Part shown: positions 1 to 34,436 of the stretch, in pieces
How the letters are laid out: every line of letters starts with the position of its first letter
Numbering within the stretch: the stretch's first letter is position 1
Assembly (NCBI RefSeq): GCF_002256775.1
Contig: NZ_NCII01000030.1
Location: 1-34,436 of the forward strand
Reading direction: 5' to 3'
Length of the DNA stretch: 34,436 nt
Source of the DNA: Novosphingobium sp. 17-62-19
GTDB taxonomy: Bacteria > Pseudomonadota > Alphaproteobacteria > Sphingomonadales > Sphingomonadaceae
The notes under the pieces: generated by a model
Told to the model about the DNA's origin: nothing
Databases searched by the model: none
What the model saw: only the letters and a program-made list of their open reading frames with translations
Made by a program: the position numbers and the translations under genes

Positions 1-149
1 CAACAAAGCCGGTGATCGAAGTTTGCGGCCTATGTGAGGCGTGCAGCAGATAGACCCCACAGATCGACCAATGTCTGTCAAACGGTCGATTGCGGGAGGC
101 GCGCGCCGATCGCGGCCGAGGTCGCCGAAACAGCCCTACTAGGTTCCGA
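1..149. other. Left flank, no gene recognised
   Basis: This stretch lies outside the transposon that begins at 150. I see no reading frame with a convincing start and no recognisable protein on either strand. It is probably the interrupted end of some other sequence. The 5 bases before the transposon (tccga) do not match the 5 after it (cagga), so this flank may not have been contiguous with 3223 onward before insertion. Confidence 0.4.
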
Positions 150-196
150 TGTAAACGCTCGCGCTAAGTGGCGGCATTCTGATCGCGCTATTTGTC
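150..196 (+). repeat. Left terminal inverted repeat of transposon
   Basis: This 47-bp repeat matches the reverse complement of 3176-3222 at 45 of 47 positions. It contains two direct copies of TCGCGCTA (159-166 and 183-190), 24 bp apart and each followed by a degenerate xxTGxCGG. That is the tandem transposase-binding-site layout expected for Mu/Tn402-type ends. Confidence 0.9.
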
Positions 197-207
197 GGCG
201 AGCGTCG

Positions 208-780
208 CTACGCGGCTACCGGCTTGGTCTCGGCCGATCGCACATAGGCGTAGAGTGTTGGCTTGGAGATGCCGAGCATCGAGCAAATCTTGGCGATCGG
301 CATCGTGTTCTCGTGGTAGAGCCTGACGGCCAGGTCGCGCTTGTCCTTGCCGAGTGCGGCCGGCCGGCCACCCTTCTTGCCGCGAGCGCGGGCTGCGGTG
401 AGACCGGCCTGGGTCCGCTCGCGGATCAGGTTGCGCTCGAACTCCGCCAATGCCCCGAACAGGTGGAAGGTAAGCTTGCCCGACGTGGTGGTCGTGTCGA
501 TCGCCTCGTGCAGGCTCAGCAGCCCGACCTTTTCCTCGTCGAGGTAGGTCATCCATCCGATCAGATCACGGAGCGAGCGGCCGAGCCTGTCGAGGCGCCA
601 GACCACCAGTGTGTCGCCGGCGCGAAGCAGCTCCTTCACCTTTTCCAATCCAGGGCGAGCGGCAGTCGCCCCGGAGGCCTTGTCGGTGATGACCTTCTCG
701 CAGCCGGCAGCCTTCAGCGCATCACGCTGGAGGTCCAGGTTCTGCTCGGCGGTCGATACGCGGGCGTAACCGATTTTCAT
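208..780 (-). CDS. Serine recombinase (Tn3-family resolvase / Pin invertase type)
   Basis: This 190-aa protein is a small serine recombinase. In this transposon it most likely resolves cointegrates made by replicative transposition. The N-terminus reads MKIGYARVSTAEQ, with the catalytic Ser at residue 9. The conserved arginine-rich active-site stretch WRLDRLGRSLRDL lies near residues 62-74, followed by the long E helix (GALAEFERNLIRERT) near 109-123. A C-terminal helix-turn-helix (MPIAKICSMLGISKPTLYAYV) spans about 160-180. The length is typical for Tn3/Tn402 resolvases, so the gene looks intact. It is divergent from the transposase gene, and the 100-190 bp between them is the expected place for res and shared promoters. 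The gene ends 11 bp inside the left terminal repeat. An invertase role is possible but less likely given the context. Confidence 0.92.
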   Translation of the reverse strand: MKIGYARVSTAEQNLDLQRDALKAAGCEKVITDKASGATAARPGLEKVKELLRAGDTLVVWRLDRLGRSLRDLIGWMTYLDEEKVGLLSLHEAIDTTTTSGKLTFHLFGALAEFERNLIRERTQAGLTAARARGKKGGRPAALGKDKRDLAVRLYHENTMPIAKICSMLGISKPTLYAYVRSAETKPVAA

Positions 781-794
781 GCGTAGGGCCGGTG

Positions 795-811
795 GCGCCC
801 CGATCGGGCGC
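795..811. promoter_or_regulatory. Dyad upstream of resolvase, possible res/operator
   Basis: GCGCCC and GGGCGC flank CGATC just upstream of the resolvase start, in the divergent interval before the transposase gene. Resolution sites of such elements lie here. The symmetry is short, and I cannot identify the three subsites of a classical res site. Confidence 0.25.
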
Positions 812-971
812 GGTTTGGGAAGAAAGTCGTCATCGGCAGGTCTATGTTGCCCTAGTTTTCTTTACCGGGTAGATTTACGTCGAACAGGCCGGTTTGGCAA
901 CGCGAGCGGACTCGCATGGCGATGGGCAGGCAAATCTCCGTTTTCCTTACCTGCGACACGGACCGTCGGCG

Positions 972-2372
972 GTGACGCATCCGGCGCTTGTCCCGCCGCT
1001 GGCGATCGAGCGCTACCGCGTCCTTGAACCGCACCTCGCCGATGGCATCCCGCTCGCGGACCTCGCCCGCACCGGCACGCTGAGCGAGCGGACGTTGCAG
1101 CGCTGGCTCGGGCGCTACCGTGCCGAAGGACTTGCCGGTCTCGCGCGTCTGCCGCGCAACGATCGGGGCAGGCTGCACCTGCCGGAACATCTGGTCGAAC
1201 TGACCCGCACTCTCGCCACCAAGCGCCCGCGACCCCCGGTCGCCGCCATTCACCGAAAGGTGCAGGAACTCGCCATCGCGCATGGACACCGAACCCCCAG
1301 CTATGCGGCCGTCGCGCGTGTCGTCAGGGCGATACCGGCAAGCCAGATCGCCGCAGCCTCCGATCCGGCCGTCTACCGCGACCAGCACGAGCTAGTGCAT
1401 CGGCGCGAAGCCGCGACCTCGAACGAGATGTGGCAGGCCGATCATACCGTTCTCGACATTCTCGTGCTCGATGATGCCGGAACCCCGGTGCGTCCTTGGC
1501 TGACCGTCATCGTTGACGATCACAGCCGAGCCATCGCCGGTTACTTCCTCAGCCTCGATGCCCCCAGTGCCCTCAACACGGCGCTCGCCTTGCGGCAGGC
1601 GATCTGGCGCAAGCCCAATCCCGAATGGATCGTCAGCGGCATTCCCGAACAGCTTTACGTCGACAACGGCTCGGATTTCATCTCCGAGCATATCGAGCAG
1701 GCGTGCATCGCCCTCAAAATCCGCCTCATCCATTCGCTGCCGGGGCGTCCTCGCGGGCGCGGCAAGATCGAGCGGCTGTTCCGCACCATCAACGACATGT
1801 TCCTGCCCGACCTGCCCGGCCACCTGATCGCGGGCAAGCCGCTGTCGGCGCCAGTGCTCACGCTCGACGAGCTGCGCGCCCGCTTCGAGGCGTTCGTGTG
1901 CGGCGTCTATCATCGTCGCCCGCATGGCAGCACCGGCGAACCGCCGATCACGCGCTGGCAGAAGGGCGGGTTCCTGCCCGCAATGCCCGACAGCCTTGAA
2001 CAGCTCGACATGCTGTTCGTGCACGTGCCCAAGCCCCGTAAAGTGCTGCGCGACGGCATCCGTCTGATGGGCAGGCGCTATGTCGAACCCACGCTCGCGG
2101 CCTTCGTCGGCGAGCAGGTCGAGGCGGTCTATGACCCCCGCGACCTGACCGAGATCCACGTCTACCACCAGGGCCGGTTCGTCTGCCGTGCGCTCAGCTC
2201 CGAGCACGCTGGGCACCCGTCGTTGCGCGCGATCCAGCGCGCCCGGCGCGGCGCGAAGGAGCGCGACAAGCAGGTGCCTGCCCCCACGGAGACCTTCGAT
2301 GGCGACCAAGAGGATACGGCTTCCCGGCCCACCACCTACCGAGGGCTCCGGCTCTACGCCGCTGACGATTGA
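972..2372 (+). CDS. TniA/Mu-type DDE transposase
   Basis: This is the catalytic transposase subunit, which cuts and joins transposon ends. An N-terminal helix-turn-helix region (LADLARTGTLSERTLQRWL) precedes an RNase H-like rve domain and a C-terminal Mu-transposase beta-barrel-type domain. The DDE triad is visible as D of WQADHT (1440-1442), D of YVDNGSDF (1662-1664) and E of GKIERLF (1770-1772). There are 35 residues between the second D and the E, as in the retroviral-integrase family. I prefer the GTG at 972, giving 466 aa. An in-frame TTG at 894 would give 492 aa, but the extra residues show no family character. The 3' end overlaps the ATPase gene by 74 bp, suggesting coupled translation. 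No frameshift is seen. Confidence 0.88.
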   Translation: MTHPALVPPLAIERYRVLEPHLADGIPLADLARTGTLSERTLQRWLGRYRAEGLAGLARLPRNDRGRLHLPEHLVELTRTLATKRPRPPVAAIHRKVQELAIAHGHRTPSYAAVARVVRAIPASQIAAASDPAVYRDQHELVHRREAATSNEMWQADHTVLDILVLDDAGTPVRPWLTVIVDDHSRAIAGYFLSLDAPSALNTALALRQAIWRKPNPEWIVSGIPEQLYVDNGSDFISEHIEQACIALKIRLIHSLPGRPRGRGKIERLFRTINDMFLPDLPGHLIAGKPLSAPVLTLDELRARFEAFVCGVYHRRPHGSTGEPPITRWQKGGFLPAMPDSLEQLDMLFVHVPKPRKVLRDGIRLMGRRYVEPTLAAFVGEQVEAVYDPRDLTEIHVYHQGRFVCRALSSEHAGHPSLRAIQRARRGAKERDKQVPAPTETFDGDQEDTASRPTTYRGLRLYAADD

Positions 2373-3177
2373 GTTCCTGGTCGAGCAGCCGTTCCTGGCG
2401 ACCCGCGAACATGCCCGGTTCGTCGAGTTTGCCGAAGCCTGCGCGCACTACCGCTATATCGGCGTGTGTCATGGCCGGCCGGGCGTCGGAAAGACGCGAT
2501 CGGCGCGCGAGTTTTCCAGCTTCCCCGACCTGGGGGAATATGCCGCGCTCCGTCCCATTGCCGCGCTCCTTGGCGAAAAGGTCGCTCGCTGCCGCGCCGT
2601 CTTCTACACCGTGTCGGTCAGCAACACGCCCAAGACGATCGACGCGGTGTTGGGCCTCAACCTCATTAAGCTGGGCTATGCCCGGCTGACGGTCGCGGGC
2701 GGCTCGCAGGACGAAATCACCCATGACGCCGCCCGCATCGCCTGCCCCCTCGTCATCGTCGACGAGGCCGACCGCCTGACCATAAAGTCGCTCGAACATC
2801 TCCGCGACATGGCCGATCGCCACGGCTTCGGGCTGATCCTGATGGGTATGCCGGGCTTGGAGAAGCGCCTCGCCCGCTATGCCCAGCTCTACTCGCGGAT
2901 CGGCTTCGTCCACGAGTTCAAACCGCTTACCGAGACCGAAATGCGGCTGCTGCTCGCGACCCACGCCGGCGATTTCGGGATCAGCTTCGACCCGGCCCAA
3001 CTCGACGCGATCGAAGCGCAGGCAGCCGTGATCCGCATCACGCGCGGCAACTTCCGGCTCATGGAGCGCCTGTTCGCGCAGATGCGGCGGATCATGACCC
3101 TCAACCGCGTCGAGGAGGTCACCGCTGACATCGTTCAGGCCGCGCGCGATTGCCTCGTCATCGGACCCGGCAACTGA
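2299..3177 (+). CDS. TniB/MuB-like AAA+ transposition ATPase
   Basis: This 292-aa protein is the target-selection/activator ATPase partner of the transposase. The Walker A motif GRPGVGKT is at residues 59-66, and Walker B LVIVDEADR has its acidic pair at about D155-E156. A sensor-like stretch (GLILMGMPGLEKRL) follows. The family (TniB, TnsC, IstB, MuB) binds DNA with ATP and directs the transposase to target DNA. I chose the ATG at 2299, which overlaps the transposase 3' end in another frame; the open frame extends upstream to 2188 but that part is the transposase in another frame. The stop codon overlaps the first bases of the right terminal repeat, so the element is packed to its end. There is no TniQ gene after it, unlike Tn402 or Tn5053. 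Confidence 0.87.
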   Translation: MATKRIRLPGPPPTEGSGSTPLTIEFLVEQPFLATREHARFVEFAEACAHYRYIGVCHGRPGVGKTRSAREFSSFPDLGEYAALRPIAALLGEKVARCRAVFYTVSVSNTPKTIDAVLGLNLIKLGYARLTVAGGSQDEITHDAARIACPLVIVDEADRLTIKSLEHLRDMADRHGFGLILMGMPGLEKRLARYAQLYSRIGFVHEFKPLTETEMRLLLATHAGDFGISFDPAQLDAIEAQAAVIRITRGNFRLMERLFAQMRRIMTLNRVEEVTADIVQAARDCLVIGPGN

Positions 3178-3222
3178 CAAATAGCGCGATCAGAACGCCG
3201 CCATTTAGCGCGAGCGTTTACA
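3176..3222 (-). repeat. Right terminal inverted repeat of transposon
   Basis: Read on the minus strand from 3222, this repeat gives the same 47-bp end as 150-196 with two mismatches. It carries the same pair of TCGCGCTA boxes 24 bp apart. It starts inside the stop codon of the ATPase gene. Confidence 0.9.
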
Positions 3223-3491
3223 CAGGATAAGATCCATACCGTTTCCGGAACCACTTTCTTGTTTCCTCTTCGAAATTGGACTGTGCTGATGAGTTTGAGC
3301 GATGGTGGCTTCGCTCATACACTACGCGCTACCAGGCCCCTGCCCGTTTCTTAGGCTTAACGTTGTAGCTCAAGACCCCGGGGGCTCAGCCTCCCTTCTC
3401 CGGTTCTTGCCGCTGCGCAAATCCCTCGATCTACCTGCCGCCGTCGTGTGGTCGCACGGCATCATCCAAAGACCTATTTAGGCCGTCATGA
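3223..3491. other. Intergenic spacer between transposon and recombinase trio
   Basis: No gene is supported in this 269-bp stretch on either strand. The only local structure I see is a GC palindrome (gaccccgggggctc, about 3376-3389). It could be part of a transcription stop for the minus-strand recombinases, but no T-run follows. I see no copy here of the inverted repeat found at 6757-6796. Confidence 0.4.
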
Positions 3492-4325
3492 CTAGCCAAT
3501 CTTCGCCATAAGGCGCCCCGCCGCCCCCTGCTCTGCCGCGAGATTGCGATTATAAGCGAGCGGCATCCGCGGCGACTTCCACCGCAGCGCGTCCATGATG
3601 CCGGCCAAATCCTCCCCGCTGGCGAACAGGTCCTGATTGAGCCCGATCCGCGTCGAGTGCGCACTGATCCCCTTCAGCAACCGCGCCAGATCGTCCGCCG
3701 TCAAATCGGGCAGCGCGCCACGGTCGAACGCGCGGCCGATGATCGACCGAAAGATTGGTCCGATCGAGCCCGGGTGCAGCGCCACGGTGCCGATGTCATA
3801 TTCGACGCGCGCCTTCACCGCCGGCTTGGACAGCGTCTTGCGCAGATCCCACGTCTCCCGGCCCGAGATGCTGTCGATCGGCCGACCGCGCACGGCTGCC
3901 CGCGCCTTGTAGCGCCGCACCTGCACCCGCCGGAACAGCGGCCCTGTCGTGATCCCCGCCGCTTCGGTCCACGCCGCGATCGCCGCGACGGTGCGCGGGC
4001 TGAGGTAGGCGGTCGCCCCCTCCCCGTCTTGATCGCCCTTATGACGCAGAATCTGCAGCAGCCGCGCTTCGGGATCGATCGCCTCCTCAATATGCTCAAT
4101 GGCGACCGCCACCAGTTCGGAGGCGCGCAGCCCGGTGTCATAAGCGGCCGATAGCAGCGCCCGATCACGCAGCCCCGGCAGATCCTCGCCACAACTCTCG
4201 AGCAGCGCGCGGATGTTGAGCCCCCGCGCCTTGTTGTCGGCTGCCAAAGTTTCGATCATTCCTGACGCCAAGTTCAGGCCCGCTCTGCCATAATTGATGG
4301 CAACGGATTGGCTGCTTGAGGCCAT
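3492..4325 (-). CDS. Tyrosine recombinase 3 of a trio (catalytic domain only)
   Basis: This 277-aa tyrosine recombinase is the last of three tandem genes. The catalytic set is present: R of AYDTGLRASEL near residue 67, K in RHKGDQDGEG, the H-x-x-R of SAHSTRIGLNQDLF, W in LRWKS and the nucleophile Tyr at about 258 (LAYNRN). Only about 35 residues precede the catalytic domain, so the N-terminal SAM-like core-binding domain of normal integrases is missing. It closely resembles the catalytic half of the upstream gene (GLRDRALLSAAYDTGLR against GLRDAALLSLAYDTGLR), suggesting duplication followed by loss of the N-terminus. Start and upstream stop overlap as TAATG, implying translational coupling. 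It may work only in a complex with the other two recombinases, or be a degraded paralogue. Confidence 0.8.
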   Translation of the reverse strand: MASSSQSVAINYGRAGLNLASGMIETLAADNKARGLNIRALLESCGEDLPGLRDRALLSAAYDTGLRASELVAVAIEHIEEAIDPEARLLQILRHKGDQDGEGATAYLSPRTVAAIAAWTEAAGITTGPLFRRVQVRRYKARAAVRGRPIDSISGRETWDLRKTLSKPAVKARVEYDIGTVALHPGSIGPIFRSIIGRAFDRGALPDLTADDLARLLKGISAHSTRIGLNQDLFASGEDLAGIMDALRWKSPRMPLAYNRNLAAEQGAAGRLMAKIG

Positions 4326-5608
4326 TATCTCCTCACCTCGCGCAGCATTCGCGCGGTTGCGTTGGATGCCGGAGCCAGCTTGCGGCCATATCGCAGCGCG
4401 GTGGACGTCGACGTCCACCGCAGCGCCTGCGCGATCGGTCCGGCGTCTTCGCCGGTGGCGAACAAATCCTGGGTCAACCCGACCCTGAGCGAATGCGTAC
4501 TGAGCGCCGCGATCGCCGAGTCGAGGTCCTTGCCGACGAGATTGACGAGGTACTCGTCTGCTGCCCGCTGTGCGACCCTCTTGATGATCAATCGCACCGC
4601 TGCCGGCGTCAGCGGTTCCTCGCCGATGACATAGGTTGTTGTTGCCAGCACGGGTTTCGTGTCCGGAGACACTGTCGCGCCGGCAGGCAGCCGCCACTGG
4701 AACCCCGGCGGGGCCGGGAGTGCTTCGGTTGGCGCAGCGGCACGCGCTTTGGTGCGAACCACACCGATACGCCGAAACAGCGCCCCCTCAGAAATTCCGC
4801 TTGCTTCACGCCAGGCTGCAAGTCGCCGCATGGTGTCGGGCGAGAGCCAAGCGTAAGCCCCCTTCCCTTCCTGATCGGTTTTGGAATTCGGCACAGTGAG
4901 CACCGCCGAGCCATCGGGTTCGACCGCAATGTGATCGCAGGCCACCCGCACCAACTCTGCCACGCGCAACCCGGTGTCGTAAGCCAGCGAAAGCAGCGCC
5001 GCATCGCGCAGACCCGGCAGCGTCTCCGGACAGGCCTGCAATAGCGCACTCAAGGTGAACCCTTTGGCGGGAACGAGGCCGATCCCCTCACCAAACCGCA
5101 GCGGCCCCGCCTGGCGCTGCGTCACATCGACCCGGCGACGGAACCCGCGCAGCGCATCCCGCACGATCGGTCCCCGCGTGGGGCTTGGCGCACTGAGCAG
5201 CCCGTGCACCACGGCAAGGCTGGCCAGGCGTCGGCCCACCGTCGCCGGTTTGAGCTGCCGCCTTTCGCAATCCTCCAGATAGGCAACGATCCGCGCCTCG
5301 CTGGCGGGCAGAGCAATGCCGCCCGTGCGGGCGCAGAAGCCAGCATAGCAGGAGAGGTCATTGGCTAGCGCCTTGACGCTCATCGGGGCGCGCGCTTCGA
5401 GGCTCTTGCGGAAGGCGAGATGGTCGATCGCTGCGTCTTTTCCGACGAGCCCCGCGAGCAGGTCGGTAAGCTGGTGAACTCGGTCGGTAGCGCGTCCGTC
5501 ACGCCTTCGCGGCAGTGGCGCCTCACCCGCGGCGCGGACGACCACGATCTCGCCCACACCAATAGCAGCATTGGCGGCGGAGGGGACGGAGAGCGATTTC
5601 GTGGCCAT
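4325..5608 (-). CDS. Tyrosine recombinase 2 of a trio
   Basis: This 427-aa tyrosine recombinase/integrase has a full layout. A core-binding SAM-like domain lies about residues 50-165 (LTDLLAGLVGKDAAIDHLAF through the RLASLAVVHGLL region), and the catalytic domain follows from about 185. The catalytic residues are R in AYDTGLRVAEL, K in NSKTDQEGKG, H-x-x-R in STHSLRVGLTQDLF, W in LRWTS and Tyr at about 407 (LRYGRK). An insert of about 45 residues before the HxxR box (around PAGATVSPDTKPVL) is shared in position with the downstream protein, supporting common ancestry. The gene follows recombinase 1 by a 72-bp gap and overlaps recombinase 3 by TAATG. I see no strong ribosome binding site before the ATG. 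The role is DNA strand exchange at an unknown site. Confidence 0.85.
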   Translation of the reverse strand: MATKSLSVPSAANAAIGVGEIVVVRAAGEAPLPRRRDGRATDRVHQLTDLLAGLVGKDAAIDHLAFRKSLEARAPMSVKALANDLSCYAGFCARTGGIALPASEARIVAYLEDCERRQLKPATVGRRLASLAVVHGLLSAPSPTRGPIVRDALRGFRRRVDVTQRQAGPLRFGEGIGLVPAKGFTLSALLQACPETLPGLRDAALLSLAYDTGLRVAELVRVACDHIAVEPDGSAVLTVPNSKTDQEGKGAYAWLSPDTMRRLAAWREASGISEGALFRRIGVVRTKARAAAPTEALPAPPGFQWRLPAGATVSPDTKPVLATTTYVIGEEPLTPAAVRLIIKRVAQRAADEYLVNLVGKDLDSAIAALSTHSLRVGLTQDLFATGEDAGPIAQALRWTSTSTALRYGRKLAPASNATARMLREVRR

Positions 5609-5680
5609 GCGCGTTGAATAGGCGCTTTGAAGGGCAATGTCACTATCGATAAGATCCCATTATCTTTAGTTTGCAATGGC

Positions 5681-6712
5681 TTATAAAAACTCTTCGCCGG
5701 CATGGTCGTCAAACAATTCGGCGGAACGAACATAACCCAGCAGCACCTCGACCTTCTTATGCCGCGACACCTCCTGCATCTTGGCAATGGTCGCACCGGA
5801 CCGTGAAGCCTCGGTGAGGAACCCCGCGCGCAGCGAATGGCCGCCTACCTTTTCAGGATCGAGCCCCACTATCCCTGCATATTTCTGGATCAGCCGCGCG
5901 ATCGAGCGATCCGACATAGGATTGTTGGTCAGCCGCCCTTGGGGGTCGATCTGGTAGAACAGCGGCCCCTCACGACCACCACGGACCGTCAACCAGGCTT
6001 TAAGCCGTTCAACGGGTTTGAGTTTTTTGCCCGAGGGCACGGCTATCATCTGCCCTTCCCCCTCCTGGTCGGTCTTGGAGTGGCGCAGCGTCAGTTTCAG
6101 ACCCTTGTCCACCATTTCCACATCGCGCATTTCGAGCGCAACCAGGTCGGAGCGTCGTAGCGCTGCCGCGAGGCCGAGCACCAAGATCGCCCGGTCGCGG
6201 ATTGTGCGTGTGCCTTGCCCATCGGCGACCGCGATCATCGCTGCCAGATCACGGGCGGTGATCGCCGCCTTGCGGGCGCTGGGCCGCGCTCTCGCGTCGC
6301 GGCGGATCCCCGCGAGGGTGTCGCCGATCACCATGCGCGCATCTCGCGCACTCGGCGGTACTTGCCCGTCTTGCCGATGCTTCCATCCGATCGCAGCAAG
6401 ATGGCGACCGATGGTCGTACCCGCTTTGCCCGCCAGCGCGAGCGAAGCAAGATACGTTGCCACCGCTTCAGGAGGCGCCGGCAACGGGTCGAGCGAACGT
6501 TCGTCACACCAGCCTTCGAACTGGTTCCAGTCGCTGGCATAGGCCCGCAGGGTGTTCGCCGCCTTGGCCTGGGCGCGGTAGCCCCGCGCTGCGGCGATCT
6601 CATCGCCCAACACCCTCCCTGGGTAAGAGATTTCGGCTGTGGGAACCGCCGTGAGCGGCGCAACAGGGAACCGGGGGCAATCTCTGGCGGCATCCTCGCC
6701 TGTAATCGCCAT
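5681..6712 (-). CDS. Tyrosine recombinase 1 of a trio
   Basis: This 343-aa tyrosine recombinase is first in the trio. The core-binding domain is at about residues 45-150 (AKAANTLRAYASDWNQFEGW and TIGRHLAAIGWKH) and the catalytic domain follows. Visible catalytic residues are R in AAALRRSDLVALE, K in HSKTDQEGEG, H-x-x-R in GGHSLRAGF, H in SRHKKVEVLLGY and the nucleophile Tyr at about 327. The start at 6712 has a purine-rich AAGGGCGG just upstream. An open frame reaches to 6844, but that stretch covers the inverted repeat and looks non-coding. This protein differs more from recombinases 2 and 3 than they do from each other. RIT (recombinase-in-trio) elements have such a row of three same-strand tyrosine recombinase genes. 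Confidence 0.88.
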   Translation of the reverse strand: MAITGEDAARDCPRFPVAPLTAVPTAEISYPGRVLGDEIAAARGYRAQAKAANTLRAYASDWNQFEGWCDERSLDPLPAPPEAVATYLASLALAGKAGTTIGRHLAAIGWKHRQDGQVPPSARDARMVIGDTLAGIRRDARARPSARKAAITARDLAAMIAVADGQGTRTIRDRAILVLGLAAALRRSDLVALEMRDVEMVDKGLKLTLRHSKTDQEGEGQMIAVPSGKKLKPVERLKAWLTVRGGREGPLFYQIDPQGRLTNNPMSDRSIARLIQKYAGIVGLDPEKVGGHSLRAGFLTEASRSGATIAKMQEVSRHKKVEVLLGYVRSAELFDDHAGEEFL

Positions 6713-6756
6713 TTTCCGCCCTTCCCTGCGCCAAAACCCACCTAGCCATACCTCCA

Positions 6757-6796
6757 TTTCCACTGTCCGTGAAGAGCTGTTATCGGACAGTGGAAA
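6757..6796. repeat. Perfect 13-bp inverted repeat upstream of the recombinase trio
   Basis: TTTCCACTGTCCG (6757-6769) is repeated inverted as CGGACAGTGGAAA (6784-6796) with a 14-bp spacer. It lies 45 bp upstream of recombinase 1 and about 90 bp before the divergent small gene. The geometry suits a tyrosine recombinase core site or an operator for the recombinase genes. The repeat is seen directly; the role is inferred. Confidence 0.75.
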
Positions 6797-6885
6797 TTGC
6801 GAGTGATCAGATCGAATAGGCGATGAATTCGTCTCCCAAACCATTGAAAGGCATGATATCTACCTCTCCACGAGGAAGATGATCC

Positions 6886-7101
6886 ATGCGCAGACACGCA
6901 CCAATGTGGGAAGCCGAACTCGGCGACGATGACGGGATCAACGACATCGACGTTTATCTGCGGAAATCCATGGACGACATGGAGGAGATGAACCACCCGA
7001 TCGATGGCGCAAGGCGGCCGAACTGGTCGCAGCTTCTGATATTTCTAGGTGCCGCAGCCATTTTCCTGTTCATCGCCTCATCCTGGACGCAAGGCACCTA
7101 A
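6886..7101 (+). CDS. Small single-pass membrane protein, unknown
   Basis: This 71-aa protein has a charged, acidic N-terminal half (GDDDGINDIDVY, DDMEEM) and one hydrophobic helix at about residues 49-66 (LLIFLGAAAIFLFIAS). It would be a tail-anchored-like inner-membrane protein with its N-terminus in the cytoplasm. The ATG at 6886 has GAGGAAG about 9-10 bp upstream. Its stop overlaps the traG stop region by 4 bp, so it is convergent with the transfer operon. I recognise no family. Position next to traG suggests, but does not show, a link to conjugation, for example exclusion or regulation. Confidence 0.6.
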   Translation: MRRHAPMWEAELGDDDGINDIDVYLRKSMDDMEEMNHPIDGARRPNWSQLLIFLGAAAIFLFIASSWTQGT

Positions 7102-9890
7102 TCGGTTCGGTCGTCAAACCATTCGGCGTTGGTGCGCCGCGTGTGTTCGTCATGCAGGCTTTGTGCACCGCGAACCGCCTGATCTTGTTCGCTCTGCCGG
7201 TTGTGTTGGGCGCGATCGAGTTCAGCTGACCCGTGCTGCAATTCCCTCGCCGTGCCATTTTCGTTAGGATGGGTTGAGTGCGCAGACGAGATGGGATGGC
7301 TTCCTGGCACGACCCCATGCGGGCGCTCCATGCTTAATCGAGTGGGGCCATCGACCGCACCCATGGCGGCGGTCGGATTGACGAGGCGAGACTGCACGGC
7401 CTCAACCTCGGTCAGCACGTAATCTTCCAAGATTTTGCCCACTACCAGATCGCGCGCGGCGCGCTGCGACGGCGTAGGCGTCGTATTGAGCAACGATGGC
7501 GCGCCAAGGCCCCGATAGGTAGTGCTGGCCAGCTCGTAATAACGGCTGGCAACGTACTGCGACATGTCCTCGCTGAGCTGGTAGCCGTGTGTTTCGCTGA
7601 AGGAAGCAACGTCCTCGAGCCGCCTGCCAATCTCGTCCATGCGCGAAGCCTGATGCTCGAGCGCTTGCGCGTGTTCGTAATAGCGCTCCGTTGAACTGCG
7701 GTTCTCCGCGAAGGTCTCGCTCCGGCTGAAGTCACCGCTCCGCGAATAGGTCCCGTCGCTATTGGAAACATCGCGGCCTCCAGCATGATCCGCGCGATAA
7801 TGTTCACCCTGCGATTCCGAAGTCCCATCGCTCCTCGATCGATTTGTCCCCTTATCAAACGATACACCATCGCGAGCACTGATTGCGTATCCTCCAGTCA
7901 GCGACGCAGGTCCTCCGCCAATTCGGGCTCCAGTACCACCCCGCGACCCGCCAATGTTCAGGCTTCCTCCCAAATTCCAATTCGTGGCCGTACCCGAGGC
8001 GTAATTGTTGCGAGAACCCTCGCTCGCGGATGTCGTGTCGCTGATGGTGCGACTGCTGGTGGTCTGGCTGCCCTCTGCGCGCGAGCGTCGGTCGTATTCC
8101 GAGATCGAGGTGCCCTGCTGACTGCCGCTCGATGTCTCACTGCCCGCGCCCGAGCGCGTCCCGCTCGACGTACCGTGGCTCAACCGCTCGCCTTGTCGCC
8201 AGTTCTCGTTGGCCGCTTCGCGAAGCTGGTCGGCCCGGCTGTGATAGTTGGACGCCGATTTGCGAAGTTCGCCGACAAACCCTTCGCTGACCGTCGGCTT
8301 GAAGCCATAGGCGCTGATGCCGCGCGCTACATTCTCCACGCGTGTTCCATCGGCGGTCCGCGAACTGGTCGTCCCGTTATTGTTGACCTGGGTCGTATAG
8401 CCGAAGCCCCCTGTGAAATTGGGTGCAATGTTCCACTGGTCGCGCTGGACGGTGTTGGCAGAGAGATTCTGGTAGCTGACATTGCCATAGGCATAGTTGC
8501 CGGTGGTCCGCTCGGTCGCGGCCTGCTCGGCAGCATTCTGCGTCGGCGCCAGCATCGAGGTTGCATTGCTGGCAACCGCCATCGCGCCGCGCGCCATGCC
8601 GGCGGCAAGGAACGGGACCGACATCATCAGGAAGCCGGCGATGGTCGCTGTGTCAGCACTGACGGCATCGATCCCGGCCAACCCCGCCATGGTCATGCCG
8701 CCGGGCGACGCCGCATTCATCGCCGCAATCGTCCGGTCCATCACGAACATGTGCAGCACAACGTAAAGCGGGCCCCAGGCCGCAAGATAGAAGAAACCCG
8801 TGATGTAGCCGCGCAAGGCCACAGGCCCGGTTTGAGGCATCAGAAACAACGGGAAGATCACCGGAAACATCGCGTAGAACACGACCGTCAGCACGATGCC
8901 GAGCAAAGGCACCCAGGTCATCGCCTGCTGGGCAATCGAGGTATAAGTGTTTCGCGCCTGGGCATCGGCGCGGAGCATCGCGAACGTATCGCCGTCGGCC
9001 GCATCGAAATTGGCGCGCGCTTCGAGAAAGGCATCGACCAGCGAACGCTGCTGGAAGATCGTGCTTGCGCTCTGCGTAGCCCCGTTGAAGGCCTGCGCTA
9101 CGATGGGAAGATCAGCGATCAGCTTGGCCTTGGCAGCCGCCGATGCGAGGTTCGGAAACGCGGTGGGCGCAAATCGCGTCAATTCGTTGTCGGTCGCCGC
9201 CGGAATATCAACGTTGCGCAATGCGGTGTAGGCCGCGGCACAGGTTCGGATATCGCTTCCGCCACCTTCGTTCGGGGCTTTCAGCCACTTCATCGCGCGG
9301 GCAGGCGAGCCAGGTCCCATATCGGCGAGGATGTTCGTCGAATTCGCGATCTGGTCGGTCGTCCTGAAGCCCAGCAGAATGTCGTAGAACAGGCACTGCC
9401 GAAAATAGCTCTCGACGTTGGCGCGTACGCGCGGATCGTGGAATTCAAAGCCGCGCGTCCGGTCGTAGAGTCTTGCACCGTAGAGCATGCCATTTGTCGA
9501 GAGGCGCAGCTGGTCGGGCATGACGAAAACGGTCTCCGCGCGCCTCGTCAGCCAGTCACCAATCTGGCTCGACAGCGACGCAATTGCGGCAAGGCCGATC
9601 GGTACATTGTCCACGGTCGCTGGTGCAAGGCCCGGATTGATGCGGTCGGTGACCTTCACGCTCGTCGTCGGCACGATCATGCACATGTAGATGACGGTCG
9701 CCGACAGGAACCAGTTGAACCAGACTTTCCAGTTCAAGGTGAACGCGACAATCAGCAGCACATAGCCGAGCCCCATGACCATCACGACCTGGATCAGCGA
9801 GCGAAAGCCCCCTCCCCCGCACCAGGCCGCCACGGCATTGAGCACGTTGACGATGGGCTGCCCGCCCCCGATCGTGAAGATCTCGAGCAT
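7098..9890 (-). CDS. traG: Conjugal transfer protein TraG (mating-pair stabilisation)
   Basis: TraG of F-type systems is an inner-membrane protein for pilus assembly and, through its periplasmic C-terminus, mating-pair stabilisation and entry exclusion. At 930 aa it is close to F TraG (about 938). Hydrophobic segments lie near residues 30-60 (LIQVVMVMGLGYVLLIVAF) and in the middle (about 315-470, including WVPLLGIVLTVVFYAMFPVI). The C-terminal half is hydrophilic. It contains a long low-complexity Ser/Gly/Thr/Arg-rich stretch at about 570-770 (SSGTRSGAGSETSSGSQ and similar), then a helical tail. This is the last gene of the operon, 17 bp after traH. The Ser/Gly-rich segment is far less conserved in composition than the membrane half and may be the specificity region. 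Confidence 0.93.
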   Translation of the reverse strand: MLEIFTIGGGQPIVNVLNAVAAWCGGGGFRSLIQVVMVMGLGYVLLIVAFTLNWKVWFNWFLSATVIYMCMIVPTTSVKVTDRINPGLAPATVDNVPIGLAAIASLSSQIGDWLTRRAETVFVMPDQLRLSTNGMLYGARLYDRTRGFEFHDPRVRANVESYFRQCLFYDILLGFRTTDQIANSTNILADMGPGSPARAMKWLKAPNEGGGSDIRTCAAAYTALRNVDIPAATDNELTRFAPTAFPNLASAAAKAKLIADLPIVAQAFNGATQSASTIFQQRSLVDAFLEARANFDAADGDTFAMLRADAQARNTYTSIAQQAMTWVPLLGIVLTVVFYAMFPVIFPLFLMPQTGPVALRGYITGFFYLAAWGPLYVVLHMFVMDRTIAAMNAASPGGMTMAGLAGIDAVSADTATIAGFLMMSVPFLAAGMARGAMAVASNATSMLAPTQNAAEQAATERTTGNYAYGNVSYQNLSANTVQRDQWNIAPNFTGGFGYTTQVNNNGTTSSRTADGTRVENVARGISAYGFKPTVSEGFVGELRKSASNYHSRADQLREAANENWRQGERLSHGTSSGTRSGAGSETSSGSQQGTSISEYDRRSRAEGSQTTSSRTISDTTSASEGSRNNYASGTATNWNLGGSLNIGGSRGGTGARIGGGPASLTGGYAISARDGVSFDKGTNRSRSDGTSESQGEHYRADHAGGRDVSNSDGTYSRSGDFSRSETFAENRSSTERYYEHAQALEHQASRMDEIGRRLEDVASFSETHGYQLSEDMSQYVASRYYELASTTYRGLGAPSLLNTTPTPSQRAARDLVVGKILEDYVLTEVEAVQSRLVNPTAAMGAVDGPTRLSMERPHGVVPGSHPISSAHSTHPNENGTARELQHGSAELDRAQHNRQSEQDQAVRGAQSLHDEHTRRTNAEWFDDRTD

Positions 9891-9907
9891 GGCGAAACAG
9901 CCCTTCC

Positions 9908-11326
9908 CTACTGAAGGCCCTGCGCGGACAGCCCACGCGAGAAATTGAGCGCAGCGGACATCTGCGGCGAGAGGCTGTTGCGCAACGTGCGTTCGAGAAA
10001 CACTGTCCGGTCGAGCACAACCTGCATCCTGGTCAGCCGGGCATTGAGTCCGTTGCTTTCACTATCCATCGCCAGCGATACCTGTCGCAACTGCTCGCGC
10101 CACTGTCCCAGCGTCTCGGCATCGGCATTGTGAAAACTTGCCTGCCCCTGGTTCACGAGATTGTAGAACTGGCGAACCAGCGTCTCGAGCATGTCGACGC
10201 CAACAATTTCGGCGAGATTGTCCATGTCTGATGACGACATGCCGCCAAGCTGGGCTGCCGCATTGACGGTCACGATCTTGTAAAGCGGAATACTGGTTGC
10301 CCCGAGCAGGCCGATCTCCTGCGTGGTGAGCGCGGTGTTGCTCCGAACCTTGGCATTCATGCTCTCAAGCAGCGCGCGAATGCGCGGTTTGAGCGCCTGG
10401 CCCGGGTCAATCGACAACGTGCCAAGCACCGGGTTGAGGCACCTGTCGGCGCTGTCGCAGCGCAGGACTTTCGCGCCGCTCCCGCCATCGAGCAACGCGG
10501 TCAGGATCGCACGATCGCCCTGCCCCAGATAGCGGTAGGAGGGATTGCCCGCATCGCTTTGGGCTTTTACGTAGATGACCGTGCCCACCAGCGTCATCAG
10601 ATATTCCCGAAAATCTTGGTCAAACGTGGGATAGGACTTCTTCAACATGTCCCAGGTGTAGTTGTAGGAATCAGCAGGGATCGTCGGATCGCTATTTGCT
10701 GCCAGAGTCGAGGCACGCGCCCCGCCTTCGTTGCATTCATGGCGGGACTTGGCCCAGTCGGAAAAGATGCCCTGGCTGTTACCGATGTACTTGCAGATCT
10801 CGGCCTCGCGCCCCGCCTGCTTGCCCCAGAGCCCTGAGACAAGGTTCTGCGCCATCTCGCACGAGTTCATGTTGAACTGGTTCAGCTGCTGGACCTTCTG
10901 CGACAGATCCTCGAGCGTCGAAGCGATCTGCGGGCTGATCGACTTGATCGCGAGCATGAAGGCAAAGCCCAGCGCGTTGCTGGCGGTCGCCTTGAGCAGC
11001 GCAATCAACTCGTCCGAGTTGATGAACGAAAAACTCCCCCCAAACAGGTCAATGCCGCCGCAGCCCGCTTTCACATTGGGCAGCTGGAGATTGACCGGAT
11101 TGACCGAGGCCTGCGGGAACCGCGTCCACAGACTGCCGCCGGTGTAATAGCCCGCCGACTGGCCCTGATAGGCCGATGGCCCGGTCACATTGGCCGCGCC
11201 GCCCATCTGGTTGAAAAACGTGTTGAGCTCGGCATTGACCCCTGCGTGCGCGGGCGCTGCCAGGGCGACGTTGAGCGCAAGGGCAAGCATGAGGCCACGC
11301 GCCGCCGTGTGGAGAAGCCGCTGCAT
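9908..11326 (-). CDS. traH: Conjugal pilus assembly protein TraH
   Basis: TraH is a periplasmic/outer-membrane-associated protein needed for F pilus assembly, working with TraF, TraU, TraW and TrbI. At 472 aa it is close to F TraH (about 458). A Sec signal peptide is clear (GLMLALALNVALAAPAHA, cleavage after about residue 27). Typical TraH stretches include NTFFNQMGGAANVTGP after the signal, KAGCGGIDLFGGSFSFIN, and a coiled-coil-like segment around STLEDLSQKVQQLNQF. The ATG overlaps the traF stop as TGATG, so translation is probably coupled. Paired cysteines fit periplasmic disulfide formation by the TraF/DsbC proteins encoded in the same operon. Confidence 0.94.
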   Translation of the reverse strand: MQRLLHTAARGLMLALALNVALAAPAHAGVNAELNTFFNQMGGAANVTGPSAYQGQSAGYYTGGSLWTRFPQASVNPVNLQLPNVKAGCGGIDLFGGSFSFINSDELIALLKATASNALGFAFMLAIKSISPQIASTLEDLSQKVQQLNQFNMNSCEMAQNLVSGLWGKQAGREAEICKYIGNSQGIFSDWAKSRHECNEGGARASTLAANSDPTIPADSYNYTWDMLKKSYPTFDQDFREYLMTLVGTVIYVKAQSDAGNPSYRYLGQGDRAILTALLDGGSGAKVLRCDSADRCLNPVLGTLSIDPGQALKPRIRALLESMNAKVRSNTALTTQEIGLLGATSIPLYKIVTVNAAAQLGGMSSSDMDNLAEIVGVDMLETLVRQFYNLVNQGQASFHNADAETLGQWREQLRQVSLAMDSESNGLNARLTRMQVVLDRTVFLERTLRNSLSPQMSAALNFSRGLSAQGLQ

Positions 11327-12156
11327 CAGTAATCGCTCCCGGGTGCAACGCGCGTGAGGGTGAAGATGCGCTGCATGACCTCGTCGGCCGACATCATGCC
11401 GTAACCGATCGGCACCGGCCGCCGGGTCACCGTGTCGAACAACACAAGCGCCGGGACCTGGTTGCCCGTGAGCCCCATCTTCTCATACTGGCCGGTATTG
11501 ACGACAAAGCTCGGAAAAGCGCTCGACCGGCCCCCATCCATCGAAACCGGCAGGACCGAGAGCGCGTACTGGTCCGACAGGCTCCTGAGGATCGGTGCGA
11601 AGACCTCGCAGGCCCCGCAACCAGAAGCATAGAAATAGTAGACGCCGTAGCGCTCGGCGAGGGCAGCCATGGTCGCGGCGCGGTCGGTCTTGCGCCCGTC
11701 AAGCCAGGTGCGCTTGCCCAGCGTGTTGACCGGTCTGTGCAAGGTATAATCGAGATCGGGGTTCTGCCAGACCGCGCGGCCCCACACGTCCGCGAACAAA
11801 GACGCCCGATTGAGTTGTTCGCGCTGGAACGCGGCATAAGCGGTGATATTGGCCGTCGTCGGTTCGAGTACCGCCCGCGCCTTCAGCTCATCGAGCTGAC
11901 GCGTAATCGCGCCCAGCTGCTCCACCGCAGCAAGGGTTGGCGGCGCTCCTGACGTTGCCCTATCATCAGGAGATTTGGGTGCTTCGCAGTAGAACCAGGT
12001 GCCAAGCTGGCGTTCGGCGCAGTAGAAGGCGTCGCCCTGGGGCATCGCGCCAGCGCGCGGCCCTTCGTCCGACGGATTGGCGGCGATCACGGCGACCGGC
12101 ATTGCCGCTGCGCCGACGAATGCCAGAACATGAGGCAATTTGCGCGAGTGATGCAT
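11326..12156 (-). CDS. traF: Conjugal transfer protein TraF (thioredoxin-like, F-type)
   Basis: F-type TraF is a periplasmic thioredoxin-fold protein for pilus assembly. The signal peptide is VLAFVGAAAMPVAVIA near the N-terminus. The thioredoxin domain near residues 160-255 has a C-x-x-C motif, CGAC, at about 180-183. F TraF itself lacks this pair, so this version may be redox active. A cis-Pro-type stretch follows (NQVPALVLFD). I start at ATG 12156, which has GAGGAG 7 bp upstream and gives 276 aa. An alternative GTG at 12177 overlaps the traN stop as GTGA and would add 7 residues. Together with DsbC, the operon supplies two candidate disulfide enzymes for the Cys-rich TraN, TraU and TraH. 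Confidence 0.9.
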   Translation of the reverse strand: MHHSRKLPHVLAFVGAAAMPVAVIAANPSDEGPRAGAMPQGDAFYCAERQLGTWFYCEAPKSPDDRATSGAPPTLAAVEQLGAITRQLDELKARAVLEPTTANITAYAAFQREQLNRASLFADVWGRAVWQNPDLDYTLHRPVNTLGKRTWLDGRKTDRAATMAALAERYGVYYFYASGCGACEVFAPILRSLSDQYALSVLPVSMDGGRSSAFPSFVVNTGQYEKMGLTGNQVPALVLFDTVTRRPVPIGYGMMSADEVMQRIFTLTRVAPGSDY

Positions 12157-12173
12157 GGGAGATCTCCTCGTGC

Positions 12174-13982
12174 TCACGGCGAGGGCGTTTGGCCGTGAAG
12201 CTGGTAATATTCGCGGATGCGATCCTGGATCTGCGTGGCTGTCGCGACTTCATCGGGCAGCTTCACCGCTTGCGTAAAATCGGCATAGACTTCGCTGAAA
12301 TTCATCGCGCCAAGATCGAGCCGTTGAAATTCGGTGACGGTAAATCCGCGGCAATCGGGATGCCTGGCCTCGCCCCAGCCCAGCCTCAGCTGCGCGCGCC
12401 CCTGCTCCTGCAGGATGCGCGAGAGCTTGCTCGGGAAGCAACAGTACGACTTGCGCTTGGCGGTGCAGACGAACAGCACCTTTTGCGAACAATAAGTCCC
12501 GACGTAATGACACAGGCCCATGCGGTCCTTGACATCGAGGAGCTTTTCTTCCGACGAACACAGGAACTGGGTCAGGAACGGCGTCGCCAGTGCGGCAATT
12601 GCGGCCGGGCCGCCCGCGATCGCAGCAGCACCGGCAGAAGCGGTCAGCAATCCCGAACTTTTCCCCGCGCAGCAATTGACCAATCCGAATATCGGCCGGT
12701 GGCACCCGGTCGCCTCGCCCTTGAACAGCGACAGGTCGGCAGGGTCGAACTGATCGCGCACATCGCCCATGGCGTGCACCGCGACGATAGCGTCGCGAAA
12801 TTCCGCCGATGCCTCGCGTTCGACTTGTGTGCATTCGCCGCCCAGGCAGTAGAGATCGGATCCGCACAGGCTCGCAGGCGCGCTCGCGCTGCTGCTACTG
12901 GTCGTGCAGCGATAGACCTCGTCCTTGACCTGGCAGTCTCCGACTTGCGGGTCATCAAGGCATTCCTCATGGTCAAAAGTGCAGCCGGGTCTGCCTGCAA
13001 GGCTCGCGCAATCATTGGCGTGCTCGGTGCCGGTGCAACTATATGTGCGGTGCCATTTCCAGCAGGTTTGCGTGACCGCCACGCCCCCGATGTCCCGCGT
13101 TGCGGGATCGGTATCGATGCAGGTCTCCTGCTCCAGCGTACAGGTTTGCCCCGCTGTCGCAGCGGCGCATTGGGTCTCATCTGGCGCTATGATGCCGCCC
13201 GTCATCGTGCGCGCTGCCGGAACAGGCAACCCTGCCACGGCTTCGCCGCACTCCAGCCTGGTCACCGTAATGGTATGCTGTTCGGTACAAGGCCCGTCCC
13301 CAGCTTTAAGGCAAATCAGGCGTGTGGAGACATCGGTGACCCGGCAGCGACCGTCGGCAAGATAAGGATCGAAGAGTGCGCAGGCATCGTCAGGCCAATC
13401 GCGGCACGAATAGTCGTAGACGGAGCGGGGAGCGGATTTGGCGACGAGCGGGACATCGCAACTTGCACTGGCCCGGACGGGCTTGAGGCCGTCGTTGCAG
13501 CTCTCCAGATAAGAAATCCCGGGTTCTTCGCCCGCTGGCAGTGGCTGACATTTACCCTCGCTGCCGGAAATCCCCTCGCCTGCACCGAGATAGTTGTCGG
13601 GCTCTGCCTCGATACTTGTCGCGCGGGTCATGTCGATTTTTACAGGATCGAAATAGGGTCGCTGCGGATCGATGACCGTCTGGTAGGCGCTCGATGTCCT
13701 CGCCGCGCTGGCGCCCTGGCTCGCCAAAGCATCGGGATCTCCGGCCAGATATCCTTGCGGGAAATCCGTTCCGCCAAATCCCGGCACGAGTGAGGGTGCC
13801 GCGCCGTCCTGAACCGCCGCGCCGGCGACCGACTGGACTTGCCTTGCCAGGGCCTCGCCTTGTGCCGCGCCCTGTGTTGCGGAATGTGTCGCAGTTTGTG
13901 CCGCGACTTGCGGACCGCCCCCACTGCTGGCGAGCACCACGCCCAGCGCCACGAAGCCAGCCAGTTGCCGGCGGGCCATCAT
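12174..13982 (-). CDS. traN: Mating-pair stabilisation protein TraN
   Basis: TraN is the outer-membrane adhesin that stabilises donor-recipient contacts in F-type conjugation. At 602 aa it is the same length as F TraN. It has a signal peptide (FVALGVVLASSGG) and a large number of cysteines through the middle and C-terminal parts (for example CTLEQETCIDTD, CWKWHRTYSC, CGSDLYCLGGEC, CHRPIFGLVNCC). The C-terminal region with LCSSEEKLLDVKDRMGLCHY and KSYCCFPSKLSRILQEQGR is characteristic of the family. The extracellular tip decides recipient outer-membrane partner in enterobacterial plasmids; the central variable part here (about 60-330) is the likely equivalent. Start and the trbC stop overlap as ATGA. 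Confidence 0.94.
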   Translation of the reverse strand: MMARRQLAGFVALGVVLASSGGGPQVAAQTATHSATQGAAQGEALARQVQSVAGAAVQDGAAPSLVPGFGGTDFPQGYLAGDPDALASQGASAARTSSAYQTVIDPQRPYFDPVKIDMTRATSIEAEPDNYLGAGEGISGSEGKCQPLPAGEEPGISYLESCNDGLKPVRASASCDVPLVAKSAPRSVYDYSCRDWPDDACALFDPYLADGRCRVTDVSTRLICLKAGDGPCTEQHTITVTRLECGEAVAGLPVPAARTMTGGIIAPDETQCAAATAGQTCTLEQETCIDTDPATRDIGGVAVTQTCWKWHRTYSCTGTEHANDCASLAGRPGCTFDHEECLDDPQVGDCQVKDEVYRCTTSSSSASAPASLCGSDLYCLGGECTQVEREASAEFRDAIVAVHAMGDVRDQFDPADLSLFKGEATGCHRPIFGLVNCCAGKSSGLLTASAGAAAIAGGPAAIAALATPFLTQFLCSSEEKLLDVKDRMGLCHYVGTYCSQKVLFVCTAKRKSYCCFPSKLSRILQEQGRAQLRLGWGEARHPDCRGFTVTEFQRLDLGAMNFSEVYADFTQAVKLPDEVATATQIQDRIREYYQLHGQTPSP

Positions 13983-14713
13983 TGCGCGCTCCCGAGCCGC
14001 GCCAGCGCGGCCTCTGCCACGGGCGCGCCGGGCCCCCGGGCACCGGCAATCGTCTCGAGCGCAAAGCCCGCCGGGACGTTACCGACGAGGCGGTCGAAAG
14101 GCGGCACGTCGGAGACGCAGGTTAGGCTGTCGCAAGGGACATAATCACTCGATACCGCGACATACGTCGGCACGGCTTCGACCCCGAACGCCCGGAAGAG
14201 CCTGGGATCAATCAGCACGCTCGCTGCTTGACGAGGTTCCACCAGCTTGTGCATGGCAAGGGCAAAGCGGGCCGGATTCCCGCCAGGGAAACCCCTGAAC
14301 ACAACCACCCCGCCCGCCTGTGTCACGTCGCCAATCACCCGCTTGAGCGAAGCCTCAGGCATCGACAGGCTGGCAAAGGCGACCAGCATCGGCCCGCCGC
14401 GCGGCGCGGTCAGGTTACCCTTTGCCCCGGCCAGAATCGCGTCAAAATCCATCGGCCCTTGTGCGCCGCCTGCGGTTCCGAGAGGCGCGCGGCGCAGATT
14501 GGCCTCACTGCTGGTCACTACGGCACTGGCGCTCTCGACCGCGGTCTTGCCCCGTGTGAGCGCCTGTTTCACGAGGTTCTCGGCATTTTCGGCAATGGCG
14601 GGATCGCGTCCTTCGATCGCGCCGAGATCGAGCCCGCCCACCGTCTGCGCGAGGATAGCGCTCGTCGCACCAAGACCGAGAACCACAAATGACAAGGAGA
14701 TCAGTCGCTTCAT
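13979..14713 (-). CDS. trbC: Pilus assembly protein TrbC (F-type)
   Basis: TrbC is a periplasmic F-type assembly protein that interacts with TraW. The 244-aa product (F TrbC about 212) has a signal peptide (LISLSFVVLGLGATSAILA, cleavage after about residue 22). Its thioredoxin-like TrbC_Ftype domain spans about residues 105-235 (GPMLVAFASLSMPEASLKRV, GGVVVFRGFPGG, AVPTYVAVSSDYVPCDSLTC). The ATG at 14713 has GGGAG about 8 bp upstream; an in-frame GTG two codons earlier (14719) is the alternative. It overlaps traN by 4 bp. In F, TraW and TrbC are separate proteins as here; in some systems they are fused. Confidence 0.91.
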   Translation of the reverse strand: MKRLISLSFVVLGLGATSAILAQTVGGLDLGAIEGRDPAIAENAENLVKQALTRGKTAVESASAVVTSSEANLRRAPLGTAGGAQGPMDFDAILAGAKGNLTAPRGGPMLVAFASLSMPEASLKRVIGDVTQAGGVVVFRGFPGGNPARFALAMHKLVEPRQAASVLIDPRLFRAFGVEAVPTYVAVSSDYVPCDSLTCVSDVPPFDRLVGNVPAGFALETIAGARGPGAPVAEAALARLGSAQ

Positions 14714-14725
14714 GGCCACTTCTCC

Positions 14726-15748
14726 CTAAAGCACGCAGCAATTGCGCTTGCGCCAGACGAGGAAGCCCAAGTCCTCGCCCACAACCGGCGTGACCCGCCC
14801 CGACTGCGGCAGGATCGTGCTTGCGCCGACCGGCGAACAGGCCTCGCGCCCCGAGACCATCGGCGAAGGGTTCACCATCTGCAGGCGGTACTGCTGCTTC
14901 CTGAGCACGGGCATCAGGTATTTGCCGCACAGGCCCTTCGAACCCATCGTGCCCCAGGCAAGCCCCGTTCGGTGCATCTTGTAGAGCATGTGCTCGGCGG
15001 CGAGACGGCCCGACTGTTCCATGCCGACATTGGCACCGATATTGCCGTTCATCGGATACATCGAACCGTTGCAGCCCGAGCACCAGAACAGCTTGTCGAG
15101 CGGCAGGCGCGTCGTTGCCGCCACGCAATCGGCGGCGCAGGCCGCCTGCGCGAGGGTCGAGGTAAACAGCGCCGCCTCGGGATTGAGGATCGTGGTCAGC
15201 GCATCGTCCTGCCAGGTCGGATCGAGCTCGGTCACATAGGCAATGTCAAAGCTCGATTTTTCAAAGCACAGGAAATCGGTCAGGAGCTCGAGCCAATAGA
15301 GCAGCGGATAGACATAGTAGTGGACGTGGTACTTGGCCGTGTTCTGCCCCCGTCCCCCGATCTGCGAGCCTTGGCTCACATAGCCATTGCCGACATTGAA
15401 CCCGGGATTGAGCTTGATCCCGCCAAGATTGGGAAAACAGAATGGCCTGGTTGTCACATCGATCAGGCGCACCGGCTCCCAGAAGCCCAGCGCGACACCG
15501 ATCCGGGGAATCGGCGAGCCGCAGGCGCAGATCGGAAAATCCGGGTTGTCGGTGTCGGCACGGTTCGACCCCCAGATCTTCATCGATCCGACTGAAAGCG
15601 GAAACAGGCAGCCCCAGCACACATCGGTGACCGGGTTCACGAAACGCCCCGAGCAGCGCGATGGTGCCTGCGCCCCGGCGGGCGACGCGAGCACAAGCGC
15701 CACCACGGCCAGAAGAAGGTTCAGGCATCTGTGGCCCCGCCTAGTCAT
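14726..15748 (-). CDS. traU: Conjugal transfer protein TraU
   Basis: TraU is a periplasmic, Cys-rich protein needed for DNA transfer and pilus assembly in F-like systems. The 340-aa product (F TraU about 330) has a signal peptide (LNLLLAVVALVLASPAGA, cleavage after about residue 26). The family start of the mature part reads GRFVNPVTDVCWGCLFPLS. Many cysteines follow, including ICACGSPIPRIG and FWCSGCNGSMYP, and the protein ends in KRNCCVL. The start at 15748 lies 8 bp inside the end of the 93-aa membrane gene. It is expected to be a substrate of the operon's disulfide isomerase. Confidence 0.95.
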   Translation of the reverse strand: MTRRGHRCLNLLLAVVALVLASPAGAQAPSRCSGRFVNPVTDVCWGCLFPLSVGSMKIWGSNRADTDNPDFPICACGSPIPRIGVALGFWEPVRLIDVTTRPFCFPNLGGIKLNPGFNVGNGYVSQGSQIGGRGQNTAKYHVHYYVYPLLYWLELLTDFLCFEKSSFDIAYVTELDPTWQDDALTTILNPEAALFTSTLAQAACAADCVAATTRLPLDKLFWCSGCNGSMYPMNGNIGANVGMEQSGRLAAEHMLYKMHRTGLAWGTMGSKGLCGKYLMPVLRKQQYRLQMVNPSPMVSGREACSPVGASTILPQSGRVTPVVGEDLGFLVWRKRNCCVL

Positions 15749-16022
15749 CGTGCCGCTCCCGCAAGAGCCAGGCATCGTCGGCGTGTATTTTCCTGCACAA
15801 CCAGACCGGAACGAGCACCGCGAGATAGACGACAAGGGCCGCAACCAGCGCGACCCCGAATATGCCCGCCACCTCGATGAAATCGCTCCAGAACAGGCAG
15901 ATCGCTCCCAGCAGGGCGAGCGCACCCAGCATCGACAGGCGCATGTTCCGCAAAGGTCTGCTTTCAGGCGCGGCGAGGGGAACGGGCGCGAATGCGCGCA
16001 ACCGGATGCGCCATGTGTTCAT
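15741..16022 (-). CDS. Small two-helix membrane protein between traW and traU
   Basis: This 93-aa protein has a basic N-terminus (MNTWRIRLRAFAP) and two hydrophobic segments at about residues 30-45 (SMLGALALLGAICLFW) and 50-72 (VAGIFGVALVAALVVYLAVL). It is probably an inner-membrane protein. Its ATG overlaps the traW stop as ATGA and its end overlaps the traU start by 8 bp, so it is translated with the transfer proteins. F has no gene at this spot between traW and traU. I do not recognise a family; a role as a transfer accessory membrane protein is an inference from location. Confidence 0.72.
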   Translation of the reverse strand: MNTWRIRLRAFAPVPLAAPESRPLRNMRLSMLGALALLGAICLFWSDFIEVAGIFGVALVAALVVYLAVLVPVWLCRKIHADDAWLLRERHDD

Positions 16023-16696
16023 GACACGGCACCTTTACGCGGCAGTGCGACCTCGCTTACCTCAAGGGTACGGCCCTGCTGACGCACATAGGCCGGCGTA
16101 TGGGTAATCCCGAAGCGCGTTGTGAGGATGCCTGCCTGATCAAACCAGATGCGCCTCTGCATCTGGTGCATGCGCTCCAGTGGCGCTCCGCGCACCAGAA
16201 TGATCGAGACGCGCGTGTCATTGCCCCGGGCATTCGCCCAAGCCATCTCGTCGCTGCTCGTGCCATCGACAAACACCAGTTCGCGCGGCAGGCGCACCAG
16301 ATCGAGCGGGTTGATCCGCTGGCCCTTCGCCGCGATCAGCGCGCCCTTGGCATCGCGGACATCGGCATCGATTGCGACCGAAGGATCGTAGACCCAGGTT
16401 CGGTTCTGCGTTGCAGCCGCCAGACCCGCAACGGCGGGTGGATGTTCCACGCGGGCCTGCGCACGGTCGGAAAATGTCCGGTTGAGGCGGTCAATCTCCC
16501 CCGAAGCCTGCGCGTGCGCCAGACGCTGGCTGACTGCCTGAAGGAGATCCGGCTCGATCACCGGCCAGGTTTCGCCAAACCGGCCAAAGTCATGAGCTTG
16601 CGCACGGGACATTTGCGGCGGGTGTGCATCGCCTGCCAGCAGCACCAGCGCACCTGTCATCCCGCCTGCCAGAATGCGGATGGGCACCCTGCTCAT
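16019..16696 (-). CDS. traW: Pilus assembly protein TraW
   Basis: TraW is a periplasmic F-type pilus assembly protein that partners with TrbC. The 225-aa product (F TraW about 210) has a signal peptide-like N-terminus (ILAGGMTGALVLLAGDA, probable cleavage near AQA-HDFG at about 34). The mature start HDFGRFGETWPVIEPDLL is characteristic of the family, and so are WVYDPSVAIDADVRDAKG and RIWFDQAGILTTRFGITHTP. It shares an ATGA overlap with the preceding peptidase gene and another with the following 93-aa membrane gene. Confidence 0.93.
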   Translation of the reverse strand: MSRVPIRILAGGMTGALVLLAGDAHPPQMSRAQAHDFGRFGETWPVIEPDLLQAVSQRLAHAQASGEIDRLNRTFSDRAQARVEHPPAVAGLAAATQNRTWVYDPSVAIDADVRDAKGALIAAKGQRINPLDLVRLPRELVFVDGTSSDEMAWANARGNDTRVSIILVRGAPLERMHQMQRRIWFDQAGILTTRFGITHTPAYVRQQGRTLEVSEVALPRKGAVS

Positions 16697-17247
16697 AGAA
16701 TACCCTCCGCCGTTCCGATCAACCGGTCGCGGCAGATGAAGCCGATTTCTGCATAGCGGCTGTCGAACCCATCCTTGTGCGGCGAGCCTGCAAACACGCA
16801 TCCCGCCGGGACAAGGCCCAGCGGCCCTGGCTGCAGGATCTCGCCCTGCCGGGTCCGCGGCTTCAGTCGCGCGACAGGTCGGCCATTGACGATGACGGCG
16901 CTGCCCGTGCGCGAGACCAGATCGCCGGGCAAGCCATAGGTAATCTTGACGAAAGGCGCAGGCCGCTTGCCAAAATGCCGCCGCACGAGCGGGGCCTTGC
17001 CTGGCGCGAACACGACATAGTCGCCCCGCGCTGGAAAGCGCGCTCGTTCCAAGAGGAACGCCCAGTCGGGCAGCGACTGCGAAACGTTGATCAGCAGCAC
17101 ATGGCGATCGTGCCAGTCGCGCACGGCGGCGATGGCAGCGCTGCCTGCCGCGAGCATGAATAACGCGGTCAGGTGCCGAACGCCCACGGGCTGCGTGGCC
17201 AGGCGGCCACGCGCTGTCTGCGCCTGATTGTCAGCGGGCCGGGCCAT
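16693..17247 (-). CDS. traF: S26 signal peptidase-like conjugal protein (TraF/TrhF type)
   Basis: This 184-aa protein resembles the conjugative-transfer signal peptidases of the RP4 TraF/TrhF type. They process or cyclise pilin or cleave other transfer proteins at the inner membrane. One N-terminal membrane helix lies at about 24-42. The probable catalytic serine is in NVSQSLP (S58) and the general-base lysine in FVKITYGLPGD (K101). The family C-terminal box is VPAGCVFAGSPHKDGFDSRY. The start at 17247 lies 17 bp inside trbI. Two unrelated proteins called TraF therefore occur in this operon, this peptidase and the thioredoxin-like one at 11326-12156. Possible substrates are the pilin at 25240-25569 or TraN, but this is not shown. 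Confidence 0.88.
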   Translation of the reverse strand: MARPADNQAQTARGRLATQPVGVRHLTALFMLAAGSAAIAAVRDWHDRHVLLINVSQSLPDWAFLLERARFPARGDYVVFAPGKAPLVRRHFGKRPAPFVKITYGLPGDLVSRTGSAVIVNGRPVARLKPRTRQGEILQPGPLGLVPAGCVFAGSPHKDGFDSRYAEIGFICRDRLIGTAEGIL

Positions 17248-17740
17248 TGGTGCCTCCCGTCTGCTGAAGATAATCGCGCATCCGGGCCTCGGTCCCGCTG
17301 TCGCTTGCAGGGTGCGGCGGGGTAAGTCGCGCCTGGATCTCGCGGCGCACCACGGCGGTGATATCGGGCACCGACCCGCCAATGACCGCCTCGCTGACCA
17401 GAACCACGTGACCATCGCGGGTACGCCGCGCAAGGCTGGCGTCGAGCGATTTCATGAACAGCGCGGTTTCGGTCCTGATCTGCTCGGGGGATCCCGCCGA
17501 GCGCGCCTGGGTCCGAACATATTCCGCGACCAGCGCCCCCAGCTGGACTTTCACGAACGAAGCCGGCCGCGCGCGTAAATCCAGAATGGCCCGCGTAGAC
17601 CAAGCGCCCCAGGCAATCACGGCGATCGACACAGCGAGCACCACCATTTGCGCACGCCCCATACCTGCAGATCGGCGCGGGATGGCTATAGGTTCAGGAA
17701 CTTGCGCGATGGGATGTTCATCGCCGGGACATTGGGTCAT
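17231..17740 (-). CDS. trbI: Conjugal transfer protein TrbI (F-type)
   Basis: This is an inner-membrane F-type TrbI, linked to pilus extension and retraction in F. The 169-aa product (F TrbI about 128) has a short cytoplasmic N-terminus, one membrane helix at about 31-47 (MVVLAVSIAVIAWGAW) and a periplasmic domain. Typical features are FVKVQLGALVAEYV, TETALFMKSLDASLARR and VVLVSEAVIGGSVPDITA. It begins by an ATGA overlap with the 107-aa membrane gene. The position directly after traC and before the peptidase and traW matches other F-type operons. Confidence 0.88.
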   Translation of the reverse strand: MTQCPGDEHPIAQVPEPIAIPRRSAGMGRAQMVVLAVSIAVIAWGAWSTRAILDLRARPASFVKVQLGALVAEYVRTQARSAGSPEQIRTETALFMKSLDASLARRTRDGHVVLVSEAVIGGSVPDITAVVRREIQARLTPPHPASDSGTEARMRDYLQQTGGTNGPAR

Positions 17741-18060
17741 CTCGCGTCGCTCCCCTGTTCCAGTGCGCGCAGCAGACTTGCTCGCCTGAAGAAGCCGGTC
17801 CCGGCAAAGCCTGCGCTCCACAGCGCAGCGATCAGCACACCAAAGTCATGCTGGCGGGCAGGCGGGGCCGTTTCAAAGTGGGCGGCAAGGTTCGCCAGCT
17901 GGAGCATGGTCCCGCGCAGCGAAAACCCGCCAAGCGCGCCGGTGATGGCTGCCAGAAGCCCGAGCGCCACCAGTGCGTTGACCGCGAGCCATCCCGACAG
18001 CCGCAAACCATTGGCTGCCACAAGCCCCCAGCGGGGAAATCTTGATGTGGCACGCGTCAC
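17737..18060 (-). CDS. Small membrane protein between traC and trbI
   Basis: This 107-aa protein has a basic N-terminus, hydrophobic stretches at about 13-43 (LRLSGWLAVNALVALGLLAA) and about 72-88 (FGVLIAALWSAGFAGTGFF), and a basic C-terminus. It starts with GTG, overlapping the traC stop as GTGA, and ends overlapping trbI as ATGA. It is therefore almost certainly translated and coupled to the ATPase gene. I do not recognise a family. The place after traC suggests a membrane partner of the ATPase or assembly complex, but that is inference. Confidence 0.72.
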   Translation of the reverse strand: MTRATSRFPRWGLVAANGLRLSGWLAVNALVALGLLAAITGALGGFSLRGTMLQLANLAAHFETAPPARQHDFGVLIAALWSAGFAGTGFFRRASLLRALEQGSDAR

Positions 18061-20606
18061 CGCACGGCCTCGCGGATGGGCTGCTTGTGACCAGCAAAGG
18101 CGACGGCCTCGATCGCATCGGCCATCGCGTGTCCGCTGTGCAGCGCCTGCTCGATCTGTGCGAAGACTGCGGGGCTTGATGAGTAAAGCGTCGCGGAAAA
18201 GGGGTCGAGCACCAGACGGCAGACCGCCTGTGTATCGGGCCCGCGGATCAGGAGATCGGAATATTCGGTGCCCTGCCGCTTGAGCGAACGCAGCAGCGCA
18301 TCGGTATGATTGTCCATCTCGAAGCGCGCGGACTTGCGAAAATCGGCAATCGTCTCGGCCTTCTGCTGGAGCACGAGGAACCAGTCGGAATTCTCGAGTG
18401 CCGCGCGCGAACCGTCTGACTTGTAGTAGTCGTTAATCGACTGGGTCGCGGTGATCAGCGCCGCACCGTATTTGCGGCAGGTGCGCGAGTAGGTCTCGAT
18501 GAAATCGGCCATCGCCCCGCCCTTGAGCATCTGCCAGGCCTCATCGACAATCAGCGCCTTGGGAATGGCGCGATCGAGCTTGCGCATCGTCTGCGACGCC
18601 ACGAACATGATCGAGGTCAGGACGACACTGCGGAGTTCCTCGCGCGAGGAAAGGTCGGAAAGTTCGAAAACCGTGAGGTCCGCCGAGAGGTCGAGCGTGT
18701 TGTCACCCAGAAAGAAGCGCCCGAACGTGCCGGTACTGGCAAAAGGCAGCAGCGCCGTCGCAAGATCCTCGGCAAACAGATTGGCGGATGCGCGCAGTGC
18801 CGCAATCACCGCGTCAATTGTCCCGTCGCCAGCGCTTTGTGCCCAAACGGAATTTACCGCCGCATCGATCAACCCGCGCTCGGTGTCATTGAGCCGGGTT
18901 TCGAAGCGCGCCATCTGTGCAATGATCGCCTTCAGCATTGCCAGGCAGTCGACCCGGTAATCCTCGTCCACATCGGCGAGGGTCGCATCGATCATGCGGA
19001 AGGGGTTGAGCGAGATGCCCGACGACAGTCGGAACTCGGTGAATGTACCGCCCAGCGCCTTGGCCATGTGCTCGAATGAACGCCCATCGTCGATGACGAT
19101 GCTCCGCGCGCCTACACCGGCCAGGCTCGCGGTCAGGTCCTGCAGGAGCACGGACTTGCCCGAGCCCGATTTGCCCGCGATCGCCACGTTGTGATTGCCG
19201 GCCGTGTTCTGGAACGGCGACCAGAACTGCGGCTGCCCCCGCCTACCCACAAAGAGCAGGTGGGGGATATGCCCGCCCGCATATTCGCCCTGAAGCGGCG
19301 CCATCGAGGCGACATTGGCCGAAAGCACCGTGCGGAAGCGCTTCATGCGCTGCAGGTCGGCGGCAAGGCCATCGGCCAGCTGCAATGGAAACGATGCCAT
19401 GAGCCCCGCCATCTGGAGATAGGTCTCGTCGATCAGGTCCCAGCCCGCGGCCTTGTAGATCGCCTTGACGGTGCGCTCATTAAGGTCGCCGCGCCCCTCG
19501 GGCGAAAGCATGGTCACCGTGTAATAGACCCGCATCAGCTTCTGGCCGTGGCGCACTTCGGCCTGGACGTGTTCCCACTCCTGCGACTGCCGACGCAGTG
19601 CCGGAACGAGCCGGGACGCCTTGCCGTCGGCCAGTTGCGTTGTGCGCGCGAACTTGAATCCGGCGCGGGTTTCGGAGGCCTCGGTAGCGGGAACGATCCC
19701 GCAGATCGTCTGCAATACGGGACAAGGCAGGCAAAGCTTGGGATTGAACACATCGCCGATGATCTTCTGGGTGTCCCACGGCGCCCAGCGTTCGGGGAAA
19801 TGCCGCACCGACATCGTGCGCACGTCGAACCTGTCGGGCGTGTATTCGGCAAATTCAGGCGCGCCCGCCACTACGCTGCCGGTCGCGCGCAGCGACTGGG
19901 CATGAAGCACGATCCGGTCGCGTTCGGTCCGGGTGACAAGATCGCGCCGGACGCATTGCGCGTTGATCGGATCCAGCGGGCTATAATGCGGCGCGTCATC
20001 GCCTGCCCCGGTTGCAGGACACAAGACGTCATCGAGAAAGCGGATCAGATCGACCGGCCCGAGCGCCCGGCTTGGAACCGCGATGGAATCGAAGGCCGCC
20101 ACAATGCCCTCGCGCATTGCGGCAAGATCCCCGGTGTCGATTCCGGCACCATCGGGTGCGCCGATACAAAGCAGCACGCGAAACTGGCGCAGCAGAAAGG
20201 GCCCGTCGCTCGCGAGCGACGCCCAGGCCCCGCTGCGCAGGAGGTCAAGCCGGTAACGCGCAAGGCGCTCGAACACACCGCCGGCCCGCACGCGCGGCAG
20301 CATCCATTCCTGGATCTTCTCGGAAATGCGCGGGCTTGCATAATTGATGATCTGGAACTGCACGCCCGGCAGCAGCACATCGGAAAAGACCGTGCCGGTG
20401 ATATCGGCCACGCGTTCGTCGGCGCCGATCAACGGCGCGAGCTCGAGGATGAAGCCCTTCGACCGCGTCTGGTAAAACAGACCCGTGTCTGCGCTGTAGG
20501 ACCGGTAGCCGAGCAGGTTCGCCAGCATCGGTACGTCGATCGATGCCAGATCGTCCTCCGGGACTTTCGCATCGCCCGTAACCAGTTCGATGAGACGTGC
20601 CAGCAT
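18057..20606 (-). CDS. traC: Type IV secretion ATPase TraC (VirB4 family)
   Basis: TraC is the cytoplasmic, membrane-associated ATPase that drives F pilus assembly. The 849-aa product (F TraC about 875) has an N-terminal TraC/VirB4 domain and a C-terminal RecA-like ATPase. Walker A is GKSGSGKS at about 478-485 and Walker B is KALIVDEAW at about 684-691 (D688, E689). Downstream is TRTCRKYGAALITATQSIND, a hallmark of VirB4 ATPases. The N-terminal start (LIELVTGDAKVPEDD, LLGYRSYSADTGLFY) is F-type. GGAGGAG lies within the last codons of traV, 6 bp upstream of the gap, and supplies the ribosome binding site. It overlaps the next gene by GTGA. Confidence 0.96.
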   Translation of the reverse strand: MLARLIELVTGDAKVPEDDLASIDVPMLANLLGYRSYSADTGLFYQTRSKGFILELAPLIGADERVADITGTVFSDVLLPGVQFQIINYASPRISEKIQEWMLPRVRAGGVFERLARYRLDLLRSGAWASLASDGPFLLRQFRVLLCIGAPDGAGIDTGDLAAMREGIVAAFDSIAVPSRALGPVDLIRFLDDVLCPATGAGDDAPHYSPLDPINAQCVRRDLVTRTERDRIVLHAQSLRATGSVVAGAPEFAEYTPDRFDVRTMSVRHFPERWAPWDTQKIIGDVFNPKLCLPCPVLQTICGIVPATEASETRAGFKFARTTQLADGKASRLVPALRRQSQEWEHVQAEVRHGQKLMRVYYTVTMLSPEGRGDLNERTVKAIYKAAGWDLIDETYLQMAGLMASFPLQLADGLAADLQRMKRFRTVLSANVASMAPLQGEYAGGHIPHLLFVGRRGQPQFWSPFQNTAGNHNVAIAGKSGSGKSVLLQDLTASLAGVGARSIVIDDGRSFEHMAKALGGTFTEFRLSSGISLNPFRMIDATLADVDEDYRVDCLAMLKAIIAQMARFETRLNDTERGLIDAAVNSVWAQSAGDGTIDAVIAALRASANLFAEDLATALLPFASTGTFGRFFLGDNTLDLSADLTVFELSDLSSREELRSVVLTSIMFVASQTMRKLDRAIPKALIVDEAWQMLKGGAMADFIETYSRTCRKYGAALITATQSINDYYKSDGSRAALENSDWFLVLQQKAETIADFRKSARFEMDNHTDALLRSLKRQGTEYSDLLIRGPDTQAVCRLVLDPFSATLYSSSPAVFAQIEQALHSGHAMADAIEAVAFAGHKQPIREAVR

Positions 20607-20612
20607 GCCGCG

Positions 20613-21278
20613 TTACTCCTCCATCGCCGGGAAATTGGCTGCCTTGCGCGTTCGCTCAAGCGACGCCGTGACATCGGCCTTGATCGCATCGAGCGGCGAT
20701 GGCCCTACGGATGGGTGCGGCGCGGTCGCCGGCACGCGGCCTGCCCCGGTCTCCGGTCCCGCAGGCGACAGGCCAGCGATTGGTCCCGGCTGCTCCAGCT
20801 CGGGGGCTTGTTCGGCAAGAGCGAGCAGGCCCGGCGTGCGGACACCATCCGCGCTATCGGCAAGGACCAGTTGCACGTCCGACGCCGACGTTTCGGTCAG
20901 CGCAACATGGACAATCGCTTTCTCGTGAAGACGGCCCTGACGATCGACATGCGGAAGGAAAACAATTCGCATGGTGCGCGGTGCCTGCAGTCCGCCCTGC
21001 CCGCCACGGCCACTGCGCGCCATCCCCGCCGCCTGCATGCGGCGCTGCCGATCGTCGGGCGCGGCGGCCGCCGTGGCATCGCGGATCGCCTGGATCGCGG
21101 CATCGTCAATCACTGCCGAAGGTGCGCAAGTGCCGCCCGGTGCCTTGCAGGCAAAGCTCCCCTGGACATTGTCCGGAAGCAGCGCGCAGCCCGAGAGCAG
21201 CACAACCGGCGCAGCAGCGGCCGCGATCATCGCCAATCCGTGATCCGCCCGGCTCGTCCTGGAGCGCCCGCCGGTCAC
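20613..21278 (-). CDS. traV: Conjugal transfer lipoprotein TraV
   Basis: TraV is the outer-membrane lipoprotein of the F-type core complex, equivalent to VirB7, and anchors TraK and TraB. The 221-aa product (F TraV about 171) has a lipobox VLLSGC with the lipidated Cys at 31 counting from the GTG at 21278, which overlaps the dsbC stop as GTGA. An internal ATG at residue 17 would leave a short but still usable signal peptide. The mature start FACKAPGGTCAPSAV with two cysteines is typical. The C-terminal part is Pro/Gly-rich (residues about 150-195). Confidence 0.88.
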   Translation of the reverse strand: MTGGRSRTSRADHGLAMIAAAAAPVVLLSGCALLPDNVQGSFACKAPGGTCAPSAVIDDAAIQAIRDATAAAAPDDRQRRMQAAGMARSGRGGQGGLQAPRTMRIVFLPHVDRQGRLHEKAIVHVALTETSASDVQLVLADSADGVRTPGLLALAEQAPELEQPGPIAGLSPAGPETGAGRVPATAPHPSVGPSPLDAIKADVTASLERTRKAANFPAMEE

Positions 21279-22159
21279 GACGCTTTCCCTCCAGCAAGCC
21301 AGGTCTCGAGCACTTGTCTGGGACGGTAGCCCTGCAGCACGGCACCATCCGACCGGACGATTACCGGCGTCCCGTCGAAACCGTGTTCTCTTGCAAACCG
21401 CTCGTTGGCATCAAGCCCGCTCGTATCGCAGGACGCCGCCGGCAGATCCGCTCCCGCATAAGCCTGCTCGAGCGCCCTGTTCCGATCGGGCGCGCAGATC
21501 ACCGCGTTCGACAGCATGCGCGTGCCCAGCAGCGAGATCGGCCGCTCGATCACACGCACGTCCATGCCTTTCAGTTCCTGGTGCAGGAGCTTGCAGTAGC
21601 CGCAGCGAAAATCGCTGAACACGGTGAGACTGCGCGCGCCCCTGCCCCAGGGTATCGCGCCTGACGCTGGCAAACCCTCAAGCGAGATATTGCCTGCCAC
21701 TTCGCGCAGCCGCGCAGCGACAGGCGTAGCGGTCGGCGACGTTTCGCTATCGCCTCGCGCCGCAGCGGCCCCCGTGCCGACAAGCAGGTCCGGATTGATC
21801 GCGAGCAGTCGCGCCGCAGTCAGGTCCTGGCGGGTCTCCATATCGTAGACCCGCCCGATCATGAGATAGCGCCCGCTTGCATCGGTGTAGAACAGGTTCG
21901 CGCCAGCCTGCACTTCGCACAGGCCTGCCACCACGCTGCAATCGATCCGGGTGGGCCGGGTACGCGGCAAACGCTGGTTCAGGACGCGCGCGACGCGGTC
22001 CTCGGGCGCAAGTCCCGCCACGATCGCAGCGGCAGCGCCAGTCACGCCCTTGGCTGCGTCCATCGCCAGCCCCGGGGCCGCCATCGCGGTGCCCCCTGCC
22101 AGCGCAAGGGCCCCGATGGCCGTCATCATGCTACGCCTGTTGCTGAACCACTCTGGCAT
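21275..22159 (-). CDS. dsbC: DsbC-family disulfide isomerase of the transfer operon
   Basis: This 294-aa periplasmic thioredoxin-fold protein most likely isomerises disulfides in Cys-rich transfer proteins (TraN, TraU, TraH). It has a signal region (MTAIGALALAGGTAMAAPG), an N-terminal DsbC-like dimerisation part with YLMIGRVYDMETRQDLT at about 98-114, and a thioredoxin domain. The active site is CGYC at 186-189 (FSDFRCGYC) and the cis-Pro box is DGTPVIVRSDG near 265-275. Extra cysteines at about 74 and 81 sit in the N-terminal part. The gene lies 11 bp after traB. A dsbC at this place is known from SXT/IncA/C-type F-like systems. Confidence 0.92.
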   Translation of the reverse strand: MPEWFSNRRSMMTAIGALALAGGTAMAAPGLAMDAAKGVTGAAAAIVAGLAPEDRVARVLNQRLPRTRPTRIDCSVVAGLCEVQAGANLFYTDASGRYLMIGRVYDMETRQDLTAARLLAINPDLLVGTGAAAARGDSETSPTATPVAARLREVAGNISLEGLPASGAIPWGRGARSLTVFSDFRCGYCKLLHQELKGMDVRVIERPISLLGTRMLSNAVICAPDRNRALEQAYAGADLPAASCDTSGLDANERFAREHGFDGTPVIVRSDGAVLQGYRPRQVLETWLAGGKAS

Positions 22160-22170
22160 TGCGCGCGTCC

Positions 22171-23505
22171 TCAGTTGCGAATGAACACCCCGTCGAGAAA
22201 GACGATTTCCACATCGATGCCGGTCGGCATCTCGATCACCGGTTGGTACTGCTCGGCGCGCTCGATCAGGTATTTCGAAACCTGGTCCGCCGACGTCGCG
22301 GCGCCCGAGCCCACCCCGCCCTGGGCAATCTCGCCCAGCGACAGCTTGTCGCGTTGCCCGTTCACATTGACGCTTGAACCCGTCAGCGCGGTCTCGGTGT
22401 TGAGCGAGAATCCCCGCCCGAAACCACCGGCCAGGCCAGCAAGAAATGCCTGCCCGACAAGGCCGCCCTCGCGGCTGACCACGCGCCCGCGCACGCCGGT
22501 CTTGCCGCCAAAGGCGATGAAGCCCTTGACTTCACTGACAGCAAAGCGCCCGCCAGGCTGCGGACAGGTCATGCGCTGGAGGCGCACGTAGACCTTCTCG
22601 GACGAGAGATCCCCGGTCGCCGCGCCATTGACCATGCAGCCCTCGATCTGGGTGCGCAGCAGGCGGCCGTCGGCATAGACCGAGCGTGCAGGGCCGGTAA
22701 TCCGCAGCACGACCGGGAGCGGATCGTTCTGGCTGCGCACGCTTGTCGTCGCATCGACGCCCACCACGACCCGCGCCCGCGCTATCGAGTTCGGCGGCAG
22801 GTAATTGGCGCTGTCGGTAAAGCTCGTTGTCTTGCCCGGCGTGATGCGCTCGGCGGTCCCGGCGCCGGGCGGGCCGAAGGCCACGAGCTTGATTTCGTGA
22901 GTGCGAGGGGGCGCTGCATCGATCGCCGCGCGATCAGGCGCTTGTCCGTCAGCAGTTTGCGGCGGCTGATAAATGCCAGGTGCGGTCGGACCATACAATG
23001 CGGTGGGACCGGCAACGGGCGCGCGCGATACCGATTGCGCTGATTCAATCTGCGCGCGCAATTGCTGGTTTTCGGCCTCATAGGCGGACAGCACGCGCGT
23101 CCCATCTTCGGCCATCGCGGACTTCTCGCCCTGAAGCGACTGGATCTGCGCCTCGAGCTGCTGGAGCCTCTCGGCATTTCCTTCTAGCCCCCTGATCTGG
23201 TTGCCGTATTGCTCCATCTGTCCTTCGGACATGGCCATCCATTCGCGCTCGGACATGTTGCGATTGACCATGTCGTCGGTCGAAACCTTGACCTCGCCGT
23301 TGCTGGCAGTGTCATCGCCGGCCCCGGCGTTGCCAGAACCCACGTTGGTGTTCGGCTGCAGGATCCACGCCATCGCGCCCACCGCGACGGTGCCGCCGAC
23401 ACCATAAAACAGGAGCTTCTGCCGGCGCTCGGTCAGAAGGTTGCGCCGCAGATCATCGGTTCCGACTGCCGTGTTCTCCGCGCGGCGCCAGGGATTCCAG
23501 ATCAT
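22171..23505 (-). CDS. traB: Core-complex protein TraB (VirB10-like)
   Basis: TraB is the envelope-spanning scaffold of the F-type core complex. The 444-aa product (F TraB about 475) has a cytoplasmic basic N-terminus and one membrane helix at about 31-49 (LLFYGVGGTVAVGAMAWIL). A coiled coil spans about 95-157 (RGLEGNAERLQQLEAQIQSL), followed by a Pro-rich linker. The C-terminal VirB10-type beta-barrel domain spans about 215-444 (YLPPNSIARARVVVGVDATT, RFAVSEVKGFIAFGGKTGVRG). The final stretch IDVEIVFLDGVFIRN is typical. It begins by an ATGA overlap with traK. Confidence 0.94.
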   Translation of the reverse strand: MIWNPWRRAENTAVGTDDLRRNLLTERRQKLLFYGVGGTVAVGAMAWILQPNTNVGSGNAGAGDDTASNGEVKVSTDDMVNRNMSEREWMAMSEGQMEQYGNQIRGLEGNAERLQQLEAQIQSLQGEKSAMAEDGTRVLSAYEAENQQLRAQIESAQSVSRAPVAGPTALYGPTAPGIYQPPQTADGQAPDRAAIDAAPPRTHEIKLVAFGPPGAGTAERITPGKTTSFTDSANYLPPNSIARARVVVGVDATTSVRSQNDPLPVVLRITGPARSVYADGRLLRTQIEGCMVNGAATGDLSSEKVYVRLQRMTCPQPGGRFAVSEVKGFIAFGGKTGVRGRVVSREGGLVGQAFLAGLAGGFGRGFSLNTETALTGSSVNVNGQRDKLSLGEIAQGGVGSGAATSADQVSKYLIERAEQYQPVIEMPTGIDVEIVFLDGVFIRN

Positions 23506-24329
23506 GGCCTTTCTCCAGGCTCGCCATGCGGCTCGACGATGTAGGCAGTGGTGACCTGCGCCGGCGCGAGATCGGGATTGCCGATGCTCACGGCGATCGC
23601 ACCGGTGGAGGCGACCTGCTCACCGCCAATCGTCACAGGTTTGGGACCGCGGTTCTCGAGCCGCAGAATCTTGCCGTCCAGCGTTACCCCCCGGTATTGC
23701 CCGAGCATCTGGACCTTGAGCGTTCCGGCCATGACCGGCGCAAGCGGCCGCCAGCGCACATCGAAGCCATCGGCAGGAAGTTGCTGTGCCATCGCGCGCA
23801 TGAGCCGGATCGCGGTCTCGTCATCTGACAGTGCAGTGGCGGCGATATCTGTGAACTCACGGGGATGTTCGATATCGGCGTTGGTGAGGAACACTTGTCG
23901 CGCCTCGTCGCCTGCAACCTTGCAGGTGAACTTGTAGACGTAGCCGCGCCGGGTTGTGCCGAAGAACGAGATCGAAGCCCGCGCAAAACCTTCGGGCACC
24001 GACAAATAGATGTCGCCGCGGACCGGTTCGCCCACCACCGAGAAGTCCTCGGACGAATTGCCCGTCGATACCTTGGACACCGAAGCGAACTGGTCGTTCT
24101 TCAACGAGATTCGCGTGAGGTCCTTGAGCGAGGCATCGCACTGGACCTGGCCATTGTCGGCAACGAGGAGGTTCTGGTCGGCATGGGCGGCTTGCGGCAG
24201 GACCAACACCGCCGCCGCGATAAAGTGGGCACCACATTCGTGCCGGGCAAGGCGCAAGGCCTGTCTGGCATGGTCTGATCCGGCCGAAACCAGGCCCGTC
24301 CAGGCGCCGGGCGAACTCGCGCAAATCAT
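23502..24329 (-). CDS. traK: Core-complex secretin-like protein TraK
   Basis: TraK is the periplasmic/outer-membrane ring protein (VirB9-like) of the F-type core complex that binds TraV and TraB. From the ATG at 24329, which overlaps the traE stop as ATGA, the protein is 275 aa (F TraK about 242). The hydrophobic signal segment (HFIAAAVLVLPQAAHA) ends only at about residue 50, so the N-terminus is longer than usual. An in-frame TTG at about residue 25 would give a more normal signal peptide. Mature motifs include VQCDASLKDLTRISLKNDQF, GDIYLSVPEGFARASISFFG and the C-terminal VTIGGEQVASTGAIAVSI. Confidence 0.9.
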   Translation of the reverse strand: MICASSPGAWTGLVSAGSDHARQALRLARHECGAHFIAAAVLVLPQAAHADQNLLVADNGQVQCDASLKDLTRISLKNDQFASVSKVSTGNSSEDFSVVGEPVRGDIYLSVPEGFARASISFFGTTRRGYVYKFTCKVAGDEARQVFLTNADIEHPREFTDIAATALSDDETAIRLMRAMAQQLPADGFDVRWRPLAPVMAGTLKVQMLGQYRGVTLDGKILRLENRGPKPVTIGGEQVASTGAIAVSIGNPDLAPAQVTTAYIVEPHGEPGERP

Positions 24330-24889
24330 GTTTCGGGCTCCGTCCGTTCGGTCATGCCAAACCCTCGCAAGCGCAGCGAAACGCCGCTGAAGCTCCACAC
24401 GAACCGGAACACCCGGTGCTGGGTGCTCACCTCCTTCGATCCCGCCACGGTGTGAAGTACGCCGCCAACTTCGCTCGTCAGCGCCTCGGGATCGGTCCTC
24501 AGCCAGTCAATCGTGAAGAACTGGGTGATCTGCGAACCTTGCTGCTCGGTAACGACCTTCATCAGATCGCGCTTGAGCCCTCCCCGGGCCTGGTCGTCGG
24601 CAAGCTCCAGAATACTGGTCATCCAGTAATCGAGCGTTTCGGGAGAGCGGTTGAGCACGAGCAGCGCCGTGTCGCGTGTGACCGCCTCGAGGTATTCTTT
24701 CGAAACACCGGCACTGCTGACCGTCAGCGGCGAATGCACAATGGGCATCAGGATCACCTCGCGGTCACGGCTGAACGCCATGAAAACCCCGGCGATCGCG
24801 AGGACCCCGAACGTCAGCGATGCGAGTGCCAGCGCATTGCGCTGGCGCAGGATGCGCTGGGCGCTGACATGGGCATGTTGAAGTTCCAT
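24326..24889 (-). CDS. traE: Conjugal transfer protein TraE
   Basis: TraE is a VirB8-like inner-membrane assembly protein. The 187-aa product (F TraE 188) has a short cytoplasmic N-terminus and one membrane helix at about 20-39 (LALASLTFGVLAIAGVFMAF). The periplasmic domain contains VSKEYLEAVTRDTALLVLNR and ETLDYWMTSILELAD. It starts 1 bp after the traL stop and overlaps traK by 4 bp. It is consistently second after traL in F-type operons. Confidence 0.94.
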   Translation of the reverse strand: MELQHAHVSAQRILRQRNALALASLTFGVLAIAGVFMAFSRDREVILMPIVHSPLTVSSAGVSKEYLEAVTRDTALLVLNRSPETLDYWMTSILELADDQARGGLKRDLMKVVTEQQGSQITQFFTIDWLRTDPEALTSEVGGVLHTVAGSKEVSTQHRVFRFVWSFSGVSLRLRGFGMTERTEPET

Positions 24890-24890
24890 G

Positions 24891-25175
24891 TCAGCCGGCC
24901 ATCAAGCGCAAGTGGGACGGCGGGCAAACCCTGAGACCGAAAAACGCCCCCGGCAAATGCCAGTAGCCTGCGTGGAGAACCCACGACATCGATCGTCCAG
25001 CTCTCAATTTGCGATAACCGAACCACGTTCCGACCGCACAAATCAGGCCGATGACAACATGCTGCGTCAGGACGCCCCAGACAAACGGGATGAACATGAC
25101 GAGGAACTCGTCGAGCGTCCAAAATCCGATCAGTTCGGGATCGTCGAGATGCCTGGGGATCGTGAAGCGGTCCAT
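24891..25175 (-). CDS. traL: Conjugal transfer protein TraL
   Basis: TraL is a small inner-membrane protein needed for pilus assembly. The 94-aa product (F TraL 91) begins with the typical MDRFTIPRHLDDPELIGFW, has hydrophobic segments at about 22-55 (DEFLVMFIPFVWGVLTQHVV, LICAVGTWFGY) and ends with YWHLPGAFFGLRVCPPSHLR. It follows traA by 64 bp, a gap containing a stem-loop. The start at 25175 is chosen on family similarity; in-frame codons upstream lack it. Confidence 0.9.
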   Translation of the reverse strand: MDRFTIPRHLDDPELIGFWTLDEFLVMFIPFVWGVLTQHVVIGLICAVGTWFGYRKLRAGRSMSWVLHAGYWHLPGAFFGLRVCPPSHLRLMAG

Positions 25176-25197
25176 GGGTCTGCCCACCGTCAGTTGA

Positions 25198-25227
25198 CGC
25201 GCCGTTCGGGGGATGGAGGCCGGCGCG
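25198..25227 (-). terminator. Stem-loop between traA and traL
   Basis: CGCGCCG (25198-25204) and CGGCGCG (25221-25227) form a perfect 7-bp GC stem with a 16-nt loop just after the pilin gene. No T-run follows, so it is more likely an attenuator or a 3' mRNA stabiliser that raises traA message over the rest of the operon than a full terminator. Confidence 0.4.
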
Positions 25228-25239
25228 CTGGTCGCCGTC

Positions 25240-25569
25240 TCAGATCGTTGCCGTGACGGTCGAAGTGACAATCGGAATGCCGGTGCCCGCGCCGACGCCG
25301 ACGCCGACGGGGATCGCGACCTGGCCCAGCGAGAACCGGCCCGAAGCAAGGCCGACAATGCCGCCGGCGAGTGAGAGCACAGTGATGATCTTGCCGCCCG
25401 ACCCTTGCAGGAAGCCCGAAAACTTGGTGAGCGCGGTGTTGAACGTCGCATCGGTGCCTGCAACAGCAGCGTCCGCGCCAAGTACCGTTCCTGCTGCGAC
25501 GATCGCCGCCGCCAGCGCCAAGGATTGCACCGATGACGGCACCGCGCCGCCAAGCTTCCTGATGTCCAT
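25240..25569 (-). CDS. traA: Conjugative pilin TraA (F-type)
   Basis: This is the prepilin of the conjugative pilus, 109 aa. A long leader (basic MDIRKLGG, then SLALAAAIVAAGTVLGADAAVA) would be cut after about residue 37 to leave a 72-aa mature pilin, close to the 70 aa of F pilin. The mature part has two hydrophobic segments (IITVLSLAGGIVGLASG and VAIPVGVGVGAGTGIPIV) separated by a short polar loop, as in F pilins. A perfect AGGAGGT ribosome binding site lies 8 bp before the ATG, the strongest in the operon and fitting a highly made subunit. It is the first recognisable gene of the transfer operon. The S26-type peptidase encoded downstream could process it. Confidence 0.88.
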   Translation of the reverse strand: MDIRKLGGAVPSSVQSLALAAAIVAAGTVLGADAAVAGTDATFNTALTKFSGFLQGSGGKIITVLSLAGGIVGLASGRFSLGQVAIPVGVGVGAGTGIPIVTSTVTATI

Positions 25570-26003
25570 TTCGAGACCTCCTGATAAAGTTGTGCGGCTG
25601 TTGGTCCGCCCACTCAGAAAGCCTCACTCCGGCCTTGTCCGGCAACGCGTGGAGATCGGAGGAACAGAAAAAATGCTGCGCAGCATGCGCCGCGGTGCAG
25701 CTCCGAAGCCATCCCGGGACAGGTTGATGCCAGTGCTGTGCGCAATGCACGCCACACCGGTCCAAATCCCGACCGGCACGGTGCAACTGGCATCCCAGCA
25801 CGGATCCAATTCAGACCAGAGTGGGCCACTGCTGATCGAATCGCGCGGGAGTGCTTGAAGAGCGTGATCAACCTGCCCCAACACCCGCGCCGCCGCCGAC
25901 AATACCCCTTTTCCGGGAATGGCCGGAAGCCCTGCGGTCAGGCAATTTCTGACCTGGCGGACCTGCGGCACATTGCGCGCACACGGACCGCACACGGGGG
26001 CGC
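25570..26003. other. Tra operon leader / divergent interval, no assigned gene
   Basis: This is 434 bp between traA and the divergent gene at 26004. Apart from the traA ribosome binding site at about 25578-25584 I can support nothing firmly. On the minus strand two frames stay open (25614-25871 from a TTG, and 25624-26058 from a GTG). Neither has a recognisable motif or good start signals, though a small transfer gene here cannot be excluded. The tra promoter and its operators are expected here. Confidence 0.4.
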
Positions 26004-26480
26004 ATGACCATGCTTGCCAGAAATGACTACGCGGATTGCGGGAGCCCACCGATGACACTGATGCAAGGGCTTTGCGCCATCATCGCCCGCGAAATCGGTC
26101 GCCGCGATTTGAGCTTGCGCCACCTGTGCGAGGCCGGCGCCATCCGCCGTCGGCAAGGATTTCGAGAGCGCTTGGCTGCGGCCACGCTGTGCTCGCAGGA
26201 GATTGACGCTTTGGTACGATACCTCGAGATCGATCCTGTGCGTGTCGTGATTGCGCTTGAAGTATTCGGGGACAGCGAAAGCTACTTCGAGACACTGGGT
26301 CTTAATCTTTCCAATGTCTGCCGCGCCCTCAAAGGGGCAGCCGAACGGCACGAGGCGGCGCTCGATTGCGCATTCGAGCCAATGCGTCCCGGCCTGTGCG
26401 CCGCGATCGCGGACAGGATTTGCCAGGCGCTTGTCGCGCATCACGCGCGCGTCGAAGAGGCCCGTTCAGCTGCATTGTAA
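26004..26480 (+). CDS. Unrecognised 158-aa protein, possible regulator
   Basis: I do not recognise a family. The protein is mainly helical and Ala/Leu/Arg-rich. A segment near residues 60-85 (LCSQEIDALVRYLEIDPVRV) could be a helix-turn-helix or a small helical bundle. There is no signal peptide or membrane segment. It is divergent from the transfer operon, where a transfer regulator might sit. Start choice is open: ATG 26004 follows a G-run, while ATG 26052 has GGAG 7 bp upstream and would give 142 aa. The 3' end is convergent with the lytic transglycosylase gene. Cytoplasmic regulator is an inference only. Confidence 0.6.
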   Translation: MTMLARNDYADCGSPPMTLMQGLCAIIAREIGRRDLSLRHLCEAGAIRRRQGFRERLAAATLCSQEIDALVRYLEIDPVRVVIALEVFGDSESYFETLGLNLSNVCRALKGAAERHEAALDCAFEPMRPGLCAAIADRICQALVAHHARVEEARSAAL

Positions 26481-26486
26481 CGCTCC

Positions 26487-26511
26487 TGACCCAAGTTTCG
26501 CGTTCGGGTCA
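26487..26511. terminator. Short hairpin between convergent genes
   Basis: TGACCC (26487-26492) and GGGTCA (26506-26511) can pair across the short gap between the convergent genes ending at 26480 and 26509. There is no T-run, so a bidirectional terminator is only a weak suggestion. Confidence 0.25.
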
Positions 26512-27327
26512 TTGCGGCGTCGAGGTGACCGGCCTGACCGAGAAACTCATGAGTTCCGCCTGTTTGGCTTTTGTCGCGGGCCTCTTCGCCTCAGCCAAAA
26601 TCAGGGCTGCGGGTGCCCGGCCCTCAAGCAGAATACCCAGCACGCTGCCGACGTAGTCACGCGTCTCGCGGAATGGCGGAACCCCTTTATGCCGCCGAAC
26701 CTGCCCAGGGCCGGCATTGTAAGCTGCAAGTGCAAGGTCATAGCGTCCAAAAGCGTCGAGTTGCTGCTTCAGGTAACGCGCACCGCCCTTGAGATTCTGC
26801 AGGGCGTTCCAGGGGTTGACGACGCCCAGTGCAGTCGCTGTGCCTGGCATCAACTGGGTCAAGCCAATCGCGCCCCGGTGACTAACCGCTGCCGAATTGT
26901 AGCGGCTTTCCTGTATGATCAGCGCGTCAAGCAGCGCAACCGGCACGCCTTCTGCGCAGGCTGTCGATGCCACAATCGGGAGCAAGCGCGCGCGCCGGAT
27001 CCGGACGATCCGCGAATGCCCATTTTGCTGTGAAATGCCGGCCAGCCCACAAGCCCTGTCCGATCCCGGTGCCAATGCCGATGTCCGAAAGGGTGATGGA
27101 CTCCACAGCGCGTCCTCAACCATACCCAGCTGCCTCACCGGATTTACCGATGGCGCTGATCGCTCCGCGCTGCCCTGCGAGCGTGCCACATCGAGAAGCG
27201 CGAAAGCCTGGTCGGCCTTGGTGTGTCCGGTAAATGACTGACGGACGGCTTCGCGAGCACCGACTGGTCCAGTAGAAAAGGCAGTGACAAAACAAGCCGC
27301 GAGAACGTGAACGCAACATCTTATCAT
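26509..27327 (-). CDS. Lytic transglycosylase (SLT domain, VirB1-like)
   Basis: This 272-aa periplasmic lytic transglycosylase cleaves peptidoglycan glycan strands, in this context to let the transfer apparatus pass the wall. A signal peptide is present (CCVHVLAACFVTAFSTGPVGA, cleavage after about 24). A linker with no clear motif runs to about 110, then the SLT domain at about 115-250. The catalytic Glu is in ALIIQESRYNS (E140), followed by RGAIGLTQLMPGTA, PWNALQNLKGGARYLKQQL and the family motif LALAAYNAGPGQV. It is upstream of the transfer operon on the same strand but separated from traA by a divergent gene, so it is probably transcribed separately. Confidence 0.9.
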   Translation of the reverse strand: MIRCCVHVLAACFVTAFSTGPVGAREAVRQSFTGHTKADQAFALLDVARSQGSAERSAPSVNPVRQLGMVEDALWSPSPFRTSALAPGSDRACGLAGISQQNGHSRIVRIRRARLLPIVASTACAEGVPVALLDALIIQESRYNSAAVSHRGAIGLTQLMPGTATALGVVNPWNALQNLKGGARYLKQQLDAFGRYDLALAAYNAGPGQVRRHKGVPPFRETRDYVGSVLGILLEGRAPAALILAEAKRPATKAKQAELMSFSVRPVTSTPQ

Positions 27328-28076
27328 CCGACAATACCCCTTGCGGCAGGAGTGGTCGGGTTATCGCAAGGCCGAGTTTTGCAGAGTGAGACGAAGTGGG
27401 CAAGCCTTGCGCTGCTGCTGCACCAGCGTGATTTGCATGACGCTGTCCGAACGGCGTGCGCGGGGCTGTAGAACATGCCCTTGCGGATCAGGCTGCTGCG
27501 TGTCGGTGCCACGCTGTTCTCTTTCATACCCAGCACTTCGGCAAGGTCATCCGACCGGTGCGGCCCCAGTGGCACAAAGGCGAATGGGCGCTCGGCATAG
27601 GATTTGGCTGGGCCCATCTGGCCGAGGAGTTGCGGCAGACCTGCCCCCACCTGCGTGATGGGCAACTGCGCCTGGTTGGCGCGGTGCAGTGCGCTGATCA
27701 GCGCGGCCAGTTCCTCTTCGGGCACATATTGCAGTTCATCGATGGCGAGCACAAAAGCATTGCCGTGTTCTTGCCCCGCCTCGCCCGCCACGCGGATCAG
27801 GTCGGCGAGATCGGATTCCAAGTCCCTACTGCCGGCCAACCCCGGCTTCACCTCGAAATCGAGCGCGATTTCGAATCCTTTGTAAACGACGCGCGTCGTC
27901 AGCAGAACGGTCTTGTCCACGCCGCCCTAGCCATAGAAAATCAGGCTGTGCGCCGCGCGTCCGTTGCGGATACAATTCAGTGCTACAGCCGCATCCTCGA
28001 TCAGCGGGGCACGACCAGCGAGTCCGGGCGGGAGAGTACTAGCGCCTGGCGCAAAGGGGTTTCAGCGTCTATCCAT
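27324..28076 (-). pseudogene. Decayed AAA+ ATP-binding protein
   Basis: This is the remnant of a stand-alone AAA ATPase of a family common in bacterial accessory DNA. Reading from ATG 28076, the expected N-terminus is NPFAPGASTLPPGLAGR, then IRNGRAAHSLIFYG, a TAG stop (27927-27929) and GGVDKTVLL. The Walker A therefore contains a nonsense codon and GKT has become DKT. A TGA also sits at the fifth codon. After Walker A the sequence jumps directly to VVYKGFEIALDFEV, a deletion of the middle of the domain. Walker B is intact (FVLAIDELQYVPEEELAALI). A second fusion joins YAERPFAFVPLGP to HRSDDLAEVLG, losing roughly 100 residues. The C-terminal homology stops at about 27480 (MFYSPAH). These deletions are judged from my memory of the family layout. 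Confidence 0.78.
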
Positions 28077-28082
28077 AAACAG

Positions 28083-28121
28083 GTTAGCGCAGTTTATCGC
28101 TTTTCTGTAAACTCACCTAAC
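28083..28121. repeat. Imperfect 14-bp inverted repeat near ATPase pseudogene
   Basis: GTTAGCGCAGTTTA (28083-28096) and TAAACTCACCTAAC (28108-28121) form an inverted repeat matching at 11 of 14 positions, with an 11-bp spacer. It lies directly upstream of the pseudogene start and could be its operator or a recombination site. Confidence 0.4.
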
Positions 28122-28525
28122 ATCACTATAGATTCCACCGCATCTGTCGGCTTGTACGCCATCCGCACCATCGCGCGACGGCAATTACGTCCGTTCAACG
28201 ATATCGGCCGAATCATCCAATCGGCGCTCTCCGGACTCGGCCTACGTTCGGCTTACTTATCGAACTTATTGAAACCGTCCGATACGGTCCATCCAACACT
28301 CCCGCTGGCAAATGGCCCGAGCTATTCCAAGCATTCGGACGAAGACATCTACCATCGGCGAACTCGCGACAACGCCAACAATCGTCCGTCGTAACTTGCC
28401 GTAGGTTCAAGAGGTGGTCGCAATAATTGAGCGACCGATGGCCGCCCGCCCGATCGCGGCCCGTTCAGGGAACGGGAGCATCCACCCGATCCCTCTCTCC
28501 ATTTGAAACGAGATAACGCCAGCGG
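28122..28525. other. Gene-free stretch
   Basis: About 400 bp with lower GC than the surroundings. Several short frames are open on both strands, but none has a recognisable product, signal peptide or good start site. I see no RNA gene or repeat here. Confidence 0.4.
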
Positions 28526-28594
28526 ATTTGATGATCGCCTGTGAACACCAACACAGTTTGGTGTAAGCAAAACCCTATTTCACGATCATCAAAT
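28526..28594. promoter_or_regulatory. Inverted repeats upstream of Fic gene 1
   Basis: ATTTGATGATCG (28526-28537) recurs inverted as CGATCATCAAAT (28583-28594) around a 45-bp loop. Inside the loop is a smaller dyad, ACACCAA (28545-28551) and TTGGTGT (28558-28564). The group lies 84 bp before the Fic start and may hold its operators; the Fic product has a winged-helix-like C-terminus. The role is inferred. Confidence 0.45.
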
Positions 28595-28677
28595 GGTGTA
28601 GCCTTCGATAGACAAACATCAAAAGGCCGCGTGTGACTCGCGCTTGCCCGCCCATGATGGCCTGACGGAGACGCCAT

Positions 28678-29793
28678 TTGCCTGTTGCCTATCACGAAGG
28701 ATGCTTTCCGCCTGCCGCGCTTGACCTTGGCGTACTGTTTCCGCTGGTCGGGCCCGCCAATGCCGCGATCGCGCGGTATGAGGGCGTCCTCGCAGGCATC
28801 CCCAATCCCGATATCCTGCTGTCACCGCTGACCGCCCGCGAAGCTGTGCTGTCCAGCAAGATCGAGGGAACGCAGGTGACGCTGGGCGAGGTTCTGGAGT
28901 TTGAAGCTCAGGGCCACCTGTTTGACGAGAGCACGCCAAAGAAGGCCGATGCGCGCGAAGTGTTGAACTACCGCGCCGCCCTGCGCGAGGCGGAAAGCCT
29001 GATGACACAACTTCCGCTATCGCAGCGGCTGATCAAAGCCACTCATCGTGTGCTGATGGATGGCGCCCGCGGCCGCCACAAGGATCCTGGCGAATACCGC
29101 CGCATCCCGAACTGGATCGGGCCAGACGGCTGTACCATTGAGCAGGCGCGCTTCGTGCCACCCGGTGCCGACCGCATCGACGGCGCAATGGCGGGCTGGG
29201 AAGCCTACATTCACGCCGATGCGCCAGACCGACTGGTGCAATTGGCCATCGTTCATGCTGAGTTTGAGTCAATCCACCCGTTTCTCGACGGTAACGGGCG
29301 CATCGGGCGGCTGATCATTCCGCTTTTCCTCTATGCCCACGGGTTGCTCTCGCGGCCGAACTTCTATCTCTCAGAATATCTCGAGGCCAATCGCAACGAA
29401 TATTACGATCGCATGCTCGCCGTCTCCCGAGACGATGACTGGAGCGGATGGGTGGCCTTCTTCCTGCGCGGCATCATCGCTCAGGCCGAAGCCAACACCC
29501 AGAAGGCGCAGGCGATCCTGTCCCTTCATCAGGACAAGCGTGACTGGGTGGTGGAAATCACCCACTCGCAATTTGCCGTTCGCGCACTCGACTGGATCTT
29601 CCAGCGCCCGATCTTCCAGACGCCGGATTTTATAGCTTCGGCCCAAATTCCACCGGCAACGGCGCGAAAGATCATCCGTGACCTACGTGATAATGGCCTG
29701 CTGCGCGAACTGGTGCCAGCTTCGGGTCGCGCACCGGCGACATTCGTTTTCTCCGAACTGCTCAACATTGCAGAGGGGCGAGAGGCCTTTTGA
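28678..29793 (+). CDS. Fic-family AMP transferase 1 (class II, with wHTH)
   Basis: This 371-aa Fic protein probably transfers AMP from ATP to a protein Ser/Thr/Tyr or acts on itself. The N-terminal inhibitory helix carries S-x-x-x-E-G (SSKIEG, S59-G64), marking a class II Fic with a built-in antitoxin. The Fic motif HPFLDGNGRIGR at 200-211 is complete, with catalytic His, Asp/Asn and both arginines. The flap region (HKDPGEYRRIPNWIG) precedes it. The C-terminal part, about 290-371 (IPPATARKIIRDLRDNGLLR), is a winged-helix domain. The start is TTG at 28678 with GGAG 7 bp upstream; an ATG further up (28654) runs into a stop. The gene looks intact. An IS110-type element follows. Confidence 0.92.
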   Translation: MPVAYHEGCFPPAALDLGVLFPLVGPANAAIARYEGVLAGIPNPDILLSPLTAREAVLSSKIEGTQVTLGEVLEFEAQGHLFDESTPKKADAREVLNYRAALREAESLMTQLPLSQRLIKATHRVLMDGARGRHKDPGEYRRIPNWIGPDGCTIEQARFVPPGADRIDGAMAGWEAYIHADAPDRLVQLAIVHAEFESIHPFLDGNGRIGRLIIPLFLYAHGLLSRPNFYLSEYLEANRNEYYDRMLAVSRDDDWSGWVAFFLRGIIAQAEANTQKAQAILSLHQDKRDWVVEITHSQFAVRALDWIFQRPIFQTPDFIASAQIPPATARKIIRDLRDNGLLRELVPASGRAPATFVFSELLNIAEGREAF

Positions 29794-29922
29794 CCACGAG
29801 CGCCTTCAACCCGGACATACGCGCTCCAGTTTGACGTGATCGATTCTTGATGGGGTGGACGCCCCCCGACGGCATCTATGTGCCAAAGTGGAGGTGTTGA
29901 AACACCACTTGAGGAGGCGTCC
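29794..29922 (+). ncRNA. IS110 leader, candidate bridge RNA region
   Basis: This is the 129 bp between the Fic stop and the transposase GTG. It has two nested paired elements: GGACGCC (29857-29863) with GGCGTCC (29916-29922), and inside it GGTGTT (29893-29898) with AACACC (29901-29906), whose stem extends to AAGT/ACTT with a bulge. IS110-group elements encode a structured bridge RNA in the non-coding end before the transposase gene. The position and folding fit, but the element's left end is not mapped and I cannot identify target and donor loops. The outer right arm overlaps the transposase ribosome binding region. Confidence 0.4.
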
Positions 29923-30594
29923 GTGTCGCAGGTTACCACAATCGGTCTGGATATCGCCAAGAACGTTTTTCACGCACATGGCGCCGACGAGCGCGGCGCC
30001 ATGGTTTTCAGCCGCAAGCTGACCAGGGCAAAGCTGCTCGATTTCTTCGCCGGCCAGCCAGCCTGTGTCGTGGCTCTCGAAGCCTGTGGCGGCGCACATC
30101 ACTGGGCGCGCGAGTTGCAGGCCATGGGCCACGAAGTTCGGCTGATCCCGCCCGCCTACGTCAAACCGTTTGTGAAGCGGAACAAGAACGATGCGATCGA
30201 TGCAGAGGCGATCTGCGAAGCGGCGCAACGACCTGGCATGCGCTTCGTGGCGGTGAAGACCGAGGAGCAGCAGGCTGCAGGATTGGTGTTTCGCACACGG
30301 GACCTCGTTGTGCGTCAGCGCACCCAGTTGATCAACGCGATCCGCGGACATCTGGCAGAGTATGGCTGGGTGGCACCGCGGGGCACGGCAAACATGACGC
30401 TGCTGGCGTCACTCATCGACGAAGAAGAGATGGCCTCGACATTGCCGGCAGCGGCGCTGCCGATGTTGCTGGCGTCACTCATCGACGAAGAAGAGATGGC
30501 CTCGACATTGCCGGCAGCGGCGCTGCCGATGTTCAAGCTCATGCTCGACTTGCTGGCCGAGTTGGACAATCGCGTCGCTACGCTCGACCGTGAA
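29923..30594 (+). pseudogene. IS110-family transposase, C-terminally truncated
   Basis: The N-terminal DEDD (RuvC-like) domain of an IS110 transposase is present. TTIGLDIAKNVFHAHG holds the first Asp, VVALEACGGAHHW the Glu, and KRNKNDAIDAEAICEA the two downstream Asp residues. The start is GTG at 29923 with GAGGAGG 5 bp upstream. The protein reads normally to ATLDRE (codon ending 30594) and then becomes unrelated sequence that is the antisense of a helicase gene. The C-terminal Tnp20 domain with its catalytic serine is therefore gone, and the element is dead. Inside is a perfect in-frame 66-bp tandem duplication at 30401-30532. Confidence 0.88.
30401..30532. repeat. Perfect 66-bp tandem duplication in IS110 transposase
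   Basis: Bases 30401-30466 and 30467-30532 are identical. The unit encodes 22 residues (LLASLIDEEEMASTLPAAAL plus PM) in frame, so the reading frame stays open. The lack of any mismatch points to a recent event. Confidence 0.95.
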
Positions 30595-31245
30595 CCGGTC
30601 TTCATCCTCTGGGGCCAGCACGGGGATGGCATCGCCGCGGAAATAGCTGCCGGTCATGGCGACGATATGCGCCTTGTCCCGTCCGATCAGCTGCGCAAGC
30701 TGAGCGCCGAGGCGGTTTCCGGCATCGGCGGAAACATGATGGAATTCGTCAATCGCGATGAGGCGGTTGTCGAACGCTTCCGGCCCCAACTCGTCAAACG
30801 CAAAACGGAATGTCGCATGGGTGCAGACCAGCACCTTTTCCTCGCTGGCGAGGAATTCGCCGACCGCTTTTACCTTGGACTTCGCCACCTTTGGATCGTC
30901 AGCACCGGGCGTGTTGCACAGGTTCCATTGCGGGGCGACAACCCAGTCGGCGAAGAATCCGTACTTGCTGAGAGGTTCGCTGCCGAAGCTCGCGCCGATG
31001 GAGCGTTCCGGTACGCAGATGATGGCCTGGCGGACACCTTGATTAGTCAGCTTGTCCAACGCCACGAACATCAACGCGCGCGACTTGCCGGAAGCTGGCG
31101 GCGATTTGATCAGCAGATACTGCTCGCCGCGCTTTTCGTACACCTGCGCCTGCATTGGCCGCATTCCCAGCTCGTCGGACTTCGTCGACACGCCGGTGTG
31201 GGCGGCCTTGAAGGACACGGCAGGGATGATCTTGTCGTCGGCCAT
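30595..31245 (-). pseudogene. SF2 DEAD/DEAH helicase, 3' end lost at IS110 junction
   Basis: This is the N-terminal part, about 218 residues, of a restriction-type superfamily 2 helicase. It starts at ATG 31245, 7 bp after the Fic 2 stop. Walker A is SPPASGKS (about 48-55), motif Ia-like IICVPERSIGASF, Walker B IAIDEFHHV (D166-E167) and motif III MTGSYFRGD. The family match ends at APEDEDRF, exactly where the IS110 sequence begins on the other strand. RecA domain 2 and the C-terminus are missing and are not found elsewhere in the window. Related helicases in other bacteria lie next to DNA methyltransferases, as here. The product, if made, cannot be an active helicase. Confidence 0.85.
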
Positions 31246-31252
31246 GCGGAAG

Positions 31253-32389
31253 CTACTTTCGGAAGAGTTCAAGATAGTCGTGGAACAGGAACAGGCGATT
31301 GCGGCGTCCTCCGGTTACTTCCACCAGCACGCCTTGCTCCACCATATCATTGATCAGCGATGCGGCAGTATTGGTCGTGGTGGAGAGCAATGCCGTCACC
31401 GCCTTCACGTCGGTGACGGGCTGGGCATAGAGGTTGCGCATCAGTTGCTGCGCATTTTCCTGTCGCCGATGGCTAAAGCGCGGGAGCACTTCGCGCTCGA
31501 TGCGTTCCTTCAGCGCAAGGATTGCGCGGAAGACGCCCGCCGATCCTCGGGCCGTTTCCTCCACCCCGTGCAGGAAGAAGACCAGCCAGTCGCGCAAGTG
31601 GTTCCCTTGACGCACGGCCATCATGTGGTCGACATAGGCGGTCTTGTTTCGCTCGAAATAGTCGGACAGGTAGAGCGCTGGCCTTACCAGCAGCTTTTCC
31701 GAGGCGAGGTAGAGCGAGATCATCAGCCGCCCCAAGCGTCCGTTGCCGTCCAGGAACGGGTGGATCGTCTCGAACTGGTAGTGCGCGATCGCGATCTTGA
31801 TCAGCGGTGGCACCATGGCTTCGGCGTTGTGCAGGAACTTTTCCAGATCGCTCATCAGTTCCGGCACATGATCGTGGTGCGGCGGCACGAACACGGCATT
31901 CTTCAGGCTTACCCCGATCCAGTTCTGGCTGATGCGAAATTCGCCTGGCCGCTTTGTTTCACCGCGTACCCCGTCGAGCAGGATGGCGTGGGTATCGCGC
32001 AGCAGTTGGTTGGACAGCGGCAAACGTTCCAGGCTGTCGATGGCGAAGGAGATGGCGCGGATGTAGTTCTGGACCTCGCTCCAGTCGTCGCGCACCTCGG
32101 GCAGCAGGTCTTCTGCATCTTTGAACGCATCTTCGATGTTGGTCTGGGTGCCCTCGATCCGGCTCGATTGCGTGGCTTCCTTGGCCACGTACATGCGGAT
32201 GAAGAATTCGATGTCGGGGATCAACTGGGCAAAGGCGTTCAACTCGCCAAGCGCGCGGTCGGCCTGGCCGAGCAGTTGCAGGACCTGCGGGTCGGATATC
32301 GTCCAGCCATGGTTGATCGGCTCCGGCAGGAAGCTGCGATACTCTAACTGGGCTTCAAACTGCCCTGCCTGATAGGCTGAAAGCTCCAT
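31253..32389 (-). CDS. Fic-family AMP transferase 2 (class II, with wHTH)
   Basis: A second 378-aa class II Fic protein. The inhibitory motif SSRIEG is at 75-80 and the complete Fic motif HPFLDGNGRLGR at 210-221. The flap (KRPGEFRISQNWIG) precedes the motif, and the winged-helix-like C-terminus (TNTAASLINDMVEQGVLVEV) ends in RNRLFLFHDYLELF. It has the same architecture as Fic 1 but only moderate similarity, so they are paralogues or independent acquisitions rather than a recent duplication. It is on the minus strand between the 251-aa gene and the helicase and reads with both. The 159 bp upstream contain two copies of a 16-bp repeat that may be its operator. The gene looks intact while its downstream neighbour is broken. 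Confidence 0.92.
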   Translation of the reverse strand: MELSAYQAGQFEAQLEYRSFLPEPINHGWTISDPQVLQLLGQADRALGELNAFAQLIPDIEFFIRMYVAKEATQSSRIEGTQTNIEDAFKDAEDLLPEVRDDWSEVQNYIRAISFAIDSLERLPLSNQLLRDTHAILLDGVRGETKRPGEFRISQNWIGVSLKNAVFVPPHHDHVPELMSDLEKFLHNAEAMVPPLIKIAIAHYQFETIHPFLDGNGRLGRLMISLYLASEKLLVRPALYLSDYFERNKTAYVDHMMAVRQGNHLRDWLVFFLHGVEETARGSAGVFRAILALKERIEREVLPRFSHRRQENAQQLMRNLYAQPVTDVKAVTALLSTTTNTAASLINDMVEQGVLVEVTGGRRNRLFLFHDYLELFRK

Positions 32390-32420
32390 ATCTCAGAAAA
32401 CGCCTCTCAATCTGCCATTG

Positions 32421-32507
32421 GGATTTCCATATGTCAGATTCGCGCTGACACAAAGGGCTTGTTTCAGTTTTCACCCTATTTTCTGATTTATGGATTTCCA
32501 TATGTCA
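32421..32507. promoter_or_regulatory. Two 16-bp direct repeats before Fic gene 2
   Basis: GGATTTCCATATGTCA occurs perfectly at 32421-32436 and 32492-32507, 71 bp apart. On the minus strand each reads TGACATATGGAAATCC; the distal copy is preceded by T to give TTGACA, the consensus -35 hexamer. A dyad TATGG-AAAT-CCATA overlaps the distal copy. The arrangement fits a promoter with two operators upstream of Fic 2, whose winged-helix domain could bind it. Confidence 0.6.
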
Positions 32508-32548
32508 AAATGGCGCGCCAGCGTTGAGAGCGCCCGAACATGACAGGA

Positions 32549-33304
32549 TCAAGCAGGCGGATGATCCTTCTCAATCGCCTTTTCGAGCCACTTCGGCAGA
32601 TCGCCAATCTGCGATGTGAACGTGTTTTCCGGAACATCCTGCCAGAATGCAACGATGGCATCGGAGAACTGGTCGAGATCATCGTCGGTCACGTTGAGGT
32701 TCGTATAGTCAGGCGGAAAACGCAGCAACGGTTCGGGGAAATCATCACGCTTCAGGAATTGCGGGGCATCCTTATGCAGCTTCTCGAACGAAATGCCCTC
32801 GCCGTGCTTATAGACGTTCACCACCAGATGGCATTGATGCAGCCGCTGAAAATATGGACGTGAACGGACCGGCCAGCCCCAGCATTCCAGGAAGTCTAAA
32901 AGCTGGTCGATGGTCGCCTTCCAAAGCGCAGCCCGCGTGTGGCTGCCATGGATAACCCGGCCCAGTTCGCGCGTGACCCAATCGCGCAGCTGCTTTTCCC
33001 ACTCATGGTACATGCCAGCGATCACGCTCAATCGCGTTGCCTTCTGCAGGTCTTCGAGTTGCAGGTAGAATGAGACGCTTTCGTCCCATGCCTGCTCATA
33101 GGCATCCGCAGGATCATCCCGGTCAGGATTGAAGTAGGGTGCCCGATTGGCCAACCAGTCATCCGCGTATCGGTCCGCATCTTCCTTCATGGTGCCGAAC
33201 TGCGACAGCAGGCGCGTTCTGGCCTCGGACACATAGAATCTGTGATTGGCGATCAAGCCGTCGCGGAACGGCCCCCACATCTGGAACAGCACCTGGTCAA
33301 CCAT
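32549..33304 (-). CDS. Unrecognised 251-aa protein in methyltransferase/Fic cluster
   Basis: I do not recognise this protein with certainty. It is mostly helical and cytoplasmic, with no signal peptide or membrane segment. A conserved-looking core is RLSVIAGMYHEWEKQLRDWV (about 89-108), followed by HLVVNVYKHGEGISFEKLHK at about 161-180. The N-V-Y-K-H stretch after a long helix is faintly like the end of HEPN domains, which is only a suggestion. The ATG at 33304 lies 6 bp after the stop of the methyltransferase reading, so the two were co-transcribed. The gene looks intact. Confidence 0.7.
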   Translation of the reverse strand: MVDQVLFQMWGPFRDGLIANHRFYVSEARTRLLSQFGTMKEDADRYADDWLANRAPYFNPDRDDPADAYEQAWDESVSFYLQLEDLQKATRLSVIAGMYHEWEKQLRDWVTRELGRVIHGSHTRAALWKATIDQLLDFLECWGWPVRSRPYFQRLHQCHLVVNVYKHGEGISFEKLHKDAPQFLKRDDFPEPLLRFPPDYTNLNVTDDDLDQFSDAIVAFWQDVPENTFTSQIGDLPKWLEKAIEKDHPPA

Positions 33305-33310
33305 TTCCGA

Positions 33311-34342
33311 TCACGCCGCCTTGGCGCTGGTCATTATGGTGTAGAGTTCGAACAGCTTTTCGAGCCGTTCGGTGTCGTTCCGAAAGCGGCGGCCGATGTA
33401 GATGCGCTCCAGCACCTCGTCGTTGCGCTCATGTGCATGGCGGAGGTTTTCGGGCATCTTGTCGGGATCATAGAGGTCAGCGATGGTCGCCGGGAAATGC
33501 GCTTAGCGGGCAAGGAGGATGTCCTCGGCGCAACGGGTGAGATCGGCCGTATTTTGCTCGGTCAGCCTGGGGACCGGGAAGGTGTTGTAGCAAACTCCCG
33601 AGGAATAACGATAATCCGACTTCATTCGTCCTGCGGTTAGTCCGACCCAGCAAATATGCAACTTCGAGCAAATCACTGCCATAGTATACAATGGCGCGTC
33701 ATATATTGCTTGCGCAGCGTCAGAAACAATGATGCCACTCTTCTGGCACCCAACCGGAAGATATTCTCGCCTCTCCGCGGAAACTCGGGGAATAATCAAT
33801 TGGCTATATGTGCCTGTAATCGTGCGCTCAAATTTGTAAGGCGTCTCGACGCCCATTTTTCCTCTATCACTACCGCTTTCTCGGTAAGCGCGCACGTTTT
33901 GCACCCGCTCGGCTATTGGGGGGAGCGCCATGGCCGCCGCCGCTTGACTGTCTTCAATCCACAGACAGTACCTCTCAATGCCATTGATGAATTCACTCGA
34001 GCCCATGATCTGTCGAAAGAACTGATCTGAACCAGGATATTCTCGGATTATGGCCTCGTATTCTGTACGATCCATCATAAAATTTCCGAGATCTCTTGGG
34101 ATGTTCCCAGCGAACATCTGAGGCAGCCCATTGATTGGCATCGGTGTTTTTTCAATAATTATGTCAGGCCCATCAACGAGATATGCATTGATGTGAGTGG
34201 CCGCCTTTCGCACGTCCTCATCATAGATAAATTTCTCCGATTTTGTCGAAGCGGAAACCCCGACAATAACGCAGATCACGTTGGCATTTTTGCTGGCATT
34301 ATTCGCCCAGTAAAAATCCTTGTGGCAGAATGATATGGGTAA
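33311..34342 (-). pseudogene. MmeI-like DNA methyltransferase, C-terminal part, interrupted
   Basis: This is the target-recognition and C-terminal region of an MmeI-type class I SAM-dependent DNA methyltransferase. Reading starts in ISFCHKDFYWANNAS (about 34342 down) and CVIVGVS, then GNIPRDLGNFMM, ERYCLWIEDS, LIIPRVSAERREYLPVG and the DYRYSSGVCYNTFPVP box. At 33503-33505 a TAA interrupts LTRCAEDILLAR; the same frame continues with 63 more residues (AHFPATIADLYDPDKMPENL to the TGA at 33311-33313). Relatives have Glu (GAA) at the stop, so a single G-to-T change explains it. Catalytic motifs (SAM-binding, NPPY) are absent: homology begins after an in-frame TAG at 34343-34345. The gene is therefore truncated at the 5' side and inactive. 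Confidence 0.82.
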
Positions 34343-34436
34343 CTACCCACCCCCTGCAACGGACGATCAGGCAGAGATGGTACCAAGTATAGTTTGGAAG
34401 GGATTGCATCCCGACAGGCGCGCGGTGTCGACGGTT
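34343..34436. other. Right edge, unrelated sequence abutting methyltransferase remnant
   Basis: The methyltransferase frame has stops here (TAG at 34343-34345 and a TGA further up) and the translation no longer resembles the family. The stretch may be the end of an insertion sequence or another fragment. I cannot identify it. Confidence 0.35.

What the first reader, a model, noticed from the sequence alone, without database searches (positions are those of the whole stretch)
28678..34342. Fic genes inside a broken methyltransferase-helicase island
On the minus strand the order MmeI-like methyltransferase, 251-aa protein, class II Fic, SF2 helicase reads like one modification/restriction-type operon with a Fic gene built in. 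A second, only moderately similar class II Fic lies across the IS110 remnant on the other strand. Both Fic genes have a complete HPFLDGNGR motif and the inhibitory S-x-x-x-E-G motif, while methyltransferase and helicase are both broken. Selective survival of the Fic genes suggests they have a role of their own, for example as a guard that responds to loss of the defence genes. The gene order is seen; the system is an inference.
Basis: partly seen in the sequence, partly recalled or inferred. Interest (0 to 1): 0.72.

Follow-up and report, generated by a model that had tools for sequence, protein, structure and literature searches.

The report
Fic cargo in broken restriction operon
The bacterium carries the wreck of a known three-gene DNA-restriction operon into which a toxin-like Fic gene had inserted, and relatives of this Fic carry repeated DNA sites that look like a self-control switch, which could place the restriction genes behind it under the Fic protein's control.

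Summary
In detail: a broken MmeI-like methyltransferase, a 251-aa gene, a class II Fic and a helicase cut to 219 of 688 residues, with a second Fic across an IS110 remnant. Relatives show the parent, a dnmA-yeeB-yeeC-type operon (nuclease-less methyltransferase, helicase, GIY-YIG nuclease), already in print. Fic and the 251-aa gene are optional cargo in a slot between methyltransferase and helicase: of 33 sampled helicase loci 12 hold cargo there and none holds Fic. Loci found through Fic show that it joined or left the slot more than once. 'Selective survival' is not supported: the helicase fragment has 16 synonymous and 0 non-synonymous changes, so it broke recently. Genomes with Fic2 and no core found argue against a simple guard. 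New here: 30 of 33 Fic2 relatives of at least 58% identity (window included) have two or more TTTCTGACATAA half-sites upstream (136 in all, 10.8 expected). In 39 loci across the wider family the repeats track the Fic C-terminal domain; Fics abutting an upstream gene lack repeats (0 of 5). Several Fics sit 1-7 nt before restriction genes. I propose a self-repressing Fic that takes helicase and nuclease under its switch. Binding is untested, and the window's own array is degenerate.

The parts
33314..34348 (-). Broken MmeI-like (DnmA-type) methyltransferase: residues 624-974 (end of MTase domain, target-recognition domain, C-terminal domain) with two in-frame stops
   Evidence: tblastn, 1 TAG and 1 TAA; PF20466 MmeI_TRD E 3.2e-73
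32549..33304 (-). 251-aa cargo gene of unknown fold, conserved N-x-x-K-H-G-x-G
   Evidence: no Pfam, PADLOC or NCBIfam model and no convincing PDB relative (best E 0.12)
32388..32511 (-). Half-site array upstream of Fic2: 32500-32511, 32480-32491 (inverted), 32429-32440 and 32388-32399 (overlaps the start codon), each 2-3 mismatches from the consensus
   Evidence: coordinates; window 4 against 0.23; 136 against 10.8 over 33 loci; 19-mer repeat, 2 against 0.00
31253..32389 (-). Fic2: class II Fic AMP-transferase of the SoFic group with a C-terminal winged-helix-like domain
30589..31245 (-). SF2 helicase (YeeB-type), first 219 of 688 residues; starts 7 nt after the Fic2 stop
29878..30588 (+). 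IS110-family remnant (transposase N-terminal domain only; right edge set by the start of helicase homology), with an exact 66-bp tandem duplication at 30401-30533
28678..29793 (+). Fic1: second class II Fic, SoFic-like, separate lineage

Best explanation
The island is a decayed copy of a dnmA-yeeB-yeeC-type restriction operon: an MmeI-like adenine methyltransferase without its own nuclease, an SF2 helicase and a GIY-YIG nuclease. Two unrelated genes, the 251-aa gene and Fic2, had inserted into a cargo slot between methyltransferase and helicase. Fic2 is a SoFic-type AMP-transferase that keeps half-sites upstream. I infer that the winged-helix C-terminus of Fic2 binds them and represses fic2. 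In intact copies Fic, helicase and nuclease follow each other closely or overlap behind that array, so the Fic probably also sets expression of the restriction genes apart from the methyltransferase, as control proteins do in other R-M systems (recalled). The AMP-transferase activity would be an abortive-infection arm, as reported for Sofic. Shown by sequence: the parts, intact relatives, the slot, the array in relatives and its covariation with the C-terminal domain. Inferred: binding, repression, read-through and toxicity. In the window only Fic2, Fic1 and p251 can still make full proteins.
For: Core: methyltransferase then helicase in all 33 placed loci of the two samples, with the GIY-YIG gene listed next in 29; Pfam domains; helicase in 23 of 398 phylum genomes and 17 of 385 class genomes; MTase and helicase motifs kept, a D-x(6-14)-[EQ]-x-K pattern in only 3 of 29 methyltransferase N-termini. 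Slot: 12 of 33 filled, with RhuM, YhcG or HTH-ImmA; AlbA2 in L010, which came from the p251 search. Array: 136 half-sites against 10.8 expected in 33 loci of at least 58% identity; clusters of three or more (2 mismatches, 130 bp) in 13 of 33 Fic loci (L058-L085, L009, L012, L182-L184; window not in this set), all just upstream of Fic, and in 0 of 35 core loci without slot Fic, 574,884 bp. In 39 loci repeat similarity follows the C-terminal domain after controlling for the Fic domain (partial r 0.208, permutation p 0.001). Three helices and a small wing at the C-terminus of the model (mean pLDDT 87); best PDB hits SoFic. Fics starting within 35 nt of an upstream gene lack inverted repeats (0 of 5, against 39 of 71). 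Precedent: CccR, a class II Fic that represses its own promoter through palindromes (PMC9755527, section 10 part 1).
Against: The window's own array is degenerate: no inverted repeat above shuffles (p 0.38), and only one half-site at 2 or fewer mismatches. The other Sphingomonad copies fail the inverted-repeat test too (L009 and L058 0.38, L012 0.54, L182 0.11, L183 0.41), so none of them, nor the window, is in the covariation test; some best repeats used there are probably not the array (L061, L100, L102, L132, by eye). The repeats also correlate with the Fic domain after controlling for the CTD (r 0.116, p 0.026). The consensus is not enriched in 53 loci under 58% identity (29 against 26.6). 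The Pfam match to the SoFic C-terminal domain is below its cut-off (20.8 against 27 bits). No sigma-70-like promoter was found. The spacing differs from the CccR site (N26 between boxes). Of 28 Fic loci (L058-L085), 23 show no real core piece within 3.5 kb or to the contig end, so restriction control cannot be the family's general role. YeeB and YeeC of B. subtilis were not compared residue by residue, and that operon showed no phage defence in the published tests (PMC9973331, passages).
Confidence: 0.7

Rival explanations
1. Guard model: the R-M proteins hold the Fic toxin inactive, and loss or inhibition of R-M releases it to stop the cell, as PrrC does with its type I system.
For: Fic/Doc and RhuM toxins were noted in R-M operons together with PrrC-like HEPN genes and proposed as layered defence (PMC3710099, passages). 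Slot Fics lie in one tight unit with the helicase. RhuM also occurs in this slot.
Against: Intact Fic2 is found where no complete methyltransferase and no GIY-YIG of this kind was found: window, G1141, G1342, G1331. 23 of 28 close relatives have no real core piece nearby. Class II Fics carry their own inhibitory motif (present in Fic2). A guard released only by a phage inhibitor is not excluded.
Confidence: 0.15
2. Passive hitch-hiking: the slot simply tolerates insertions, and Fic, p251, RhuM and others are independent passengers with no functional link to restriction.
For: Cargo is diverse and irregular. Fic and p251 occur apart from each other and apart from the core.
Against: Gaps of 1-7 nt (or a 4-nt overlap) between Fic and the following restriction gene recur in the dnmA-type loci and in four type I loci. 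Slot Fics keep half-sites (4, 4, 5, 5 and 2 in window, L009, L058, L065 and L070).
Confidence: 0.3
3. The half-site array is the binding site of another regulator, or an end sequence used for Fic mobility, not the site of Fic itself.
For: Binding was not tested. Arrays also accompany stand-alone Fics.
Against: In 39 loci the repeats track the Fic C-terminal domain; the last half-site overlaps the Fic start codon in 20 of 33 loci; CccR precedent.
Confidence: 0.15

Closest known systems
dnmA-yeeB-yeeC (YeeABC) cluster of Bacillus subtilis and relatives (PMC9973331, PMC7261158; passages read)
   Same: MmeI-like methyltransferase without REase motif, then SF2 helicase, then T5orf172/GIY-YIG protein, in that order
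   Different: The papers place helicase and nuclease directly after the methyltransferase; here a cargo slot lies between them in 12 of 33 sampled loci, with Fic in a few loci found through Fic
SoFic / Sofic (PADLOC SoFic model; PMC12249575, abstract and Results read)
   Same: Class II Fic with Fic_N, HPFLDGNGR and a C-terminal domain of three helices and strands; phage defence and toxicity reported for Sofic
   Different: 27-29% identity to SoFic structures in the fold alignment; far below the NCBIfam equivalog cut-off (184.5 against 550 bits); has upstream half-sites; an AS1-like antitoxin was not sought
CccR (PMC9755527; abstract, passages and part 1 of 2 of section 10 read)
   Same: Class II Fic with C-terminal HTH that represses its own gene through palindromes
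   Different: CccR is a secreted effector with one inverted repeat spaced by 26 bp; here there are up to six half-sites spaced about 20-30 bp, and restriction genes follow in some loci
RptR-controlled type I R-M islands (PMC12255303; abstract and outline read)
   Same: A repressor encoded at an R-M island acts on repeated sites in its promoter
   Different: RptR is a small dedicated repressor, not an AMP-transferase

Membership tests
dnmA-yeeB-yeeC type R-M cluster | MmeI-like methyltransferase lacking the N-terminal nuclease motif | tested here: met
   In relatives only: all MmeI domains in L010; a D-x(6-14)-[EQ]-x-K pattern in 3 of 29 N-termini. The window copy lacks this part.
dnmA-yeeB-yeeC type R-M cluster | Helicase then T5orf172/GIY-YIG gene downstream | tested here: met
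   In relatives: GIY-YIG listed after the helicase in 29 of 33. In the window the helicase is cut and the nuclease not found.
dnmA-yeeB-yeeC type R-M cluster | Sequence homology to B. subtilis DnmA, YeeB, YeeC | tested here: inconclusive
   Only a shared MmeI_Mtase family match in B. subtilis was seen; the B. subtilis sequences were not fetched.
Class II Fic, SoFic group | N-terminal inhibitory [ST]xxxE[GN] and HPFx[DE]GNGR motif | tested here: met
Class II Fic, SoFic group | NCBIfam equivalog cut-off for SoFic | tested here: not met
   184.5 and 166.4 bits against 550: same group, not the same equivalog
Self-repressing Fic (CccR-like) | C-terminal DNA-binding domain binds palindromes in its own promoter | tested here: inconclusive
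   Array and covariation found in relatives; window fails the inverted-repeat test; binding not testable here
PrrC-like guard of R-M | Toxin held in check by R-M subunits | not testable with these tools
   Physical control cannot be tested; Fic2 is found intact without the core in several genomes, which weighs against a strict tie
DISARM | drmA, drmB, drmC with methyltransferase | tested here: not met
   DrmMI hits to the methyltransferase only, weaker than the type IIG model; no DrmA, DrmB or DrmC in the rows shown for the operon proteins scanned

The most novel reading that the evidence does not exclude
SoFic-type AMP-transferases are autoregulated switches that head restriction transcription units. 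An operator array upstream of fic splits the operon, so methyltransferase is made first, and Fic, helicase and nuclease (or HsdS/HsdR in type I loci) only when Fic lets go. A change in Fic state during infection would then release restriction and AMPylation toxicity together.
Probability: 0.3. Interest if true: 0.75.

Novelty: new variant of a known kind. Interest (0 to 1): 0.55.

Why it matters
Restriction systems must protect the host genome before they cut, and control of dnmA-yeeB-yeeC-type systems is not described in the passages I read. A toxin-like enzyme that carries its own switch and moves into restriction operons would link two layers of phage defence in one gene and could be tested with a gel shift and a reporter. 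It also warns that a Fic gene surviving in a wrecked operon need not mean a guard.

Tried and rejected
Selective survival of Fic was tested by substitution counts. In the window it fails (helicase fragment 16 synonymous, 0 non-synonymous). In G215 the Fic branch has 19 to 1 and the p251 remnant 2 to 3 over 88 codons (Fisher p 0.016), but the intact p251 on the window branch is 4 to 3, so p251 is simply less constrained and this is weak. Pairwise omega for stand-alone Fics covers both branches and partly saturated dS (1.2-3.0).

p251 as a HEPN-like protein: the single-sequence model is poor (pLDDT 48); profile searches gave no convincing Pfam or PDB relative; a viral-contig scan gave nothing. 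Left unknown.

DISARM and BREX were considered from PADLOC hits to the methyltransferase and dropped. Fic1 was checked for its own array: the inverted-repeat test is not significant (p 0.09); a TTTGATGATC pair lies upstream, and a 72%-identical homologue has repeats downstream instead. Not explained. No Fic2 relative of 60% identity or more is among the 107 plasmid records found.

In one search loci from the genome search were read without checking their strand, so the L198 stretch printed as upstream is downstream of that Fic (seen); the rows for L199-L202 in that call are not used.
Full report
WHAT IS THERE. The window is a whole contig (C52) of a 3.8-Mb draft genome, 95% complete. On the minus strand, in order of transcription, lie a methyltransferase fragment, the 251-aa ORF, Fic2 and a helicase fragment; Fic1 lies on the plus strand beyond an IS110 remnant. 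The methyltransferase keeps residues 624-974 of a 975-aa relative, with one TAG and one TAA. The helicase keeps 219 of 688 residues and stops where the IS110 remnant begins. What it could not see is the missing third core gene, a GIY-YIG nuclease that was not found in the own genome, and the half-sites upstream of Fic2.

THE PARENT OPERON. A search of 396 genomes of the order with the 251-aa protein found it in 7, own genome included. In G080 (L009) the operon reads methyltransferase, 251-aa, Fic (95%), helicase (98%), GIY-YIG, then a small protein, an ImmA-type protease and a Beta protein. The methyltransferase N-terminus there is missing beside an element that looks IS3-like by eye. The helicase occurs in 23 of 398 genomes of the phylum and 17 of 385 of the class at E 1e-30, 37 distinct matches in all. 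I fetched 18 kb, or to the contig end, around 34 of the 37; the window itself and the matches in G468 and G585 were not fetched this way. In 33 of the 34, methyltransferase and helicase could be placed; L153 could not, because a longer opposite ORF masked its helicase. In 29 of the 33 my ORF picking also lists the GIY-YIG gene; in L039, L156, L159 and L164 it does not. Of 29 methyltransferases over 850 aa, 28 keep D-[PV]-A-C-G-S-G-N-F and 29 keep N-P-P-[FYW], but a nuclease-like D-x(6-14)-[EQ]-x-K pattern is found in only 3 N-termini; all 37 helicases over 600 aa keep Walker-type and motif VI patterns (both sets include L010, L058 and L065, the helicases also L009). This is the architecture of dnmA-yeeB-yeeC, for which the B. 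subtilis study found conserved order but no phage defence, while a Vibrio relative is cited as protective (PMC9973331, passages). [quoted passage not shown] I did not align YeeB or YeeC themselves.

A CARGO SLOT. In 12 of the 33 loci at least one ORF of 100 aa or more lies between methyltransferase and helicase. In the other 21 there is none (L047 has only an 83-aa ORF), and in 10 of those 21 the two genes overlap by 4 bases. Cargo includes RhuM, YhcG/DUF1016 and an HTH-ImmA protein, and AlbA2 in L010, which came from the 251-aa search. None of the 33 holds Fic in the slot; the only Fic match in these loci is a distant one (23-26%) about 7 kb off the slot in L047. A Sinorhizobium americanum plasmid has methyltransferase, 251-aa relative, helicase and GIY-YIG in a row. 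So Fic and the 251-aa gene are separate, optional passengers.

WHERE FIC2 LIVES. Of these, L058 (Novosphingobium piscinae) and L065 have complete methyltransferase-Fic-helicase-GIY; L070 (Hellea) has a full-length methyltransferase but a helicase cut to a 279-aa ORF; L063 and L066 have only scraps of helicase or nuclease beside an intact Fic, and the L063 contig ends 1.6 kb on. These loci were found through an intact Fic, so its intactness there is by choice of query. Type I R-M genes, named by clustering with three proteins scanned, lie near Fic in 13 of 80; L103 and L108 have a distant MmeI-like gene. In the other 60 neither was seen, but many contigs are short and other R-M types were not sought. 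In the family, 16 of 397 genomes have a Fic2 relative at E 1e-60 or better, none with an internal stop; six, own genome included, are at least 77% identical, and of those G1141, G1342 and G1331 show no core piece within 3.5 kb. On the Fic tree (48 rows) lying next to this core or its remains (8 rows) needs 5 changes, at least 4 of them forced by well-supported branches. On the helicase tree (39 rows) the five Fic rows are not one clade (AU p 1.7e-12; two rows are partial), with 3 changes, at least 2 forced. Gains and losses cannot be told apart, so Fic has joined or left this operon more than once.

SURVIVAL AND THE GUARD IDEA. Between the window and G215, whose wreck is different (251-aa gene broken, helicase reduced to 44 residues), Fic2 has omega 0.021. 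But the helicase fragment of the window has 16 synonymous and 0 non-synonymous changes on its branch, so it was probably working until recently and Fic survival there says nothing. Pairwise omega with the stand-alone G1141 Fic is 0.026-0.029, so Fic2 does seem to have a role of its own. A guard that kills after loss of the defence genes is hard to reconcile with the window genome, G1141, G1342 and G1331, where no complete methyltransferase and no GIY-YIG of this kind was found (distant MmeI-like ORFs exist in the first two; the helicase was not searched genome-wide in the last three). G215 and G080 do carry another copy of methyltransferase and GIY-YIG elsewhere. A guard released only by a phage inhibitor, like PrrC (PMC3710099, passages), is not excluded.

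THE HALF-SITE ARRAY. Upstream of Fic2 and its relatives I found repeated half-sites, consensus TTTCTGACATAA, first by eye, so the consensus was chosen after looking. With up to 3 mismatches, 33 loci of at least 58% identity have 136 against 10.8 in dinucleotide shuffles; 30 of 33 have at least two, 25 at least three, L078 has none, and in 20 one overlaps the start codon. Typical positions are -121, -101 (inverted), -80, -51, -31 (inverted) and -10. In 53 loci under 58% this consensus is not enriched (29 against 26.6), but many have inverted repeats of another sequence, such as TGCAAATATAA in Bacteroidota; a motif-free test finds p 0.05 or less in 39 of 83 loci. The window fails that test (p 0.38), as do L009, L012, L058, L182 and L183, and it passes only by half-sites (4 against 0.23) and a repeated 19-mer (2 against 0.00). 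Clusters of three half-sites at up to 2 mismatches within 130 bp are found in 13 of 33 Fic loci (here L058-L085, L009, L012 and L182-L184), all just upstream of Fic, and in 0 of 35 core loci without slot Fic, 574,884 bp. Of 76 testable loci of the scan, those whose Fic starts within 35 nt of the upstream gene have no repeat (0 of 5), the others 39 of 71. Repeat similarity among the 39 loci with p 0.05 or less follows the C-terminal domain after controlling for the Fic domain (partial r 0.208, permutation p 0.001); the reverse is weaker (0.116, p 0.026). The window is not among the 39. The Fic2 model (mean pLDDT 87) shows three helices and a small wing at the C-terminus, and the best PDB matches are SoFic entries.

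HOW IT MOST LIKELY WORKS. CccR, another class II Fic with a C-terminal HTH, represses its own gene by binding an inverted repeat (PMC9755527, section 10 part 1). By analogy Fic2 probably represses itself. In the slot the half-sites sit between the methyltransferase unit and Fic, and the helicase starts 7 nt after Fic in the window and 2-7 nt after it in L009, L058, L065 and L070, so Fic control should extend to helicase and nuclease. A similar layout appears in four type I loci: Fic followed at 3 nt by HsdR (L076), at 1 nt by HsdS and further on HsdR (L105), at 2 nt by HsdM (L109), or overlapping HsdM by 4 nt (L097). Repeats upstream are significant in L076, L097 and L109; in L105 they are by eye only (test p 0.21). 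This is inference: no binding, promoter or transcript was shown, and no sigma-70-like promoter was found. The AMPylation arm rests on the Sofic paper, where wild-type Sofic is toxic and tied to abortive infection (PMC12249575, abstract and Results).

NOVELTY. The core operon, SoFic defence, Fic or RhuM near R-M genes, and a self-repressing Fic are each in print. I did not see a Fic with an operator array heading restriction genes in the listings of ten searches of the open library, which lacks most subscription papers; I opened seven of the papers, none in full.

Noticed in passing
window 3492-25613: F-type conjugation genes (TraG, TraH, TraN, TraU, TraC, TrbI, TraL domains) and three consecutive tyrosine integrases: the wreck sits beside a conjugative element.
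   Followed up: partly
window 30401-30533: Exact 66-bp tandem duplication inside the IS110 remnant.
   Followed up: no
window 28527-28593; L209: A TTTGATGATCG / CGATCATCAAA pair lies upstream of Fic1; a 72%-identical Fic1 relative, beside a tRNA-like sequence (by eye), has copies of this motif spaced about 30 bp just downstream of the gene instead.
   Followed up: partly
L135: Two Fic2 relatives in tandem, each 52% identical to Fic2.
   Followed up: no
plasmid collection: Relatives of the 251-aa protein are on 136 plasmid records, 78 of them Citrobacter; of six regions viewed one has the methyltransferase-helicase-nuclease core around it.
   Followed up: partly
G080 and G215: A second methyltransferase/GIY-YIG pair of the same families lies elsewhere in the genomes that hold L009 and L012.
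   Followed up: no
window 26509-27327: Lytic transglycosylase (SLT) gene next to the conjugation genes.
   Followed up: no
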